Origin: Theionarchaea archaeon
GTDB lineage: Archaea > Methanobacteriota_B > Thermococci > Methanofastidiosales > SZ-28-30
Assembly: GCA_018992685.1 (NCBI GenBank)
Contig: JACVGT010000034.1
Coordinates: forward strand, 14,735 to 78,734
DNA length: 64,000 bases
Direction of reading: 5' to 3'
The translations under genes and the position numbers were made by a program. Below the pieces are notes generated by a model. It worked only from the letters and a program-made list of their open reading frames with translations, did no database searches and was not told the DNA's origin. This document shows positions 1 to 64,000 of this stretch, piece after piece (positions within the stretch are counted from its first letter, which is position 1; each line of letters starts with the position of its first letter).

Positions 1-685
1 TATCGGACAGTATTGTTATCGCATTCTTTGCCTCCTCATAGATCTGTTCAAACCCCTGCAGGAACTCCTGGTACATAGAACATGTGAGAGAGAGTCCATC
101 AGCACCGGCAGCCCTCCCCACGGGGGCTATTCTCATAATGTTGATCAACCTTACCCCGTGCTCAATACACAGGGCAATAACTCCCGGTACCTCCAGGTAG
201 TTCTCCCTGTGCAGAACGTACCCCACTGACGTTGTGACATGGTGTTCGTGTAACAGGCCGAGCGCCTGCACTGCCTTTTCAAAGGAACCTTCTGCTCTTC
301 TGAATTGTTCATGTGTTCTGGGCGTTGAACCATCAAGGCTGACTGTAACCAGTCCAAGGTTGCACCTTCTCAGTCTTTCTGCGATGTCTTCATCAATGAA
401 GGAGCCGTTGGTGCTCATGGTAACAGAAATGGTGTTGTCAGACAGTCTCTCTAGAATATCAAAGATGTCCTTCCGCATCAAAGGCTCTCCACCAGCAATG
501 AACAGGTCAAAGATACCAATTCTCTTGAATTCATCCAGCAGCTCGAGAGCTTCCTGATGGTTCAATTCATCTGCACGCCTCTTACCGGCATCAGCATAAC
601 AGTGCTTGCATCTGAAATTGCATTCTGAAGTGACTTCCCAGAAGAGACGGAGAGGAAGCTTGACAAAATCGCGGAGCTCTTTCAT
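1..685 (-). CDS. Radical SAM/SPASM-type peptide-modifying enzyme (3' end outside window)
   Basis: Reading down from the ATG at 685 gives an open frame that runs off the window edge (228 residues seen). It begins MKELRDFVKLPLRLFWEVTS and then carries ECNFRCKHCY, the CX3CX2C motif that binds the SAM-cleaving [4Fe-4S] cluster (about residues 22-29). A GGEPL motif and the STNG and VSLDG segments follow, as in the PqqE/heme-D1/SPASM group. The ATG directly follows the stop of the PqqD gene (TAG-ATG), so the two are co-translated. A PqqD neighbour implies that the substrate is a ribosomal peptide delivered by that chaperone. The C-terminal SPASM region is not visible, so the subfamily is undetermined. 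Confidence 0.88.
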   Translation of the reverse strand, partial: MKELRDFVKLPLRLFWEVTSECNFRCKHCYADAGKRRADELNHQEALELLDEFKRIGIFDLFIAGGEPLMRKDIFDILERLSDNTISVTMSTNGSFIDEDIAERLRRCNLGLVTVSLDGSTPRTHEQFRRAEGSFEKAVQALGLLHEHHVTTSVGYVLHRENYLEVPGVIALCIEHGVRLINIMRIAPVGRAAGADGLSLTCSMYQEFLQGFEQIYEEAKNAITILSD

Positions 686-958
686 CTACACCACCGTCAC
701 CAGATTCTTGCTCTTCAGGTTCTGGATGACTTTATGTACATCTTTGAGAGCCTTGTCTCTGGTGACGTTCTCATATTCCTCTACTACTTCATCGGCTATT
801 TCTTCAGCAGTTTTTTCTCCATCGGCGAGTTTCCAGATGAAAGCTGCCGTTTGATTCAGGACAATAATCCTGTTGTCAGTGGCAGTATAAAGCACAAGAT
901 TTTCATCCTCACTTCGCCATTTCACCTCAGCAATACGCTTCGGGATTACCTCCGACAT
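686..958 (-). CDS. PqqD-family peptide chaperone (RiPP recognition element)
   Basis: A 90-residue protein of PqqD type: a beta-rich N-terminal half (VIPKRIAEVKWR, NRIIVLNQTAAFIWKLADG) and a helical half (TAEEIADEVVEEYENV). Family members bind leader peptides and present them to a radical SAM partner, and the gene immediately downstream encodes one. I chose the ATG at 958 because GGTGAT precedes it and a TATA box (989-996) predicts transcription from about 966. A GTG at 979 would add seven residues. The family is small and degenerate, but the NQTAAFIW-DG pattern and the context are convincing. Confidence 0.85.
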   Translation of the reverse strand: MSEVIPKRIAEVKWRSEDENLVLYTATDNRIIVLNQTAAFIWKLADGEKTAEEIADEVVEEYENVTRDKALKDVHKVIQNLKSKNLVTVV

Positions 959-988
959 GATATCACCAGCATATTTCACTTCTTTATC

Positions 989-996
989 CTTATAAA
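989..996 (-). promoter_or_regulatory. TATA box of the PqqD-radical SAM operon
   Basis: TTTATAAG on the minus strand, centred about 26 nt before a predicted start site near 966, leaving a leader of only a few bases before the ATG at 958. Confidence 0.6.
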
Positions 997-1174
997 GATT
1001 TCTTTCGAATCCTATATCGTACAGGTTACTGTCTAAAACCGTGATTTGGAGACATCAATTAACTAGGAACTCTTACCCACGGAAAACTAGCAGTGTCGGC
1101 ACAAGGAATTGGAAAAGATATGAGAGGAGGGTTGCGGGTCATGGTGCTCATGGCAAAGGAGATGAAAAGAGAGA

Positions 1175-1462
1175 GTGAGAGTATCCATGTCATGGCCTGA
1201 AAGAATAAGAGACACGATACCTGCGACGGCTTTCTGTATACTCCATCCTGAGGCAATTGGATTCAATGAAATGACGCAGGAGTGCAGAAAGACTTTTAAG
1301 GTAGTAGGAATTGGGAGACATGGTGAATCTATGGAAAAGGTGTGTCTTCTTGAGGAGCTTTCCAAGGGACAGATACATGTCAGTGGCCATGTACTCCTAG
1401 GACTCTCCAGAATGAAAGAGAACTGCTCCATATGGGCGATACCTGCCCTGAAGAGGGGGTGA
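1175..1462 (+). CDS. Hypothetical 95-residue protein, first gene of the HprK-like operon
   Basis: A GTG-started ORF that I do not recognise. An ATG at 1187 would give a 91-residue form. It overlaps the following HprK-like gene by 31 bases, so if real the two are coupled. It contains four scattered Cys residues and no membrane segment. In PqqD/HprK/nucleotidyltransferase clusters a precursor peptide often lies near the start, so this ORF is the best local candidate for one, but that is positional inference only. It could instead be non-coding leader DNA. The stretch 980-1174 between the divergent operons holds nothing else that I can support. Confidence 0.35.
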   Translation: MRVSMSWPERIRDTIPATAFCILHPEAIGFNEMTQECRKTFKVVGIGRHGESMEKVCLLEELSKGQIHVSGHVLLGLSRMKENCSIWAIPALKRG

Positions 1463-2457
1463 AGGTGGTGGAAGAGACACCTGGAATGACAAGGCTGAAT
1501 GTCGGGCTCAAGACTGCTCACCTTGGTCCACGAGAATGTGAAAAGCTCCAAAATCTTGATCAAAGAGTACACACACTGGATATTTACGGAGTTACGATTA
1601 ATGTCTGCACGAATTCAACCCTCTATTCTGAAGAACTTTCAGGAACCTATGAAAGGTTGATTACCAGTACATCACAGGACCCCGATGCAGTCATCCGTAT
1701 TCTCACAGTTCCAGAGGACTTACCTGTTATTCACCAGCTGGGCTATGAGGAGGAGAAAAATGTCCTCGAATATTCCCATGATGACTCGAGGCTGTATATC
1801 ATTCCTGAATCGACAGAGCCTGGTAACTTCTTCCTGTCTGTGATGCAGGTTGCTCTTTTCCGCATTTTGCTGGATCATAACATGTTCTGTGCCCATGCAT
1901 CTGCTGCATCTCTTGGGAATCATGGGGTCATCTTTTCAGGTGAGTCAAACTCTGGTAAGACCACCCTGGTCATGGCGTTGCTGGCAGAGGGACACAAGTA
2001 CTTTTCGGACGACTTTGTTCTCATACATACTGATACCATGATGTTACTGCCCCTGTGTTCTCGATTGAAGCCACGGGGAAAGACAATCTCGATGTTTCCT
2101 GAAATGGAGACAGAAGATGCGAAAATATACATGGAAACAGAAACCCAGGTGAGAAAAATCCTTTCTGTTGGGCGCACCTTTCCTCATCTTCTGAGCCCCC
2201 CCTGTCCCCTGACCCACATCTTTTTTCCAACATTCAATCCAGAAGGGGAGACAGTACTCCAGCCTGTGTCCCCCTCTGATGGAGTGATAGCCTTTCTGAA
2301 ATCCTGGATGCTGTACAGGACAGAGCCCACCAGAGTATTTCCCCTGATTTCAAAGATAGTGCGGGCCTGCAAGACCTATTCACTGGAATATCGAGATGCA
2401 CGGGAAGCTGTCAAGGACTTGGTCAGAGTCATCTTGGGTGAGGACAGTGTCTCCTGA
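1432..2457 (+). CDS. HPr kinase-like P-loop protein
   Basis: A 341-residue protein with a Walker A loop GESNSGKTT near residue 168, followed by the FSDDFVLI segment typical of the HprK/PEPCK-like kinase fold. An N-terminal region of about 150 residues precedes the kinase domain. Such truncated HprK-like proteins accompany PqqD and nucleotidyltransferase-family genes in lasso-peptide and radical SAM RiPP clusters, where some phosphorylate the precursor. There is no HPr/PTS gene here, so a classical HprK role is unlikely. The downstream nucleotidyltransferase gene overlaps its 3' end. The substrate is unknown. Confidence 0.78.
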   Translation: MGDTCPEEGVKVVEETPGMTRLNVGLKTAHLGPRECEKLQNLDQRVHTLDIYGVTINVCTNSTLYSEELSGTYERLITSTSQDPDAVIRILTVPEDLPVIHQLGYEEEKNVLEYSHDDSRLYIIPESTEPGNFFLSVMQVALFRILLDHNMFCAHASAASLGNHGVIFSGESNSGKTTLVMALLAEGHKYFSDDFVLIHTDTMMLLPLCSRLKPRGKTISMFPEMETEDAKIYMETETQVRKILSVGRTFPHLLSPPCPLTHIFFPTFNPEGETVLQPVSPSDGVIAFLKSWMLYRTEPTRVFPLISKIVRACKTYSLEYRDAREAVKDLVRVILGEDSVS

Positions 2458-3679
2458 CCTGTATGACGTACCGGCTGCAGTCTCAAAAATAGCTCTCTCA
2501 GAAGAGGAGCAGGAAGTCATATCGAGGAAGGTGACCTCGTGGAGTACAAGAGCGTGGAATTCTTTATTCAAGAGAGCCCAGGAGGAAGTGGTAATTCCTC
2601 AGGTCTACAAGAATCTCAGTGATCTGGAGATAAGGCCCCCCATGTGGAATGATGTCAAAGGACTGTACTACAACGCCTGGGTCCACAAGCAGAATCTGCT
2701 GTCAGAAGCTAAAAAAGTGGGAGACGTACTTTCTCACCAGGGAATTTCATTTCTCTTTCTGAAAGGGCTGGCTGTCGACAGCCAGTACCAGGGAAGCTGG
2801 AGAGCTATGGCAGATATAGATGTACTCGTGAAAGACTTTGAACCTGCACAAAAATCTCTCTCAGGTATCGGGTATATTCTCGACGACATGTGGACTGCTG
2901 AACAGGGAAGATTCGGGGTGGGGAACTTATACTGCAGAGAACGCAAGACGAAGATTGATCTTCATTTCGGCGAATATCCTGTACACTCATTGGGAAGTTT
3001 TCATCTCCCTGTATGGGAGAGGTGTAGACCAGGAGAACCAGTCACGTCTCTTGAGGACACTCTGCTGGTGCTTGCAGCTCATGTGTTCAACCACGGGTTT
3101 TATCTCATGCGAGACATCAACGATGTATACGTCATTCTCCAGAATGAGCTAGACTGGCAGTATGTAACACAAAATGCCAAGGCCTACCACCTGGAAAAGC
3201 CGTTATCCATGCTGCTGAAGGCCGCAGCCTCCGTGTATGGTGTCCATATAAACGACGTGTGTAAGAGCAGGTTTTCACTTCTCTATCAGTATGGCCGCAG
3301 AAGGCACACTTTTCAAGGACTGCTCCAGCTGCACCATCTCGTGGTTCTCTCCCACATGAAGAAACTGGCATCATACCCTGGGTACTGGTGCGCCTCACAT
3401 CTCACTACCGCACACCACGTTATTGATCCCCCCTGGATAGGAAGGGCTTCTCCCTCCTGGATCAATCGGACAGACCGAAAGCGATTGGGTGACATGAGTA
3501 AAGAGGTATTTCATTCCATATTCGGTGGTAATACAGCTGCAGAGCAGGGCATGCACTTCATGTGTGAACAGGGTGGCGTCTATGTAGAAAAACGAGATCT
3601 TCAGGAGAAAGACCTGGAGCGAGCAAAAGGAATTATCAGGTCTTCTGCCCTGAAAGTTGATCGAGACATATCAATCTGA
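2447..3679 (+). CDS. Nucleotidyltransferase family protein (PF14907-like)
   Basis: About 410 residues. The signature FLKGLAVDSQYQG...ADIDVLVKD, with the DxD pair expected of the nucleotidyltransferase fold, lies near residues 105-135. The rest is helical and matches the large uncharacterised family usually found beside PqqD and HprK-like genes. I preferred the GTG at 2447, preceded by GGTGAGGA. An ATG at 2396 would overlap the previous gene by 62 bases. It probably modifies a peptide or small molecule in the same pathway as the preceding kinase, but the reaction is not known. Confidence 0.75.
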   Translation: MSPDLYDVPAAVSKIALSEEEQEVISRKVTSWSTRAWNSLFKRAQEEVVIPQVYKNLSDLEIRPPMWNDVKGLYYNAWVHKQNLLSEAKKVGDVLSHQGISFLFLKGLAVDSQYQGSWRAMADIDVLVKDFEPAQKSLSGIGYILDDMWTAEQGRFGVGNLYCRERKTKIDLHFGEYPVHSLGSFHLPVWERCRPGEPVTSLEDTLLVLAAHVFNHGFYLMRDINDVYVILQNELDWQYVTQNAKAYHLEKPLSMLLKAAASVYGVHINDVCKSRFSLLYQYGRRRHTFQGLLQLHHLVVLSHMKKLASYPGYWCASHLTTAHHVIDPPWIGRASPSWINRTDRKRLGDMSKEVFHSIFGGNTAAEQGMHFMCEQGGVYVEKRDLQEKDLERAKGIIRSSALKVDRDISI

Positions 3680-3770
3680 GACACAAGGAACTGGGTCCTC
3701 AGGAGGACGTAGTAGATAGCGATTCTTCCTTCATCCAAACACACATGCCCCTTTTAGATTGCACCCAGGT

Positions 3771-4577
3771 TTAAAAGAAAACAAGTTTTCCACTCTTTTT
3801 TGCCAAATGTTCAAAGTAACCCAAGACGAACGAACCGAGACAGAATAGCAGTGCGCCCACTATGAGCTCACGAGCCAGCAGCATGGGTATGGGTGAGAAC
3901 TCCTCAATCACGGCGAGGCGAGCAGCTTCTATTCCGTGAGTCAGAGGAATTGCTTTTGAGATATATTGAAGAGATTGTGGCAGCATACCAACGGGAAACG
4001 TCACTCCACAGAAGAACATCGTAGCAGACAGCATCATGCTGACGATGGGATGAGGCTGTCTGTAATACAGAGCCAGACCAGAAAAAAGCAATCCAAATCC
4101 CATCATACTGATAACTGATAGAAATGCGATTACGATCATATACAGGGAGCCCAGAACCGACATTCTGAGGCCAAACAGGGTGACACCATACAGCAACACG
4201 ATGAAAATCCCGAATATTCCATCTCCTATGTGGATCGCAGATTTTGCAATATTGAGCAGAGGTCTATTCACCGGTGTAGAGAAGAGTAGTTCCAGTGTTC
4301 CTTCCCTGCGCTCATTGAAAACAAAGAACATGGGCCCCATCAATGTATTGAACGTAGAAACATACAGCGCATTTCCCACCACCACGAAATTGATGTAGGA
4401 CTGTGCATCCTGGCCTGTGAGGGCGGCCCCATAGTCAGATATGAGCACAAATGTCAGGACAAGAAAGAAGGGAACACCGAGCTTCACAACAACAAAATCT
4501 GGTGGGTTGATCCAGGTGAAAAGTGCCCTGTAGGTGAAGATTCCTGTTCTGAACACAAATTTCAATGTTCTCATCAT
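3771..4577 (-). CDS. ABC-2 type transporter permease
   Basis: A 268-residue integral membrane protein with about six hydrophobic segments and the ABC-2 motif region NERREGTLELLFSTPV before the third segment. It is the last gene of a three-gene exporter operon (ATPase, permease, permease) on the minus strand, 9 bases after the previous permease. GAGGGATC stands just before the start. The two permeases presumably form a heterodimer. The operon converges on the HprK-nucleotidyltransferase genes, so export of the product of that locus is a reasonable guess, but neither sequence states the substrate. Confidence 0.88.
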   Translation of the reverse strand: MMRTLKFVFRTGIFTYRALFTWINPPDFVVVKLGVPFFLVLTFVLISDYGAALTGQDAQSYINFVVVGNALYVSTFNTLMGPMFFVFNERREGTLELLFSTPVNRPLLNIAKSAIHIGDGIFGIFIVLLYGVTLFGLRMSVLGSLYMIVIAFLSVISMMGFGLLFSGLALYYRQPHPIVSMMLSATMFFCGVTFPVGMLPQSLQYISKAIPLTHGIEAARLAVIEEFSPIPMLLARELIVGALLFCLGSFVLGYFEHLAKKSGKLVFF

Positions 4578-4586
4578 TTTGATCCC

Positions 4587-5381
4587 TCAATAGACTGACA
4601 GTTTTCCATCTCTGACTGCTATTTTCCTGATGTACCTGTAGAGGACCACGGCAACCACGAAATACACTGCTGTCAGGAATGTAACCATAGCTGCGTCCAT
4701 CCAGAAGACTGAAGATTCCCAGGCGTTTTGTGACACTGATACCCTTACTGCGTCCAGAGCCCACGTGAGAGAAAGAGAATAGCTGATAGGCCTCACCCAG
4801 AAAGGCAAGACAGATATGGGGAACAACAACCCGCCGAGGACATAGATCATGTACTGCATTAAATTCATGAAATACGCAACCCTTCTGGTCAGCATATAGG
4901 CTGATGCTAAAACAAGCCCGAATACAGACAGTGTCACGATTGTCATGACGAGAGATACAAGAAACAGTCCGGGGGATTCAATGTGTATGGGAAGTCGTAG
5001 GACGAATTTCCCCACAGCCAGAACGGCTGCAACCGAGACCAGGCCAGTTGCAGCAGAAGAAAGGATCTTTCCGAAAGAGAATGTGAAGAGAGAAACAGGT
5101 GTCAAGAACATCAACTCCAACGTTCCCTGCATCCGTTCTTGAAAAATAGACTTTCCTCCAAAGGACAGCACCATGGCCCAGACTCCAATGAATCCACTGC
5201 CAAAGACAACATATGTTGCATAGTCCTGGGAGCTTGTACCTACAAATCTGTAGAGCATTATTACCACAAAGGCAACAAACACGGGCTCTACAAACGCATG
5301 TATCCCCCACAGGATGTCTGCCCGTTCGTGTTGCAGTTGAGAAATGAACCCACGTCTCAGTGAAATCCAGTATGGGTTCAT
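4587..5381 (-). CDS. ABC-2 type transporter permease
   Basis: A 264-residue membrane protein of the ABC-2 family. The motif QERMQGTLELMFLTPVS matches the equivalent region of its downstream partner, and about six membrane segments follow. It starts one base after the ATPase stop codon, so translation is coupled. The two permeases are clearly homologous but diverged, as in heterodimeric exporters of drugs, peptides or lipids. Confidence 0.88.
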   Translation of the reverse strand: MNPYWISLRRGFISQLQHERADILWGIHAFVEPVFVAFVVIMLYRFVGTSSQDYATYVVFGSGFIGVWAMVLSFGGKSIFQERMQGTLELMFLTPVSLFTFSFGKILSSAATGLVSVAAVLAVGKFVLRLPIHIESPGLFLVSLVMTIVTLSVFGLVLASAYMLTRRVAYFMNLMQYMIYVLGGLLFPISVLPFWVRPISYSLSLTWALDAVRVSVSQNAWESSVFWMDAAMVTFLTAVYFVVAVVLYRYIRKIAVRDGKLSVY

Positions 5382-5382
5382 T

Positions 5383-6369
5383 CTATGACCTCGTCAGTTC
5401 CAAGAATACATCTTCGAGCGTGGGGGACCCCTGTTCCACAGAGATGATTTCATGCGTTTTTTCCAGCAAAGAAACAATATCCTCCACACACACTTTGTCC
5501 TGATCAAGCCCAACCTTGAGTTTAGTTGTATTATCCTGTATTCCTGATTCTACATAGTGTACGCCCTTTCTACTGGTTAATACATGCTCAACCTGAGGAA
5601 CAACTCCCCTCAGCAGGATGGTGACGGGTGTGACTGTGCCGAATTGCCGTTTTAGGTTCTCGGGGGTGTCATTGGCTATCAACGTACCCCTGTGAATGAT
5701 GGCAACACGATCACAGAGCTCGTCTGCTTCAAACATGTAGTGGGTTGTAAGAAAGACAGTCTTTTTTTCTCGTGTGCACAAATTCCTGATAGTCTTTCGC
5801 AGCTCATGGGCAATGGTGGGGTCGAGTCCAAGTGTCGGTTCATCCAAGAAGAGTATGTCAGGATCATGGACCAGACCTCGTGCCAGGTGGAGACGTTGCT
5901 TCATTCCTTTTGAATATGTTTCCACCTTGCTGTCCGCTCTGTCAGCAATCCCCACGAGTTCCAGGAGCATGTCAATTCTGTCCATCCGCTCAGAAGAGTC
6001 GAGTCCGTAGAGTTCGGCAAATATACGCATATTGTCTCTCCCACTCAGTCTCCAGTAAAGTCCTCGTTCCCCCCCGAATACCACACTGATCCGTTTCCTC
6101 ACTTCGTTTGGAGCCTTCAGAATATCATTACCAAGGATGGTAGCGGTTCCTTTGGTAGGCAATAGGAGTGTGGACAGCATCTTGATCGTAGTAGTCTTTC
6201 CCGCCCCATTTGGCCCCAAGAATCCAAAAAGCTCGCCACGATGTACCGAAATATTCAGGTTGTCGACAGCTACAATGATTCTGCTTCCTTCACCTCTAAT
6301 TCTTTTGAAAAAGGAGGGGTATTCTATATATTCTCTTGAAATATCGTAAGTCTTGATTACTGATTCCAT
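5383..6369 (-). CDS. ABC transporter ATP-binding protein
   Basis: A 328-residue DrrA/NatA-like ATPase: Walker A GPNGAGKTT, ABC signature YSKGMKQRLHLARGL, Walker B DILFLDEPTLGLDP and the switch His in LTTHYMFEAD. A C-terminal extension of about 90 residues is of the type seen in drug or lipopolysaccharide exporters. The ATG at 6369 is preceded by GGAGATGA at good spacing. In-frame ATGs at 6378 and 6390 are possible alternatives, and an N-terminal extension up to 6579 looks non-coding. It is the first gene of the exporter operon. Confidence 0.92.
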   Translation of the reverse strand: MESVIKTYDISREYIEYPSFFKRIRGEGSRIIVAVDNLNISVHRGELFGFLGPNGAGKTTTIKMLSTLLLPTKGTATILGNDILKAPNEVRKRISVVFGGERGLYWRLSGRDNMRIFAELYGLDSSERMDRIDMLLELVGIADRADSKVETYSKGMKQRLHLARGLVHDPDILFLDEPTLGLDPTIAHELRKTIRNLCTREKKTVFLTTHYMFEADELCDRVAIIHRGTLIANDTPENLKRQFGTVTPVTILLRGVVPQVEHVLTSRKGVHYVESGIQDNTTKLKVGLDQDKVCVEDIVSLLEKTHEIISVEQGSPTLEDVFLELTRS

Positions 6370-6424
6370 GAATCTCATCTCCGATGGCATGCTACGAGAT
6401 AAATATGTTTTCCTTCGACAAGAA

Positions 6425-6432
6425 TATTTAAA
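6425..6432 (-). promoter_or_regulatory. TATA box of the ABC exporter operon
   Basis: TTTAAATA on the minus strand. The predicted start site is near 6402, about 30 bases upstream of the chosen ATG with its Shine-Dalgarno sequence. Confidence 0.6.
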
Positions 6433-6703
6433 TTTTTCGGTGGTTATGGTCCTGGATTTCCTGAATTGACAAAGAAATCCCGGAACGCCCATTGAAAAGA
6501 AAGAAGCTTTGTGGAGAGAGGTAGAACCCACTGCTCTAGGAGAGCTCAGGGGGCTGTATACGTGTAGTTGATAGTCCATGAGATGTGTTACAAGAAGTTA
6601 GTGTGAAGAATACAGTGCCGTTTTTAATCGTTCTGCAAAATAAAACTCCAATTATGTCTTGGCTTTCGGGATACGGGAATACTTGAACTCAGAAGCGAAA
6701 ACC

Positions 6704-6711
6704 TTTAAATA
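6704..6711 (+). promoter_or_regulatory. TATA box of the PAS/GAF sensor gene
   Basis: TTTAAATA. It implies a leader of about 200 bases before the GTG at 6935, unusually long here. The leader holds a 34-codon ORF (6826-6930) whose terminal AGGTGA doubles as the Shine-Dalgarno sequence of the sensor gene. The remainder of 6433-6825 shows no gene. Confidence 0.5.
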
Positions 6712-6934
6712 TTCTCGATCAACTCTCCCGCGGTGATCACATAAGACCATCAGTTTTCGCTCTTGAACAGTGGACGCACAGAATGCAGAACCCCGGTTTC
6801 AAGAACCCTATCAAGGAAATAAGACATGAAAGAAGGAGGCACACTCCAGCTGAAAGTGCTTTTCTTTCAATTGATTTGCCAGTTCTCTTCCAGAACTCCT
6901 CCATACCCGATGCTTGGACTTCTGAGGTGAATCT

Positions 6935-8545
6935 GTGAAAGGAAGATTCTCCGCAGAGAACAGACAGTGTCGAGCCCTCTTCGAATTAGCATCTGATGCT
7001 GTATTCATCTCAAGCCTGGAAGGAGAATATCTTGAGGTCAATGAAAGAGCGTTGGAAATGCTTGGATACAAAATCCATGAACTAGTAGGGAAATCCTGCA
7101 AAGATATTGTCCTCTCATGTGAATGCCCCGATGAACTACAGAAACGGGAAGTTCTGCTTGCAGGAGGGAACCTACCCGTATACCAGAGGACGTTTGTCCG
7201 CAAGGATGGGGGTGAAATTCCTGCAGAGGTCACAGCTGCCCTGGTTTGCGATGAAGAAGGGAATCCCTTGTATATTCACAGTATTGTGCGGGACATTTCT
7301 GAACGCAAGAACACAGAATTAGCCTTGGAAGAGAGTCAGAGGAAATTCAGACTGTTTTTTGAAAGCGATTCCGTGTACTCTTACCTCATTTCCCCAGAAG
7401 GGCATGTACTGGACATCAACCTGAGCGCTCTGATTACACTGGGGTTCAAGAAGGAAGAGCTTATTGGAGCATCCTTGATTGAGACAGTCTACTCACCGTC
7501 TTCGCGAAAAAAAGCTGGAGAACTGTTCAAGAGACGGAAAGAGGCAGGAAAGGCCAAAAATGAGGAATTGAATATAATCACCAAGAATGGAGACGAAAGA
7601 ACTGTCTTTTCGCGTGTTGATTCGGTGACAACTTCCAACGGTGAAGTGCTCTCATTTATTCTAATCCAGAGGGACATTACGGAGAAGAAAAGAATTGAAG
7701 AGAAGCTCTTCACAATATGCAAACTTTCCAATAAGATGACGTTATCCTTGGATTTTGATGAAATAATAAGTACAGCCCTGTACATTGCCAGAAGAGTCAT
7801 TGAGTTGCGCACAGCTGGCATTACGCTCATTGACGAGGAAAAAAATGAACTCTACATCGCTGGATCCTATAACGTTGACAGGAGAGTTGACGATCTGAGG
7901 TTCCCCCTGAAAAGCGAGGTTGGGATTACAGCGCACGTCGCTAGAACGGGTGAACCATACTACTCCCCCGATGTCTCAAGGGACACGTTATACCTCAAGG
8001 TGACACCAAACATCAGGTCTGAGCTCGCCGTTCCTCTCAAGATAGGAACCAGGGTCTTGGGCGTTTTTGACGCAGAAAGTACAGAACCAGATGCTTTTTC
8101 TGATTCAGACTTTCTCCTGTTGAGCATCCTTGCTTCCCAGACTGCTGGTGCATTGCAGAACTACAGCCTTTTTAAAGAGGTGTCCGATTTGAAAGATTTT
8201 AATGAAAGCATAGTCAAGAATATTGAGGAGGGCATCTTGATAGAGGACAGCAGGGGATTTGTAACCTTTGTGAATAAAGCATTTGAAGACATGATGGGAC
8301 GTGTCAGTGAAGAAATTGTGGGAAAGCACTGGAAAGAACTTCCTCCCAAAGAACTGGTGCCCCGAATAGAGGACGAAATCGAGAGAGCACCGAAAGGGAT
8401 CAAGAGACGATATGAAAGTGAAATTGTGAGAAAAGACGGGGAACGGACGCTGGTGGCCATAACGGCAATACCTCTCTTTGATGATGGAGGATTCAGGGGA
8501 GTGTTATCATTCTTTAAGGACCTGGGGAAGAGGAACGAATCCTGA
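6935..8545 (+). CDS. PAS-PAS-GAF-PAS sensor protein without a kinase domain
   Basis: 536 residues. PAS/PAC domains lie at about 10-125 (ALFELASDAVFISSLEGEY ... HSIVRDISERK) and 130-250 (ending ILIQRDITEKK). A GAF domain lies at about 255-410 (GITLIDEEKNELYIAG, LAVPLKIGTRVLGVFD), and a third PAS at about 415-536 (IVKNIEEGILIEDSRG). There is no histidine kinase, GGDEF or output domain, and no membrane segment. It therefore probably acts through protein contacts or supplies a signal to a separate kinase. The GTG start at 6935 has GAGGTGA four bases upstream. A related PAS/GAF protein with a DUF835 end lies at 54950. Confidence 0.88.
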   Translation: MKGRFSAENRQCRALFELASDAVFISSLEGEYLEVNERALEMLGYKIHELVGKSCKDIVLSCECPDELQKREVLLAGGNLPVYQRTFVRKDGGEIPAEVTAALVCDEEGNPLYIHSIVRDISERKNTELALEESQRKFRLFFESDSVYSYLISPEGHVLDINLSALITLGFKKEELIGASLIETVYSPSSRKKAGELFKRRKEAGKAKNEELNIITKNGDERTVFSRVDSVTTSNGEVLSFILIQRDITEKKRIEEKLFTICKLSNKMTLSLDFDEIISTALYIARRVIELRTAGITLIDEEKNELYIAGSYNVDRRVDDLRFPLKSEVGITAHVARTGEPYYSPDVSRDTLYLKVTPNIRSELAVPLKIGTRVLGVFDAESTEPDAFSDSDFLLLSILASQTAGALQNYSLFKEVSDLKDFNESIVKNIEEGILIEDSRGFVTFVNKAFEDMMGRVSEEIVGKHWKELPPKELVPRIEDEIERAPKGIKRRYESEIVRKDGERTLVAITAIPLFDDGGFRGVLSFFKDLGKRNES

Positions 8546-8593
8546 CGTGTTCTATTGGTGCTTTCAGCAGTGCGTCCCAATGACTTTCCCTTT

Positions 8594-9208
8594 CTAGGGT
8601 TTTCTTGCTGTCAGTGAAAAATGATTTGCTCTGTCAATATGAAGGTCAACGATGCAAAACCCTTCAAACAGTGAGAGAAGTTCCTCTTTCTTGAAATAAT
8701 GATGTGGAAATCCTTTTTCGCAGCCATCTAGTGGTACGAACGTATTGGGTTCGATTTCCTCTTGGCCCGTGCTGGGTTCATTCTTGGACACAGGCACTGT
8801 AACCCATATGAGTCCCCCCACTCTGAGAACACGAGTAATCTCCTGGACGGTCTTCCTGATATCTCTAACCCTGTTGTGATGGATTACCTGTATGCTTATG
8901 ACTGCATCAAAGTACGCATCATCATATGGCAACGTGGCCATATCATGAAGGGTTACATGTGCTGTCAGCTTTTGTTCCCCAAGAATTCTAATAGTATGTC
9001 CGAGGGCGGTAGGTGATGAATCCAGCCCATAGACATCGAACCCCTTTCGGGCAAGATAAACGACATGTCTCCCCGCCCCGCTTCCCAAGTCCAGGATGCG
9101 GTTTACCCTTTCTTCTGTGAACATACCAGCAATCACATCAATTCCAACATGAGGTTCCAGGGACAAAAACTCACCCCTCTTGTAGATTTCTTCCCAGACA
9201 TTCTTCAT
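8594..9208 (-). CDS. Class I SAM-dependent methyltransferase
   Basis: 204 residues. Motif I is ILDLGSGAGRHVVYLA, followed by VYGLDSS (acidic residue binding the ribose of SAM) and MATLPYDDAYFDAVIS (motif II/post-II). The overall layout resembles small cytosolic methyltransferases of the TehB/UbiE type. A TATA box at 9229-9236 is centred 26 bases from the ATG, predicting a leaderless mRNA. The substrate cannot be read from the sequence. Confidence 0.88.
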   Translation of the reverse strand: MKNVWEEIYKRGEFLSLEPHVGIDVIAGMFTEERVNRILDLGSGAGRHVVYLARKGFDVYGLDSSPTALGHTIRILGEQKLTAHVTLHDMATLPYDDAYFDAVISIQVIHHNRVRDIRKTVQEITRVLRVGGLIWVTVPVSKNEPSTGQEEIEPNTFVPLDGCEKGFPHHYFKKEELLSLFEGFCIVDLHIDRANHFSLTARKP

Positions 9209-9228
9209 ACGAATTCTTTTTCCCAGCT

Positions 9229-9236
9229 CTTATAAA
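9229..9236 (-). promoter_or_regulatory. TATA box, leaderless promoter of the methyltransferase gene
   Basis: TTTATAAG, centre 26 bases from the ATG at 9208. The divergent promoter at 9362-9369 (TTTTTATG) stands in the same relation to the ATG at 9392. Confidence 0.65.
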
Positions 9237-9391
9237 GGGTTTTGATGAGATCTATTCTCGTAGGGTGAGGCTTTGTACTTCGTTTTCGGAAAGAAGTCAT
9301 CTCTTGGAATTGGAACAGTCTTCATGCACGGCCAAGATCTGCTGCAAAGCTAGTAGAAATGTTTTTATGATATCTCTCGATATTTGTCATC

Positions 9392-10978
9392 ATGCAGAGG
9401 CTGACAAAGCTTTCTTTGGGGATGGTCTCAATAGGGATCATGTTTTTTCTTACCGTAGCACCGTATCCTACAGCAGCTGTTGATAGACCTGGTGAGGTTC
9501 AAATAACGTCGTGTTCAACCAACTTTGACCCTGCACTCTATGAGGATATGGTTGTATGGATAACAAAGATAAATGGCACGTATGGGGTTTATGGACTGAA
9601 CCTTGAAACAGGGAGAAGCTTCTTCAACACCGCAGACCCGTGCAGGAAGAAGAACCCCCAGATCTACCAGGACGTTGTGGTCTGGGAAGACATGAGGAAT
9701 GGCAACTGGGACATCTATGGATATGATCTGGCCACCTATCAAGAATTCCAGATCACCAAAGACGAGAAGGACCAGACACACCCTGCAATTTACGGAGACA
9801 TTGTGGTATGGGAGGACAGAAGAAACGGTGAGTCAGATATTTATGGATATAATTTGAAGACGCATGAGGAGTTCCTTATTTCCAAGAGTGAAGGCTCTCA
9901 TTACACTCCCGATATTTTCGAAGACCTTGTGGTGTGGCATGGCTACAGGAATTCTGGCAATGCTATCTATGGGTATGATCTTCTCACAGGACAGGAGTTT
10001 CAGATTGTTGATGTCACGTGGAGTTTTGATTTGGTCTTGTCAGGGAAGTATGTGGTCTGGCAAGACTACGACAGCGGGAACCAGGAGATCTATGCCTATA
10101 ACCTCTCTTCCTCAGAAAGGACCACGGTATTCAGGGATCTATGGCGATGGGAGTGGTCATGCAGGTCGGATCCCATGACACTGCGCAAGATTGCGGCCTA
10201 TGATGACACGGTCTTGTGGGCTAGCTACCGTGACTGTAACTACGACATCTACGGGTATAATCTTGCCACAGGGAATCAGGTTCAGATCACCTCTGATCTT
10301 CATGATCAATTCTTTCCTGCTCTTTACAAGAATACTGCTGTGTGGATGGATGATAGAGACGGGAACTATAATGTCTATGGATATGACCTTGACTTTCCCG
10401 TTGTACCCGTATGGCTGACCTATGAAAAAAAGGTCACACTGCTCAGACTCTCATATGCAGCATTCCTTGTTTTCTTTGCCATTGGTGCTGGAATCATAGG
10501 ACGGAAGGTGAAACCTCTTCAGAACCTGTCAGAGAAACCAGTTCAAGTATTGAAAAGGGGACCTGTATCTGTTGTGGCACCAGCTGTTGTGTCTCTGATG
10601 TTTGCAGCCTTTTCACTGTATTTCTTCGAGAGTTTGGTCCTGTATGAGGCTAATTTTTCCATTATCGTTACTATTCTCTCTTTTGCACTCATATCATTGC
10701 TCCCTGTCTATATTACTGACTGGTGTGCAAGAACGCCGTACATCTTGATGACTGACACGGGTGTTACAGTCCTGGGAGTGTGGGGCAACGTCCAAAGGGT
10801 AAAGTGGAATGACATTCAAGAGGTCAGTGTGCAAAAGAAAAAGATTGATATCTTCACAGAAAAGCGAGAAATCATAGTCTGGCTATCCGTACTCTCTGAA
10901 AAAGAAAAAGAACAGTTCGTTCGGAGAATCAAGGATCTTTCTGAGAGTGCTGACATACCCCTGCATGAAGAAACATGA
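9392..10978 (+). CDS. Secreted/membrane-anchored TolB-like beta-propeller protein
   Basis: 528 residues. An N-terminal signal sequence (residues 1-30) is followed by at least seven repeats of about 43-47 residues with the pattern VVWEDxRNGxxDIYGYDLxTxxEFQI, a TolB/WD40-like propeller. About residue 350 onward come three hydrophobic segments (LRLSYAAFLVFFAIGAGI, VVAPAVVSLMFAAFSLYFF, IIVTILSFALISLLPVYI) and a C-terminal domain of about 80 residues, possibly PH-like. The propeller would be outside the cell and the tail inside. The ATG at 9392 is 26 bases from a TATA box. The ligand is unknown. Confidence 0.82.
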   Translation: MQRLTKLSLGMVSIGIMFFLTVAPYPTAAVDRPGEVQITSCSTNFDPALYEDMVVWITKINGTYGVYGLNLETGRSFFNTADPCRKKNPQIYQDVVVWEDMRNGNWDIYGYDLATYQEFQITKDEKDQTHPAIYGDIVVWEDRRNGESDIYGYNLKTHEEFLISKSEGSHYTPDIFEDLVVWHGYRNSGNAIYGYDLLTGQEFQIVDVTWSFDLVLSGKYVVWQDYDSGNQEIYAYNLSSSERTTVFRDLWRWEWSCRSDPMTLRKIAAYDDTVLWASYRDCNYDIYGYNLATGNQVQITSDLHDQFFPALYKNTAVWMDDRDGNYNVYGYDLDFPVVPVWLTYEKKVTLLRLSYAAFLVFFAIGAGIIGRKVKPLQNLSEKPVQVLKRGPVSVVAPAVVSLMFAAFSLYFFESLVLYEANFSIIVTILSFALISLLPVYITDWCARTPYILMTDTGVTVLGVWGNVQRVKWNDIQEVSVQKKKIDIFTEKREIIVWLSVLSEKEKEQFVRRIKDLSESADIPLHEET

Positions 10979-11026
10979 AATGAAAAGCACAAAATGAGAA
11001 TGAAAAGAAAACCAAATCAAAAGAAA

Positions 11027-13012
11027 CTATTGCTGTCTTTGGACCATTCTGAATTCTGTGCACATGAGTGTATCAGTATTGAAGTATGACATCAGTTGGG
11101 GAGTCCTGGATTGTATTCTGACAGTACCAAGAGCACACGTCTTCAGTTGAATAGTGGCACCCATCCTGGAATCAATATACTCCTCTACTCTCTTTTCAAG
11201 AAGCGTCAGAGGCACACCGCCACTGCTCAAGACCACGTGGTGGAACTCCTTTATATTGAACGCGTCACCCAGTTCATCCATGGCTTTCTGGCGCAATTCC
11301 AACATTTTGAGCTTGCCCACCATATACCCTGTGGCCTGGGCAGGCAGCACAATGTACCGGTCCACCTCGTGAGAAGAATCATCATTTCCCATGGCCTCTT
11401 TCATGTAGGCTCTGGCTTCTTCTCGTGTCCACTGTTTATAGTGAATACCGGTATCTGCCACCAATCTCACAGCACGTAGTAATTCCATGTGCAGGCGTCC
11501 AATATTCCCATAGGGATCGTCTTCATACAGCCCCATCTCATAGACCAATTGCTCTGCATATAAGGCCCACCCTTCTACAAATCCGTTGTTGACTATGTCC
11601 CTACGGAATAGTGGCAAGTCCAATTCCTGAGCGATGGAAATCTGGAAGTAGTGACCTGGGATCGCCTCGTGGTAGGCAATAGTTGGCATCCGGTACGTGG
11701 GAACATATGAATTTCCTATGCCTGTATGGAATGCACCAGGACGGGAGCCGTCCAGAGAAGCCTGTACGTAGAATCCACCCCCGCCGCCAAAGGAAGGTTC
11801 TCCAACAACGATTAGTTCAGCAGCAGGACGTATGTCAAATACTTCATCCAACCGTGAATCCACATCATCCAGGATGTCCTCATACGTTGAAATGACCTCT
11901 TCCTTCCCCGATTGAGTGTATGTATTTATGAACCCCCGTTCCATGATGGCCCTGTCAATAAGTGTATTCATGCTCTCGTCTTGGGGGTACCCTAGTCCAT
12001 CAAAGACTTCACGCATTTCCTGTTGAATTCGATCTACTTCTGCAAGGCCCATCTGATGAATTTCCTCCGGGGTCAACACGGTGGATGTCTCATGACGGAG
12101 CATGTACTGGTAGTACTCATCTCCTTCAGGAAACCTCCATACGCCAGCTGTACTGGTGGCAACTGTCTCCAGGTACTCAACATACTCCAGAAGATCAGCA
12201 TAGGCAGGGAGGACAGACTCTTCAACGGCCTTCAAAGCTTCTTCACGAAGCACATCTCTCTCCTCATCTGACAGGTCAACCTCTTCGACTTTATCAGCAA
12301 AATAGGTGTAGAAAAGGATCGACCTGCCGCTGATGGTTGAAGGATCCCTGGAACTTGAGCCGAGGAATTCCATCAGCATCTGCCTGGTCATTGTGAGGAT
12401 ATAGGTGGGCGGGATGACTCCCAATTCTTCTCGCTTTTTCAATCCTGTGAGCAACTGTGCAACCTGTGTATCCACGCTGGAAAGACGAGCAACGTAATCC
12501 TCACAGTCTTCTTCATCAGTAAGGGTATGGTACTCCGTGAACAGACGAATAAGCTCGTCATGATAGCTGAGGAGGAAGTGGTGTATGGGATAGTTATAGT
12601 ACATGAATTTCCGGCCACGCACGAGGTCGTCCAGGTACCATTCGTAGGTATCATAGGAAATCTGCTGATCCTCGGTTAATGAAGAGCGATCGTACTCCCT
12701 CAATAACCTCAAGATGGCGCTTTCCAGTTCCTGGGTTTCCCTGATGTACTCATCTGATAGATCATTCAAGGTATTGTTCCGAAGTCCAACCTCTTCAGAG
12801 ATTCCCAGTGCTGTGACCCATTCAGGATATCTCAGCAGTAGTTGCTTGAAGGATGCGTCAAAGAACTCATCAATGGACAATCCTTTCAAGTCAGACACGA
12901 TATCATCCACTGTCGAAGATTGTACGGACGATTGTGAACTCTGGCCAATACAACCCGACAGTGCTAGTACTACAACAAGGGCCATGATTTTCCGCATTTT
13001 CGTGGTAATCAT
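11027..13012 (-). CDS. DUF885-family lipoprotein, predicted metallopeptidase
   Basis: 661 residues. The N-terminus MRKIMALVVVLALSGCIG carries a lipobox (LSGC), so the protein is exported and probably lipid-anchored. The body matches the DUF885 family: AYHEAIPGHYFQ (HEAxPGH, the presumed zinc site) and EGWALYAEQLVYE downstream as a likely third ligand region. Relatives are thought to be peptidases, with few characterised. Starts at 13012 and 12997 are both possible, and the signal sequence begins at the latter. The gene stands alone. A T-rich tract follows the stop on the minus strand. Confidence 0.82.
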   Translation of the reverse strand: MITTKMRKIMALVVVLALSGCIGQSSQSSVQSSTVDDIVSDLKGLSIDEFFDASFKQLLLRYPEWVTALGISEEVGLRNNTLNDLSDEYIRETQELESAILRLLREYDRSSLTEDQQISYDTYEWYLDDLVRGRKFMYYNYPIHHFLLSYHDELIRLFTEYHTLTDEEDCEDYVARLSSVDTQVAQLLTGLKKREELGVIPPTYILTMTRQMLMEFLGSSSRDPSTISGRSILFYTYFADKVEEVDLSDEERDVLREEALKAVEESVLPAYADLLEYVEYLETVATSTAGVWRFPEGDEYYQYMLRHETSTVLTPEEIHQMGLAEVDRIQQEMREVFDGLGYPQDESMNTLIDRAIMERGFINTYTQSGKEEVISTYEDILDDVDSRLDEVFDIRPAAELIVVGEPSFGGGGGFYVQASLDGSRPGAFHTGIGNSYVPTYRMPTIAYHEAIPGHYFQISIAQELDLPLFRRDIVNNGFVEGWALYAEQLVYEMGLYEDDPYGNIGRLHMELLRAVRLVADTGIHYKQWTREEARAYMKEAMGNDDSSHEVDRYIVLPAQATGYMVGKLKMLELRQKAMDELGDAFNIKEFHHVVLSSGGVPLTLLEKRVEEYIDSRMGATIQLKTCALGTVRIQSRTPQLMSYFNTDTLMCTEFRMVQRQQ

Positions 13013-13159
13013 CTCCTTACTTCTATATCACGCGTGTTTGAATGCTCTTTTCTTACTATAGTCTATAGTAGCTATTACTGTGACGGAGATATGTTAAATA
13101 CTTTTGGGTTTCTTATTCGTACGGAATGAGCACATCTTCTCAGAATCCAAAGAAGGCAA

Positions 13160-13169
13160 ACCATAAAAG
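13160..13169 (+). promoter_or_regulatory. TATA-like box, leaderless promoter of the MBL hydrolase gene
   Basis: ACCATAAAAG, centred 26 bases before the ATG at 13191. Confidence 0.5.
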
Positions 13170-13190
13170 TGTGAGTTCCAATGTGAGGCA

Positions 13191-14021
13191 ATGACTAGAA
13201 TTTTCACTCTGGTTGAAGATTATTCTGGATATGAGAGTCCCTTTCTCGCTCACCATGGAGTGAGCTTTCTCATCGAAGGTACAAGGACCATACTCTTCGA
13301 TGCAGGACAGAAAGCATTCCCCCTCCTGTACAACATGGAAAGGCTGGGACGTGACCCATCCACGATAGACTGTGTCTTCCTTTCTCACTGTCATTATGAC
13401 CATACAGGTGGGTTACTCGATGTTCTGAGAGCTATCAACGAGAGGATACCTGTCATCGCACATTCCACCGTTTTTAGACCCCATTTTTCTGAAAAAGAGT
13501 CAGAGAATGTAGGGATCCCCTTCGGACAGGAAGTGGTTCAGGAGTACTGTCAGCTTGTCCTGAGAGACAGTCCCTTTGAGATCATGGAAAATGTGTATTC
13601 CACAGGAGAGATCGTTCACAGAGAAGGGTTTGAGACGGAGGCGCTGCAGAACATGAGGTTATACACGTTGGAAAAGGGTAATCCAGTGAAGGATTGGCTC
13701 ATGGATGACATGAGTATTGTCATGAAGACTCCTGAAGGGTTGGTGATTGTTACTGGCTGCTCCCATGCAGGAATCGTGAGCATCATTGACCATGCTGTTT
13801 CTCTGATGCATGAGAAGAGAATTAAGGCGGTGATAGGGGGGTTCCATCTCATTGAAGCAGGGAAAGAGCACATTGAAAAGACAGTAGACGCATTGAGGGC
13901 CCGGAACGTACAGGGGCTGTACACAGGACACTGTACGGGACTGAGAGCGGAAGCGCTGTTCCTGGATTCATGGGGAGAACAGTTTCATAAACTACATTCA
14001 GGGATGGTAATAGAGATTTGA
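13191..14021 (+). CDS. Metallo-beta-lactamase-fold hydrolase (COG1237 type)
   Basis: 276 residues with the binuclear metal motif SHCHYDHTGGL (HxHxDH), a later GCSHAG histidine, and GGFHL and TGHCTG near the end. This is the arrangement of the 7,8-dihydropterin-6-yl-methyl-4-(beta-D-ribofuranosyl)aminobenzene 5'-phosphate synthase-like group. That name implies methanopterin synthesis, but most members are uncharacterised and no other pterin gene is nearby. It is cytosolic, with a leaderless promoter. Confidence 0.85.
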   Translation: MTRIFTLVEDYSGYESPFLAHHGVSFLIEGTRTILFDAGQKAFPLLYNMERLGRDPSTIDCVFLSHCHYDHTGGLLDVLRAINERIPVIAHSTVFRPHFSEKESENVGIPFGQEVVQEYCQLVLRDSPFEIMENVYSTGEIVHREGFETEALQNMRLYTLEKGNPVKDWLMDDMSIVMKTPEGLVIVTGCSHAGIVSIIDHAVSLMHEKRIKAVIGGFHLIEAGKEHIEKTVDALRARNVQGLYTGHCTGLRAEALFLDSWGEQFHKLHSGMVIEI

Positions 14022-14044
14022 TCCGTCCTGCCAGAGGATGAGGA

Positions 14045-15043
14045 TCAGCCGTAGTATCGTTTGAAGATCCGACAGATTGCCAGTGAAACCCAGAGCTGCA
14101 TTTCTCTGTTTTTTGGACTGTCTTTATACCCTTTCTTCTGGTATGACAGTCTCCATAATCCGTTGTCCTCCTGGCTGTCAATGAACCACTGGAGTGCTTT
14201 TTTCACGTCCGGGTCCTCTTCAGGAATTCCGATGAGCGAAATGGAGTCCATGGCAGACACCAGGTTGTTCCACCAGAAGGGGAACTCAAATCGAACCCAG
14301 TATTCCTCTGATTGATAGGAGGTGTAAGAATCCTTCTTGAAAAACCGAGATTTCAGCAGGGTGGCTGCTGCCACAGCTTCTTCTGAGTGTCTGTAGCGAG
14401 GGTGAGAGGCGAAAGCGCGCAACACCATACCGGTGCAAGTGTGAGAAAAAGGCTGTGACCTATCAGGGCTGAGCGGTTCAGCATACTGACTGGTTAGCTG
14501 GATTTGTTCGTTCCAGGATATGTCTCTGGTAAGGAGAGGGATGGTCCACCCGTTGTCATGCTGCCTCATAGACAACAACCACTGAAGCCCTTTTTTGACT
14601 CTGGGGTCTTCTGTATAGCCTGCTGTAATGAGCAGGGACAGGATAGCACCTGTGTAGTAGGTGGCATACTGGTTGCCAATCATTCCACGGACGTCTCCCT
14701 GTTCAGTCTGACAGGAAAACAGGAACTCTGCAGCTTTCTGGATTGAAGGGTGTTCGTTGGTGAACTGGTACATATCTACAAGGAATCTGAATTGCCTCCA
14801 CGTCTCAACCAGAGGATAGTGATGGTCAGGATAAACGTTCTTTCGCGCTCCAGGGTATTTCCACGACCCATCACGCAGTTGGGATTGTATTATTTTCTGC
14901 GGTTCTGGCAATTCCCAGACATTCTGTATGGATGGCACTGGGCTGGACAGCAAATCTCGTTCGGTAAAATACTTCAGTGCGGGGCCAGATGATAGGAGAA
15001 GAGGAGTGGGGTCATGCTGAAGATAGAGGTTCCATGAAGACAT
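14045..15043 (-). CDS. Prenyltransferase/squalene-oxidase-repeat (terpenoid cyclase fold) protein
   Basis: 332 residues from the ATG at 15043 (MSSWNLYLQHD). It contains repeated alpha/alpha-barrel units with QW-like motifs: SQLRDGSWKYPG, CQTEQGDVRGM, MRQHDNGWTIPL and SQEDNGLWRLSY. No DxDD or DCTAE catalytic motif is seen, so it is probably a barrel protein of unknown activity and not a cyclase. In-frame sequence upstream to 15328 overlaps the ubiD-like gene and looks spurious. A TTTAAACC box lies about 95 bases upstream. Confidence 0.75.
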   Translation of the reverse strand: MSSWNLYLQHDPTPLLLSSGPALKYFTERDLLSSPVPSIQNVWELPEPQKIIQSQLRDGSWKYPGARKNVYPDHHYPLVETWRQFRFLVDMYQFTNEHPSIQKAAEFLFSCQTEQGDVRGMIGNQYATYYTGAILSLLITAGYTEDPRVKKGLQWLLSMRQHDNGWTIPLLTRDISWNEQIQLTSQYAEPLSPDRSQPFSHTCTGMVLRAFASHPRYRHSEEAVAAATLLKSRFFKKDSYTSYQSEEYWVRFEFPFWWNNLVSAMDSISLIGIPEEDPDVKKALQWFIDSQEDNGLWRLSYQKKGYKDSPKNREMQLWVSLAICRIFKRYYG

Positions 15044-15137
15044 GATATCGACCTGGTTCTTTCGGTGTATGATTTTTCTTTTCTTATGAGGTTGATGGTT
15101 CTTTGCAGTCGTGGAAGAGATTTCACTGTACTGTGGT

Positions 15138-16388
15138 TTAAATGACTTTCTCGAAATCCTTCCTCTCTTTGTCCAGAGGGATGGTGCAGTCAAATCCAGC
15201 TTTGCAGGTTTTTCTCCTGTCCTCTCCAGGGTCTGAGCTGGGGTCGAGGCTTGATCCAGGGGAATCCGGATATGAGTATACATCCTTGTCTGCCTGGAAC
15301 CGCGTTGAGAATGCCCAGAGTCTATCATCTGGATTCAGAATATCAATGTCTTCGTCAAAGACAAAGACATGCTTCAGGCTCTTATGTGCATCCAGTGCAG
15401 TCTCAATCACGTTTCCTGGGTCGTCATTGCTGTGTTTTACAATGGACACTGAACAACCAAGCCAGTCGATACCACCATCCGTGAAGGCCAGATCCTTCAC
15501 TGTGCACATCTTCCGGAGTTCCCGGTAGATGAGGGGCAGCTTTCCGAATCCCATCAAGAATGAGTGCTCCCCTCTACCCGGAGTCAACGCGTAGTAAATG
15601 GGGGTTTTCTGCTGCAGGATTTTCGTGATTTTGAGCACCGGCTGTTGCCGTACGAGATCCAGTGTTCCTGTCATATCAACAAAAGGTCCTTCTTTCCCCT
15701 GTTCTGGAGTGAGTTCTCCCAGCAGGACAATCTCACTGCTTGCAGGCACCGACAACCCATTCTCTACTGTCACCATTTCAATAGGGGTCTCGTAGAACCC
15801 ACCCGCGAGAGAGGTCTCGTCCACAGGGTCTGGAGTGGAAATTGCGGCAGCAAATAGTAGGGCGGGATCGAGACCCAGGCAGATAGCTACATCAATGTGC
15901 CTGTTGTTCCTGGTGTAACAGTTCCACGTATGCCTGTGGCAGATTCTGGTGGTGCACATATTCTTTCCCTTGACCAGAATTCTGTGATAGGAGAGGTTAC
16001 GTGTCTCACACTCTGTCACAAAAACACCGGCTGTTATGTAGGGTCCTGGGTCAGAATCGTAGTACGTCAGAATTGGTAGCTTTCCAAGGTCTGCTTCGAC
16101 TTCCTCAAAGGGCTGCTTTTCAACAATAACTGGATCTACAGGGTGATCCAGAGCTCTCACAACTTTTTCCTGAAGTTCTTTCCAGTTCATGTCGAAGATT
16201 GCACAAAAATTCTCTCGTGTACACAGGTTCGAAGCAATCCTGTAATCCATCCCTGTGTTTTCGAAAAGGAAGGCTGTGTCAGACTTCCGGATTATCTGGG
16301 AAATCTCATCCAGCGAAACTGCTTTTGTCACTCGCTCAAGTCTGCCTTTTGAGGCAAGCTTTCCGAGTGCCTGGCTGAAGGTGTACAT
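15138..16388 (-). CDS. UbiD-family decarboxylase
   Basis: 416 residues of the UbiD/FDC family, which uses prenylated FMN for reversible decarboxylation of unsaturated acids. The conserved acid region appears as GELTPEQGKEGPFVDMTG, and the C-terminal domain has DLAFTDGGIDWLG...SIVKHS. In archaea the best known role of this size class is anhydromevalonate phosphate decarboxylase of the modified mevalonate pathway. That assignment is plausible but not proven here. The ATG at 16388 is preceded by GGAGGTGA five bases away. No UbiX flavin prenyltransferase lies next to it. Confidence 0.85.
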   Translation of the reverse strand: MYTFSQALGKLASKGRLERVTKAVSLDEISQIIRKSDTAFLFENTGMDYRIASNLCTRENFCAIFDMNWKELQEKVVRALDHPVDPVIVEKQPFEEVEADLGKLPILTYYDSDPGPYITAGVFVTECETRNLSYHRILVKGKNMCTTRICHRHTWNCYTRNNRHIDVAICLGLDPALLFAAAISTPDPVDETSLAGGFYETPIEMVTVENGLSVPASSEIVLLGELTPEQGKEGPFVDMTGTLDLVRQQPVLKITKILQQKTPIYYALTPGRGEHSFLMGFGKLPLIYRELRKMCTVKDLAFTDGGIDWLGCSVSIVKHSNDDPGNVIETALDAHKSLKHVFVFDEDIDILNPDDRLWAFSTRFQADKDVYSYPDSPGSSLDPSSDPGEDRRKTCKAGFDCTIPLDKERKDFEKVI

Positions 16389-16558
16389 GAGTTCACCTCC
16401 ACTACCTGAAGAACCAGTTGTATTAAGCTTTACTGTTCCAGGACGTCATTTTGATTACATGGATATAAACGAAAGGTATCTGTGTCATGCCAATCGAGAG
16501 AAGGTCTGTATTGCCCAGGCGACAAGATACCAGTACCCTTTGAAACATGTGGGAATGG

Positions 16559-17674
16559 TCAGTCCCTTCTTCTCAAAGACAGTACTGCTATCATCAAGAA
16601 GAGAGATGCAAACCCGACCAGAGCGACAATATCTATCCATATCTTTTCCAGCCCCCATCCTCGCAGCATGACATCACGGCACGCATCTACAGCATATGTG
16701 GGAGGAATCATGTATGATGCAGGTCGCAGCCATGAGGGGATAGCCTCAATGGGCCAGAAAATCCCTGACAGCAGAAAGGCTGGCAATACTACAAAGGGGA
16801 AGAACTGGATAGCCTGTACTTCCCTCTTGGCAAGGCCTGACAACAAAATTCCCAGAGACTGGCTCACAACTGCCAGAAGGGCAATGACTACAAAGGCCAC
16901 AGCCACATTTCCCACAACAGTGACCTTGAACACAAGGACACCAACCGTCAAAAGGAATGCAGACTGCAGTGTGCCCAGCAGACCGAAAGCCAGAGCGTAT
17001 CCTGTCACGATTTCACTCTCCCGAAGGGGAGTTGCCAACAATCGATCCAGTGTACCTGAAACGCGCTCCCCCACAAAAGTTATGAGTGTCAAAAGAATGG
17101 TGAGAAGATACGCAACAAATGACAGAATTCCGGGAAAGAAATAATCCATGAAACTAGCATTCTTCCCGAATATGGAATCTTCATGTATGGTGATTGGTGC
17201 CTCTTGTCCGATTTCTTGCATGGTGCCTGTCATAGCAGCGGTTATGCTCTTCAGGACGGGATTTGCCACATTGGGATTGCTCCTGTCAATAATGACCTGA
17301 ATTTCACCCGGGAACGAGGCAGTTATAACCTCCTGTGTGAAATGCTCAGGGAACACAATTGCTGCAAGAGCTCTTCCATGTTCTACATCATTCCGAGCTT
17401 CATCTGCACTTTTCAGTGTGGTTATGTCAAGCATCTGCCTGTCAAGCTGGGATATGATTTCTTCTGACAAGGAAATCCAGACACCCTGGGCTGTAGATCC
17501 TTCATCAGCATTCACAACAATCACAGGAACATCTTTGACATCTCCACTGAATGCTACTCCAAACACGAACATGGCAAAAAGAGGAGCCAGAAACATAAGG
17601 GCAGGCGTCCGCCTGTCATTCTTGAGGTCCCTGAACACACGTTTTGTCACTGCAAGACAGCGATAGATCTTCAT
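16559..17674 (-). CDS. ABC-2 type exporter permease
   Basis: 371 residues: one membrane segment near residue 25-45, a large extracytoplasmic domain of about 140 residues (VPVIVVNADEGS...), then five segments with ERVSGTLDRLLATPL, the ABC-2 signature. This is the YhbR/YhhJ-like architecture of drug or lipid exporters. Its start overlaps the stop of the ATPase gene in an ATGA, so the two are coupled. Confidence 0.9.
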   Translation of the reverse strand: MKIYRCLAVTKRVFRDLKNDRRTPALMFLAPLFAMFVFGVAFSGDVKDVPVIVVNADEGSTAQGVWISLSEEIISQLDRQMLDITTLKSADEARNDVEHGRALAAIVFPEHFTQEVITASFPGEIQVIIDRSNPNVANPVLKSITAAMTGTMQEIGQEAPITIHEDSIFGKNASFMDYFFPGILSFVAYLLTILLTLITFVGERVSGTLDRLLATPLRESEIVTGYALAFGLLGTLQSAFLLTVGVLVFKVTVVGNVAVAFVVIALLAVVSQSLGILLSGLAKREVQAIQFFPFVVLPAFLLSGIFWPIEAIPSWLRPASYMIPPTYAVDACRDVMLRGWGLEKIWIDIVALVGFASLFLMIAVLSLRRRD

Positions 17675-18399
17675 GGTGTCACCTCCTGTCTGGAGAACTC
17701 TACGAAGGCATCTTCCAGCGAGGTTGTTTCTGTCTTTTCAAGGAGCTCAGTGGGGCTTCCCTCCGCAATGATTCTCCCTCTTCTGATAAACCCGATCTTG
17801 TCGCAACGCCTGGCTTCATCCATGTAGTGCGTGGTAATCAGAATTGTAGTTCCCGTATCTTTGAGGGCATGGAAGTGATCCCAGAAGGCAAGTCTCAACT
17901 CTGGGTCCACGCCCACGGTGGGTTCATCCAGAAAGAGGAGACACGGGTCATGAATGAGGGCACACGCCAGAGAGACTCTGTGTTTCATCCCGCCACTCAG
18001 GTGTGCGATAAGTGTATTCTTCCACGCTTCCAGGTCTACAAATCTCAGGAGCTCATTTTCTTTCTCAATAATGGCCGAACGTGGGAGTCCAAAGATTTCG
18101 CCATAGAACTCCAGGAGTTCAGTGACTTTCAACCCCGTGTCAAGTGCTGTCTCCTGGGGCATGTACCCGATATTGGATGCTATGCTCTTGTCAGGAACTC
18201 TTCTCTCCAGGACGTATGCTTCCCCCGAAGTTGGGACCAGGAGACTTGATAATATCCGGATGATAGTGGTCTTTCCTGCCCCATTGGGACCGAGTAATCC
18301 ATATATTTCGCCTTCTGATACGGTCAGGTCCAATCTGTCCACTGCGGTGACTGTCCCGAACTTCTTGACCAGTTGCATAGTCCGAATGATATTTCCCAC
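17671..18399 (-). CDS. ABC transporter ATP-binding protein
   Basis: 242 residues: Walker A GPNGAGKTT, signature LSGGMKHRVSLACAL, Walker B CLLFLDEPTVGVDP, and switch His in TTHYMDEA. The start is a GTG at 18399 with GAGGTGA four bases upstream; a TTAAA box lies near 18432. It forms a two-gene exporter with the permease behind it. It is closest in layout to the multidrug/NatA group. The cargo is unknown. Confidence 0.92.
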   Translation of the reverse strand: MGNIIRTMQLVKKFGTVTAVDRLDLTVSEGEIYGLLGPNGAGKTTIIRILSSLLVPTSGEAYVLERRVPDKSIASNIGYMPQETALDTGLKVTELLEFYGEIFGLPRSAIIEKENELLRFVDLEAWKNTLIAHLSGGMKHRVSLACALIHDPCLLFLDEPTVGVDPELRLAFWDHFHALKDTGTTILITTHYMDEARRCDKIGFIRRGRIIAEGSPTELLEKTETTSLEDAFVEFSRQEVTP

Positions 18400-18676
18400 C
18401 TTTTCACCTCGTCGAGCTATGCAGCACGCCTCTTAAACTTTATGATACGTGAGAGGTATGACAGACGCTTCTTGTTTTTGTGTCTTCATCAGCACAGTTC
18501 CCTGCAGGCCAGCTATGGTGTGCAGAGATCACGAATCTGTTACAACGAGGGGAAAGAGAAGAAAGAGCCCCCGACCCGGCAAAATGGGAGATTTTGCAGA
18601 ATGAATCAGAACGATGAAATACCCACCGCACATGTTAGGTAGTATTATTATAAGAAAGAACAGGATACACTGTTTC

Positions 18677-19189
18677 ATGACAGAAACCCCCAAAAAAATG
18701 CTGGAGCCCCGTCAACTTGCACTTTCAGCAATATTTGCAGCTGTGGTATGCGCAGCCACGCTTGTCATCCGGATTCCCGTCCCCGCCACCAGTGGGTATA
18801 TCAACCTGGGAGATTCCATGATCTTTGTTTCAGCTCTCCTCTTCGGCAGCAGAATCGGAGGAGTGGCTGGTGGTGTAGGAAGTGCGCTGGCCGACATTCT
18901 GGGAGGATTCGGAAGTTGGGCTCCGTTCACCTTAATCATAAAAGGAACAGAAGGATTCATAACCGGAAAACTGGCAAAATCTGGGAAGATTCCTGCATCT
19001 ATTATAGCAGTCATTGTTGGAGGATGTATCATGGTTGCAGGATATTTCGTGGTAGAGGCGTATCTCTACGGGATCCCCGCCGCCATTGCAGAACTACCGG
19101 GAAACCTATTTCAGGCGGGATCAGGACTTCTAATTGCCATTCCACTGTCGAAAGCCGTCCAAAAAGCCATGCCAGAAAGATTTTTATAG
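18677..19189 (+). CDS. ECF transporter S component
   Basis: 170 residues with about five membrane helices. The motifs ALSAIFAAVVCAATLV, INLGDSMIFVSALLFGSRIGGVAGGVGSALADILGG and KGTEGFITG are typical of the vitamin-binding S subunit family (FolT/ThiT/HmpT/BioY-like). The S component binds the vitamin and docks to a shared EcfA-EcfT module, which is not in this window. The real start is the ATG at 18677; upstream in-frame sequence is leader. A TATTATTATAAG box near 18643-18654 suits a near-leaderless transcript. The vitamin cannot be assigned. Confidence 0.85.
   Translation: MTETPKKMLEPRQLALSAIFAAVVCAATLVIRIPVPATSGYINLGDSMIFVSALLFGSRIGGVAGGVGSALADILGGFGSWAPFTLIIKGTEGFITGKLAKSGKIPASIIAVIVGGCIMVAGYFVVEAYLYGIPAAIAELPGNLFQAGSGLLIAIPLSKAVQKAMPERFL
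19181..19188 (+). promoter_or_regulatory. TATA box of the HTH_10 regulator, inside the end of the ECF gene
   Basis: TTTTTATA, centre 26 bases from the ATG at 19210. The regulator therefore has its own promoter although the spacing looks operonic. Confidence 0.6.
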
Positions 19190-19209
19190 AAATCCGTTGA
19201 TACAGTGGC

Positions 19210-19830
19210 ATGATCGAGGTCGAGCTCAGCGTCAGTATCCAAGGGAACTACGGCTGTGACATCACGAATCGCCACCAGGATCTCATCTTGGAAGTTGTCT
19301 CAGGGTACAATGAAGAAGGAACGGTCTCTGGATTACTCAAGACCAACTACCCTCCCGAGGAGCTACAGAATCTCCGTGAGGAGTTTTTGACCTTTCCGTA
19401 TGTCAAGGAATATGAGGTTTTGGAGTCAGGATATGTTAGAATAGCAGTGGATTCCTCTGATTTTCCTCTTTCCCAGTTGATCCATACAGCAGGAGCTTTC
19501 TATATTTACCCCATCAGATTTCAGAAAGGGAGAGAACTGTGCACTCTCATCTTTGAAAACAAGAAGAGACTTCAATCTGTGCTTCAACACCTGGAAGACT
19601 GGAAGATTATACGAATCGGAAATGTGAACCTTCAGTTTGATCTGGAAGATCTAACTCCTCAGCAGTTGAAAGCAGTCAACCTGGCTATTGAACGAGGGTA
19701 TTTCGAAATCCCCAAGAAAGTCAACCTGGAAGAGCTGTCAACCCAGATGAAACTATCAAGAACGACCTTCTTGGAACACTTGCGAAAGGCTGAAAAGAAA
19801 ATACTGTCACGATACTTCGAGATGGACTGA
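19210..19830 (+). CDS. Bat-type (HTH_10) transcriptional regulator
   Basis: 206 residues. The last 60 residues are a classical bacterio-opsin activator HTH: LTPQQLKAVNLAIERGYFEIPKKVNLEELSTQMKLSRTTFLEHLRKAEKKIL (broken here as positions 147-198). The N-terminal part is a mixed alpha/beta domain of the kind that senses metabolites in haloarchaeal and related Bat proteins. No PAS or GAF domain is visible. It may regulate the ECF gene next to it, but its own promoter argues for a separate role. Confidence 0.83.
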   Translation: MIEVELSVSIQGNYGCDITNRHQDLILEVVSGYNEEGTVSGLLKTNYPPEELQNLREEFLTFPYVKEYEVLESGYVRIAVDSSDFPLSQLIHTAGAFYIYPIRFQKGRELCTLIFENKKRLQSVLQHLEDWKIIRIGNVNLQFDLEDLTPQQLKAVNLAIERGYFEIPKKVNLEELSTQMKLSRTTFLEHLRKAEKKILSRYFEMD

Positions 19831-20004
19831 GAACGGAATCTTCCTGGTACAAAAGTCATACATGAAGGTTTCATGCTCTCGAGTATCTCCTGGGCCCTGT
19901 GTACGTGCATTCAATTATTGTGGTTCCTTTGAGCATGCAGTACCCATTCATTCCCCTCTTGTGGATGGAATGGTGAGGAAGCATCAAGCGTCGCCCTGGA
20001 TGGA

Positions 20005-20334
20005 TCAACATGTGAGATGAAAAGCTGCCGCCTTCTTTCCAGTCAATGTGTTAAAAACGGTCACAGCCTCCCCTGTCTTCTTTACGATTAGAGTTATCCC
20101 CTTATTTTCTAGAAATTCCCTGGTCTTATCAAGTACTTTCATGAACCCATGGGCTCCTGTACCCACCACCAGGACCTCAGGGGATTCGTCGACAATCACA
20201 TCCAGATCTTCAGGCCCCACTGCATGACCCTGCTTTCTCCACCAACTGTGCACCTTCCCTGCAACAATTATAATGTCTGAAGTGTATTCCTTTCCATCAA
20301 TACCAATATGTCCAAAAGAGTACTGCTCGATCAT
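20005..20334 (-). CDS. Mth938-like domain protein
   Basis: 109 residues: FGHIGIDGKEYTSDIII ... WWRKQGHAVGPEDL ... PEVLVVGTGAHGFMKV ... GEAVTVFNTL. This is the whole Mth938/NDUFAF3-like single-domain fold (formerly DUF498). Archaeal members have a solved structure but no known function; the eukaryotic relative assists complex I assembly. A TTTAAGAG box at 20356-20363 is 26 bases from the ATG. Confidence 0.88.
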   Translation of the reverse strand: MIEQYSFGHIGIDGKEYTSDIIIVAGKVHSWWRKQGHAVGPEDLDVIVDESPEVLVVGTGAHGFMKVLDKTREFLENKGITLIVKKTGEAVTVFNTLTGKKAAAFHLTC

Positions 20335-20399
20335 TGCTCCTCATCGTTGTGAACTCTCTTAAACATTTCTTCTCCGACAAATCCGGTCTACACCAATTC

Positions 20400-20421
20400 A
20401 CAACAAAAAAGAAAAAAAGAA
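20400..20421 (-). terminator. T-rich transcription terminator after the DUF35 gene
   Basis: On the minus strand a tract of about 15 T residues broken by two C follows the stop codon at 20425. This is the usual archaeal intrinsic termination signal. Confidence 0.5.
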
Positions 20422-20424
20422 GTG

Positions 20425-21153
20425 TTATCTCTTCCATCTCTTCTCAATGTCTTCCTTCTTCATGCCAAACCGTTTCTCAAGATAGGCATAGGTTCCCTGC
20501 AGGTCCCGCTCCATGTCCTTCAAATAGTCTGGGTTATTGAGGCAAGAATTCTCGGGGATCTTTTGCCCCTTTACCGGGACAGCGTACATGTCCATCAATT
20601 CGCCCATTCTCTTGTCTCTGAACTTGATTTCCACTTTCTGTCCCACAAAGATATCAGTAGGAGCAGTAATGACTTGCATGGGGATAGTGGTGTCACTACC
20701 CTCTATTTGTACGTATGCCAGAACAAACGGCAGCATCTCCAGGAAGGCATCAGCCGAAAATAGCATTACAGAGAAGGTGTGTACTTCACCTTTCAGAGGC
20801 AATTCTACCCATTCAGTTTCAGCAACCTTACACGTGGGGTTCCAGCAGTGCATCCGTGGGGGGCAATACGTCGTACCACACACAGGACACCGTGTTCCGT
20901 ACAAGGTCTTCTCAATTAGTCCCCTGAAGAATTTCGAGACCAACCCGTAGGAATGGGTAAACAGTGCTCCATGGGGTCTATTCACCAGCATGAAGTCTCC
21001 CACTTTGGCATCCTCGATCTTTCCCGGACCACACGGTGCCTTGATAAACTGGTATCCTTCAACTCTGAAGTTTCCTTTCCTCGCCCAGGCTTCCCACTCC
21101 TTGTAAATGGGGGTGGATTCATCTTTCTCCACTTTGATTTTTTCATCTGCCAT
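20425..21153 (-). CDS. DUF35 Zn-ribbon/OB-fold protein, thiolase partner
   Basis: 242 residues. The zinc ribbon CPVCGTTYCPPRMHCWNPTC lies in the middle (about residues 93-112), followed by an OB fold (VHTFSVMLFS...VEIKFRDKRM). DUF35 proteins form complexes with thiolase-like enzymes and channel acyl-CoA substrates, as in archaeal HMG-CoA synthesis and in BbsA of toluene degradation. The thiolase gene ends six bases upstream. The ATG at 21153 has GAGGTGATT five bases before it. An N-terminal part of about 90 residues before the ribbon makes it longer than the simple archaeal HMG-CoA-complex type. Confidence 0.87.
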   Translation of the reverse strand: MADEKIKVEKDESTPIYKEWEAWARKGNFRVEGYQFIKAPCGPGKIEDAKVGDFMLVNRPHGALFTHSYGLVSKFFRGLIEKTLYGTRCPVCGTTYCPPRMHCWNPTCKVAETEWVELPLKGEVHTFSVMLFSADAFLEMLPFVLAYVQIEGSDTTIPMQVITAPTDIFVGQKVEIKFRDKRMGELMDMYAVPVKGQKIPENSCLNNPDYLKDMERDLQGTYAYLEKRFGMKKEDIEKRWKR

Positions 21154-21158
21154 TGCAA

Positions 21159-22439
21159 TCACCTCGAGTACACAATCACGCCGCCCTGGCACCCGGTACC
21201 ACCGTGTCCTGTGGTAAGGGCTTTTTCAGCGTCTGGGATCTGCAGCGTAGAATCACCGAATTTCTCTGGAATTCTCCCCGAAAGCTGCCAGTACAGAAAC
21301 AGCGACTGCATCAACGAGGTAGCCCCAACAGGATGTGCAAAGGACGTCAATCCGCCACTTGCCTGACAGGGTAGTTCTCCGGACCGCTCTACGATTCCCT
21401 CCCGGATCATGGTCTTACCTTCACCTCGCTTGCAGAACTTCAAATCCTCATAGAGAGTCAGTTCCACGCCGTCATATGGTGCAAAGATTTCTGCCAGATC
21501 GATTTCTCTTACAGGGTTCTTGATGTCGGCTTCCTTATAGGCAGTGACTGCTCCTTCCCTCAGGGAGCCGAAGTTTGCCATATCGGGATAGGGAGTTTTG
21601 GGTTTCTTGACAGTATCAGGATAGATCTTCTCGTCTTCAGGGTATACACCATGATATGCCCAGTCCACGAGCCTGTCACCCGGTCGCATTGAGTCAGTTC
21701 CCAACCCCACTCCTTCAAACCACATGGGAGTGTCACTGTATTTTTTGGCGACCTTTTCAGATGCCATCAATAAACAGCAGGCGCCCTCAGAGATTAAGGC
21801 ACAGTTCATTCTCCTGTAGGGCCAGGCCACAATTCTGTCTTTGTAGTAGTCCTCAAGCGTTATGTAGCCTGTTCCGTGCTCACTTCTCCACTGAGAATAC
21901 GGGTTGTGGGTAGCATTATTGTGGTTTTTCACTGCAATTTTCCCAAGGTCTTCAATCGTTTCGCCGTACAGCTGCATGTGTCTCGTTTCCAGGCAGGCAT
22001 AGTACCCATTATAGTATCCACCAACAGTGAAATCCCAGTCCGTATCTGATGCCGATGCGATAAATTCATTGGTTGTGGCAGTGTCAACCTCAGACATCCA
22101 TTCCCAACCAGGAACAAGTACCAAATCATAGTATCCAGATTTGATCAGGTAATATGCATTGATAATGGCATCCAAGGGAGTGCTTCCTCCGGATTCAACC
22201 CGGTATCCTGGTTTTCTGTGTAATCCTAAATAGTCTTGGATAATCCACCCCATGCATAGCTGCTGGTTCAAGTGATCACTGAAATAGGACATCATGACAA
22301 ACTCAATGTCCTGGGGGTCCAGTTCCGGTGTGTCATTCATGAGGTCTCGGAATGCAATAGCCACTCCTTCCTCGGCATTCTCGTATCTGAATCTGTCTCC
22401 ACGAAAGATACCACCACCGACTATAGCTACTCTACTCAT
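21159..22439 (-). CDS. Thiolase-fold protein lacking the nucleophilic cysteine
   Basis: 426 residues of the SCP2-type thiolase family: start MSRVAIVGGG, AYYLIKSGYYDLVLVPGWE, FAHPVGATSLMQ (catalytic His) and GHGGTGCQGGVIVYS at the end. In active thiolases the nucleophile lies in RVEAACASGG. Here the aligned segment reads RVESGGSTPLDA, with no Cys. A Cys does occur in the C-terminal GTGCQGG loop, near the position of the second catalytic Cys of biosynthetic thiolases. The protein may bind or cleave acyl-CoA differently, or be a non-classical subunit paired with DUF35. GGAGGT precedes the ATG at 22439. Confidence 0.82.
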   Translation of the reverse strand: MSRVAIVGGGIFRGDRFRYENAEEGVAIAFRDLMNDTPELDPQDIEFVMMSYFSDHLNQQLCMGWIIQDYLGLHRKPGYRVESGGSTPLDAIINAYYLIKSGYYDLVLVPGWEWMSEVDTATTNEFIASASDTDWDFTVGGYYNGYYACLETRHMQLYGETIEDLGKIAVKNHNNATHNPYSQWRSEHGTGYITLEDYYKDRIVAWPYRRMNCALISEGACCLLMASEKVAKKYSDTPMWFEGVGLGTDSMRPGDRLVDWAYHGVYPEDEKIYPDTVKKPKTPYPDMANFGSLREGAVTAYKEADIKNPVREIDLAEIFAPYDGVELTLYEDLKFCKRGEGKTMIREGIVERSGELPCQASGGLTSFAHPVGATSLMQSLFLYWQLSGRIPEKFGDSTLQIPDAEKALTTGHGGTGCQGGVIVYSR

Positions 22440-22523
22440 TGATGTACCTCCTCTTATCATAGATAACGAAGCCACTGTGGCGTACTATGGTTTGCGGATG
22501 GAGAATGATGTGACCTGCAGCAT

Positions 22524-22733
22524 TCACCCTGGTCTCCCGGGCGAGTGTGGCTGCTGGCTGCAGATGGTGGGGTTCAATACATATAATGAACCAATCAACA
22601 TGCCGGCCGGATTGATTCCTGCACCATCCCCTGCGCATGAGGTTGCCCTGTACACGACATCCTTCCATGATGCATCGGAAGTCACAGATAGAGAATCTGT
22701 GTACCCAACTCCCACGATTGCAGCTCTGATCAT
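22524..22733 (-). pseudogene. Truncated thiolase N-terminal fragment
   Basis: From an ATG at 22733, itself preceded by a good GAGGTGA, 69 codons are open. About the first 60 read as a thiolase N-terminus (MIRAAIVGVGYTDS ... GAGINPAGMLIGSLYVLNPT). The frame then stops, and similar text (AATLARE) continues in the next frame to about 22434 but no catalytic part follows. The remnant sits directly in front of the DUF35-linked thiolase gene and shares its promoter (TTTTAAAG, 22806-22813, minus strand). It is probably a decayed second thiolase; a sequencing frameshift would explain only part of the loss. Confidence 0.5.
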
Positions 22734-22927
22734 TCATTCACCTCTTTCAGGTCTTGCAGGCAGATTTGTTCTACCACAGTAACCTCTGCTAGACTTTACG
22801 GGCTTCCTTTAAAAGCATAACCTTTACATATGTAAATAATGGGATGAGTAGAAGGTGGGACAGGATAGGGTGTGTACAAGGAAGGTGGCATCGGTATGTT
22901 TTAATGTACAGAAGAGCTGGAGTCTTC

Positions 22928-24025
22928 ATGCACTACCACCTGATTCTGACAGATCAGTGTAATCTAAAATGCAGGTATTGCTATGAGAAATCAATACTAG
23001 ACAGTGGGACTCCTTCACGGTTTACGTATGATTTTTCAGCACCCTCTACGTTTTCCGTGAGTATTGAAAGACTGAAACGGTTTCTGGAAAAGGATGAGAA
23101 TCCCATCATTATATTTTATGGAGGAGAGCCCTTGCTGGAACTGGAAAAGATGATGAAAATCATGGACTCCCTTGACGTGCCATACAGGATACAGACGAAT
23201 GGGTTGCTCCTGGACAGGGTTCCCCGAGAGTATGTGAAGAGGGTTGGGAGAATTTTGGTTTCTCTGGATGGGGACAGAGACAGGACTGATCATAATAGGG
23301 GGGAACATACATTCGACACAGTGATGGGGAATATTCGCACTATTCTCCCCTGGTATCCTGGCGAGATTGTTGCACGAATCACCATTGCGCAGGATTGCCC
23401 TGACATTTGTGAGCAGGTTCAGTTCTTGGTTGGAGAGGGGTTCAGGTCAATTCACTGGCAGCTGGATGCAGGATTCTATGGGTTTGATTTTGATGAGCGT
23501 AGGTTTGCAGAGTTTGTGGAGAAGTATAATGAGAGTATTGGGAGGTTGGTCACGTTCTGGGTTAGAAATCTCGAAAAGGGTAATTTCCTACGGTTGTATC
23601 CTTTTGTGGGCATTATTTCTTCGTTGCTAGATGGAGAGACAACGAGAGTACGATGTGGAGCGGGCCATGCAGGGTACTGTATTACCACTGATGGGAAAGT
23701 TGTGGCCTGCCCCATTGGGTGTTTTGCAACGGAGTTAGTGGCAGGTAACCTGGAGACGCATCCGGAGGATTTGAAGAAGTTCGACGTTTCTGGCAGATGT
23801 CTGGAATGTGTATCAAGGGATATATGTGGGGGAAGGTGTTTGTACTGGAATAAAACGAGGTTGTGGCCAGAAGAAGGGGACAACCTGATCTGCAACACAG
23901 TTTCTCACCTCATCAGAGAATTGAAGGAAGTGATACCTGTAATTGAGAAAATGATCTCTTGTGGTGTAGTCAGGAAAGAAGATTTTGCGTACGAAAAGTA
24001 TTTTGGTCCAGAGATCATTCCTTAG
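22928..24025 (+). CDS. Peptide-modifying radical SAM/SPASM enzyme, AF1577-like
   Basis: 365 residues. The start MHYHLILTDQCNLKCRYCYE holds the CX3CX2C cluster motif, followed by FYGGEPLLE and RILVSLDGDRDRTDHNRG. The C-terminal SPASM-like region has Cys at CGAGHAGYC, VACPIGC, CLECVSRDICGGRC and LICNTV, enough for auxiliary [4Fe-4S] clusters. The pattern fits the archaeal AF1577 family, predicted to modify peptides. I chose the ATG at 22928 (GGAG before it), where the family begins. A leaderless start at 22844 would add 28 residues. No obvious precursor peptide is adjacent. Confidence 0.85.
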   Translation: MHYHLILTDQCNLKCRYCYEKSILDSGTPSRFTYDFSAPSTFSVSIERLKRFLEKDENPIIIFYGGEPLLELEKMMKIMDSLDVPYRIQTNGLLLDRVPREYVKRVGRILVSLDGDRDRTDHNRGEHTFDTVMGNIRTILPWYPGEIVARITIAQDCPDICEQVQFLVGEGFRSIHWQLDAGFYGFDFDERRFAEFVEKYNESIGRLVTFWVRNLEKGNFLRLYPFVGIISSLLDGETTRVRCGAGHAGYCITTDGKVVACPIGCFATELVAGNLETHPEDLKKFDVSGRCLECVSRDICGGRCLYWNKTRLWPEEGDNLICNTVSHLIRELKEVIPVIEKMISCGVVRKEDFAYEKYFGPEIIP

Positions 24026-24057
24026 GTGAAATCTGCGAATCTTCCTGGAGAACACTC

Positions 24058-24423
24058 TTACTCTCTCATGGTTCTGAGACGGTCCAGAGCCTCACGATAT
24101 TGTCCTCCCTGCTCGGCCTGCTTTTCGAGGTTTCCGCAAGGAAAGTCGTCACACTCATGACACCCTTCATACCCTTTCTTGTCGATACAACACACCAGAA
24201 TGGGACATTCAGGTGACCAGTGAACAGAACGATCACCACGGCATCCCTTGCAATACATGTTCCGACTGATAATTTCTTCGGTGCCCTCATTCTCCCCAAT
24301 CAACCCTTGAGTCTGAAACCACTTTACAATTCGCTCAGCAGCTTCTGAGTCAAAGGGGATTCTTCTGATATCACAGACTTCACAATCCAATCCACAAACA
24401 GCAATCATTTCTTCACATGTCAT
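24058..24423 (-). CDS. DUF3795 cysteine-rich protein
   Basis: 121 residues with MIAVCGLDCEVCDIRR, CKGCRGD, CPILVCC and CHECDDFPC, the spaced Cys pattern of DUF3795. The family is common in anaerobes and probably binds zinc or an Fe-S cluster; its function is unknown. GTTTTTAAC at 24444-24452 (minus strand TTTTTAAC) is 26 bases from the ATG. A 21-bp dispersed repeat lies 60 bases upstream. Confidence 0.85.
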   Translation of the reverse strand: MTCEEMIAVCGLDCEVCDIRRIPFDSEAAERIVKWFQTQGLIGENEGTEEIISRNMYCKGCRGDRSVHWSPECPILVCCIDKKGYEGCHECDDFPCGNLEKQAEQGGQYREALDRLRTMRE

Positions 24424-24482
24424 TACTTCTCTTTGGCTTCTGTAGTTAAAAACCTGTCAGTCAATCAGGTGGGAACGCGGCA

Positions 24483-24503
24483 TTCGATTTACGGTGGATA
24501 ATT
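24483..24503. repeat. 21-bp dispersed repeat, copy A
   Basis: An exact copy of the 21 bases at 59024-59044 (core GATTTACGGTGGATAA). It lies in the 232-base gap 24424-24655, which contains no gene. No inverted partner is seen nearby, unlike at 59 kb. Confidence 0.6.
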
Positions 24504-24655
24504 TGTAACTCAGGAAATTCGAAGAAGACAGGTTTCATGGGTTCAGAAAGCTGTCTCAGTCTTGAACGACTCTTTGCCTTGCATTCTTAGAAAGAGTTGA
24601 TATCTCTCCTCGACCGAACCGCCTGTCGCTCGACCGTGACATCCATTGGTTGGGG

Positions 24656-25381
24656 TTATTTCTGACAGCTCACAACCTGTTCTACAGGATACTCTACTCC
24701 ACAGCAGTTAATCTCTGCCGAATAGTCTTCAAAGAACTCTGGCTTCAGGACCCATTCCTTCAAGTGGCAAAGAGCAGCATCTCCCGAGAGTTTTACAGGG
24801 GTCAGAAAATATTCCACCGTGATTCCAGAGAATCCAGCAGAATGAAGCACTCCCGCCAGTTCATCTGCAGGAGGAGAAAACCAGTCGTGGTCAAAGAGAG
24901 GGTCAGCTGAATACGCGTCAGCTATTATAACCAATTCTTGAGCCCTGGTTTCCGGGTAAGGACTCAAACACCCGTGGACAAAGGTTCCACCCTCTCTTAG
25001 AATTCGATGGAATTCATTAATCGTTTTCTGGGTATCATTTCTCGAGAGATCACACAGCAATTCATTACTGACAATGAAGTCCACAGATCCAGTATGAATG
25101 CACATATCCCTCACATCTCCCTTGATGATACTGATGTTCAGTGCCCTCTCTTTCAGTGTGTTCAGGTCTCTCTCATAGACACCACGATATAGATCGTAGC
25201 ATAGAATTCTCGACTCCTGCAGCAAGTGAGAAAGATGTGTTGTCAGTGCACCATCACCACACCCTGCCTCCAGAATGACAGCATGTTCTGGAATTTCAGC
25301 CAGGCCAACCATGAACTGAGCTAGGGCATCATAATACTTTGCAAGCACTGGTTCAATTTCCTCTCGCGTTCTGGCTATCAT
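24656..25381 (-). CDS. Class I SAM-dependent methyltransferase
   Basis: 241 residues. Motif I is VILEAGCGDGALTTHLS, followed by ILCYDLYRGVYERD, the acidic GDVRDM and DFIVSNELLCDL. The C-terminal 80 residues carry a CLSPYPETRAQ...WFSPPADE lid. It is cytosolic and of unknown substrate. It stands 86 bases after the cyclo-ligase/KptA fusion gene on the same strand; a weak TGATATTC box near 25403 may give it its own promoter. Confidence 0.85.
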   Translation of the reverse strand: MIARTREEIEPVLAKYYDALAQFMVGLAEIPEHAVILEAGCGDGALTTHLSHLLQESRILCYDLYRGVYERDLNTLKERALNISIIKGDVRDMCIHTGSVDFIVSNELLCDLSRNDTQKTINEFHRILREGGTFVHGCLSPYPETRAQELVIIADAYSADPLFDHDWFSPPADELAGVLHSAGFSGITVEYFLTPVKLSGDAALCHLKEWVLKPEFFEDYSAEINCCGVEYPVEQVVSCQK

Positions 25382-25467
25382 GTCTGATGAAGAGCATACG
25401 AGAATATCAATCTTTTTGTGAATTCAACTCAGATCAGGGTGCTGGGACAGTGTCATACTGCACTCTT

Positions 25468-26592
25468 TCATCCTTCAATTCTGGAAATATATTGGGGCGG
25501 AATGTGATCTGCCACATACACTATGTTGCTGGCCTTCTGGATGGAGACACCATTCTCCAGCGCCTTTTTAGCATCCACTTTCAGAAGGACAGGAACCTCA
25601 CAGTGCCTTTTCCCCACCTCATGAGCAACCTCAATGGTTGGCGACAAATGGACTTTCTGTCTGCCTTTGGGGTTCAGCCCTTCTCTCAGAATGCGAGCTG
25701 CCGCTTTCTCTGTTGTCCCATGGTACAAAACGTGAATGTCAGCTGGATTAAGATCTATTGAGACGGGGTAGGAATGTCCATAGACTGCCCGTATCTTCTC
25801 GTGAGAAATCTCAAATCTCCCCTTACTGTCACTATCTGCCACAGACTGAACAACTTGACCACCCACTCCAAGTTTCTTTCGCACCATTCTGGTCACTTCA
25901 TTGAGGGGGACAAACCCACTTTCTGAAATGCTGGGAGGAGGATGATGTCTTAGTATGTAGCTTATGTACTTGGACACCTCTTCTCGTGTGATCGTCATGA
26001 GAACCCGTGTGGGAGTGATTATGCTGTCAACGGTGAAGTCCCAGGCATCCTGAGGAACCCAATCAACAACCTGCATGTCATGGACAGTGACTACAATGGG
26101 TGAAGCAGGAATTTTACCGTTGGTTCTCAGAATTTGAATCTCTCTGTCTCCATATCCACCCCCCTTTCCGATTCTCCCTCCCATAAGATCAACTGCCACT
26201 GCTCCCTGGACCACCAGGTCTACTGCAGGAATATTGTCCTCAGGCAGTGACATACCCTGAGTAAGAGCACCTCTAATGGTCGATGCCTTTGCCTCAGTTC
26301 CTTTCACGGGGTTGACTTGGAGGAATCCTGATCTCAACCGAGGAGTTGGCATTATCAGAGTCTTTCCCTGTCGCAGCACCAATTCCCGGACGGGTGTTTG
26401 AGGTGAATCGGGAGCTACAAAAACGGTGCGGGCATTCTTGAATATGTCCAGCGTTCCAAGGCGTGAAGCTGCCCTTTCAGCTCCTTCAAAGTTAGGAATT
26501 CTCCCCCATGCGTAAGGAAATCGTTCTACACCTGCCATTTTCATTTTTTTCCAGATACTCTCTCGCATGACCTGTTTATCCGGACTCTTCAT
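25468..26592 (-). CDS. Fusion of a 5-formyl-THF cyclo-ligase-like domain and RNA 2'-phosphotransferase (KptA/Tpt1)
   Basis: 374 residues in one uninterrupted frame. Residues about 1-185 match 5-formyltetrahydrofolate cyclo-ligase-like proteins (RFPYAWGRIPNFEGAERAA, DLVVQGAVAVDLMGGRIGKGGGYGDRE). Residues about 195-374 match KptA: YISYILRHHPP, GFVPLNEV, HVLYHGTTEKAAARILREGL and VHLSPTIEVAHEVGKRH, which hold the conserved Arg-His, His-Gly-Thr and His-Leu-Ser elements for NAD+-dependent transfer of a 2'-phosphate. A TTTTATGG box at 26615-26622 is 26 bases from the ATG at 26592, supporting that start and a leaderless mRNA. The pairing of domains is unusual. Confidence 0.85.
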   Translation of the reverse strand: MKSPDKQVMRESIWKKMKMAGVERFPYAWGRIPNFEGAERAASRLGTLDIFKNARTVFVAPDSPQTPVRELVLRQGKTLIMPTPRLRSGFLQVNPVKGTEAKASTIRGALTQGMSLPEDNIPAVDLVVQGAVAVDLMGGRIGKGGGYGDREIQILRTNGKIPASPIVVTVHDMQVVDWVPQDAWDFTVDSIITPTRVLMTITREEVSKYISYILRHHPPPSISESGFVPLNEVTRMVRKKLGVGGQVVQSVADSDSKGRFEISHEKIRAVYGHSYPVSIDLNPADIHVLYHGTTEKAAARILREGLNPKGRQKVHLSPTIEVAHEVGKRHCEVPVLLKVDAKKALENGVSIQKASNIVYVADHIPPQYISRIEG

Positions 26593-26755
26593 GTAATCAC
26601 GTTTCCTCAGGCAGCCATAAAAAGTGTTTGTGAACCCCGCTTTCGAAGTTCCCGTGTGTCTTTCAGCATACAGGAAAAGGTAATCACTCTTTGAACAGAG
26701 TCTCACCGCATCTGTCAGCAAGAATGATCTCCTCAGAATTCAGGTTGAACATGTT

Positions 26756-26777
26756 CCAAAAAAGAAAAGAAAGAAGG
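26756..26777 (-). terminator. T-rich terminator after the stomatin gene
   Basis: On the minus strand a pyrimidine tract rich in T immediately follows the stop codon at 26780. It separates the NfeD-stomatin operon from the fusion gene, which has its own promoter. Confidence 0.5.
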
Positions 26778-26779
26778 AA

Positions 26780-27550
26780 TTACTTTTTCTGTTCCTTGGG
26801 TAAGAACGCACGCAGTATCTCAATGGGGAAGGGCAGCACGACAGTGCTGGCATTCTCTGCACTGACCTCACTGATTGTCCGCAGTGTTCTCAGCTGCAGT
26901 GCTATGGGCTCTGCTGCCATTACGTGAGCTGCCTCAGCGAGTTTCTGAGCAGCCTGGAACTCACCTTCTGCGTTGATGATCTTTGCTCGTCTATCTCGCT
27001 CTGCTTCTGCTTGAGCAGCCATTGCTCTCTGCATGGTTTTGGGGATTTCTACGTCTTTAATTTCCACAGTAGATACTTTGATTCCCCAAGGATCTGTGGC
27101 TTCATCAATAATCTCCTGGAGCTTGGTGTTGAGCTGCTCTCTCTCTGCAAGCAACTGGTCCAGATGAGCCTGACCAATCACACTTCTCAAGGTAGTCTGT
27201 GAGATCTGCTGCGTGGCTGCAATGAAGTTCTGAACCTGGACAATGGACTTTTCAGGGTCCATTACCCTGAAGTACACCACAGCATTCACCCGCACAGGGA
27301 CATTGTCCTTGGTGATTACCTCCTGCACAGGAACATCAATGACAGCAGTTCGCAGATCAATCCTGAACATCTTATCAACGAGGGGAATGATGAGAAACAG
27401 ACCGGGGCCCTTGGCACCCAGCAGTCTCCCCAGCCTAAAGATGACACCCCGTTCATATTCTTTCACGATCTTAATTGCGTTGCTCAGGAAGATTACTATT
27501 ATGAAGAATACAATGAAAATCGCCGGAAACAATGAACCGATATCGACCAT
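26780..27550 (-). CDS. Stomatin/slipin (SPFH-band 7) membrane protein
   Basis: 256 residues. A membrane segment (residues 7-28, LFPAIFIVFFIIVIFLSNAI) is followed by an SPFH domain (VKEYERGVIFRLGRLLGAKGPGL ... IDLRTAVIDVPVQEVITKDN) and a coiled-coil flotillin-like region (AMAAQAEAERDRRAKIINAEG). The partner protease NfeD, encoded just upstream, cleaves the C-terminal hydrophobic tail of stomatin in Pyrococcus (PH1511); the tail VVLPFPIEIL is present here. The ATG at 27550 follows GGAGGTGAT, which sits on the NfeD stop. Confidence 0.92.
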   Translation of the reverse strand: MVDIGSLFPAIFIVFFIIVIFLSNAIKIVKEYERGVIFRLGRLLGAKGPGLFLIIPLVDKMFRIDLRTAVIDVPVQEVITKDNVPVRVNAVVYFRVMDPEKSIVQVQNFIAATQQISQTTLRSVIGQAHLDQLLAEREQLNTKLQEIIDEATDPWGIKVSTVEIKDVEIPKTMQRAMAAQAEAERDRRAKIINAEGEFQAAQKLAEAAHVMAAEPIALQLRTLRTISEVSAENASTVVLPFPIEILRAFLPKEQKK

Positions 27551-27563
27551 TTTATCACCTCCA

Positions 27564-28892
27564 TTATGTTTCTTTCTCCACAATCAGGAGAAGACCCTCC
27601 CGGTCTATTACTCTCACTTTGTCACCTTTTTTGATCTTTTGCCTGGATTCGGCCTTCCACCGTTCTCCTCTGATCTTGATCTGTCCTTCAGGGTCCAGAT
27701 CCTCCACCGCCTTTCCTACCATGCCCAGGATTTCTTCTCCCCCCGTCTTTGCTTTGGAAAGGCGTAGCTTAACTACCTTGTATAGAGCAAAGGCGAAGAA
27801 GGTTGCGGTCACAATGGTTACAGCTATGATCACGTATCTGAACTCCACGTACCATTCCCTGGATACGAATCGAGACAACGTCTCCGTATCGCCGACGCCG
27901 ACTCTGAACAACATCAAAGAGCCGAAGAACAAGCAGACTGCTCCTGCTGAAACAAATAACCCAAAGGTTGGAGTTGCTGCTTCAATAATGAAGAATATAA
28001 ATGCTGCTATAATCAGAATAATGCCTCCCGCATTCAGATTTACGTATCCAAATCCGATTATGGCCAAAATCAGGCAGATGGCTCCCACCGTCTCTGGGAC
28101 ATGCCATCCAGGTGAAAGAAATCCGAAAATCAACCCATAGATCCCAATCATGAACAGCACATATGTGATGGTGGGGCTTGTTATTACGGAAAGGATTTTC
28201 TCGACGAGACCCATCTGGATCTCCACGATTTCGGCACCCTCAAGATGGAGCACCTGCACTTCACCAAATACAGGACCCCTGGTTTTCATCCCATCCGATT
28301 TCTCCAGAACCTCTGTTAAATCAGAGGCAATGACATCTGCCATGTCGGCCTCCAGCGCTTCTTCTGCAGTCAGGGTGAGGTTCTCCAACACGAATTTCTC
28401 AGCGAGTTCCGCATCCCGTCCATGGGATTCGGCCAGAGAACGCATGACACCTGCATAGAACCTCTTGTACTTTTCGGGGGCTTCCTGTATCTGCCCCGTC
28501 ATGGGGTCATAACCAATGATAGGTTCACAGGCCCCCATGGATGTTCCAGGTGCCATAGCCACTAGATGAGCCCCCATGGAGATGAACGTCCCTGCAGACG
28601 CTGCAATCGCTCCCTGAGGAGCTACATAAATGAGCACAGGAATCTGAGACTGGTCGATAAGCTGGATGATGCGCATCATGGCATCTCCTGCCCCCCCTGG
28701 CGTGTCAAGTTGAATAATGAGAGCGGACGCATCTTCTGAGACTGCAGTCTTAATTGCATCTTCAAAAACACGTTCCGTAGAAGGATTGATCTCTGCTGAA
28801 ATCTTGATTAAATAGACTTGCTTGGACTGAGCTCCGGCCTGGCAAGCCAAGAAGAGCATTGCAATGAAAAAATACAGATACACTTTTCTCAT
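27564..28892 (-). CDS. NfeD/ClpP-class membrane serine protease
   Basis: 442 residues: signal sequence (1-22), a ClpP-like protease domain (LIIQLDTPGGAGDAM, then GAIAASAGTFISMGAH with the catalytic Ser, and a Lys later in the domain), four or five membrane helices (about 235-350), and a C-terminal OB-fold NfeD domain (GKAVEDLDPEGQIKIRGERW). This is the long NfeD1 type, which cleaves stomatin. It forms an operon with stomatin. TTTAAATA at 28914-28921 (minus strand) lies 26 bases from the ATG, so the mRNA is leaderless. Confidence 0.92.
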   Translation of the reverse strand: MRKVYLYFFIAMLFLACQAGAQSKQVYLIKISAEINPSTERVFEDAIKTAVSEDASALIIQLDTPGGAGDAMMRIIQLIDQSQIPVLIYVAPQGAIAASAGTFISMGAHLVAMAPGTSMGACEPIIGYDPMTGQIQEAPEKYKRFYAGVMRSLAESHGRDAELAEKFVLENLTLTAEEALEADMADVIASDLTEVLEKSDGMKTRGPVFGEVQVLHLEGAEIVEIQMGLVEKILSVITSPTITYVLFMIGIYGLIFGFLSPGWHVPETVGAICLILAIIGFGYVNLNAGGIILIIAAFIFFIIEAATPTFGLFVSAGAVCLFFGSLMLFRVGVGDTETLSRFVSREWYVEFRYVIIAVTIVTATFFAFALYKVVKLRLSKAKTGGEEILGMVGKAVEDLDPEGQIKIRGERWKAESRQKIKKGDKVRVIDREGLLLIVEKET

Positions 28893-28913
28893 GGGGAGAT
28901 GTGATTCTAGAAA

Positions 28914-28921
28914 TATTTAAA
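28914..28921 (-). promoter_or_regulatory. TATA box, leaderless promoter of the NfeD-stomatin operon
   Basis: TTTAAATA, centre 26 bases from the ATG at 28892. Confidence 0.65.
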
Positions 28922-28982
28922 GGTTGTGGTTTTCACAGAAGAGATCGTTCTTGAGAGCTGGCAATAGTCTCGCGAAAAAAAG

Positions 28983-29075
28983 TGGACTGGGAGGGATTTG
29001 AACCCCCGGCCCCCTCCATTTTGGCTACCATTGATGTTGCCAAGGAGGTGCGCTTCCGAACTGCGCTACCAGCCC
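28983..29075 (-). tRNA. tRNA-Ala (GGC) with a 19-nt intron at the canonical 37/38 site
   Basis: The minus strand folds as a complete cloverleaf: acceptor GGGCTGG/CCAGTCC with the alanine identity pair G3:U70, U8, D stem GCGC/GCGC, anticodon stem CCTCC/GGAGG, 5-nt variable loop and T arm GGGGG-TTCAAAT-CCCTC. The loop between the anticodon stems is 26 nt in place of 7: TTGGCA, then a 19-nt intron (about 29019-29037), then one base. TTGGC can pair with GCCAA of the intron, as expected for a bulge-helix-bulge splice site. CCA is not encoded. A CTTTATATA box at 29099-29107 predicts a start about two bases before the mature 5' end. Confidence 0.92.
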
Positions 29076-29098
29076 TTACTATCACCGTGACATTATCG

Positions 29099-29107
29099 TA
29101 TATAAAG
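29099..29107 (-). promoter_or_regulatory. TATA box of the tRNA-Ala gene
   Basis: CTTTATATA on the minus strand. Its centre is 28 bases from the tRNA 5' end, giving a 1-2 base leader for RNase P. Confidence 0.65.
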
Positions 29108-29161
29108 ATTGTGGTAAAGTCTTCACAGCAGCAAGATGTCTCTGTCCCTAACCATGGAGTC

Positions 29162-29920
29162 CTAATAATTCTGACGCTTCTGGAGTTCTTGGGTGATTTT
29201 CACAATTCTCAGCATATCCAAGGCTTCTTCCCGGCTGGCTGCTGCAATATATCCACAGGAGACCATGATGCTGCCTTCCAGGTTCAGCCGCTTGATGGCC
29301 ACATCAATATCCTCGTTTCGGGGAGAAGGACTGCCTGAAATCTCCTTCCACAATTCATCCAGGGGAAAAGAAAGTAAGTCCTTAGTCTCAATATCATCGA
29401 AGTCATGCTTTTCTCTTCTGATGATCTTTATCTCTCTCCTGAGGTCTTGTACAGTACGTTTCAAATGCTCAGATTCCTCCAAGATCTTCTCCAGGAAGAT
29501 CTCTTTCTCTTTCAGTTCGGCGTATTCAGTTCGCATCTCCAGGTATTCTTCCTCCTTTGCCTTGAGGTTCTCTGCCTCTTCTTCAAGTTCTATCAGGCGA
29601 GACAGCATGCCGATGCAGTGCATGGCTGATCTGATCATCCCATCTCTCAACGCCTTCTTGATTTTTGATGTGTCGTCGCTACCAGGAAGTTGTACGTGTT
29701 CCACATGACCCACCGACAGATCGGACAGCTCATTCTCCAAATTCTCTGATGCTACCAGGAGAATGTCTGCTCCCTTTGCAGCTTTTCTCACCACCTGTGG
29801 ATCAGTAGTGGGTATAATGGAGGAAATGCTAACATCAATATCCATGAATGAGGAATCTTTCAGAATCTTGGACAGAATTTCAACCTTTTCAGGATCTGTG
29901 GCAATTCTGATATCGATCAT
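29162..29920 (-). CDS. Coiled-coil protein of unknown function, co-translated with eL37
   Basis: 252 residues, not recognised. Residues 1-85 form an alpha/beta domain ([20 protein letters not shown] ... [12 protein letters not shown]). Residues about 100-170 are a long Glu/Lys-rich coiled coil, and the last 70 residues are a small helical domain ([33 protein letters not shown]). Its ATG overlaps the eL37 stop in ATGA, so it is translated from the LSm-eL37 mRNA, which suggests an RNA or ribosome-linked role. There is no signal or membrane segment. Confidence 0.75.
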
Positions 29921-30081
29921 GACCTCTTACTCCATACGTACCCCCTGATTTTCCGTGATCTCCCGAAACCACAGCTAGAGCACCTTCGTTTCCGTATATG
30001 ATAAGAATGATTGCCACATCGTCTGCACCTGACATGGGTTCGTTTATTCTTCTTTCCAAAAGAAGGGGTACCTTTTCCCAT
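29917..30081 (-). CDS. rpl37e: Ribosomal protein eL37
   Basis: 54 residues beginning [19 protein letters not shown]. The zinc motif is [20 protein letters not shown] (CX2C...CX2C), followed by a basic [10 protein letters not shown] tail. This is the complete size for archaeal eL37, a large-subunit protein binding 23S rRNA. The gene lies 12 bases after the LSm gene, the conserved archaeal LSm-eL37 pair, and GGGTGGT precedes its ATG. It was found by direct reading because it is very short. Confidence 0.95.
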
Positions 30082-30093
30082 ACATACCACCCG

Positions 30094-30321
30094 CTATCTG
30101 ATGGTAGGTGAAATCAGAACGACGTTGTCTCCGCGGACCACCACATGACCCAGGCTTCGCACAGCTTCACCATTGTTCAATTCCTCTGCTTCTTCAAGCA
30201 CCAGATTCATGTGAATGTCATAACCAACCAGCTTTCCACGAAATTCTCGTGATCCTTTCAACTCCACGATTACATTACTGTCTAAGGCTTTGTGTATCAC
30301 ATCAAGCGGTTTTTCTGCCAA
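30094..30321 (-). CDS. LSm/Sm-like archaeal RNA-binding protein
   Basis: 75 residues: Sm1 motif [32 protein letters not shown] and Sm2 motif [13 protein letters not shown]. SmAP1 proteins form heptameric rings that bind U-rich RNA. The start is a TTG at 30321 with a strong GAGGTGAT four bases upstream; no ATG fits. A TTTAAATA box (30356-30363) gives a leader of about 12 bases. It is first in the LSm-eL37-coiled-coil operon. Confidence 0.94.
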
Positions 30322-30355
30322 AGAATCACCTCTGCCGACTCTAGGAAAAGGTAAG

Positions 30356-30363
30356 TATTTAAA
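30356..30363 (-). promoter_or_regulatory. TATA box of the LSm-eL37 operon
   Basis: TTTAAATA on the minus strand, 35 bases from the TTG start. This operon has a short leader with a Shine-Dalgarno sequence, unlike the leaderless genes around it. Confidence 0.65.
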
Positions 30364-30512
30364 GTTAACGGAAGGCCTCGTTCACGCAGGTTCTGTGAAA
30401 GTAAATGAGGTCAAAGATGGAACCAAGTTGCCTGTAACGCTGTTCTGGACACGCTCGATGCAGTTGGTGCTGTCGAGAGTGCCAGCTTTCACGCGTCAAT
30501 TCCTACGAAGCA

Positions 30513-30520
30513 TTTTTATA
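30513..30520 (+). promoter_or_regulatory. TATA box, leaderless promoter of the PUA gene
   Basis: TTTTTATA, centre 26 bases from the ATG at 30542. This favours that ATG over the GTG three bases before it. Confidence 0.65.
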
Positions 30521-30541
30521 TTCTAATGAGGATTTTCAGTG

Positions 30542-31036
30542 ATGGAAATAAAGAAGAGGCATGATCTGAAATCTTCAAAAGTCAAGGATCTCAAGAATCA
30601 GGTGAAGGAGGAGCTTGGTGAAGAATTCTCACATCTTCTGGACGGCACTCGATTTGAGGTCTGCACCACCGACACTGACATCAGCCTCATTGTGGTTGAC
30701 GGGACTCCCGTACTCATGCGGAAAAAAGTGCTATTCCCAACCCTGAAAGCATTTGTGGATGTTGACTGCAGAACCATCAAACATCATGTCACCGTGGACA
30801 TGGGGGCAGTTCCCTATGTCACGAATGGTGCAGATGTCATGCGTCCGGGCATCATCGAAATCGATGAATCTCTAGAGGCGGGAGATTTCGTGATCATCAC
30901 TGAAGAGCGACACGGGAAGCCTCTGGCTGTAGGGGAGACACTGTACAGCAGCAGGGAAATCATTGACATGGACCAGGGAAAGATGATAAAGACCATCCAT
31001 TACGTGGGAGATAAAATGTGGAAGCTCACTCTATAG
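30542..31036 (+). CDS. PUA-domain RNA-binding protein (MCT-1/Tma20-like)
   Basis: 164 residues: an N-terminal pre-PUA region (residues 1-75, LLDGTRFEVCTTDTDISLIVVDGTPVL) and a C-terminal PUA domain (HHVTVDMGAVPYVTNGADVMRPGIIEID...GDFVIITEERHGKPLAVGE). Archaeal members are single-copy and related to the eukaryotic ribosome-recycling factors MCT-1 and Tma20. Its gene is convergent with, and abuts, the HD hydrolase gene without any gap. Confidence 0.9.
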   Translation: MEIKKRHDLKSSKVKDLKNQVKEELGEEFSHLLDGTRFEVCTTDTDISLIVVDGTPVLMRKKVLFPTLKAFVDVDCRTIKHHVTVDMGAVPYVTNGADVMRPGIIEIDESLEAGDFVIITEERHGKPLAVGETLYSSREIIDMDQGKMIKTIHYVGDKMWKLTL

Positions 31037-31564
31037 CTATTCCGTCCTCATGGCCTCAACCATCCTGAATAACTCATCTATTTCAGGGGAGAAGTCCTTT
31101 CTGTTCCAATCGTTTTTCCAGAAGTGTTCAAGCCCCCGATACCCTGCTTTTTCATATCGAAGAGCCTGCATATACAGTTCCAATTTGTCGCATGCAGCCA
31201 CAATGTGGGCTTCTCGTGTTGAACGTCCAGCAAATTCCTTCCAGAGCTCAAGATATTCACCCGAGAGCATATCCCTGGCTGCGCGTTCCTCCGCTTTGTG
31301 TAGCACCGCCCTGCCCAGGTACTCTTGACTTTCATAGTGAATGTCTCCCAATTTAGATTCAGTGATGTCATGGATGAGTGCCATTTTGATCATTCTTTCA
31401 GTGTTCAGATGGAGTTGGTCTCCCAAGAGCATACTGAGAAGAGCCACTCCAAACGTGTGATCTGCAACACTTTCTGGCCTGTCTACTCCAGAAAGCTTCC
31501 ATCCTGTCCTGAAGACATCCTTCAGCTTTTCAGCTATCATCATAAACTGTATTACCTGGTTCAT
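31037..31564 (-). CDS. HD-domain hydrolase (YfbR/HDDC2-like 5'-nucleotidase)
   Basis: 175 residues: AEKLKDVFRTGW, then RPESVADHTFGVALLSMLL (first His), ALIHDITESKLGD (HD) and ACDKLELYMQAL (last Asp). This is the complete metal site of the YfbR-type family, which dephosphorylates deoxynucleoside monophosphates. I took the ATG at 31564 because the family begins there (AGGAGC lies just before it); the longer ORF to 31684 is probably leader. Confidence 0.85.
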   Translation of the reverse strand: MNQVIQFMMIAEKLKDVFRTGWKLSGVDRPESVADHTFGVALLSMLLGDQLHLNTERMIKMALIHDITESKLGDIHYESQEYLGRAVLHKAEERAARDMLSGEYLELWKEFAGRSTREAHIVAACDKLELYMQALRYEKAGYRGLEHFWKNDWNRKDFSPEIDELFRMVEAMRTE

Positions 31565-31793
31565 GCTCCTCTTGACACCAGAGCTCTTAAGTAGTTGTTG
31601 ACCTATGCACTCTTCCTTGGAGAGTTCCACGATTATCTGGCTCTGACTGTCTCCTCGTGTGGGCGTGGTGGGGCGTACCAACACAAAAAATCAAATGGGT
31701 TATTACTCACGTTGCCAGAGACACGAACTGCGAAGGATATCTAGTCCATCTTCACCATAATTTTTACCTTGAGTTGCCGACAAAACCGAAAAG

Positions 31794-31801
31794 TTTATAA
31801 A
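31794..31801 (+). promoter_or_regulatory. TATA box of the operon 31856-33086
   Basis: TTTATAAA. The predicted start site is near 31824, inside the inverted repeat at 31811-31829, so a bound repressor would cover it. The 291-base gap 31565-31855 otherwise holds no gene. Confidence 0.65.
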
Positions 31802-31810
31802 GGAGTATTC

Positions 31811-31829
31811 TGTTGTTACAGTGACAACA
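31811..31829. promoter_or_regulatory. Palindromic operator-like site over the transcription start
   Basis: TGTTGTTACAGTGACAACA is a near-perfect 19-bp palindrome (six-base perfect arms, 16 of 19 positions symmetric). It starts ten bases after the TATA box. Its position is typical of an archaeal repressor site, and the operon it controls encodes an HTH protein as third gene, so autoregulation is likely. Confidence 0.6.
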
Positions 31830-31855
31830 AAAAACCAAAATCAAAAGGTGATAAA

Positions 31856-32176
31856 ATGGACGAATTGACAGAAGAAAAAGCAGAAATCAGGATAGTGGCG
31901 GACAAGGGATCGCTTCAAGCTATAGAATATACTGTAGAATTGTTGCGAGAACTGATTCCCACACTTCCTGAGATCTCCAAGGAACAAGTAGAAGAGACAA
32001 TTGAGCTGATAAGTCAGGCCAAAGAGAAGATTCTCCCCGAGTTACCCACCTTCAAGGAGATGGTGGATACTCTGGGTGAACGGGAAGCAGAAGTGCGGAT
32101 CAGATTCAACAATCTTACAGTGGATGGCGAGACGCACGTGGTGGTCACTCCCTTCAAAAAGGTACACATCGCATGA
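31856..32176 (+). CDS. Hypothetical small acidic protein, operon gene 1
   Basis: 106 residues from the ATG at 31856, preceded by AGGTGAT. It is Glu-rich and helical in the middle (QAIEYTVELLRELIPTLPEISKEQVEETIELISQAKEKI, positions about 16-54), with a beta-type end (AEVRIRFNNLTVDGETHVVVTPFKK). I do not recognise it. It overlaps the next gene in ATGA. Given the operator and the HTH gene, it may be a structural or sensing subunit of a small regulated system. Confidence 0.7.
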   Translation: MDELTEEKAEIRIVADKGSLQAIEYTVELLRELIPTLPEISKEQVEETIELISQAKEKILPELPTFKEMVDTLGEREAEVRIRFNNLTVDGETHVVVTPFKKVHIA

Positions 32177-32565
32177 TTCCGGTAAGTTCGCTGCTCCGGA
32201 TGACTGACCTCATTCAGCAGGGGTCAGTGGAAATCCACATTGGCGAAAGCTCCATAGTGGTGGAACGTGATGTCATTACTGTTGATCTGTGTGGACTCAA
32301 GGATTCCTTGCTGATCAGCAGACAGGACATCCTTCCCCAGTTGAGACAGCTCTCAGAATTGTTCTCTCAGGAGGGCAAGACACTGGTGATAAAGTACGAG
32401 CATTCAAAAATGTTGAAATTGGGTGCGCATACAGACTCTGTGCTCCTGCGTCTGATCGGGCTGGACCGTGTTGCCATCAGAAACCCTGTGACTGTGTATC
32501 GATTCTTGAGAAGCCAGGGAAAGGGGGAGCTGCGCTACCCTCTCTTTCGTGAGGGATGCACATGA
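32173..32565 (+). CDS. Hypothetical protein, operon gene 2
   Basis: 130 residues, cytosolic, not recognised: a beta-rich first half (SVEIHIGESSIVVERDVITVDL) and a helical/basic second half (DILPQLRQLSELFSQEGKTLVIKYEHSKMLKLG). The gene overlaps its neighbours in ATGA on both sides, so the three proteins are made in step. Its GEAxxxxVERD-type strand pattern has no family that I can name. Confidence 0.7.
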   Translation: MIPVSSLLRMTDLIQQGSVEIHIGESSIVVERDVITVDLCGLKDSLLISRQDILPQLRQLSELFSQEGKTLVIKYEHSKMLKLGAHTDSVLLRLIGLDRVAIRNPVTVYRFLRSQGKGELRYPLFREGCT

Positions 32566-33086
32566 CAGAAGAAGAGGATCTGAGAAGAGAGGTCTTGCGG
32601 CTGAGAGAAGAGATCGACGAGCTAAAGTCGGACAAGAAGCATGAGGAAGAGGAGCGCATCATGAAGGCTCTGCAGTGGCTGAACCTGGGAGAGGCAAAAG
32701 CCAAAGCGTACATATACCTGGTGAGAAAGGGGAAAGCCACAGCAGACGATGTTGCAGAAGGCGCACAGCTCTACCCCACCACAGCCAGGGAAGTCCTGAA
32801 CAGTCTCACAGCCACAGGAATTGTCGAGAGGGAGAAGCTGGAAACAGACAGTGCAGGGAGAAAACCCTTTGTTTATACTCCCCTGCCCCCCTCAGAGCTT
32901 CTGAGGAAACAGGCTCACCATATTGAACAGACCCTCTCTGAGCTCTTACGACTGGAATTTGTTAAGAAAGAAGGGGAAATACAATTCAAGACACCCCTTC
33001 TTCCTATTAGAATTGAAATAAAGAGAGTACGGGGAGAAAAGGACAGGGAGTCTCAGGAACAGCAATCAAAAAAAGAAAGAGAATAG
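32562..33086 (+). CDS. TrmB-like winged-helix transcriptional regulator
   Basis: 174 residues: an N-terminal coiled coil (residues 3-30, EEEDLRREVLRLREEIDELK), then a TrmB-type wHTH (ALQWLNLGEAKAKAYIYLVRKGKATADDVAEGAQLYPTTAREVLNSL, positions 35-81; wing GIVEREKLET...FVYTPLP). A short helical dimerisation region and a charged tail (QEQQSKKERE) follow. It lacks the sugar-binding domain of true TrmB. It is the probable ligand of the palindrome upstream of the operon. The ATG at 32562 overlaps the preceding stop. Confidence 0.82.
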   Translation: MTEEEDLRREVLRLREEIDELKSDKKHEEEERIMKALQWLNLGEAKAKAYIYLVRKGKATADDVAEGAQLYPTTAREVLNSLTATGIVEREKLETDSAGRKPFVYTPLPPSELLRKQAHHIEQTLSELLRLEFVKKEGEIQFKTPLLPIRIEIKRVRGEKDRESQEQQSKKERE

Positions 33087-33089
33087 AGA

Positions 33090-33266
33090 TCAATCTTTGC
33101 CTAGAAAGATTGCTAAACCACCCAAGATGATGAGGAGCAGACCGATTCCTCCCTTTATGAGGATTATGAGCTCCTTGTACCATCCGAGTCCTGGGGACGG
33201 GAGCAAGGTCCATGCACCGATAATGATAGCGATGATCCCTCCCAACAAGATGACATACTTGTTCAT
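33090..33266 (-). CDS. Small two-helix membrane protein
   Basis: 58 residues starting MNKYVILLGGIIAIIIGAW, then a short polar turn (PSPGLGWYKE) and a second helix (KGGIGLLLIILGGLAIFLG) ending GKD. It was found by direct reading. The hydrophobic periodicity and a clean ORF between flanking genes support it. It converges on the TrmB-like gene with three bases between stops. The function is unknown; similar tiny GG-rich membrane proteins are common in archaea. Confidence 0.65.
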   Translation of the reverse strand: MNKYVILLGGIIAIIIGAWTLLPSPGLGWYKELIILIKGGIGLLLIILGGLAIFLGKD

Positions 33267-33550
33267 CTAGGTCACCATATGGAAGTATGACAGATACTCT
33301 TAAAAAGTTTTCGAATAAGAGAAAAGGAATTCTAAAAAGAAGGAAAATTCGTGCCACCAGTGCATCATTCTCAATTCAGTTTTGCCTTCTCATTCTTCTC
33401 GGGTTAATCAGAGGGAATGGATGTCCAGAATTTCGAGGAGATTGAGAGAGATCGGGGTTCGGTGGGTGATCTGATGGCGTACCATGAAAGGAGAGGGTTC
33501 AACGAACCTGAGTGCAAACCTTTTTTATGATACCCATCATGGATGTAGTG

Positions 33551-34309
33551 ATGACTGCGGTCAAGCTGAGAATCCAAGACCTCATAGAGGGTACTTTTGA
33601 CGGTACAAGTGTTCACACCCCTTTTGGTGAGGTTTCAGAAGCCAGAGTTCTGGGCACTCTTATTGACATTTTCACAACGGATGATGACAATTATATATCA
33701 TTGACACTCGATGATGGGACAGAGACGATTCGGATAAAAGCATGGCGACAGGATGTCAAGAAGCTGAAACAGTTTTCACGGGGGGACTTCATTGAGGTGG
33801 TGGGCAAGATCAGAGAGTACAATGAGGAGATCTACCTGACGCCAGAGGTTGTCTCAATTGTTTCTCCCAACCGATGGATTTTGCGGGAGCTTGAATTGAT
33901 GAAGATATATCTTGAAGCTGGCGGACCCTTGAAGAGAATGGAACCCAGGACGCAGAATGCACCACCAGGACAGCCAGCAATCTCAGAGGCAGAAGAGGAG
34001 CGTGACATATCCGGGGAATCTGTATCTCACCCCGGCGCAGTGCAGCCTGAAAAAAAGCTGCCGCCTTCGTTGCCCCCATCTGAAACGTCTGCGCCCGAAG
34101 TGGAGATTGGCCAGATTGAGGAATTCGAAATACTGGGAGAAGACGAGGTGGTGGAGACGGTGCTTGGTCTTCTGGAAGAGGCCATGACCAAAGAGGACCT
34201 CATAGAGCAATCTGGACTTGATGAAATAGACATTGAACTGTCACTGAGAGAGCTTCTGGATGAAAAGAAGATACAGAAAGAGGGAGATAAATATCGCAGG
34301 GTGAAATGA
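33551..34309 (+). CDS. RPA32-like OB-fold single-strand DNA-binding protein
   Basis: 252 residues: an OB fold at about 15-110 (ARVLGTLIDIFTTDDDNYISLTLDDGTETIRIKAWRQDV, FIEVVGKIREYNEEIYLTPE), a Pro/Glu-rich linker (about 130-190) and a C-terminal winged helix (VVETVLGLLEEAMTKEDLIEQSGL...LLDEKKIQKEGDKYRRV). This is the layout of the RPA2 subunit, which joins replication protein A and recruits repair proteins. A TTTATGA box near 33524 is 26 bases from the ATG at 33551; an ATG at 33539 is an alternative. No RPA1 or RPA3 gene is adjacent. The gap 33267-33550 shows no other gene. Confidence 0.85.
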   Translation: MTAVKLRIQDLIEGTFDGTSVHTPFGEVSEARVLGTLIDIFTTDDDNYISLTLDDGTETIRIKAWRQDVKKLKQFSRGDFIEVVGKIREYNEEIYLTPEVVSIVSPNRWILRELELMKIYLEAGGPLKRMEPRTQNAPPGQPAISEAEEERDISGESVSHPGAVQPEKKLPPSLPPSETSAPEVEIGQIEEFEILGEDEVVETVLGLLEEAMTKEDLIEQSGLDEIDIELSLRELLDEKKIQKEGDKYRRVK

Positions 34310-34354
34310 ATACGCTCCCCAGAAAAGATCAAAGGAGATTGGAAATCGCGAATG

Positions 34355-34843
34355 TCATGAGGTTTTTCGTGCAAAGTATATGATCAGGTAAATCCCCAGC
34401 GCCACAAGAACCAGGGCAAAGACATCTACGTCTTCCACAATGTGCTGTGACACCCCATAGATGATTGCCACGATTCCCAGGCCAACAGTAGCCTTGCTGA
34501 TGGGGATGCCTATTCTCGAACGAGCAAAGTTCAAGGACAGCCATATGATTCCCACACCAATGGGAATAGCTCCCTCCAGGTTCGTGTGATATACATTTTG
34601 TATTGTCCACACAAGCCCGATAAGTATGAAAAATGCTGCCCATGCTATGCCTTCAAGATTTCTACCCTGAGAACGATCTACCTCAACTCTGCCCTCAGAA
34701 ACACTCAGGGGTCCAACTCGCACTTTTTCTTCTCCTTTTTTGCCTTTCACTTCGATCGGCCCAACTCTGACATATGAGCCTTCTTCGTCTTCCCTCACTT
34801 TGAGGAAAGGAAGATCAACATCAACTTTTTTCTTCTCTGCCAC
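34355..34843 (-). CDS. Membrane protein with a polar N-terminal domain
   Basis: 162 residues. Residues 1-65 are charged with repeated VRVGPI/VRVGPLS strands (beta-rich, cytosolic). Then come four hydrophobic segments (IAWAAFFILIGLVWTI, AIPIGVGIIWLSL, VGLGIVAIIYGV, FALVLVALGIYLII). The start is a GTG at 34843 with AGGTGA before it. The N-terminal repeat recalls membrane-attached shaft-like domains, but I cannot assign a family. Confidence 0.7.
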   Translation of the reverse strand: MAEKKKVDVDLPFLKVREDEEGSYVRVGPIEVKGKKGEEKVRVGPLSVSEGRVEVDRSQGRNLEGIAWAAFFILIGLVWTIQNVYHTNLEGAIPIGVGIIWLSLNFARSRIGIPISKATVGLGIVAIIYGVSQHIVEDVDVFALVLVALGIYLIIYFARKTS

Positions 34844-35014
34844 ATTCTCACCTGGCAGAACATGGATTCAACATATAAAAGCCTTTTCACTTTCCACTTC
34901 TCCTCTCGTGGCACCCCATGGGTGACTCCACATACTCATGGAATGAACTGTTGACTTTCTGGAAGGGGAACTGCAGAATGATACTCTTTGAAATGACAAT
35001 TCACACTGAAAAAC

Positions 35015-35022
35015 TTTTTAAA
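35015..35022 (+). promoter_or_regulatory. TATA box, leaderless promoter of the symporter operon
   Basis: TTTTTAAA, centre 26 bases from the ATG at 35044. This fixes the small ORF at 35044 as the first translated gene. Confidence 0.65.
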
Positions 35023-35043
35023 CCCCGGTGGAGTCTTCCACAC

Positions 35044-35142
35044 ATGGAGAACTATCTCGTCCTCCTGGCGCTCTATATTGTAGCTGCTTTTGCTCTCTTT
35101 CTCTTTGTAGTATGGGATGAGTATGGTGGGTCCTATGAATGA
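35044..35142 (+). CDS. 32-residue single-span membrane peptide preceding the symporter
   Basis: The sequence reads MENYLVLLALYIVAAFALF, then LFVVWDEYGGSYE: one membrane helix and a short acidic tail. The ATG lies 26 bases after a TATA box, and the stop overlaps the symporter start, so it is translated first and coupled. Small hydrophobic subunits precede several sodium/solute symporters, where they help assembly. That role is inferred here. Confidence 0.6.
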   Translation: MENYLVLLALYIVAAFALFLFVVWDEYGGSYE

Positions 35143-36499
35143 ATTCACCATCATGCTGGGAGTGTACTTGCTGTTCATGGTCTTCCTCGGGGCGATGGCA
35201 TCCAGAACCCTAAAGAACGTGGATGATTTTCTGGTTGCGGGGAGGAATTTGAATCTTCCTCTTACTGCAGGCTCTCTCATGGCCACCTGGACGGGCGCTG
35301 CAGCCGTTACAGGGTATACTGCCTGGATTTATGAGGCTGGATACTCCATGATGTGGATAGCAGTCTTTACCACTACCTCGCTTTTGCTGATTGCTCTGGT
35401 ATTGTCAAGGAGACTGCAGAAGCTGGGCTATCTCACGGTGTGTGATATCCTGCGAGATCATTATGATAAGAGAACAAAGACCGTTGGGGCAGTCCTCATT
35501 TCAGTGTACTGTATCGGTGTAGTTTCAGGAGAATTTCTGGGTGGGGCATATATCTTGAGTGCAGGACTGGGATATGATTTTTCTGTTGCTCTCCTTCTAA
35601 CGGCAGGCATCGTTCTGAGCTACTGCCTCCTTGGAGGGTTATGGGCTGTCGCGCTAACTGACCTGGTGCAGTTTTGCCTCTTGGCTGCAGGGTTGGCCAT
35701 AGCTGTTCCATCAGTGCTGAGAATGGCTGGAGGATGGACCGTTCTCCATCATACGGTGGCTGAGATTGATCCCGGTCACCTTGATATCTTTGCATATGCC
35801 TCCTCTGATGTAATCATTGCCTGGGCTGTCATTATTTTCGCCTCTAACCTCATCGCTCCAGATATCTACCAGAGAATGTATGCAGCCAGATCTGGCAGGA
35901 TAGCGCGGATGGCCACAGGCATAACGGGATTGTGGGATGTTTTCCTGACGGTGGCTGCTATAATTCTGGGGTTGTCAGCGTTTCTCCGATTTCAAGGGGA
36001 GCCATTGGGTGATATGGTCCTTCCCCGACTGATCATGGATGTCTTCCCTCGCGGGTTTACCTGGTTTTTCATGGTGGTGCTGGTTGCTGTCATAATGTCT
36101 ACAGCAGACTCTCTCCTGGTGGTAGCAGGGGGGACCCTCTATCATGATGTATTAGGGAAGGAAGAATCTTCCTCTGTGGCCTCAATCAGGGTGTTGACGC
36201 TGGGATCAGGAGTCGTCTCGTTGGGGCTGTGCTTTTACTTTGAGTCTATCATGGACTCCATTCTGTTTTCTTCTTCTGTATATGCTGCAGGATTATTCAT
36301 CCCCGTTATCAGTGCTCTTGTATGGAAAAAGGGAACAAAAGACGCAGCATTCTATGGATGTGTGTGTGGTGGAGGAGTAACCATTGCCTGGAGGATACTC
36401 AATCTGTGGCCAGACCCCGTCATCCCCGGTATTGCCGTGTGCCTTTTGGTATTTGTGATACTCTCCTACTTAAGGCCATATCCAGTATACAGCATGTAA
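35135..36499 (+). CDS. Sodium:solute symporter (SSS family)
   Basis: 454 residues with about 12 or 13 membrane helices. Features are DDFLVAGRNLNLPLTAGSLMATWTGAAAVTGYTAWIYEAGY (Na+-site helix 1, positions about 33-73), GEFLGGAYILSAGLG, and the helix-8 region VAVIMSTADSLLVVAGG with the Ser/Thr sodium ligands. It belongs to the PutP/PanF/YidK group; the substrate is not predictable. I chose the ATG at 35135 (GGTGGG before it), which overlaps the 32-residue gene; an ATG at 35117 is possible. Confidence 0.9.
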   Translation: MNEFTIMLGVYLLFMVFLGAMASRTLKNVDDFLVAGRNLNLPLTAGSLMATWTGAAAVTGYTAWIYEAGYSMMWIAVFTTTSLLLIALVLSRRLQKLGYLTVCDILRDHYDKRTKTVGAVLISVYCIGVVSGEFLGGAYILSAGLGYDFSVALLLTAGIVLSYCLLGGLWAVALTDLVQFCLLAAGLAIAVPSVLRMAGGWTVLHHTVAEIDPGHLDIFAYASSDVIIAWAVIIFASNLIAPDIYQRMYAARSGRIARMATGITGLWDVFLTVAAIILGLSAFLRFQGEPLGDMVLPRLIMDVFPRGFTWFFMVVLVAVIMSTADSLLVVAGGTLYHDVLGKEESSSVASIRVLTLGSGVVSLGLCFYFESIMDSILFSSSVYAAGLFIPVISALVWKKGTKDAAFYGCVCGGGVTIAWRILNLWPDPVIPGIAVCLLVFVILSYLRPYPVYSM

Positions 36500-36534
36500 G
36501 AAAGAATATAAGGCCTCACGAGAAATCATAGGGA

Positions 36535-37149
36535 ATGGCCAATACAACGTTGAGAATATTCGGTATTTGTGGGAGTCCACGCATTGCATCTACTGATTCT
36601 GCAGTTCGGAAGGCGTTGGGGTATGCTGAGATGACACATTCAGCTGAAATCAGGTATTTTTCATGTCACAAGAAAGAACTCAATTTCTGCATCCACTGTG
36701 ACTACTGTGTGAAGAAGAGGGAGGGCTGCTGTTTCAAAGACGATATGGAGGAAGTTTATGCGTCACTGGAGTGGGCAGATGCTCTCATTGTGGGTACCCC
36801 TGTGTACCAGGGGACAGTCTCCGGCCAGATGAAGGTGTTGATGGATCGGTGCAGGGCACTGCTGGCCAGGAATCCTCATGTTCTTTCCCGAAAAGTGGGG
36901 GCTGCACTTGCAGTGGGCGGTGATCGCACGGGAGGGCAGGAAGTGGCTCTCCAGACCATTCTCGAGTTCTATGTTATTAATGAAATTCTTCCAGTAGGTG
37001 GAGGTTCCTTTGGGGCAAACCTGGGGAGTACCTTTTGGTCCAGGGACCTGGGTGCCGCTGGTGTTGAACAGGATGAGGAGGGTATAAGAACATTGCAGAA
37101 GACAGTGGATAGACTCGTACAGGTTGCTCGCGTCATCAGGAGAGTGTAA
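36535..37149 (+). CDS. Iron-sulfur flavoprotein (Isf), NADPH-dependent FMN reductase-like
   Basis: 204 residues: FMN-binding start GICGSPRIASTDSAV, the compact cluster motif CIHCDYCVKKREGCC (cysteines for a [4Fe-4S] cluster), then VGTPVYQGTVSGQMKVLMDRCR and GGGSFGANLGS. Isf proteins carry electrons from ferredoxin and reduce O2/H2O2 or quinone-type acceptors in methanogens and Archaeoglobus. Directly downstream is afpA; the pair occurs in Archaeoglobus. AATATAAG near 36505 fits a leaderless ATG. Confidence 0.9.
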   Translation: MANTTLRIFGICGSPRIASTDSAVRKALGYAEMTHSAEIRYFSCHKKELNFCIHCDYCVKKREGCCFKDDMEEVYASLEWADALIVGTPVYQGTVSGQMKVLMDRCRALLARNPHVLSRKVGAALAVGGDRTGGQEVALQTILEFYVINEILPVGGGSFGANLGSTFWSRDLGAAGVEQDEEGIRTLQKTVDRLVQVARVIRRV

Positions 37150-37150
37150 C

Positions 37151-37699
37151 ATGGAAAAACTTGCATGGGGTATTACAGGGTCTGGAGATTACATGAGAGA
37201 GTCTCTGGACATGATGAAAGATATCCGCGAAACATGTGATGTACGAATTGATGTATTTCTCTCACGGGAAGGAGAACTTGTCCTGAACTACTATAAGTAC
37301 ATGCAGGAGGTCAGAAGGTCCTTTGAAAACGTTCACATGGAAAAAGGGCCCAATATTCCGTTTTTATCAGGAAAACTTCAGATGGGAAAATATCGACTCT
37401 TCATGATTTGCCCCGCCACTGCCAATACGGTGGCCAAGCTGGCTCACGGGATTGCAGATTCCCTAATCACGAATTCGGCTGCTCAGGCCATGAAAGTTTC
37501 TTGCCCCGTGTACATTTATCCAGTAGATCAGACCCTGGGAGACATAGTGACCACGTTGCCTGATGGCAGTGAGATGACCCTCCACGTGAGAGAGGTTGAT
37601 GTGAAGAATGTGGAAATCTTGGAGAAAATGGAGGGGATAACTGTGGTGAAACACGTGGAAGACATTGAAGAAATCATCAGGGCATGGTGCAGCAGGTAA
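37151..37699 (+). CDS. afpA: Archaeoflavoprotein AfpA
   Basis: 182 residues starting MEKLAWGITGSGDYMRESL. It has the flavoprotein motif FMICPATANTVAKLAHGIADSLITNSAAQAMK and CPVYIYPVDQT, as in the AfpA/dihydromethanopterin reductase-like family. AfpA binds FMN and accepts electrons from ferredoxin. The gene follows isf with one base between, so the two very likely form an electron-transfer pair. Confidence 0.9.
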   Translation: MEKLAWGITGSGDYMRESLDMMKDIRETCDVRIDVFLSREGELVLNYYKYMQEVRRSFENVHMEKGPNIPFLSGKLQMGKYRLFMICPATANTVAKLAHGIADSLITNSAAQAMKVSCPVYIYPVDQTLGDIVTTLPDGSEMTLHVREVDVKNVEILEKMEGITVVKHVEDIEEIIRAWCSR

Positions 37700-37781
37700 C
37701 CCAGGAAGGATGGATGGCCTCCGTGAATGTGTACCTTTCCTTCCCATAAACTATAAATGCAGTCATTCCCAATGAAAATCA

Positions 37782-38771
37782 ATGAAAGAAGCTCGCTTCT
37801 ATGAACCCCTTCCAAGTGACGTCATTCAATGTCATCTGTGTCCTCACGAGTGTGTCATCAAACACGGGAAGCGAGGAATGTGCGGAATTCGCGAGAATCA
37901 AAAGGGAATTCTTTATTCAACCAGTTATGAGCAGGTAACTTCCCGGGGGGTAGACCCTGTGGAGAAGAAGCCCCTGTATCACTTCCACCCGGGCAGTGAG
38001 ACGTATTCTGTAGGTACACTGGGATGCAATTTATCATGTTCTTTCTGCCAGAACTGGGAGATTTCTCAGGAACGTGTTCCTACTTACAGGATGACCTCGC
38101 GACAGATTGTTGAAGCAGCGGAAACCCGGAGGTGTATCAGTATTGCCTATACCTATAATGAACCCTCAATCTGGTATGAATTTGTCTCTGATACAGCAGC
38201 TCTGGCCAGAGAGCACGGAATAAACAATATTCTGGTAACGAATGGATACCTTAATGAAGAACCCTTGAAGGAGCTGCTACCTTTCATTGATGCCCTAAAT
38301 ATTGATGTAAAAGCCTTCACTGATTCATTTTACAAAGAACTGTGCCACGGAAAGCTGGACCCTGTCCTTAAAACCGCAGAGATGGCCAGGCAGCATGCAT
38401 GGGTGGAAATTACTACCCTCATAATCCCTGGAAAAAATGACAGCGATGAGGAAATCAAGGCCCTGGTCAACTGGATAGCGTCTTCTCTGGGAGAAGACAC
38501 TCCTCTCCACTTCTCCCGGTACTATCCCAGTTATCACCTCAACATTCCTCCAACAGAGGTGAAAACGTTAGAGAGAGCCCGTTCACTTGCGCTTGAGAAG
38601 CTGCGCTACTGCTACATCGGCAACGTGTGGGGCCATGAGGGTGACAACACGTATTGTTACCGGTGCGGGAATACCCTCATTGCCAGACACGGGTTCTCTG
38701 CATCAATGGTGGGAATTACGGAAGATGCTCTCTGCAGCAACTGTGGAACCCAGATTGACATTATATTGTGA
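37782..38771 (+). CDS. amrS: AmmeMemoRadiSam-system radical SAM enzyme AmrS
   Basis: 329 residues: zinc-type start CHLCPHECVIKHGKRGMCGIRENQ, then TLGCNLSCSFCQNWEIS (CX3CX2C), YTYNEPSIWYEF, NILVTNGYLNEEPL and CYRCGNTLIARHGF near the end. AmrS proteins share genomic partners AmmeMemo(RadiSam) A and B; neither is in this window. The function remains unproven, though related to PFL-activase chemistry. CTATAAATG near 37751 is 26 bases from the ATG. It is followed four bases later by pcm. Confidence 0.92.
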   Translation: MKEARFYEPLPSDVIQCHLCPHECVIKHGKRGMCGIRENQKGILYSTSYEQVTSRGVDPVEKKPLYHFHPGSETYSVGTLGCNLSCSFCQNWEISQERVPTYRMTSRQIVEAAETRRCISIAYTYNEPSIWYEFVSDTAALAREHGINNILVTNGYLNEEPLKELLPFIDALNIDVKAFTDSFYKELCHGKLDPVLKTAEMARQHAWVEITTLIIPGKNDSDEEIKALVNWIASSLGEDTPLHFSRYYPSYHLNIPPTEVKTLERARSLALEKLRYCYIGNVWGHEGDNTYCYRCGNTLIARHGFSASMVGITEDALCSNCGTQIDIIL

Positions 38772-38775
38772 TACC

Positions 38776-39414
38776 ATGGACCGAAAGACTGTTACAGCAA
38801 TGCTGAAGAAATACGGGTACATAACCTCCCCCGAGGTGGAGAAAGCCTTTCTGACAGTGCCACGGGAGTTGTTTGTCCTCCCTGGATACAGGGATCGTGC
38901 GTATGCTGACACCCCTTTGCCCATCTTATTCGGGCAAACGATATCAGCCCCCTCCATGATTGCCATCATGCTGGAAGTTTCTCAGCTGAGTCAGGGGCTT
39001 TCTGTTCTGGAAATTGGATGCGGCTCCGGGTACAATGTGGCATTGATTGCTGAAATCGTGGGGGAAGACAACGTCTTATCAATAGAACGAATTCCAGAGC
39101 TGGCTGACTGGGGAAAAGAAAATCTGAAATCTGCAGGATACCATGTTACAGTAATAACAGGTGACGGGACTCTGGGGTATCCTGAAAAGGCCCCTTATCA
39201 CAGGATCATCTCGACTGCTGCAGCCCCCAGGATTCCCTCACCCTGGGTGGACCAGCTTGAGCCGGGTGGCCTGATTGTGTGTCCTGTGGGTTCAAGGCAC
39301 TGGTACCAGGAACTGGAAGTGGCCCAGAAGACTGATAAGAACGATCTGGTTGTCACGCATCATGGTGGGTGCGCCTTTGTCCCTCTCATTGGAGAGGAAG
39401 GGTTCAGGCAGTGA
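38776..39414 (+). CDS. pcm: Protein-L-isoaspartate O-methyltransferase
   Basis: 212 residues: VPRELFVLPGYRDRAYADTPLPI (family motif), GQTISAPSMIAIMLE, SAM motif VLEIGCGSGYNVALIAE, GDGTLGY and the late VCPVGSR. Pcm methylates isoaspartyl residues for protein repair. I took the ATG at 38776; in-frame sequence before it lies inside amrS. The 3' end overlaps the tldE end by 11 bases in convergent orientation. Confidence 0.93.
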   Translation: MDRKTVTAMLKKYGYITSPEVEKAFLTVPRELFVLPGYRDRAYADTPLPILFGQTISAPSMIAIMLEVSQLSQGLSVLEIGCGSGYNVALIAEIVGEDNVLSIERIPELADWGKENLKSAGYHVTVITGDGTLGYPEKAPYHRIISTAAAPRIPSPWVDQLEPGGLIVCPVGSRHWYQELEVAQKTDKNDLVVTHHGGCAFVPLIGEEGFRQ

Positions 39415-40723
39415 TCCTCAATGAGTCCACAAGGGCATACCCTGTGTCTACATAGGTGGGATAGACAAAGGACCTGTGAAGCTCTCTTTCTGTGCTGACA
39501 AAGCTCACTCTTGGAAGTAAATCTTCAAATGCCAGTCCAGAGATCATGCATCCTTTAACAGGAGTCATTATCTCCCCTTTCTTGATGATAAACCCTGAAG
39601 TCACCCCGATGGAAAACAGGCCGGACTGTGACTTAGAGGCGTGAGAATTTGTCTCCTCAACTACCAGGATGCCATCCCGTATTTCGCTGATGAGCTCCTC
39701 AACTGGTGCCGCATCCCCGGTGACACACAAAGATGTGGTGCAGGGCTTGGGAGGGTCTCTGAGATTCCGGCCACGATACCGATTGTATCTGATGCCCCCT
39801 GCTGTTGTCTCCCCATAGTAGGTGTCATAAATAAAGGATTTTACAGACGCATCAGCGATGAGGTCCACTGGTCGGGAAGGTATTCCCTCATCATCAAACT
39901 GACGTCCCTGGGGGCCTTCCACCAGAGGGTTCTCCCTGACGGTGAGGTGTTCTGCTGCAACTGTCTGTCCTATCTTCAGGGAAGAACGTCCTTCTTCCAT
40001 GTTGTGTCCCAGAAAGGACGGAACCGCTGCACACACCAGAAGGTTGGCGAACACCCTGGGGGCAAGCAGTACTTTCTTCTCTCCCGATTCTGGTTTCACT
40101 TTTCCCAGCTGTCTCACTGCCTGCTGTTCAGCATGTTTTCCTATGTCACAGAAATCGAAATCATATCCCAATGAGTATCCGTGAGCATAACCCATTCCAG
40201 AATCACCATCTTCAGCTCTGCACATGACTCTGAGGGCAGCCAGTGAATCAATGCCTTTTTTCGAAATCCCTGATGTGTTGGCAATTTCCGTCTGAGAGTG
40301 TCCAAGCTGGCAATATACGTTGGAGGCAACAATCCGCGGATCCTCGATAGCCTCGCAGATAACCTTCATGTCCTGCATGACCTGATCGATGGATGCGTTG
40401 GCAACAGACTCTCTATACAGGTTCAGTGAGGGACCAGGTCTTTCAGGAGCAAACGATTTCCACTTCTCATTCTTCTCCCGTTTTCTGGCAAGGGCAACTG
40501 CTTCTTCCACAGCTTCTTTCCAAGACTGGGTGAAGTAAGAGAACCCCACCCTGTGGTCAACAACGACTCGTAGGGCGTACTCAGTGATTCTAGCCTGGAA
40601 TACCTGTCGTGGCTCACCCAATTCAAACTTGGCATAGGCGTAATCAGATTCTTCGCAGACAACTTCTGCTTCATCAGCCCCTTGCTTCTCTGCATAGCCC
40701 AGTATCCTATCGACCTCGCCCAC
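39404..40723 (-). CDS. tldE: TldE/PmbA-family metalloprotease subunit
   Basis: 439 residues: N-terminal domain (GADEAEVVCEESDYAYAKFE), middle RVFANLLVCAAVPSFLGHNMEEGRSSL, and GDAAPVEELISEIRDGILV...SGLFSIGVTSGFIIKKGEI. As usual for TldE it has no HExxxH motif and works with TldD as a heterodimer that degrades unfolded or RiPP peptides. The start is a GTG at 40723 with GGAGGTGAT just upstream, inside the end of tldD (17-base overlap). Confidence 0.9.
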   Translation of the reverse strand: MGEVDRILGYAEKQGADEAEVVCEESDYAYAKFELGEPRQVFQARITEYALRVVVDHRVGFSYFTQSWKEAVEEAVALARKREKNEKWKSFAPERPGPSLNLYRESVANASIDQVMQDMKVICEAIEDPRIVASNVYCQLGHSQTEIANTSGISKKGIDSLAALRVMCRAEDGDSGMGYAHGYSLGYDFDFCDIGKHAEQQAVRQLGKVKPESGEKKVLLAPRVFANLLVCAAVPSFLGHNMEEGRSSLKIGQTVAAEHLTVRENPLVEGPQGRQFDDEGIPSRPVDLIADASVKSFIYDTYYGETTAGGIRYNRYRGRNLRDPPKPCTTSLCVTGDAAPVEELISEIRDGILVVEETNSHASKSQSGLFSIGVTSGFIIKKGEIMTPVKGCMISGLAFEDLLPRVSFVSTERELHRSFVYPTYVDTGYALVDSLRITA

Positions 40724-42062
40724 CTATCATCACCTCCCGCAGTCTGATCTTGGGTACCAGTCTCCCCTGGTAGTCCATCTGACCTTTGCCACATCCTCCA
40801 GACGCCACGTCCACCTCTTTTCCCACGGCGTCCACCTTTTTCATGGTCTCGAGGACATTTCCTGAAAGGGAGCATCCCCGTAAGTACTTTCCCAGTTCAC
40901 CATTGGAAATCTCTCGCGTGTACTGTGTGCCAAAAGAAAAGGTGCCCTCTCCCACATTTACCTGCCCACCTGCAGAATCTCCCAGAAAGAGACCTCCTCT
41001 CACATCCAGGAGTTCAGGCAGAGCATACTCTCCAGGATCAAGAATGGTATTCCCCTGCCGCACGATAGGAGTCCTGGAGAAGTATTCTGCTTTGCAGTGT
41101 CCCGTCAAAGCTGCATTGAGAAGAGCAGCAGTTTCTCTGGAATGCAGGTAGGAGGTGAGCACCCCCTCATTGATCACTGTGGTAGGACGGGCAGCAACCC
41201 CCTCATGGTCATACGGGCTGAATCCCATCAATTCCCGCGTGGGATCATCTCTCATAGTAATGCAGTCTGCAGCCACCTTCTCCCCAATTCTTCCTGCCAG
41301 TATGGACTCATTGGAAACGACGAGGTCGGCCTCCACTGCGTGACCGAATGCTTCATGCAGTAAGGTGCCGGTCAGCGTGTTGCTCAGGACACAATCCATG
41401 ACTGATGACGGGGAGTGTTCTGCCTCTACCAGGACGTCTGCCTCCCGCGCAAGCTTCGCCGTGGTCTCCATGATATTCTCCTCGTTGGTCAGGAGGTACT
41501 CCATTCCTCCCACACCTCCCCAGGTCTGTGCTCGGGACTCAATGCTGGTTCCTTCCTTGCAGGTAATACTCGCTCGGAGGTAGATGCGATCAACTCTGGT
41601 GGTAACGCTTCTTTCTTCTGATGTGGTAATATGTATGAAACGCTCAAGAGCAATCAGGCTGATGCTGAGAGAGGAAATCCTTTTGCTCTGTTCATGTGCC
41701 CTTTCCTCCATGGAAGAAAGATATTCCGTAACATTTTCATCGACAACTCTCTTTTCAGCCTTTTTCTCAACAGTGACCGTCTCAGCATCCGTCTCTCTGA
41801 CACAGACCTCATTCTTTCTGGTTTGAGCCCTGGCTGATTTCATTACCCTGTCCAGAAGAGAAGGAAGATCAGATTCGGAGGTCACCATGCCAGTCCCCCA
41901 GGATCCATTGACCAGGCATCTCAAACAGAACCCTTCATTTATTTGTACTTCACTGCTGTTGGTCTTTCGGTTTTCCCGCACCACCGTATAGACTCTTTTA
42001 TTGTCATGACGAAGATCAGCGTAGGTTGCACTGCGTTCTGACGCTTGATCAATAACGTTCAT
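40707..42062 (-). CDS. tldD: TldD-family metalloprotease
   Basis: 451 residues. The zinc motif HEAFGHAVEAD (HExxxH) lies at about residue 240, after LTGTLLHEAFGH, and VRGGLFLGDSAGGQVNVGEGTFSF comes near the C-terminus. TldD/TldE is a cytosolic protease that removes leader peptides from some RiPPs, which could be relevant to the radical SAM loci in this window, although it is common in archaea without RiPPs. CTTTTAAT at 42084-42091 (minus strand) lies 26 bases from the ATG. Confidence 0.92.
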   Translation of the reverse strand: MNVIDQASERSATYADLRHDNKRVYTVVRENRKTNSSEVQINEGFCLRCLVNGSWGTGMVTSESDLPSLLDRVMKSARAQTRKNEVCVRETDAETVTVEKKAEKRVVDENVTEYLSSMEERAHEQSKRISSLSISLIALERFIHITTSEERSVTTRVDRIYLRASITCKEGTSIESRAQTWGGVGGMEYLLTNEENIMETTAKLAREADVLVEAEHSPSSVMDCVLSNTLTGTLLHEAFGHAVEADLVVSNESILAGRIGEKVAADCITMRDDPTRELMGFSPYDHEGVAARPTTVINEGVLTSYLHSRETAALLNAALTGHCKAEYFSRTPIVRQGNTILDPGEYALPELLDVRGGLFLGDSAGGQVNVGEGTFSFGTQYTREISNGELGKYLRGCSLSGNVLETMKKVDAVGKEVDVASGGCGKGQMDYQGRLVPKIRLREVMIGGRGR

Positions 42063-42285
42063 TGCTGCTACTTTCCTCGCAGCATTAAAAGGGTTTGCTC
42101 ATCCTGTGGACAATTCTTCTGCAGACTGATTCTCAGGAACTCCAACCATTCTGAAAATCAGAAGAAAGCTCACCCGGGCAGGAAAACAGTTACTTCAAGA
42201 GGGTATTGGGAAGTGCGATCTAACTCCCCGAGGCTTGAGCGAAGGGTTTGGTGAATGGCAACCAGATCGATCCGGTACGCAATAT

Positions 42286-43065
42286 TTATCGTCCTGGCAC
42301 TTTCAATTGCCCTACGACCGGGATTTCACCTTCCATCCCATGGTGGGAGGTACCCACCCCCGCTTTTTCCGCCAGCACCAGGTGTGAGATCGTCTCCGGG
42401 TTTATGCCCACTGCTCTGCAGGCACAAGAATCAACAGCAACCGGGTCAGTCCCTGCCAGAAGAAGGTCCAGTTCAACCATGGTACCTTCAAGGGGTCCCT
42501 GTCCCTCCATGGCGTAGAACCCATCCAGCAGGTAGTAATGACAGGGGAAAACGACGTTTGCATCTACTATTATCTTATCAAGGAATTTGTGGAAAATCCT
42601 CTTGTCGGGAAAAGGTATCAACCCGTACTGGTTCTTCACAGCTCCTGTGTATATGGTGAGAATATGGGTCTTCAGCTTGGCAAACGAGATGAGTACGCTC
42701 TCTTTGAGAACGTCGGGATACGGGAACGACTTGAAAAAGGTGGTATGTCCGGGATATATGGTTGTACACGGGGTCTCTGATGTATTGATAAGTTCTGCGT
42801 CCAGAGAGCTGTACCCAAACGCATCGTACGTGTCCCAGATACGCCTTAAATCCGTGTCTGATTCTACAATCATGATCTTTCTGGGGGAAAACTCAGCAAC
42901 ATATTCAACCAACCAGCTCACGAACTGGAAATCCGTGCAGGCTTCTTGACCATGGATACTCAGATTGGGCTTTATGGCTACCGTAGATCCCTTTTCAATA
43001 TACAGATCGGCAACAGCCCTGGTAAAAGCCTTTCTCTTGTCTTTTTCCTGGACGAATACAACCAC
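42286..43065 (-). CDS. DUF362 domain protein, no ferredoxin domain
   Basis: 259 residues: VAIKPNLSIHGQEACTDFQFVSWLVEY, FAKLKTHILTIYTGAVKNQYGLIPFPDKRIFH, DGFYAMEGQGPLEGT and AGTDPVAVDSCACRAVGI. All are standard DUF362 blocks. The relative at 43676 has an added 2[4Fe-4S] domain. The GTG start at 43065 is 26 bases from CTTTTAAT at 43087-43094 (minus strand), so it is a leaderless GTG message. The gap 42063-42285 contains no gene. Confidence 0.87.
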   Translation of the reverse strand: MVVFVQEKDKRKAFTRAVADLYIEKGSTVAIKPNLSIHGQEACTDFQFVSWLVEYVAEFSPRKIMIVESDTDLRRIWDTYDAFGYSSLDAELINTSETPCTTIYPGHTTFFKSFPYPDVLKESVLISFAKLKTHILTIYTGAVKNQYGLIPFPDKRIFHKFLDKIIVDANVVFPCHYYLLDGFYAMEGQGPLEGTMVELDLLLAGTDPVAVDSCACRAVGINPETISHLVLAEKAGVGTSHHGMEGEIPVVGQLKVPGR

Positions 43066-43086
43066 AAGTCGTACTCTGATCGTGAC

Positions 43087-43094
43087 ATTAAAAG
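43087..43094 (-). promoter_or_regulatory. TATA box, leaderless promoter with GTG start (DUF362 gene)
   Basis: CTTTTAAT on the minus strand, centre 26 bases from the GTG at 43065. The divergent box TTTTAAAA at 43174-43181 is placed likewise for the ferritin-like gene. Confidence 0.6.
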
Positions 43095-43201
43095 GTTGAG
43101 CCTAGAACCCACAGCCTGAAGATGAGCTGAACTAACACAGGCAGTGAGATCATGACGGTGGGCTGAGAAAACCTTTTAAAACTCCACTTGTGGGACGAAT
43201 T

Positions 43202-43648
43202 ATGGAAAATAAAGAGCACATTCTGGGGACTGCTTTAGAGCTGGAAGATAAGGGGTTTAGATTCTATTCTGAAGCAGCAAGAAAGACAGAAAATGAGACT
43301 GGTAGAAAAATGTTTGCTCAATTGGCCAAAGAAGAACAGGAACATATTGAAAGTCTCCGTGAAAAGTTCTCCACATTGTATCCAGAGAGAGCACACAAGG
43401 ATATACCTGTATTTGAAACAGAAGTCTCCAAGTATTCGGGTGAGGTGGAAGCACTCAAGATAGGAAGAGACATGGAGAAGGAATCCATCGCGTTCTACTC
43501 TGAATGGGCGAAGGGGGATTTGCAGCCACTGTTTGCTTCATTGATTGAGTTCGAGAAGAAACATCTCGAAGTGCTGGAAGCAGAGCTGGACTATGTGCTG
43601 AGAACTGGATACTGGTTTGATTATTTTGAGTCTTCACTGGAGGATTAG
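43202..43648 (+). CDS. Ferritin-like/rubrerythrin-type diiron protein
   Basis: 148 residues in four helices with two E...ExxH-type sites: ALELEDKGFRFYSEAA...KEEQEHIE and GRDMEKESIAFYSEWA...FEKKHLEVLE. There is no rubredoxin domain. Such erythrins reduce peroxide or store iron in anaerobes. It has a leaderless promoter and is followed by a DUF362-ferredoxin gene 27 bases later. Confidence 0.88.
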   Translation: MENKEHILGTALELEDKGFRFYSEAARKTENETGRKMFAQLAKEEQEHIESLREKFSTLYPERAHKDIPVFETEVSKYSGEVEALKIGRDMEKESIAFYSEWAKGDLQPLFASLIEFEKKHLEVLEAELDYVLRTGYWFDYFESSLED

Positions 43649-43675
43649 AGCCAGGTCCTGGAAGAGTGATGGAGA

Positions 43676-44755
43676 ATGAGTTCTGTCCTTATCTTCGATT
43701 CTGAATATCCTGTTTCGAGGGCTGCAATAAGCTTGATTTTCTCTCATTTCACTCCTCCTACAGTCAGAACACTCGTAAAGCCAAACCTACTGGGAGGATT
43801 CGAATGTGACCGACATGTTACCACACATCCATCGCTTATTCAGGCCTTGGTGGAGTACCTTGAACAGGCCGGAATACCTCTCACTGTGGGGGATAATCCT
43901 GCTGGCAAGAAGAACCTTATGGAAAGGGCGAAAAGAGCAGGTATCTACCAGGCCAGCAAAGGCTACTTCGAGGATATTTCAGATGGTACAAAAGTCACAA
44001 CGAGATCAAATTACTTTTCAGAGCTAGTAGTCTCAAGGAAGGTCATGGAATCTCCCTATATTGTGAACGTTCCGAAATTTAAGACTCACATGCAGACTAT
44101 TATTACCGGGGCAGTCAAGAACATGTTTGGCATACTGCCTGGAGAAGAAAAGTCCATGGTGCATTGTGCTGCTCGCTCTCTGGATCAGTTTTCCCGGGCA
44201 CTGGTAGATGTGTATGCAATTCGTCCTCCCCACCTGAATGTTATGGATGCAATCATGGTCATGGAGGGAAACGGGCCTTCATCTGGAACTCCCCGGCACC
44301 TTGGAAAGATACTGGCTTCAGACAATGGAGTAGAACTGGACGCCGTCATGGCATATATGATGGGCCTTGACCCTCACGAAGTCCCCATGCTTGAATATGC
44401 ACACCGCCAGGGACTGGGCGCCATTGACATTGATGAGATTGACATTATAGGAGACATCAAGAAAATACCCCATTTCAGGGTTCCCTCCAGGACGCTGGTC
44501 ACGGTTATTACCCCGGTGAGCTCACGGTACTATGACTTCATGGCAGTAAAGCCCACACTGAACAGGAACAAATGTACACGATGTTATGAGTGTGTTGAGA
44601 AGTGTCCCGTTTCAGCCCTCCAGCGTAACCACTATCCCCGTCTCAACAGAGAGAAATGCGTGTCCTGCTTTTGCTGTGTAGAAATCTGTGAGAATCAGGC
44701 CATGGAAGTCCCCTCGCGGGCCAGAGATCTATTTAACAGACTTCTTAAAATGTAG
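43676..44755 (+). CDS. DUF362 protein with C-terminal 2[4Fe-4S] ferredoxin domain
   Basis: 359 residues: DUF362 part (TLVKPNLLGGFECDRHVTTHPSLIQALVEYLEQAG, FKTHMQTIITGAVKNMFGILPGEEKSM, MDAIMVMEGNGPSSGT), then ferredoxin motifs CTRCYECVEKCP and CVSCFCCVEICE (about residues 300-345). It is probably a redox protein. GAGTGATGGAG precedes the ATG. The gene lies behind the ferritin-like gene, likely in one operon. Its 3' end overlaps the convergent neighbour by 27 bases. Confidence 0.9.
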   Translation: MSSVLIFDSEYPVSRAAISLIFSHFTPPTVRTLVKPNLLGGFECDRHVTTHPSLIQALVEYLEQAGIPLTVGDNPAGKKNLMERAKRAGIYQASKGYFEDISDGTKVTTRSNYFSELVVSRKVMESPYIVNVPKFKTHMQTIITGAVKNMFGILPGEEKSMVHCAARSLDQFSRALVDVYAIRPPHLNVMDAIMVMEGNGPSSGTPRHLGKILASDNGVELDAVMAYMMGLDPHEVPMLEYAHRQGLGAIDIDEIDIIGDIKKIPHFRVPSRTLVTVITPVSSRYYDFMAVKPTLNRNKCTRCYECVEKCPVSALQRNHYPRLNREKCVSCFCCVEICENQAMEVPSRARDLFNRLLKM

Positions 44756-45169
44756 AGTACATTCTTTTTCGCCCTGGCACATATGGGTTTCAAAGGTGAC
44801 TGTGTAGGGAGCCTTGTATTCTTTCGCCCATTCGTTGTACAGCATAGGACAGATTGTCGCACCAACTCTTCCAGCAGTGTTTTCTCTTCCCGAGCTTTTC
44901 ATGATTTCCCACCAGGGGCACTGTTCAATGATTACACCATATTTTTCAAGACGGTACGTATATTCCTCAGAATCCCATTTCAGTCTCAGGCTTTCAAAGA
45001 AATCTTTTCCTAATTTCATGGCAGTCCTGGCCTGGATCTTGGCCACAATCTTCCACACTCTCTTATCCAGTTCCAGAGCGTATTCAAACGAACTCTCCTC
45101 TTCCACCATGATAAACCACAGACCATCTACTGCAAAATAGGATTTCTTGAAATACTCGAGACTGTCCAT
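44729..45169 (-). CDS. DUF6125/L-2-amino-thiazoline-4-carboxylate hydrolase-like protein
   Basis: 146 residues: SYFAVDGLWFIMVEEESSFEYALELDKRVWKIVAKIQAR, EKYGVIIEQCPWWEIMKSSGRE, GATICPMLYNEWAKEY and MCQGEKEC. Several conserved Cys and the WW motif match the family that includes ATC hydrolase-like and DUF6125 proteins; enzymatic activity is uncertain. The ATG at 45169 is 26 bases from ATTAAAAG at 45190-45197 (minus strand), which excludes the longer ORF to 45370. The region 45198-45576 (about 380 bases) holds no gene that I can support. Confidence 0.72.
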   Translation of the reverse strand: MDSLEYFKKSYFAVDGLWFIMVEEESSFEYALELDKRVWKIVAKIQARTAMKLGKDFFESLRLKWDSEEYTYRLEKYGVIIEQCPWWEIMKSSGRENTAGRVGATICPMLYNEWAKEYKAPYTVTFETHMCQGEKECTLHFKKSVK

Positions 45170-45576
45170 GGATTGGGTTGGCGTTTGCTCTTTTAATTGT
45201 TTGGGTTGGTCCCACAATAGGATAACCTGGAGAGCACATTGCTCGGCACCTTGAATCCTGAATCCCCTGTTCCTGAGGGTGACTTCTTCAAGAGCTCCCC
45301 CACCAGATATGCTGTCACGTGGACCTTGAATCTTCGTGTCGGTGTACACATATACGCACCTGTGTTCCACAGCCCTTTGACCGTCCTGATTGTCTACCTA
45401 AATCATCTGGTTGATCACCTGGTTGCCAGGCCGTACCCTCACGACAAGTACATTCTTATATGTCGACTTGACAGTCATACAAGAGTCACTGAACGTTGAC
45501 TTTTCGTCCTGGAGGACAAAAAAGATTGTAGAAGTGAAAGAACCGGTTCGGGACAGGCACAGGAGGAGGAATAACC

Positions 45577-46014
45577 ATGAGATTTGAAAGGATGTTGGAC
45601 CAAGACCAAGAGCCCACCCGCGAAGACATGCTCAGAGCCGTTGGAGAAAACGCAGGGCTGTGGCAAGATCTTCTGGAATACCTTGAAACACACTATGATC
45701 ATGTCTCCGACCTGGATTTCGGAGGAAAAAAGTACGGTTGGGCTATGCGATATCGTAAGAGTGGCAAAACACTCGTCACGCTTTTTCCTGAGAAAGGAGC
45801 ATTCACGGCCCTTGTTGTACTGGGCCGAAAGGAAGTAGAAAAGGCACAGGCCCTTCTGGACGATTTGAGTCCGGATGTGCGTGCGTTGTTAGAAAATACG
45901 CAGCAGCTTCATGACGGCCGCTGGCTCTGGATCAGACCTGGTTGTCAGGCGGACATTGAGTCCATAAAGGCCCTTCTGAGTACAAAACGTAAGCCAAGAC
46001 CAAAAAACCCTTGA
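45577..46014 (+). CDS. DUF3788 family protein
   Basis: 145 residues: ERMLDQDQEPTREDML, YGWAMRYRKSGKTLVTLFPEKGAFTALVVLGRKEVEKA, and LHDGRWLWIRP near the end. This is a complete DUF3788 domain, a small cytosolic family with no known function, frequent in anaerobes. A GGAGGAATAACC stretch precedes the ATG. A T-rich tract follows the stop. Confidence 0.85.
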   Translation: MRFERMLDQDQEPTREDMLRAVGENAGLWQDLLEYLETHYDHVSDLDFGGKKYGWAMRYRKSGKTLVTLFPEKGAFTALVVLGRKEVEKAQALLDDLSPDVRALLENTQQLHDGRWLWIRPGCQADIESIKALLSTKRKPRPKNP

Positions 46015-46207
46015 AAAAGAGCTTTTTATTCCATTTTTGCCATTATCGCCTCTTTTTAATTGTATGTGGGAAAAGAGATGCTAGGTATCTTTGTATCTAT
46101 GGAGTCTTTCTAAGCTGGGGATAGATGGTTCAATCTAATCGCATTCAGCAGTTTTCTTAGCAGAGTGAGATCGTAGACAAATCTATGGCAATTGAGGTGT
46201 ATTCCAA

Positions 46208-46249
46208 GGTACGTTGGATCGAATCTAATCCAATGACCTGCAACGTACC
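46208..46249. repeat. Hairpin-forming inverted repeat in a 356-base intergenic region
   Basis: GGTACGTTG (46208-46216) is exactly complementary to CAACGTACC (46241-46249). Within the loop, GGAT and ATCC can pair again. The region 46018-46373 contains no coding frame that I can support. The hairpin could be part of a small RNA or a protein-binding site. Confidence 0.4.
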
Positions 46250-46373
46250 ATTTCCACTTTATGTCCGCCAAGAATCTGGCCGGTAGAAACCTTCTCTCAT
46301 TCCTCAGCTCGACCCATAAAGACTTTAAGCAAACCTTTTCTCAGTACAGCAACAAGAAACGGGAAGTGAAATT

Positions 46374-46517
46374 ATGACACTAGAAGCAGGAGAAAAACCT
46401 GGAAAAGGAAAGTACAAATGCACGAACTGTGCTGAGGTCATTACGCTAGAAGATCCTTCAGATGTCTTACCTGCATGCCCGGCATGCACGCAGACAGAGT
46501 GGAAGAAGCATGAATGA
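46374..46517 (+). CDS. 47-residue zinc-ribbon protein
   Basis: MTLEAGEKPGKGKYKCTNC, then AEVITLEDPSDVLPACPACTQTEWKKHE: two CxxC knuckles (CTNC, CPAC) as in the short rubredoxin-like zinc-ribbon proteins common in archaea and anaerobic bacteria. GGAAGTGA lies five bases before the ATG. It was found by direct reading, since it is below usual length limits. A T-rich terminator (46529-46547) follows. Confidence 0.8.
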   Translation: MTLEAGEKPGKGKYKCTNCAEVITLEDPSDVLPACPACTQTEWKKHE

Positions 46518-46528
46518 TTCACCACTCA

Positions 46529-46547
46529 TTTCTCCTTTTTTTCTTTC
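46529..46547 (+). terminator. T-rich terminator after the zinc-ribbon gene
   Basis: TTTCTCCTTTTTTTCTTTC starts 12 bases past the stop. The stretch 46548-46971 has no intact gene; a decayed Cys-rich frame on the minus strand is described under findings. Confidence 0.45.
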
Positions 46548-46971
46548 AGTGTGACTCTCAGTCTGAAATCAATGATTATCGTTTCCACTTCTCCAGTTTT
46601 CAGCCTCTGTCACACAGTTGTCCCCTTCGCTCCTAAATGAAGGAGCTGGACATCAGCCCAGCTCCCAGGTGATATCCGCCTTCTGCAAGATCTGTGCATC
46701 GTGCTGCGTTCTGATGTCACAACTCAGCAGTCTGTCAGGTCAACCCCGACAGATAAAGGCCGATATCTCTTCTGCGCAGGTCCAGATATTAACATGCCGA
46801 GATTTTATGTGAGCATTTCCCCACAGAGATCACACTCTTTCATGAAAATCACAGGGAATCAAATTCAAGCACGGCCACAGTACACTCTTCTCCTACAGCT
46901 CAAATGGAAGATGTAAATCTTTATAAGCTTCTTCAGCAAAGAGGCCGAAATCATGAACCGAGGTTGATAAG

Positions 46972-47217
46972 ATGGATCCCTTATATGTTGTGAATCTGGT
47001 CCTCTGTATCATTATCGTGGCTCTCGGATACTGGGGTTCCAAGAAAAGTGGCGATTCAGTACCGCTCTACATTGGCATTGCCTTTGGACTTTTCGGTATA
47101 TCACATTTGTCAATCCTTTTGGGGCTGAAGGACACCCTCGAAACCCCTCTGATTATTGTCAGATTGTTGGCATACCTGGTAGTGATATTCGCCCTGTACA
47201 AAGTTGCCAAGAAATAA
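46972..47217 (+). CDS. Small integral membrane protein
   Basis: 81 residues with three hydrophobic helices (YVVNLVLCIIIVALGYWG, LYIGIAFGLFGISHLSILLG, IIVRLLAYLVVIFALY) and a Lys-rich end. I do not recognise it beyond its resemblance to many archaeal small membrane proteins. GAGGTTGAT precedes the ATG, and TTTATAAG at 46920-46927 is the probable promoter. A strong T tract (47221-47240) terminates it. Confidence 0.72.
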   Translation: MDPLYVVNLVLCIIIVALGYWGSKKSGDSVPLYIGIAFGLFGISHLSILLGLKDTLETPLIIVRLLAYLVVIFALYKVAKK

Positions 47218-47220
47218 GTA

Positions 47221-47240
47221 TTCCTCTTTTCTTTTTTTTT
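47221..47240 (+). terminator. T-rich terminator after the 81-residue membrane protein gene
   Basis: Seventeen T in twenty bases immediately after the stop codon; typical archaeal intrinsic termination. Confidence 0.6.
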
Positions 47241-47294
47241 CGCGTCCTCAGAAGCAAAAAGCATATTCCCACATCGACGGAAGAAAGAAGTACT

Positions 47295-48269
47295 TCATCC
47301 AACGACTGACGGATCTTTTCTCCAGTAGCATTGTACTAATGCATGTGCTTCACTCTGGATGATCTTTCTCTTGAGAAGGTCTCGAAGAAGCAGTGGAATG
47401 TGCAGCCTGTTGATGTCCTGCATCACATAGTCATCACTCTTCATGGAGCCCCTGTCCAGCCACACATCCATGAACAGGTTGTCTGAAACCCTGTAGAACC
47501 AGGTAGTGGTGGGTAGGTGAGAAAAGAGCTCAATGACGAAATCTTCATAGTCGGTCTCCACCATGAAGACATAGGGGTCGTATGCAGGGACAGTCTCGGG
47601 GAAGTAGCACGTGAAGATGGTGCAGCATTCAGGAAGGCGTTCCAGCCACTGGTACGCACTTCCACTCCAGATATTGTGTTTGGCCTTGACGATGGGCTCC
47701 AGTGGTTTCCTGAGATTGTATTTCAATTCTCTGAAGAGTATTTCATCCGTCTCATTCCATTCTATGGATTCTGACCAGTGTGTGTTGATGAGCCCCTGGG
47801 GTAAGTATGTCTCTGGATCAAAGGTGTCCACCATTTCCTGCATGGTCTTGATGGAGTGTTCCCACGAGTGGTCTGGAGCATATGAGATATAGTAGTCCGA
47901 ACGACGTCCTCCCACCACAACCCCATCCAGGTCAAGCTCTTTCAGAGAGATAATGCGCAGATTTGAAAACCCATCCATGAGGGTGTGGTAGACGACATCA
48001 CTGTCTTGAGTGTATGTGCGGAATAACCCGATGGGATCATCACTGCGAATAAAGTAGACATATTCTGCAAAACTCGAAAATGATCTCTTTCTGATCTGTG
48101 GCCCCACAATGTATCCTTTCTCAACTGCGTCTCTTAACCTGGCGCCTGCCGTATTACGGTTTATCCCTAATGCGCTGGCAGCGTCTTTAACCTTGACCCG
48201 GGGGGACCTGTCCAACAGCTGGTATATGATCCTGTATTCTCTTTTGAGGCGTTTTTCAGTGAACTTCAT
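47295..48269 (-). CDS. Lrp/AsnC-like HTH regulator with a large sensor domain, copy 1
   Basis: 324 residues. The N-terminal HTH (residues about 12-60) reads DRSPRVKVKDAASALGINRNTAGARLRDAVEKGYI, an AsnC/winged-helix type. The remaining 260 residues have no family that I can name; they begin with a strand-rich GPQIRKRSFSSFAEYVYFIRSD that recalls a RAM-like sensor. Outside the HTH and one 16-residue patch (EPIVKAKHNIWSGSAYQ) it is almost identical to copy 2 at 48803. The start is the ATG at 48269; a GTG at 48311 is an alternative. TTTTAAGG at 48364-48371 (minus strand) is the likely TATA box. Confidence 0.82.
   Translation of the reverse strand: MKFTEKRLKREYRIIYQLLDRSPRVKVKDAASALGINRNTAGARLRDAVEKGYIVGPQIRKRSFSSFAEYVYFIRSDDPIGLFRTYTQDSDVVYHTLMDGFSNLRIISLKELDLDGVVVGGRRSDYYISYAPDHSWEHSIKTMQEMVDTFDPETYLPQGLINTHWSESIEWNETDEILFRELKYNLRKPLEPIVKAKHNIWSGSAYQWLERLPECCTIFTCYFPETVPAYDPYVFMVETDYEDFVIELFSHLPTTTWFYRVSDNLFMDVWLDRGSMKSDDYVMQDINRLHIPLLLRDLLKRKIIQSEAHALVQCYWRKDPSVVG
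47314..48139. repeat. Long direct repeat, copy 1 (826 bp)
   Basis: Nearly identical to 48813-49635 (823 bp) over the whole length except for a diverged patch near 47647-47698 and single-base changes. The boundary is sharp at 48139, just inside the HTH-coding part. The second copy lies in the same orientation 1.5 kb away, with the peptide gene between them. Confidence 0.85.
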
Positions 48270-48566
48270 GTCTCTTACCTTTTCGATTTGCAAGATCCTC
48301 CAACCAGTCACACGTAGCTCTGGTTGAACAGAGATGCCTTTCCGAGGTGGGTTCTCGTTTCACCCTTAAAAGATTTTCTGCTTTCAAAGGGATCACTTGA
48401 GTCTTAGTCCAAGAAAAATTGCAGGAATCATTCATAGCTGCTTTAGATTCACTCGGGAGTCTCTAGATTCTGAAATCTTGAAGTATGGCCTGGTAAGGCT
48501 GAAAGCTTGCCTAGAAGAGTCGTGAAGCGACTTTACATTTCGGATTTGCCGTGTTTGATGGCAACA

Positions 48567-48574
48567 TTTTTAAA
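48567..48574 (+). promoter_or_regulatory. TATA box of the secreted peptide gene
   Basis: TTTTTAAA. The start site is predicted near 48597, leaving a 12-base leader that contains GAGGTGG before the ATG at 48609. The gap 48372-48566 shows nothing else. Confidence 0.6.
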
Positions 48575-48608
48575 GTAGGCATGAGAATTGAGTAACGAGG
48601 TGGAAGAG

Positions 48609-48800
48609 ATGAAAAAGATCTTGGTTCTCCTGCTCTTGGTAGGGGTTTTCATAGGAACCTCAGTGACGGCTGCTGAAGCTTGTGGAGACGTCTTCTCTGA
48701 CGACACTGAACCAGAAGATCCCGCACCAGGGAATGCAGCTCCTGATAACCCGCTGCCTCTTGGTGGAGGCGGTGGAAACGGTGGAGGCGCTCCAGGTTAG
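48609..48800 (+). CDS. Secreted Gly/Pro/Asp-rich peptide, 63 residues
   Basis: A signal sequence MKKILVLLLLVGVFIGTSVT is followed by AAEA (signal-peptidase site A-E-A) and a predicted mature peptide of 39 residues starting CGDVFSDDTEPEDPAPG and ending LPLGGGGGNGGGAPG. It has one Cys, at the mature N-terminus, and no known domain. The ATG has GAGGTGG at good spacing and a TATA box. Its stop is two bases from the stop of regulator copy 2, and the gene lies between the two regulator copies. It could be a signalling peptide, a RiPP precursor or a surface peptide. Confidence 0.7.
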   Translation: MKKILVLLLLVGVFIGTSVTAAEACGDVFSDDTEPEDPAPGNAAPDNPLPLGGGGGNGGGAPG

Positions 48801-48802
48801 AT

Positions 48803-49777
48803 TCATGTGAGGTCTTTTCTCCAGTAGCATTGTACTAATGCATGTGCTTCACTCTGGATGATCTCTCTTTTGAGCAGGTCTCGAACCAGCAGTGGAATGT
48901 GCAACCTGTTGATGTCCTGCATCACATAGTCATCACTCTTCATGGAGCCCCTGTCCAGCCACACATCCATGAACAGGGTGTCTGAAACCCTGTAGAACCA
49001 GGTAGTGGTGGGCAGGTGAGAAAAGAGCTCAATGACGAAATCTTCATAGTCGGTCTCCACCATGAAGACATAGGGGTCGTATGCAGGGACAGTCTCGGGG
49101 AAGTAGCACGTGAAGATGGTGCAGCATTCAGGAAGGCGTTCCAGCCAGCCACTGATGTCGCCTGCAGAAATATGATGGGCTTTCATGAGGGGAGTCAGTG
49201 GTTTCCTGAGATTGTATTTCAATTCTCTGAAGAGTATTTCATCCGTCTCACTCCATTCTACAGATTCTGACCAGTGCGTGTTGATGAGCCCCTGGGGTAA
49301 GTATGTCTCTGGATCAAAGGTGTCCACCATTTCCTGCATGGTCTTGATGGAGTGTTCCCACGAGTGGTCTGGAGCATATGAGATATAGTAGTCCGAACGG
49401 CGTCCTCCCACCACAACCCCATCCAGGTCAAGCTCTTTCAGAGAGATAATACGCAGATTTGAAAACCCATCCATGAGGGTGTGGTAGACGACATCACTGT
49501 CCTGAGTGTATGTGCGGAATAACCCGATGGGATCATCACTGCGAATAAAGTAGACATATTCTGCAAAACTCGAAAATGATCTCTTTCTGATCTGTGGCCC
49601 CACAATGTATCCTTTCTCAACTGCGTCTCTTAACCGTTTCCCTGCATTGCTTGGACGCAACTTCAGGAATCTGGAAAGGTATCTGACTTGTATTCGCGGA
49701 TTCTTGTCCAACGTGTTGAAGATTACTCTGACGTCTCTCTTCCGTTCTTCTGGAACATCCAGTATGTTCATCTCCAT
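48803..49777 (-). CDS. Lrp/AsnC-like HTH regulator with a large sensor domain, copy 2
   Basis: 324 residues, the same length as copy 1. The HTH half differs (DKNPRIQVRYLSRFLKLRPSNAGKRLRDAVEKGYI), as does one patch (TPLMKAHHISAGDISG). The remaining 245 or so residues differ from copy 1 only at scattered positions. Different DNA-reading heads on a shared sensor suggest one signal controlling two target sets. Starts at 49801 and 49771 are alternatives. TATA-like boxes TATTTATAAAG (near 49857) and GGTATTTATG (near 49835) precede it. Confidence 0.82.
   Translation of the reverse strand: MEMNILDVPEERKRDVRVIFNTLDKNPRIQVRYLSRFLKLRPSNAGKRLRDAVEKGYIVGPQIRKRSFSSFAEYVYFIRSDDPIGLFRTYTQDSDVVYHTLMDGFSNLRIISLKELDLDGVVVGGRRSDYYISYAPDHSWEHSIKTMQEMVDTFDPETYLPQGLINTHWSESVEWSETDEILFRELKYNLRKPLTPLMKAHHISAGDISGWLERLPECCTIFTCYFPETVPAYDPYVFMVETDYEDFVIELFSHLPTTTWFYRVSDTLFMDVWLDRGSMKSDDYVMQDINRLHIPLLVRDLLKREIIQSEAHALVQCYWRKDLT
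48813..49635. repeat. Long direct repeat, copy 2 (823 bp)
   Basis: Partner of 47314-48139. The length differs by three bases because of one codon in the diverged patch (near 49146-49194). Such sharp edges and high identity point to a recent duplication or ongoing gene conversion. Confidence 0.85.
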
Positions 49778-49867
49778 CTCCCGTCCTTTAAGATCCGCCA
49801 TCCCTGTACACAGCGAGATGCAACATTCAATGCTGCATAAATACCTTTTATTGGTTCTTTATAAATA

Positions 49868-50483
49868 TTGTGGAGCCAGGCCTTGCTGTTTTCATATTTT
49901 TAGACAAGTTCTTAGAGCAGAGATTTTCAAGAGTAAAAAATAGCACGGAATAATAATATAATTACGCAATTTTGAACTGAGGGACAGGAGAAGCAGCTAG
50001 GGTTTCTTTGGAAAACGAGGCTATGGAAGATACGTCCCGACCGGAGAAATACCCAAGCCACATTTGGTAGGCACATGGTCTCTGAATGTGATGGACACTG
50101 ATTGCCGGCTGTGACGTCACCTCTCATCACGCCTCAACAACTCAACCTTTCTAGAATGAGAAGGGAGGCGGAATCCTTGGCGGTGATAGCTTTGAAGCAG
50201 GTCCCGCCTCCATGCAAGAATCTGATATGGTTTTTATATAATCGTTTGGTCTGCACAGAACAGAGCAAACCCAAGTCCACCACCAAAGGACGTCTACGCA
50301 AGAATACCTGGATGTTCAAGCACTTCTTTGGATTGAGAAGACTGTCCTACATTCAGATCGATACGCAGTTTGAGGAGAACGTAGGTTCAGTACAGTGTAC
50401 AGAGTTGATGAAAGCACAGGGTGCTCAGACTGCCAGAACCTCCCTCCTGCAGCTCTCACTTCCCAGAATTGACAGTTCGAGTA
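49868..50483. other. Non-coding or decayed stretch of about 620 bases
   Basis: After the promoter of regulator copy 2, the sequence is A/T-rich to about 49970, then of average composition. Open frames on both strands (longest about 134 codons on the plus strand at 50102) have no recognisable domain, no good start context and no consistent codon pattern. I see no tRNA, IS or repeat. It may be a decayed gene. Confidence 0.4.
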
Positions 50484-51260
50484 TTACAGTTTCACTGCTT
50501 CAATGATCAGAGACTGCGGGATTCTCAATTCCAACACGAGATGAGGATGGATTGGATGTCTAGGCCTGGGTTCTTTCAGCCGAGAGACAAGAAATCCAGC
50601 AGTGTTAAGAGCGTCAAAATACTCAGTTACTGTGCGGTGAAACGCTGTGGTGACAAAGTGCTGGGCCAGTCGTGCCATATTCCAATGAATGGAGTAGCTG
50701 CAGGTCTCAAAGTAGTGATCCACCTTGTAGTAGTGAGGAGATTCATTGTGTGATGCGCCTTCCGGGTATTCCCATCCCCCGATGATCTTGTCATTGATTC
50801 TCCTTTTCTCAAAGCAAGGATGAGGAATAACAGCTAGAAATCGTCCCCTCACGATAAGAACTCTCCATATTTCCTGTATAGCCTTGATATACAGTTCAAT
50901 GTCCTGGAGAGCCATGAAGCACGTGACAATATCAAAAGTGCGTCTCTTGAACACATTCAGGTTGCACACATCAGCCACCACGTATTCTATCCCGAGCGGT
51001 TCTTTTTCCTCCTCCTGGAGGGCCAGAGAGATCATGGCCTCTGAAGAATCAACTCCGGTGACCACAGCTCCTTTCTTGGCCATTAAACGAGTGTTGTACC
51101 CTTCACCACATGCAGCATCCAGGATTTTACGTCCAGAGAGTGAGCCCAGCATGTCAAACATTGCAGGATTGTTGAGTTCATCTCTATAGTAGTCTTTTCC
51201 TGTACGAACAAAGGCGGCCCATGCTTCTGCTGCTTCATCCCATTCTCGGGTTACATTCAT
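50484..51260 (-). CDS. Class I SAM-dependent methyltransferase
   Basis: 258 residues: KILDAACGEGYNTRLMAKKGAVVTGVDSS (motif I and ribose-binding Asp), EYVVADVCNL, FDIVTCFMALQDIELY, and GRFLAVIPHPCFEKRR, as in UbiE/TehB-like small-molecule methyltransferases. It is cytosolic. CCTATAAG at 51281-51288 (minus strand) is 26 bases from the ATG, so it is leaderless. The substrate is unknown. Confidence 0.88.
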   Translation of the reverse strand: MNVTREWDEAAEAWAAFVRTGKDYYRDELNNPAMFDMLGSLSGRKILDAACGEGYNTRLMAKKGAVVTGVDSSEAMISLALQEEEKEPLGIEYVVADVCNLNVFKRRTFDIVTCFMALQDIELYIKAIQEIWRVLIVRGRFLAVIPHPCFEKRRINDKIIGGWEYPEGASHNESPHYYKVDHYFETCSYSIHWNMARLAQHFVTTAFHRTVTEYFDALNTAGFLVSRLKEPRPRHPIHPHLVLELRIPQSLIIEAVKL

Positions 51261-51432
51261 GCGACCTCTGTGAACGAGTTCTTATAGGAGTTTCGGGTTG
51301 GGACTGCTACCTGTAGCTCATCCACTCTCCATGGATTCCAGGCAGACGTAGAGAGAACCTTTTAGATTCGCGAGTATCTCTGTCCTCACTGCAGTCAGAA
51401 ACCTTGAAAAGATTGCCTGCAATAGCCCACTC

Positions 51433-52050
51433 ATGAATCATCATCCTCTTTCTGTCTGCAGCTGTGAGCCAGAATCCTCCTGCGGGAAGTGCTCTATTCG
51501 CCCCCATCTCAAGTGCCGGTTCAATCGCGGGGACCTGTTCCATTTTGCAGGCCTGTTCCTGACGTTTGCCCTTCCTTCTTCTGTAGGCATGGTACAATCA
51601 GGATATACCCGGTTTATTCTCATTTGGATTGCATGTCTACTGTTCTTCTTTAATGTTTGGGAGAGCCGTATTCTCTGCAGGCATTGTCCTTTCTACGCTG
51701 AAGAGAGTAGGATACTACACTGCAATGCTAATTACGGTGTGATAAAACTCTGGAAGTACACCCCAACTCCCATTTCCCGGCAGGAACAAATCCAGCTTGT
51801 AGCAGGGTTCATCCTCATTGGAGCATATCCTTTCCCATTCTTAATCCTGGGAAACCAGATAATCCTTGCACTTCTTGCTCTCTGGGGATTGATCGGCTTT
51901 TTCTGGACTCTCCAGAAATACATTTGTTCTGCGTGTGTGAATTTCTCCTGCTTCTTTAACCGAGTTGACACAGAGGTGAAAGGCCAATACCTTCACAAGA
52001 ACCCTGCGTTGAGAGATGCACTGAGTCAGCCTTCTTCCCGCCCGGATTAG
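51433..52050 (+). CDS. Cys-rich membrane protein of unknown function
   Basis: 205 residues: a Cys-rich head (CSCEPESSCGKCSIRPHLKC), two membrane helices (FHFAGLFLTFALP, FILIWIACLLFFFNVW), a loop WESRILCRHCPFYAEE, two more helices (QLVAGFILIGAYPFPFLI, IILALLALWGLIGFFWTL) and a second Cys group (YICSACVNFSCFFNRV). The CxxC groups could bind metal or a cluster at the membrane. I cannot name a family. Its 3' end overlaps the convergent gene by four bases. Confidence 0.7.
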   Translation: MNHHPLSVCSCEPESSCGKCSIRPHLKCRFNRGDLFHFAGLFLTFALPSSVGMVQSGYTRFILIWIACLLFFFNVWESRILCRHCPFYAEESRILHCNANYGVIKLWKYTPTPISRQEQIQLVAGFILIGAYPFPFLILGNQIILALLALWGLIGFFWTLQKYICSACVNFSCFFNRVDTEVKGQYLHKNPALRDALSQPSSRPD

Positions 52051-52370
52051 GAAGGTTCAATCAGGTTCGCAGAGACCACATGGTACGCCTTTTCTTCAAG
52101 CTCGTCCAGGTATTTTCCTCCCTTGAGATAGAGAGTCAGGTAGGGTATAACCTCGTTAGGAACTGGCAGGCTCTCAACCTCTCTCTGGTTCATCTGGGTA
52201 ATACCTGTATCCAGGGTTTCCAGAGTCGCGACTGCCCTATGGAACGGAGGAACGTTCTTTTCTTGAAGAATGTGCTTCCTGAGATAGCCGACTCTCAGCA
52301 GGAACTCTGAGCATTTCAGATTTCCAGGAATTCTCCCGTGAGGTACATATCGGTCTAATGCGTACCTCAT
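52047..52370 (-). CDS. Hypothetical protein behind the SPL-like radical SAM gene
   Basis: 107 residues, helical and basic at the start (MRYALDRYVPHGRIPGNLKCSEFLL), ending EVIPYLTLYLKGGKYLDELEEKAYHVVSANLIEPS. Not recognised. It lies 21 bases after the radical SAM gene on the same strand, so the two are probably one operon, and its role may be linked to that enzyme. Confidence 0.6.
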   Translation of the reverse strand: MRYALDRYVPHGRIPGNLKCSEFLLRVGYLRKHILQEKNVPPFHRAVATLETLDTGITQMNQREVESLPVPNEVIPYLTLYLKGGKYLDELEEKAYHVVSANLIEPS

Positions 52371-52391
52371 ACTGTGTTCATATCCGATCTT

Positions 52392-53300
52392 TTATCCTTT
52401 GACCTCAGGATACACGAACTCTGTTTTTTCAATCTGATTCACATTGATGTTCCCATATAGGTCGTTATTGCCATACAGGAGTTCATACCTTCGAAGGAGG
52501 TGAGGGTAGTGTTCTTGTACCACAGAGAGGAACTCCTGTTTGCTGCGCCCGGGTTTCAGAGTCAATCCCCAGCAGTACACGAATTCTGCCTGCGCTTCCT
52601 TGGCTCTTGTGTATAGCGCTTCCATGTTTTCATCAGTGTCCCCGATGAAGGGAAGCACGGGATAGAAATGAACACCCGCATGAATTCCCTCTTTTCTCAA
52701 GGTTCTGATTGCTGCAAAGCGTTCGTCTGTCGTGCTTGCATGTGGTTCGAAGATTCTCTGGGATTCATTGTCTGCAAGCGTAATGGTGAAACTGCAGCAG
52801 ACATGCGAAGTCTCATTGATAGACTTCAACAGGTCAAGATCCCGCAAGAGTAGAGTATTCTTGGTGAGAATGAAGACGGGGAGCCCATAGTCACGAGCAA
52901 TGGTCAACAGAGTTCTGGTCATTCTGGTTTCAGCTTCTGCGGGCTGGTAGACATCGCACACACCACCTCCAAGGTGGAGCACGAATTTAGGGGGCTGGGT
53001 TTTTTGAGCTGAGTCTTTCAAAGAAGGAATGAAATCCACCAGAGTGTCAGTTTTCTGCCTGTGAAGGGGGATAAATCCTTTCTTTCTGAAAAATCGTTCC
53101 AGGAGAATGGGTGCATTCGTTTTCACCTTGATGCGCTGGGAAAAATCTTCATGCATGAAATATCCTTCCGATTTTCCATCACAATACACACAATCATGGT
53201 AGCATCCCTGGTATGGGTTGAGATAGGCCTCACCCCAGGAGAAGAGGCTGGGAGAACTCTTCCTCATGATGGATTTTGCCTCGTATGGCTGCAGTATCAT
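52392..53300 (-). CDS. SPL-family radical SAM protein (COG1533)
   Basis: 302 residues: NPYQGCYHDCVYCDG (cluster motif CX3CX2C), HLGGGVCDVYQPAE, PVFILTKNTLLLRDLDLL, SFTITLADNESQRIFEPHASTTDERFAAI and GVHFYPVLPFIGDTDE. These are features of the spore-photoproduct-lyase-like group. Archaeal members are not lyases of spores; their substrate is unknown. The ATG at 53300 opens the operon with the small gene behind it. Confidence 0.88.
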   Translation of the reverse strand: MILQPYEAKSIMRKSSPSLFSWGEAYLNPYQGCYHDCVYCDGKSEGYFMHEDFSQRIKVKTNAPILLERFFRKKGFIPLHRQKTDTLVDFIPSLKDSAQKTQPPKFVLHLGGGVCDVYQPAEAETRMTRTLLTIARDYGLPVFILTKNTLLLRDLDLLKSINETSHVCCSFTITLADNESQRIFEPHASTTDERFAAIRTLRKEGIHAGVHFYPVLPFIGDTDENMEALYTRAKEAQAEFVYCWGLTLKPGRSKQEFLSVVQEHYPHLLRRYELLYGNNDLYGNINVNQIEKTEFVYPEVKG

Positions 53301-53467
53301 TGAAAGAGTATGTATCCTGTACTAAAGGATTTTGTGCAGGCCAACAATTGAGATAACGAAATCCAGGGACAGCAGGAAGGACAGATCAGCAGCTGACTCT
53401 ACCGGAATTTTTGTACTCTGCCATGGTAACCTTTATCACATGCAGCACCTACTCGTACCGTGGTTCC

Positions 53468-54607
53468 ATGCTGGAAAACATCAGAATTCTGGATCTATCC
53501 CGGTTATTACCCGGACCATACTGTTCCATGCTCCTGGCTGATCTGGGATGTCATGTCATCAAAATTGAAGAGCCCACCACAGGCGATTACGCCCGCTGGA
53601 TGCCGCCTTTCATCAAAACGGAGAGCGCCCGGTTCCTCTCTGTGAACAGAAACAAGAAAAGCATGACACTGAATCTGAAAGCAGAAAAAGGAAGAAGAAT
53701 TTTCATGCAGTTAGTAGAAAGAAGTGATGTCGTCCTTGAGAGCTTCCGTCCTGGCATCCTTGAAACTCTTCAGATCCATTATGAGGCAGCCCAGAAAGTG
53801 AATCCAGGGATTATTTACTGCTCTATAACAGCCTATGGACAGGATGGACCGTACAGTCATAAGGCAGCTCACGACCTCAATGTTATTGGGGTGGGAGGAG
53901 TATTGAGCATCACCAGGAACAGGGAAATACCAGGGATTCAAATTGCAGATACTGCTTCTGGATTGCTGGCATGCATCGGAATTCTGTCTGCTGTGATTGC
54001 CAGGGAGAGAACGGGGAAGGGGCAGCACCTTGACATCTCCATGCTCGACAGCATCGTGTCTTTGCTGTCAATCCATGCAGGAGAGTACTTTGCCACAAAG
54101 AAATCTCCTATCCCTGAGGAGATGGCTCTGTCAGGAGGTCTTGCCTGCTACAATGTCTACAGAACAAAAGACGGAAAATTCGTCACACTTGCGGCCTTGG
54201 AACCGAAATTCTGGCAGGAATTCTGTGGAGCAGTGGGGAGAGATGATCTGGGATCACGGCAATTTGATGACGATCAAGAAGAGCTGAAACAGGTCATGAA
54301 CAGGATATTTGAGGAAAAATCCCAGGAAGAGTGGCTGGCTATATTGCAGGATGTCTGCACTCCAGTAAACAATCTGGAACAGGTGTTCAGAGATCCACAA
54401 GTTCTTCATAGAAAAATGCTGTCTCAGATAGAGCACCCTGCTGCAGGTGTCATTGACCAGGTGGGGACACCGATAAAGTCATCCCATTTCTCCTGCGGGA
54501 TGAGGGTTCAACCTCCTTTGTTTGGCGAGCATACCATTCCCATATTGCAGGAGATGGGGCTTACCCAGGCTGAGATCAAGGAACTGCAGAGAGAAGGAGT
54601 AATATAG
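53468..54607 (+). CDS. CaiB/BaiF (class III) CoA transferase
   Basis: 379 residues: ILDLSRLLPGPYCSMLLADLGCHVIKIEEP (N-terminal CoA fold), NRNKKSMTLNLKAEKGRRIF, YGQDGPYSHKAAHDLN, and IQIADTASGLLACIGILSAVIAR with the catalytic Asp in IAD. The C-terminal VEHP/GTPIK-like end is present (GVIDQVGTPIKSS). It transfers CoA between acids, perhaps with the thiolase-like enzymes of this genome, but the acyl group is unknown. The start at 53468 fits the family; the ORF extends to 53411. Confidence 0.9.
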   Translation: MLENIRILDLSRLLPGPYCSMLLADLGCHVIKIEEPTTGDYARWMPPFIKTESARFLSVNRNKKSMTLNLKAEKGRRIFMQLVERSDVVLESFRPGILETLQIHYEAAQKVNPGIIYCSITAYGQDGPYSHKAAHDLNVIGVGGVLSITRNREIPGIQIADTASGLLACIGILSAVIARERTGKGQHLDISMLDSIVSLLSIHAGEYFATKKSPIPEEMALSGGLACYNVYRTKDGKFVTLAALEPKFWQEFCGAVGRDDLGSRQFDDDQEELKQVMNRIFEEKSQEEWLAILQDVCTPVNNLEQVFRDPQVLHRKMLSQIEHPAAGVIDQVGTPIKSSHFSCGMRVQPPLFGEHTIPILQEMGLTQAEIKELQREGVI

Positions 54608-54949
54608 CCAGATCAGCCTCACCGTTACCTTTTTCCTAGATAAATCCATTTCTCACTCATAAGTGGTGTTTTGATTTATTCTTACCACTCTTGGAATTCT
54701 TTCATGTCAAATTGAGCAATTAGAGAACAAAAAAAGAGATTTCAGGACTACTTTTTACAATGAAAGAGAAGCCGACGTATATTCATTGAGAAACCTTTAT
54801 ATTGTTCTATTCCATAGAGAGAGAAAGAGTGGGATTGACAAAAGGTGAATAGTGAAGGAAGTGTTCAAAGAGGAGAAAAGAAGAGTCCTGAAATGTGAAG
54901 CTTCTTCCATAGCCAGGGGTCATAGCATGAACGACATGGGAATGATTCT

Positions 54950-57142
54950 ATGACAGAAACACATACGAGAGGAAAGCTCAAAGAACTGGAAGAAAGATAC
55001 AGGGCCCTTTTTGATAGAACTCTTTATTGTGTGTATATCAATGATTTTGATGGAAATATCCTTGATGCAAACGAAACTGCCCTGAACCTTCTGGGATATA
55101 CAAAGGACGAAATACCTTCCCTGAATTTCTCTGCACTCCTAGACAGTGATCAGCTGGAAGCAGTAAGAGAGGCTACCAGGAATCTCCTCGAGTCGGGATT
55201 TCGGGAATCGCCCGTTGAGTACCGATTAAGGAAAAAGGACGGGTCATCTGTCTGGGTTGAAGCAGAAGCCTCCCTGCTCTTCAGGGACGGAAAGCCTTAT
55301 GCCATACAGGGGATTGCGAAAGACATCACTGAACAGAAGATGACTCTTGAGGCTCTCAGAGAGAGTGAGGAGAAATACAGGTCGCTCACAACCAACCTTA
55401 ACGTAGGGGTCTACCGGAACGTACCAGGGCCCCAAGGGTGGTTCATAGAGGCCAACCCTGCAGTTGTGAAGATGTTTGGGTATGCCAGTAAGAACGAATT
55501 CTTGGAACTATCTGTTTGTGAGATTTTCCAGAACCCGGAAGACAGAGATTTGTTGGACAAGAAGATATCGAAAGAAGGATTCGTCAAAGGTGAGGAATTA
55601 CTTCTCAAGAAGAGAGATGGAAGTACCTTTGTAGGATCAGTCTCCGCCGTGGCAGTCAAAGGTAACGATGGAAGAACGTTATATCATGACGGGATAATCG
55701 AGGACATTTCTGAGAGAAAACATTCACAGAAAGAACTGGAGGACTCAGAAGAGAAGTACAGAACTCTGGTTGAACAGTCCTTGCAGGGAATTGTCATTGT
55801 TCGGGGCATTCCCCCCAGACCTGTCTTTGTCAATCCGGCTGTGGCTGAAATGTCGGGGTACTCTTCTCAGGAGATACTCTCTTTCTCATCAGAAGAGATG
55901 ACATCCCTCATACATCCACAGGACCAGAAGCGCCTGTTCAGAGACTATCAGAGACGGCTGAGGGGGGAAAAACCCTCTCCACACTTTGAAATGCGCATTG
56001 TGAGACAGGATGGAGAACTTCGATGGCTGGAGGCCCATTCACGACTGATAACGTACTCTGGAGAGCCAGCTGTCCAGGCAATATTCGTGGATGTCACCGA
56101 GCGAAAACGAGCAGAGGAGAAGATACGAACTCTCAACCTCGAACTCAAAGAGAGGATAGAAGAGAGATCCACACGAATCGAAATGCTGCTCAATGCGAGG
56201 CAGAGGCTTCAGGTTGAAAAGAACTGGGAAAAAGGATTGCGAGAGATCGTCGAAACCATGGAAAACCTTGGATTTGACCATACGGGCATCTTTCTGGTCA
56301 ATCGCGTGCGAAAAAGCCTTGTTTTTCACTCGGGAACAGGGATTGATCTACCTGATGCAGGTACTGCCGTTCCTCTCAGTGATAGCGAGCATTTTGGCGT
56401 GAGATGCGTCCTCGACAAGAGGACCATTCATATCAAAGATGCTTCTTCTGCTGAAGGGAGCCGAATAGGACCAGGACCCAGTTCCTTTGTATGGATTCCC
56501 ATCATGGTTCAAAATGAGGCTTTTGCTGCCCTAGCTGCAGGGAACTTCCGTAAAGACAATCCTGTTAACGAGGAAGATGTGAAAGATCTTGAGATTCTGG
56601 CAAGCATGTGCGGGAATTTCATTGACAGGACGAGCCTACTTGTGGAACCCGCTCCTGAGGAACTTACTTCTACGAAAATAAGATATTGGATTGACCCATC
56701 TGAAGGGTATACTGTCCTGGAGAAGAAACCAGAACGATCATTGAAGATTTTTCAAGATCTGGTAACCCATGGTATTCCGGGATTTGTCATTTCCAGGGAA
56801 TATCCAGAAAAGGTGAGAAGGAAATACAACCTCATGAAAACGCCGATATTGTGGCTGTCCAGGTTCGAGGTTGATGATGCGCTGAGTCCAGATGATCTTC
56901 CCAAATTGATTTACATCGTGAAGGATTTTACAAAGAAGTGTGAGGAATCTGTGGTCTTCCTTGATGGATTGGAATATCTCATCACCCAGATTGGGTTCGA
57001 CACTGTCATGAAGTACGTGGAAGAGTTGAAAGACATTGTGGTGACAAACAAATCCCGTCTCATTGTCCCTGTTCACAGAGGTGCCATATCTGACAGGGAA
57101 TTTAGTATACTGGAGAAGGAATTTGTGGTGATGACAGAATGA
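54950..57142 (+). CDS. Three-PAS, GAF, DUF835 sensor protein
   Basis: 730 residues: PAS/PAC at about 12-130 (ALFDRTLYCVYINDFDGNI...IAKDITEQK), 140-260 (LTTNLNVGVYRN...DISERKH) and 265-385 (LVEQSLQGIVIV...VDVTERKR). A coiled coil follows, then a GAF domain (about 425-565) and a C-terminal DUF835 domain (RSLKIFQDLVTHGIPGFVISREYPEKVRRKY...IVPVHRG). DUF835 is the archaeal output domain often joined to PAS/GAF modules; its action is unknown. A TATA-like CCTTTATATT near 54795 precedes a leader of about 125 bases in the 342-base gap 54608-54949, which has no gene. Confidence 0.9.
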   Translation: MTETHTRGKLKELEERYRALFDRTLYCVYINDFDGNILDANETALNLLGYTKDEIPSLNFSALLDSDQLEAVREATRNLLESGFRESPVEYRLRKKDGSSVWVEAEASLLFRDGKPYAIQGIAKDITEQKMTLEALRESEEKYRSLTTNLNVGVYRNVPGPQGWFIEANPAVVKMFGYASKNEFLELSVCEIFQNPEDRDLLDKKISKEGFVKGEELLLKKRDGSTFVGSVSAVAVKGNDGRTLYHDGIIEDISERKHSQKELEDSEEKYRTLVEQSLQGIVIVRGIPPRPVFVNPAVAEMSGYSSQEILSFSSEEMTSLIHPQDQKRLFRDYQRRLRGEKPSPHFEMRIVRQDGELRWLEAHSRLITYSGEPAVQAIFVDVTERKRAEEKIRTLNLELKERIEERSTRIEMLLNARQRLQVEKNWEKGLREIVETMENLGFDHTGIFLVNRVRKSLVFHSGTGIDLPDAGTAVPLSDSEHFGVRCVLDKRTIHIKDASSAEGSRIGPGPSSFVWIPIMVQNEAFAALAAGNFRKDNPVNEEDVKDLEILASMCGNFIDRTSLLVEPAPEELTSTKIRYWIDPSEGYTVLEKKPERSLKIFQDLVTHGIPGFVISREYPEKVRRKYNLMKTPILWLSRFEVDDALSPDDLPKLIYIVKDFTKKCEESVVFLDGLEYLITQIGFDTVMKYVEELKDIVVTNKSRLIVPVHRGAISDREFSILEKEFVVMTE

Positions 57143-57205
57143 TGTGTCTGGATAACCCCTGTCTGAAGGGTTCTCAATCCGCCCCGATGATCACAGGACA
57201 GACAC

Positions 57206-59011
57206 TTACATAGTCACGTCTCGTATGAATGTCACGACTCTCTTGTAGCTCTCATGGACATTCTTCTTCTTTTTCAGCCCATGTCCTTCATCCTCATAGC
57301 ATATCATTGCGAACAAGTGGTCTCTGCTTGCGTCCTGCGCTTTCCTGAAAGCATAGTTAAGTCCTGAGACGGGAGTGTACCCGTCACTACAACCATGAAT
57401 TGTCAGAATGGGCCTCTTCAGGTTCTCTATGTTACTGGCAAAGGATCTGTCAGTCAAGAGGTCTTCGTCTTCAATGTCCATCCAGACACACCCACTCGTT
57501 AACAACCAGGTTGAGGCATGTTCAGGAAGAAGAGTGTACACCCCGGATATGCACACTCCACCCAGACACACGTCAGGATATTTCACGAGAGTCATTGCAG
57601 CAAGATAGGCTCCGTAACTCTGACCACCCACAACGAAGGAAGTGTACCCCTGCTTTTCCAGGTATTTTATGCCTTCTAGTACGTCTCTGAGGTCTCCTCC
57701 CCCCAGATCGTTCCAGTTGAGCTTCTCGAATTCGCTGCCATATCCCTTGCTCCCCCTGAAATTGGGAGTGAAAACAGCCATCCCGTTCAAGGCAAAGTAC
57801 TGGACAACAGGGTCAAACTCATTCAGACTGATGTCAGAGGGGCCGCCGTGCAGCCACACCAGAACAGGTGTTGCTTCAGCGTTGTATAACCACCCGCCAA
57901 TTGTTCTTCCGTCAAACGTCTGGTAGTGAACTGGGGTAGGCTGGTAGGTGGGGCATGCTGGTGGCTCTGAGTACTGGGGCCGAGGTGACCCTTCCAACGG
58001 TATAAACAGGATGCCAGTTCCCTCACGTGAGCTGGAGAACCAGCAGTACACCCCTTTTTCGCTCCACCTAGGATGAGAAAGGCACCCTTTGGTCCTGACC
58101 TCTCTTCGTATTCCTTCTTCTACAGAAAGGAATACAAGGCATGTCATCCCGTCTATGTATTCATTACACGCAATCCATTCCCCATCAGGGAATACTTCAT
58201 AGAATTCCTTATCCCACGTATCTTCCTTGTGGTCGACCCACTGGAATTCTCCACTTCCTGCAGATATTCCAAACTCATCGTAGCCCTGTGAATCAGAAAG
58301 AAAAACAAACCTATCCTGGTCTATCCAGATGTTTGAGATCGTCCTGGAGAGATCAGACGAAGAGAGGTACCATATGTAAGGACTTCCCACCCTTGCTGAT
58401 GAATTCGGGAAAGAAATGAGCTTTATTGTCTCTTTCTCTTCGAGAGAGTAGCTCCACACTTCGCCACATAAGTCTGGCTGGCTCCGTGTCCAGTACACGA
58501 TACGGGTTGCATCAGGTGACCACACAAATGATCGAAGGTATGAGGGTGGCTCTGGCACGACAATAGGGGCACGTGTCTTTCCCTCCACAGAGTTGAACCT
58601 CAACACATACAGACTGAGGAGGCCACCACGGTCTGAAAGATAGGCCACACGAGTTGCATCAGGCGAGGGCTGAGGAGACAGGTTCCTCGCGCTTCCGGTT
58701 AGGGGGACTGATCTTCCATTCTGGTACAGATAGATGTCAGTTCTATCGCCTGTCTCTTCTTGGATGTAGAGAATATCAGTACCAGAAAAAACAGGTGAAT
58801 ATCCCTTGCCCAGGTCCCGAACTGTACCTGCAGAAAGAATTCGCAGTCGATTCCCCTCATCTTTCCGTGATATAACAATATCCTCTCCCCTCACGTCAAA
58901 CCCTCTCAACACTCTTGGAGTGTCCAGTAGTGCATCGCCAGACATGATATCCCTCGTCATACTACGATACGGCTCCTCTGTTTTAATGATTTCGCACCTC
59001 ATTGGGTACAT
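57206..59011 (-). CDS. S9-family (prolyl oligopeptidase-type) serine peptidase
   Basis: 601 residues. The N-terminal propeller (about 1-340) holds TolB-like repeats (SPQPSPDATRVAYLSDRGG, SFVWSPDATRIVYWTR). The C-terminal alpha/beta-hydrolase domain has HGGPSDI (oxyanion), GGQSYGAY (nucleophile Ser), GCSDGYTP (Asp) and DEGHG (His). There is no signal peptide, so it is cytosolic, acting on small peptides. The ATG at 59011 is preceded 13 bases upstream by the 21-bp repeat of the MITE-like element. Confidence 0.9.
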   Translation of the reverse strand: MYPMRCEIIKTEEPYRSMTRDIMSGDALLDTPRVLRGFDVRGEDIVISRKDEGNRLRILSAGTVRDLGKGYSPVFSGTDILYIQEETGDRTDIYLYQNGRSVPLTGSARNLSPQPSPDATRVAYLSDRGGLLSLYVLRFNSVEGKTRAPIVVPEPPSYLRSFVWSPDATRIVYWTRSQPDLCGEVWSYSLEEKETIKLISFPNSSARVGSPYIWYLSSSDLSRTISNIWIDQDRFVFLSDSQGYDEFGISAGSGEFQWVDHKEDTWDKEFYEVFPDGEWIACNEYIDGMTCLVFLSVEEGIRREVRTKGCLSHPRWSEKGVYCWFSSSREGTGILFIPLEGSPRPQYSEPPACPTYQPTPVHYQTFDGRTIGGWLYNAEATPVLVWLHGGPSDISLNEFDPVVQYFALNGMAVFTPNFRGSKGYGSEFEKLNWNDLGGGDLRDVLEGIKYLEKQGYTSFVVGGQSYGAYLAAMTLVKYPDVCLGGVCISGVYTLLPEHASTWLLTSGCVWMDIEDEDLLTDRSFASNIENLKRPILTIHGCSDGYTPVSGLNYAFRKAQDASRDHLFAMICYEDEGHGLKKKKNVHESYKRVVTFIRDVTM

Positions 59012-59023
59012 ATCAATGAAGTC

Positions 59024-59144
59024 TTCGATTTACGGTGGATAATTCTGAATTGAATCTGTCTGGCGCCACGAGTTCAGAATCTGAACCTTTTGGGGGTCAA
59101 GATTTGGCAGGGTCAGTGACCACATTTATCCACCGAGTTTCGAA
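59024..59144. repeat. 121-bp element with 21-bp terminal inverted repeats
   Basis: The left end at 59024-59044 (core TTTACGGTGGATAATT) is found inverted at 59124-59144 (core AAACTCGGTGGATAAAT on the minus strand) with 16 of 21 positions equal. The left end is identical to 24483-24503. No ORF lies inside. The gap 59012-59492 contains this element and an A/T-rich promoter region for the next gene. It may be a MITE-like element or a family of transcription-linked structures. Confidence 0.5.
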
Positions 59145-59492
59145 CAATCAATACAGTGTACGAGAGAATATGATTTGCCGTAGTGAAAGAAAAAATTTTT
59201 CCTAGAGCTTTATTTTGGAGAAAACTTCTTCTTGTGCCTTTTCGAAAATAATTACATCTTTTTTCCAAGAAAGGCATATAAGACTTCCTCCGGAATCCAC
59301 AGCAGGTAAATCAAACACGAACCTTCCGCTCTGGTGAGGAGTCGGGTGAGGCCAGTTCTTCTTCTACTCGTCCCCTGGGCTGATCGTCCGGCTTCTCATC
59401 AACCACATTGCAAGTGTAATTTTCCAGGCTTCAAGGTTCCAAAAGTATATATGTATGCTCCTTCTTCTTGATATACTTTCACGAGGGATACT

Positions 59493-59807
59493 ATGACAGC
59501 ATGCAAGAAATGTGGAACTGAGCTCCCTGAGAACGCCCAATTCTGCCACAGGTGTGGCGCTTCTGTAGGTACCACACGAGAGGAATTCTACATTGATTCT
59601 GATCATCTCGTTGAGAAGATCAAAGAACTCATTCATGAGGGAAATGTAACCAGAGTCATTGTTAAGGACGAAAACGACAAGCTCCTCCTGGAAATACCAG
59701 TAACCATAGGGGTCATCGGAGTGCTTATCGCTCCCTGGCTGGCTGCTCTAGGTGCTATTGCTGCCCTGGCCACCAGGTGCAGGATCATTGTAGAAAGAAA
59801 AGAATAA
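59493..59807 (+). CDS. Zinc-ribbon DUF4342-type membrane-associated protein
   Basis: 104 residues: MTACKKCGTELPENAQFCHRCGAS (zinc ribbon with two CxxC), a helical middle (DSDHLVEKIKELIHEGNVTRVIVKDENDKLLLEIPVTIGV) of DUF4342 type, and one membrane helix (LIAPWLAALGAIAALAT). The family is widespread and uncharacterised. AAGTATATAT near 59443 is the promoter and GAGGGATACT precedes the ATG. Confidence 0.85.
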   Translation: MTACKKCGTELPENAQFCHRCGASVGTTREEFYIDSDHLVEKIKELIHEGNVTRVIVKDENDKLLLEIPVTIGVIGVLIAPWLAALGAIAALATRCRIIVERKE

Positions 59808-59846
59808 AGTTGCACTCTCAGATTGAAATTCTACGTGGGTACCATC

Positions 59847-62174
59847 ATGCTCATTATTAGAAAAACTACCCGGAAGACGCCAGAACTTGAGATTTACTCA
59901 ATAAAGAATGGCAGGAGAATCTACTACTTGACCTTACGGGAAGAAAAAGGTAGAATAAGGCCTTACCGGTTTCGTTCAGGAGATGAATTGTATCAGCCCA
60001 AGAGAGCGGTGCAGATGCTCAAGTCTGAACCAGTGTTCCTTTCTAGGGATGACGAAACCCTCACCATCAAGAACGAGCTGGAAGAATTGTTCTCCTACCT
60101 GCAGACAAAATATGAATGGATTGATTTGTGCCGCCACTGTTTTATTGAAGGAAGAGTCACTCAAAACCCTGAGTATATATACCACGGTGAGAACATCTGC
60201 AGGTCCTGTGCTCTCCATGAAGTGAAGAAAGAACTCACGTTCAGGAAGGTTTCAATCCCCGTGGAGCCAATTCTGGACAGGCTGAAGAACGTTGACCAGA
60301 TCATCAGTCTGCTGGACCCGCGCTACACCAAAGCCAAAGATACCTTGTATGATGTCATAGAAGGGCATATGCCAGAGAACCCCCTGTCTGTGGAGGAATT
60401 AGATCTGCCAGAACGGTTCAAAGCCATCATCAAGAAGGAAGTCACCCATCTCCTCCCCATTCAGCAGAAAGCAGTTGAATCTGGACTGCTGAAGGATCGA
60501 GATCTGCTCGTCGTGTCGGCCACTGCATCAGGGAAAACACTTATAGCGGAACTGGCGGGACTGAAAAAGGTCTGTGAAGGCAAGAAGTTTCTGTTTCTGG
60601 TTCCTCTGGTGGCTCTGGCCAACCAGAAGTACGAGGATTTTAAAAAACGATATAGTTCACTGTGCAGGGTGTCCATCAGGGTGGGCACGAGCCGCATACG
60701 AACCACGGACGACCTCCTGGTGATGGACAGTGATGTCAGTGCAGATATACTTGTGGGAACATATGAAGGGCTGGATTTTCTCATCCGGGCTAACGTGGAC
60801 CTGGGTGATGTGGGCTGCATCGCCATTGATGAGGTGCACATGGTGTCAGATCCAGAACGCGGTCCCCGGCTGGATGGGATGATTTCCCGACTGAGAGCGT
60901 TGTATCCTGAGGCACAGTTTCTGGGGCTATCAGCCACGGTGGGAAACCCAGAAGAAATCAGCAGGGATCTAAAGTGCACTCTTGTATTGTATGCAGAGCG
61001 CCCCGTGCCCCTGGAGAGGCACATTGTTCTGACCCCCGATAAGAATGATACTATTAAGGAATTGATTGAAAAGGAATGGAAGAGTGTTTCCCGGTACGGG
61101 TACCACGGGCAGAGCATTCTTTTCACCAACTCCCGCAGGAATTGTGAGACGCTAGCAGGATTTCTGAGATCAAAAGGGATACGAGCACAGGCGTATCATG
61201 CAGGACTACCCTATGTCAAGCGGAAATCTACTGAACTCTCCTTCTGGAACCAGAAATTGCAGGCAGTGTGTTGCACGGCCGCCTTGTCTGCTGGAGTGGA
61301 TTTTCCTTCCTCCTGTGTCATATTTGATAGTTACAAGATGGGGATTGAAGAGCTCCGCAAACAGGAGTTTGAGCAGATGACAGGGAGGGCAGGGCGTCCC
61401 TTGTACCACGAAAAGGGAACCGTGTACTTGCTGGTGGAACCGTTTTCAGAAGAGGACACCGTGCTACACCACCTGCTGGAAGGAGAGATGGAAGACGTGG
61501 ACATGGTCTACACAAAGGAGCAGGAGCTGGAGAATGTTCTGGCTGCCAGGGCGTGTGGATTACCCCTGGAAGCAGTCAATGGATATGCACTGTGGGAGCT
61601 TGACTCCTTGTTGGTGGGGGACCTGGAGAACTGTGGCATGGTGGCACAGGGCGAGATCACAGGATATGGGAGGGCAGCCTCAGTCTCATTCCTGAACGTG
61701 GAGCAGGCAGAGTTCATCCGGAGGAACCTGAGGAAGGATGTCCTGGATATCGTGGTCCCTCTGGAGTCATTTGCGAACGTGTACCTAACACAGAGGTTAA
61801 AGTCGCAGTTGGACCTGGAAGTTGATACTCTGTTTTCAGGGGCATGTCTGGAGGTCTTAGCCAGGAGTGATGCAGGGTTGACAATCTTGAAAGCGTTTTT
61901 TGTGTGTGATTGCCGAGAGAACCCATACTGTGAACATTCGAAATGGAATATCTCCAGATATATCTGTGAATTGCGGGTGAAAGGGCTGTCACCCTCTGGG
62001 ATATCCCGGCGGTTCAGGCAGGACTATGGGCTGCTCCTGTATCCTGGGGATGTGTTCTCGTATCTGGATGCAGTGGTGCATAAGCTGGAAGCTGTGGAAA
62101 GAGTTGCAGATGTATTCGGAGAGGAGAGGACAGTGAAAAAGGCCAGAGCCTTGAAGAGCCAGATTGAAAGATAG
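59847..62174 (+). CDS. Archaeal Ski2-like superfamily 2 helicase (ASH-Ski2, COG1202)
   Basis: 775 residues. The N-terminal extension holds a zinc ribbon (CRHC...CRSC, about residues 95-120). The helicase core has Q-like region ELDLPERFKAIIKKEVTHLLPIQQKA, motif I SATASGKT, motif II DEVH, motif III LSATVGN and motif VI QMTGRAGRP. A C-terminal Sec63/winged-helix-like part ends with another Cys group (CDCRENPYCEHS). ASH-Ski2 is archaea-specific and associates with aRNase J in RNA decay. The start at the ATG 59847 fits the family; a TTG at 59823 would add eight residues. Confidence 0.92.
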   Translation: MLIIRKTTRKTPELEIYSIKNGRRIYYLTLREEKGRIRPYRFRSGDELYQPKRAVQMLKSEPVFLSRDDETLTIKNELEELFSYLQTKYEWIDLCRHCFIEGRVTQNPEYIYHGENICRSCALHEVKKELTFRKVSIPVEPILDRLKNVDQIISLLDPRYTKAKDTLYDVIEGHMPENPLSVEELDLPERFKAIIKKEVTHLLPIQQKAVESGLLKDRDLLVVSATASGKTLIAELAGLKKVCEGKKFLFLVPLVALANQKYEDFKKRYSSLCRVSIRVGTSRIRTTDDLLVMDSDVSADILVGTYEGLDFLIRANVDLGDVGCIAIDEVHMVSDPERGPRLDGMISRLRALYPEAQFLGLSATVGNPEEISRDLKCTLVLYAERPVPLERHIVLTPDKNDTIKELIEKEWKSVSRYGYHGQSILFTNSRRNCETLAGFLRSKGIRAQAYHAGLPYVKRKSTELSFWNQKLQAVCCTAALSAGVDFPSSCVIFDSYKMGIEELRKQEFEQMTGRAGRPLYHEKGTVYLLVEPFSEEDTVLHHLLEGEMEDVDMVYTKEQELENVLAARACGLPLEAVNGYALWELDSLLVGDLENCGMVAQGEITGYGRAASVSFLNVEQAEFIRRNLRKDVLDIVVPLESFANVYLTQRLKSQLDLEVDTLFSGACLEVLARSDAGLTILKAFFVCDCRENPYCEHSKWNISRYICELRVKGLSPSGISRRFRQDYGLLLYPGDVFSYLDAVVHKLEAVERVADVFGEERTVKKARALKSQIER

Positions 62175-62211
62175 AAAGAGAGATGAAGGGAGACGAAGGA
62201 GAAGGAAAGGG

Positions 62212-63231
62212 CTATGTCAAGATGGTCTCCATGAGGTGCTGCAGGTTCTCGAGGTCTCTCATGTCGATAGTTTCCCCTGGAGAGTGAGGGTAGAGAGTTG
62301 GGCAGCCCAGGAGCACCGTGCGAGAAGCGGAGTTCACAAAGAAGCCCAGCCCATCAGTGACTCCCCTTTCCAAGATGGCGGGCTGCAAGGGGATATTCGA
62401 GTTCTGCGCTGCTTCTCTGCATTTCATGATAGTGGGGTGATGATAGTGCATGGATCCATCTTTATAAACAATTGCAGGTCCTTTTCCCAGGCTTATGGCC
62501 TGAGCTTTCTGGGACGTGGGGATAATCTCCAGGATATATGCTTCATCAAAGGTCTGTTGGGAGGCTAATGCTCGGGCACCTCTGACCCCAATCTCTTCTT
62601 GGACAGTTGATGCAAGGACTATGTCCCGGGTTAGAGAAGTTGTGGGGAGGAAAGTTGCCAGCTGGATCAGGAGGGCCAGTCCCAGCCTGTCGTCCATGGA
62701 CTTTCCTTTGACGCGGGTATTGAATTTCCTCGTCTGCGCTTTCCAGGTCAGAGGACAACCCACATGAATGTCTGAAGAGTGGACTTCTTCTCTTGAAGTT
62801 GCCCCAATGTCTACCAGAATGGCTTCAAGACTGGGGGCTCTTTCTCTGGATTCTTTGTCCACAACATGGCCGGTATCCATGGTTAGGACACCGTCTACAG
62901 ATCGATATGAATCTGTGAAAATGGTAACTTCATGAAACGGGAGTATTCTGGTATCGGGGGCTCGTGTCTTGTAGTTGGGCGCGATTTGTAGGAATCCATC
63001 TTCAGTTATGTTCTTGACTACGAATCCAATCTCACAGGCATGGGCAGCTATGACTGTCTTTGGCCCTTCTCCCGGGAAGTGTGCATATAGGTTACCCACT
63101 CTGTCATACGAGAGCGAATCTGTGTAGAGCGAAAACTGGGTTTCCATGTACTGTTGAACCAGCAATTCACGTCCTACAGGGGCCGATAATTGAGTGAGGA
63201 TCTCAAGGTGGTGGTAAAGTGATTCTGGCAT
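62212..63231 (-). CDS. M42-family aminopeptidase homologue with altered catalytic motif
   Basis: 339 residues: SMDDRLGLALLIQLA (bridging Asp), VQEEIGVRGAR (general base and ligand Glu), CPTLYPHSPGE (last His ligand) and the KGPAIVYKDGSMHYHH block. The first motif, HxD in active M42 enzymes (such as AHMDEIG), reads AAHACEIGF, so the catalytic/structural Asp is Cys (TGT). The fourth ligand region has Glu (AYILEII) for the usual Asp. It may be inactive, have a changed metal site, or be a regulatory subunit. AGTATATT near 63253 (minus strand) lies 26 bases from the ATG. Confidence 0.86.
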   Translation of the reverse strand: MPESLYHHLEILTQLSAPVGRELLVQQYMETQFSLYTDSLSYDRVGNLYAHFPGEGPKTVIAAHACEIGFVVKNITEDGFLQIAPNYKTRAPDTRILPFHEVTIFTDSYRSVDGVLTMDTGHVVDKESRERAPSLEAILVDIGATSREEVHSSDIHVGCPLTWKAQTRKFNTRVKGKSMDDRLGLALLIQLATFLPTTSLTRDIVLASTVQEEIGVRGARALASQQTFDEAYILEIIPTSQKAQAISLGKGPAIVYKDGSMHYHHPTIMKCREAAQNSNIPLQPAILERGVTDGLGFFVNSASRTVLLGCPTLYPHSPGETIDMRDLENLQHLMETILT

Positions 63232-63484
63232 GAGATGTCATTTGTGTGGTGTGTAATATACTTTTTGAATGGTTGGGAGATCAGAGAATGACTTCCTTGA
63301 AGAATAGCTGGTGCGAAGTTGAACCAATTGAAAAAGACTTGTTGGATATGGAATGCTTGTAATTAGTGCGTCTCATAGATTTGGGATAAAGGGAAATTTT
63401 CGTTACACCCTCAAGGAAAGGCTTAAATAGTTGTTGGAATAGCAGAAGTGCTGATGCACGTTTTCCAATGAAGAGAAAATGTGC

Positions 63485-64000
63485 ATGTCCACAGCAGTGT
63501 GGGAGCAGATTGGACAGGAGGAGATAAGGCTGAGAAACAAGATATGTGTTTTGGCAATTGCAGCTGTGCTGACCCTGAGTATGGGTCTTGATGGGTTGTT
63601 TGCAGCTGTAATTGATGAGGAAGATGAGATGATTTCTGAATTGGATGTTACACAGCCCGTGGTTACAAATATTCCTCCCGTGGTGGAGATCGTACCTGAT
63701 GTGTCCAGTGGGAAGGCCCCGTTACGGGTCCAGTTTGACGGGGATGTGTATGATGAGGACGGGGAGCTGACGAGTCTTGAATGGGACTTTGAAGGAGATG
63801 GGGTCTTTGAGATGGTGAAGAGTCTGAGTACCATTGAGAGACCTCAAAAGCTCGAGGTGGCACGGGAAGAACTGCAGAAAGAGTACGTGTACGAGACACC
63901 AGGGATCTACCATGCAGTGGTCAGGGTGACAGATGATAAGAAAGAGAGTACCACAGCAACTGTGACCATACAGGTTCATTCAGATACCCCGTGGCTGGAT
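63485..64000 (+). CDS. PKD-domain surface protein, 5' part (3' end outside window)
   Basis: 172 codons are open to the window end. A short cytosolic start (MSTAVWEQIGQEEIRLRNK) precedes a membrane segment (ICVLAIAAVLTLSMGLDGL), then VVEIVPDVSSGKAPLRVQFDG and the PKD pattern DEDGELTSLEWDFEGDGVFE ... YVYETPGIYHAVVRVTDD. PKD domains mediate adhesion on the cell surface. The TATA-like CTTAAATA at 63422-63429 precedes it. A GTG at 63497 is an alternative start. Confidence 0.75.
   Translation, partial: MSTAVWEQIGQEEIRLRNKICVLAIAAVLTLSMGLDGLFAAVIDEEDEMISELDVTQPVVTNIPPVVEIVPDVSSGKAPLRVQFDGDVYDEDGELTSLEWDFEGDGVFEMVKSLSTIERPQKLEVAREELQKEYVYETPGIYHAVVRVTDDKKESTTATVTIQVHSDTPWLD

Follow-up and report, generated by a model that had tools for sequence, protein, structure and literature searches.

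Tandem Lrp/AsnC-like regulators and convergent secreted peptide genes: a candidate signalling module in Theionarchaea

Small leader-bearing genes that lie against or overlap the 3' end of a gene for a cytosolic regulator are known from the RRNPP systems of Firmicutes, Rgg-SHP and Alo, in which many paralogous pairs per genome occur together with orphan receptors and degenerate peptides. A survey that covered bacterial and archaeal genomes found Alo, with more than 25 paralogous pairs in a genome, almost exclusively in Paenibacillaceae (PMC7425212). Cell-cell signalling in archaea has been described for carboxyl-AHL quorum sensing, which differs in its chemistry from a peptide system, and the parts of a review of this subject that we draw on mention no archaeal peptide signal (PMC4187201). 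Two protein families resemble the regulators described below: the feast/famine proteins of the Lrp/AsnC type (PH0140, LrpA, AsnC), which consist of a single HTH-RAM unit of about 150 amino acids, and the siroheme decarboxylases NirDL/AhbAB, which have a tandem HTH-RAM-HTH-RAM layout. RAM domains classically bind amino acids.

The locus studied here lies in a stretch of 64,000 nucleotides (the window), which is part of contig C17 (78.7 kb) of the 3.03-Mb draft genome of a Theionarchaeon (G000), and was compared with the draft genome of a sister species (G001), the only other genome of the same genus in the comparison. It resembles the Rgg-SHP and Alo loci in gene layout and in the number and decay of paralogous pairs, but it is archaeal, its peptide combines a classical signal peptide with a Gly-rich tail, and its receptor is modelled as an alpha/beta RAM sandwich instead of a TPR protein. 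Because it has no TPRs and is a RAM protein, the regulator is not a member of the RRNPP family. Fold and sequence profile link it to Lrp/AsnC; here, however, two units are fused in 324 amino acids, about 20 paralogues occur in one genome, and secreted peptides are encoded tail-to-tail with them. The tandem layout is that of NirDL/AhbAB, yet identity is 10-12%, and the HTHs combine conservation with divergence from one paralogue to another, a pattern that DNA-binding proteins would be expected to show. The window neighbours inspected (DUF362/Fer4, DUF3788, methyltransferase, radical SAM) include no heme d1 or nir genes. The original prediction knew of no such archaeal arrangement, and the literature that we searched likewise held no precedent for an Lrp-peptide pairing or for archaeal peptide quorum sensing. 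The recurring stop-against-stop pairing of secreted peptides with this expanded regulator family offers a concrete candidate for an archaeal peptide signal, and its roughly ten loci, the peptide sequences and a putative operator could be tested in vitro without culture.

Two regulators and a secreted peptide gene

The open reading frames confirm two 324-residue regulators around a secreted peptide gene, an arrangement far beyond chance, and the predicted stop-to-stop position of the peptide gene is seen as a gap of 2 bp between its stop and that of copy 2 on the opposite strand (tail-to-tail).

46972..47217, + strand: small membrane protein of 81 amino acids, convergent to copy 1, DUF5985-like (below cut-off)
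47295..48269, - strand: copy 1 regulator, 324 amino acids from ATG, tandem Lrp/AsnC-like (wHTH1-RAM1-HTH2-RAM2; from ORF and AF2 model, folds nearest NirDL and Lrp/AsnC)
48560..48604, + strand: promoter-like BRE/TATA element GGCAACATTTTTAAAG (48560-48575) and ribosome-binding site (48597-48604) of the peptide gene, from sequence, with a like layout upstream of other peptide genes
48609..48800, + strand: secreted peptide of 63 amino acids with signal peptide, acidic/Pro-rich middle and tail GGGGGNGGGAPG (from ORF and ribosome-binding site; homologous peptides lie beside other family regulators)
48803..49777, - strand: copy 2 regulator, 324 amino acids from ATG, architecture as copy 1 (ORF)

The longest possible reading frames of copies 1 and 2 begin farther upstream, at 48311 and 49801, respectively. 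The peptide starts at an ATG with a good ribosome-binding site (GAGGTGGA). The gene for the DUF5985-like protein keeps its orthologous position in the sister genome (G001:C31), with a dN/dS of 0.12.

An AF2 model of the regulator, built on an alignment of 28 family members (pLDDT 90.6, pTM 0.88), places a helical wHTH1 at residues 5-50, a RAM-like alpha/beta domain at 54-148, a three-helix HTH2 at 173-215 and a second RAM-like domain at 216-317. An N-terminal wHTH followed by an alpha/beta RAM domain, as in Lrp/AsnC, is thus present in the model and in the profile and fold matches to the PDB: the top match among solved structures is NirDL (4ch7; Z 12.1 over 256 residues, 4.4 A), single-unit Lrp/AsnC proteins come next, and a sequence-profile search matched PH0140 at E 1.1e-6. 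Among curated models, HTH_24 came near its cut-off, HTH_AsnC-type matched weakly in 9 of the 28 members, NCBIfam Lrp models gave weak matches only, and no RAM-domain Pfam match was obtained in the regulator family. In this model two Lrp/AsnC units are joined in tandem as wHTH1-RAM1-HTH2-RAM2, and the domains of copy 1 compare with those of copy 2 as follows.

48120..48257, - strand: copy 1 wHTH1 (residues 5-50), 57% of residues differ from copy 2
47826..48110, - strand: copy 1 RAM1 (residues 54-148), 0% amino-acid and 1% nucleotide difference from copy 2
47625..47753, - strand: copy 1 HTH2 (residues 173-215), which holds the diverged patch
47319..47624, - strand: copy 1 RAM2 (residues 216-317), 3% amino-acid difference from copy 2

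Homogenised RAM domains and diverged DNA-binding heads

Direct repeats of 823 and 826 bp ending sharply in the HTH-coding end had been predicted, and are borne out by a near-identical tract that spans 47314-48139 in copy 1 (826 bp) and 48813-49635 in copy 2 (823 bp), and in which the copies differ at 15 positions outside the patch. Identity breaks off at 48140, within HTH1. The diverged patch, originally placed within the sensor, is reassigned by the AF2 model and the alignment to the recognition region of HTH2.

47314..47648, unstranded: conversion tract A on the copy 1 side, with 8 mismatches to copy 2 in 335 positions
47649..47699, unstranded: diverged patch, the HTH2 recognition region, 22 of 51 positions differ
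47700..48139, unstranded: conversion tract B on the copy 1 side, with 7 mismatches to copy 2 in 440 positions
48813..49635, unstranded: homogenised region, copy 2 counterpart, 823 bp

Synonymous divergence between the copies follows the same borders: it is high in HTH1 (dS 2.6, dN 0.56) and saturated in the patch, and very low in RAM1 (dS 0.04, dN 0) and RAM2 (dS 0.11, dN 0.02). Since dS is saturated in HTH1 and the patch and only 0.04-0.11 in the RAM domains, these values support homogenisation of RAM1 and RAM2 by gene conversion that spared HTH1 and HTH2, and not a recent duplication. A simple recent duplication with fast HTH divergence is ruled out by the saturated dS in HTH1 and the patch; positive selection after such a duplication would leave dS low throughout, which is not the case, and an HTH1 dN/dS of about 0.2 gives no indication of positive selection. 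Import of an HTH cassette from another paralogue was also considered; no donor was seen, and both HTH1s are about equidistant from all others compared. The HTHs are old and have been kept, and the RAM domains were overwritten in at least two tracts, apparently of different age. Of the predicted conversion that keeps a signal-reading domain and swaps the DNA-reading part, the first half stands, with low dS in the RAM domains and saturated dS in the HTHs, whereas the second does not, the HTHs having been retained.

The very high identity across 440 and 335 bp could also be produced by an assembly duplication that gave rise to copy 2. The chance of this is negligible, because synonymous divergence is saturated in HTH1 and in the patch of the same genes, because both copies lie on one contig with unique flanks, and because an independent homogenised pair is found in another assembly (G001:C55). 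The sequence content thereby contradicts the assembly duplication that had been named as a refutation of the original prediction.

The sister genome gives a relative date. G001:C31 carries the copy 1 orthologue in a matching neighbourhood (DUF362-ferredoxin, DUF3788 and DUF5985-like genes) that is cut by the contig end. Its RAM2 differs from both window copies at 17% of positions, and these differ from each other at 3%, whereas its HTH2 patch is nearest to copy 1 (21%) and copies 1 and 2 differ there at 45%. By these distances, homogenisation of the copies postdates the species split and did not include their HTH2 heads. A copy 2 orthologue was not reached in G001, as C31 ends inside the gene and searches with the contig-end DNA and the methyltransferase (best match 41%) yielded none.

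In a second tandem pair, G001:C55, most of RAM1 is free of differences, RAM2 is homogenised in part, and HTH1 and HTH2 both differ, which repeats the pattern of the window pair independently; sensor homogenisation, for which other genomes were to be checked, thus recurs in the sister genome. One extra residue and an IWSG motif in HTH2 are common to copy 1, G001:C31 and G001:C55b, across two different pairs. No peptide gene adjoins the homogenised G001:C55 pair, and sensor homogenisation therefore does not need a peptide. Whatever their ligand may be, the homogenised RAM domains and different HTHs lead us to expect that both window regulators sense the same one and target different DNA. The two tandem pairs provide a clean natural case of concerted evolution in a multidomain regulator, with homogenisation halting at each of the two DNA-binding heads.

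Recurrence and decay of the peptide-regulator pair

When the window peptide alone was searched in G001, three of its four matches (C102, C47 and C10) were convergent and directly against a family regulator, for which the chance probability is about 2e-10. Further pairs were found with a profile of eight peptides; as this profile was seeded with peptides next to regulators, the single-peptide search gives the unbiased figure. Intact pairs comprise window copy 2, G000:C14, G000:C6, G001:C102, G001:C47, G001:C127 and G001:C81. Three pairs are decayed: G000:C5 has a truncated regulator and a peptide that lacks its signal sequence, G001:C10 combines an intact peptide with a broken regulator, and G001:C123 is a remnant at a contig end. 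The stop-to-stop distance of the intact peptides is stereotyped, being +3 in the window, -3 in G000:C14, G001:C102, C47 and C127, and -43 in G000:C6, G001:C81 and C10. In the intact peptides, a signal peptide and a Gly-rich tail that mostly ends in PG enclose a variable middle, and orthologous peptides evolve under purifying selection (dN/dS 0.30, 0.28 and 0.11). The original prediction would have failed had the peptide been missing beside the regulators of close relatives; we found the opposite, recurrent pairs in both genomes. These observations support a recurrent partnership between the peptide and this regulator family, as opposed to chance proximity.

Full-length regulators with an intact peptide partner number about 3 of 19 in G000 and 4 of 13 in G001, and pair turnover between the two species is fast. 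In the regulator tree, peptide carriers fall into several subfamilies and imply six changes of peptide presence, at least four of them forced, a pattern that fits either an old unit lost several times or several gains. It might be argued that the genes have no functional link, that convergent small genes survive through duplication of the whole unit, and that homogenisation is neutral conversion between tandem copies; the conversion in the peptide-free G001:C55 pair, the HTH1 dN/dS without sign of positive selection and the number of presence changes in the tree would fit. We consider this very improbable, as the peptides are under purifying selection, the pairing is kept across regulator subfamilies that differ in about 75% of residues, and a promoter block is conserved (see below).

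The decayed copies at G000:C5, G001:C10 and G001:C123 and the rapid turnover between the two species could also point to a conflict module, in which a toxin- or bacteriocin-like peptide is paired with a regulator that acts as antidote or is linked to immunity, explaining turnover, decay and patchiness. This appears improbable: at G001:C10 an intact peptide stands beside a broken regulator, a state that a toxin-antidote pair should not tolerate, and no adjoining immunity or export genes were recognised.

A first genome scan for relatives gave no matches. None were found in 113 other genomes of the phylum, in IMG/VR, or among plasmids or phages, and in the GTDB r220 contigs relatives occur only in Theionarchaea SZ_28-30; the distribution of the module so far covers two genomes of one genus, both of them drafts. 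Two arrangements depart from the pair layout. An orphan member of the peptide family (dN/dS 0.11) lies between thioredoxin-reductase-like and cation-efflux-like genes, with no regulator beside it, at these positions:

G000:C3:170674-170862 (L062 1498-1689): orphan peptide-family member
G001:C98:5478-5666 (L065 1501-1692): orphan peptide-family member

From G000:C27:74793 onwards (L064 1501-1686 and 1732-2724), a secreted peptide ending in DDLPPGPIPL is convergent to a 330-residue protein, for which Pfam gave no match and hhalign no detectable relationship with the regulator family (probability 1.3%).

Candidate operators and the role of the peptide

All the peptide genes inspected carry a BRE/TATA-like promoter, located about 30-45 bp upstream, together with a strong GAGGTG-type ribosome-binding site. 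The promoters of the module-E peptides (G000:C6, G001:C81 and G001:C10) have in common a block beginning CACATGTTGGCAAA, which, with at most one mismatch, occurs at six sites in the two genomes taken together, four of them perfect and three of the perfect ones before peptides; a reversed control gave none. In G000:C6 the CACATGTTGGCAAA block runs into the palindrome GCAAACGTTTGC. The promoter region of regulator D (G000:C14 and G001:C127; L011 and L041) holds a perfect, conserved inverted repeat, GGATCGGTG-CTCGAAA-CACCGATCC, with a 7-nt spacer, which is a candidate autoregulatory operator of this regulator. No inverted repeats of at least 8 bp occur between copy 1 and the peptide in the window.

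We tentatively favour, at a little under even confidence, a module of regulator and secreted peptide that works like the Rgg-SHP pairs, with the peptide as signal and an unrelated receptor fold. The sequences show that the peptide genes are coding and that some members of an expanded tandem Lrp/AsnC-like family are inherited tail-to-tail with a small secreted peptide gene, whose promoter the adjacent regulator may control. The peptide would be exported by Sec and then trimmed, and it or its product could re-enter through an oligopeptide transporter of the Opp/Dpp type and bind the paired RAM domains, thereby altering DNA binding. Six SBP_bac_5 oligopeptide-binding proteins are encoded in the genome, which says little, such proteins being common. 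Both window regulators would then respond to a single ligand and control separate sets of operators, and conversion between the tandem copies would hold both sensors tuned to one signal. The full form of this idea, archaeal cell-cell signalling by peptides on tandem Lrp/AsnC receptors, with several parallel pairs per genome and conversion that ties one signal to two regulons, is possible though more doubtful.

Several observations speak against the peptide as signal. Its Gly-rich tail is nearly constant, while in known pheromones it is the recognised part that varies, and here the variable middle would have to carry specificity. Few regulators have an intact partner, an orphan peptide exists, the G000:C27 peptide lies beside an unrelated protein, and the G001:C55 pair is homogenised with no adjoining peptide. 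The peptide might instead be the output, the regulator being a local switch for an exported peptide with a surface, antimicrobial or matrix function and the RAM domains sensing a metabolite such as an amino acid. The RAM fold and the Lrp-family profile matches, several of them to amino-acid-bound structures, the conserved putative operator before peptides, the orphan peptide and the tail, which fits a product better than a specific signal, all agree with this alternative, which we regard as a real possibility, held with clearly less than even confidence. It leaves the stop-against-stop 3' position unexplained, however, as repressor-target pairs would commonly be divergent and share a promoter.

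Two minor observations concern other sites. The fourth perfect CACATGTTGGCAAA copy lies in G001:C81 (L113 132-145), is followed by the palindrome GTTTACATAAGTAAAC and is upstream of a short reading frame (225-422); it is possibly a further target of regulator E. In the window, at 28982-29075 on the - strand, ARAGORN calls a tRNA-Val(aac) with a G3:U70 pair in the acceptor stem and an anticodon loop that fits a tRNA-Ala(GGC) with a 19-nt intron; the call is likely a mis-call of an intron-containing tRNA.
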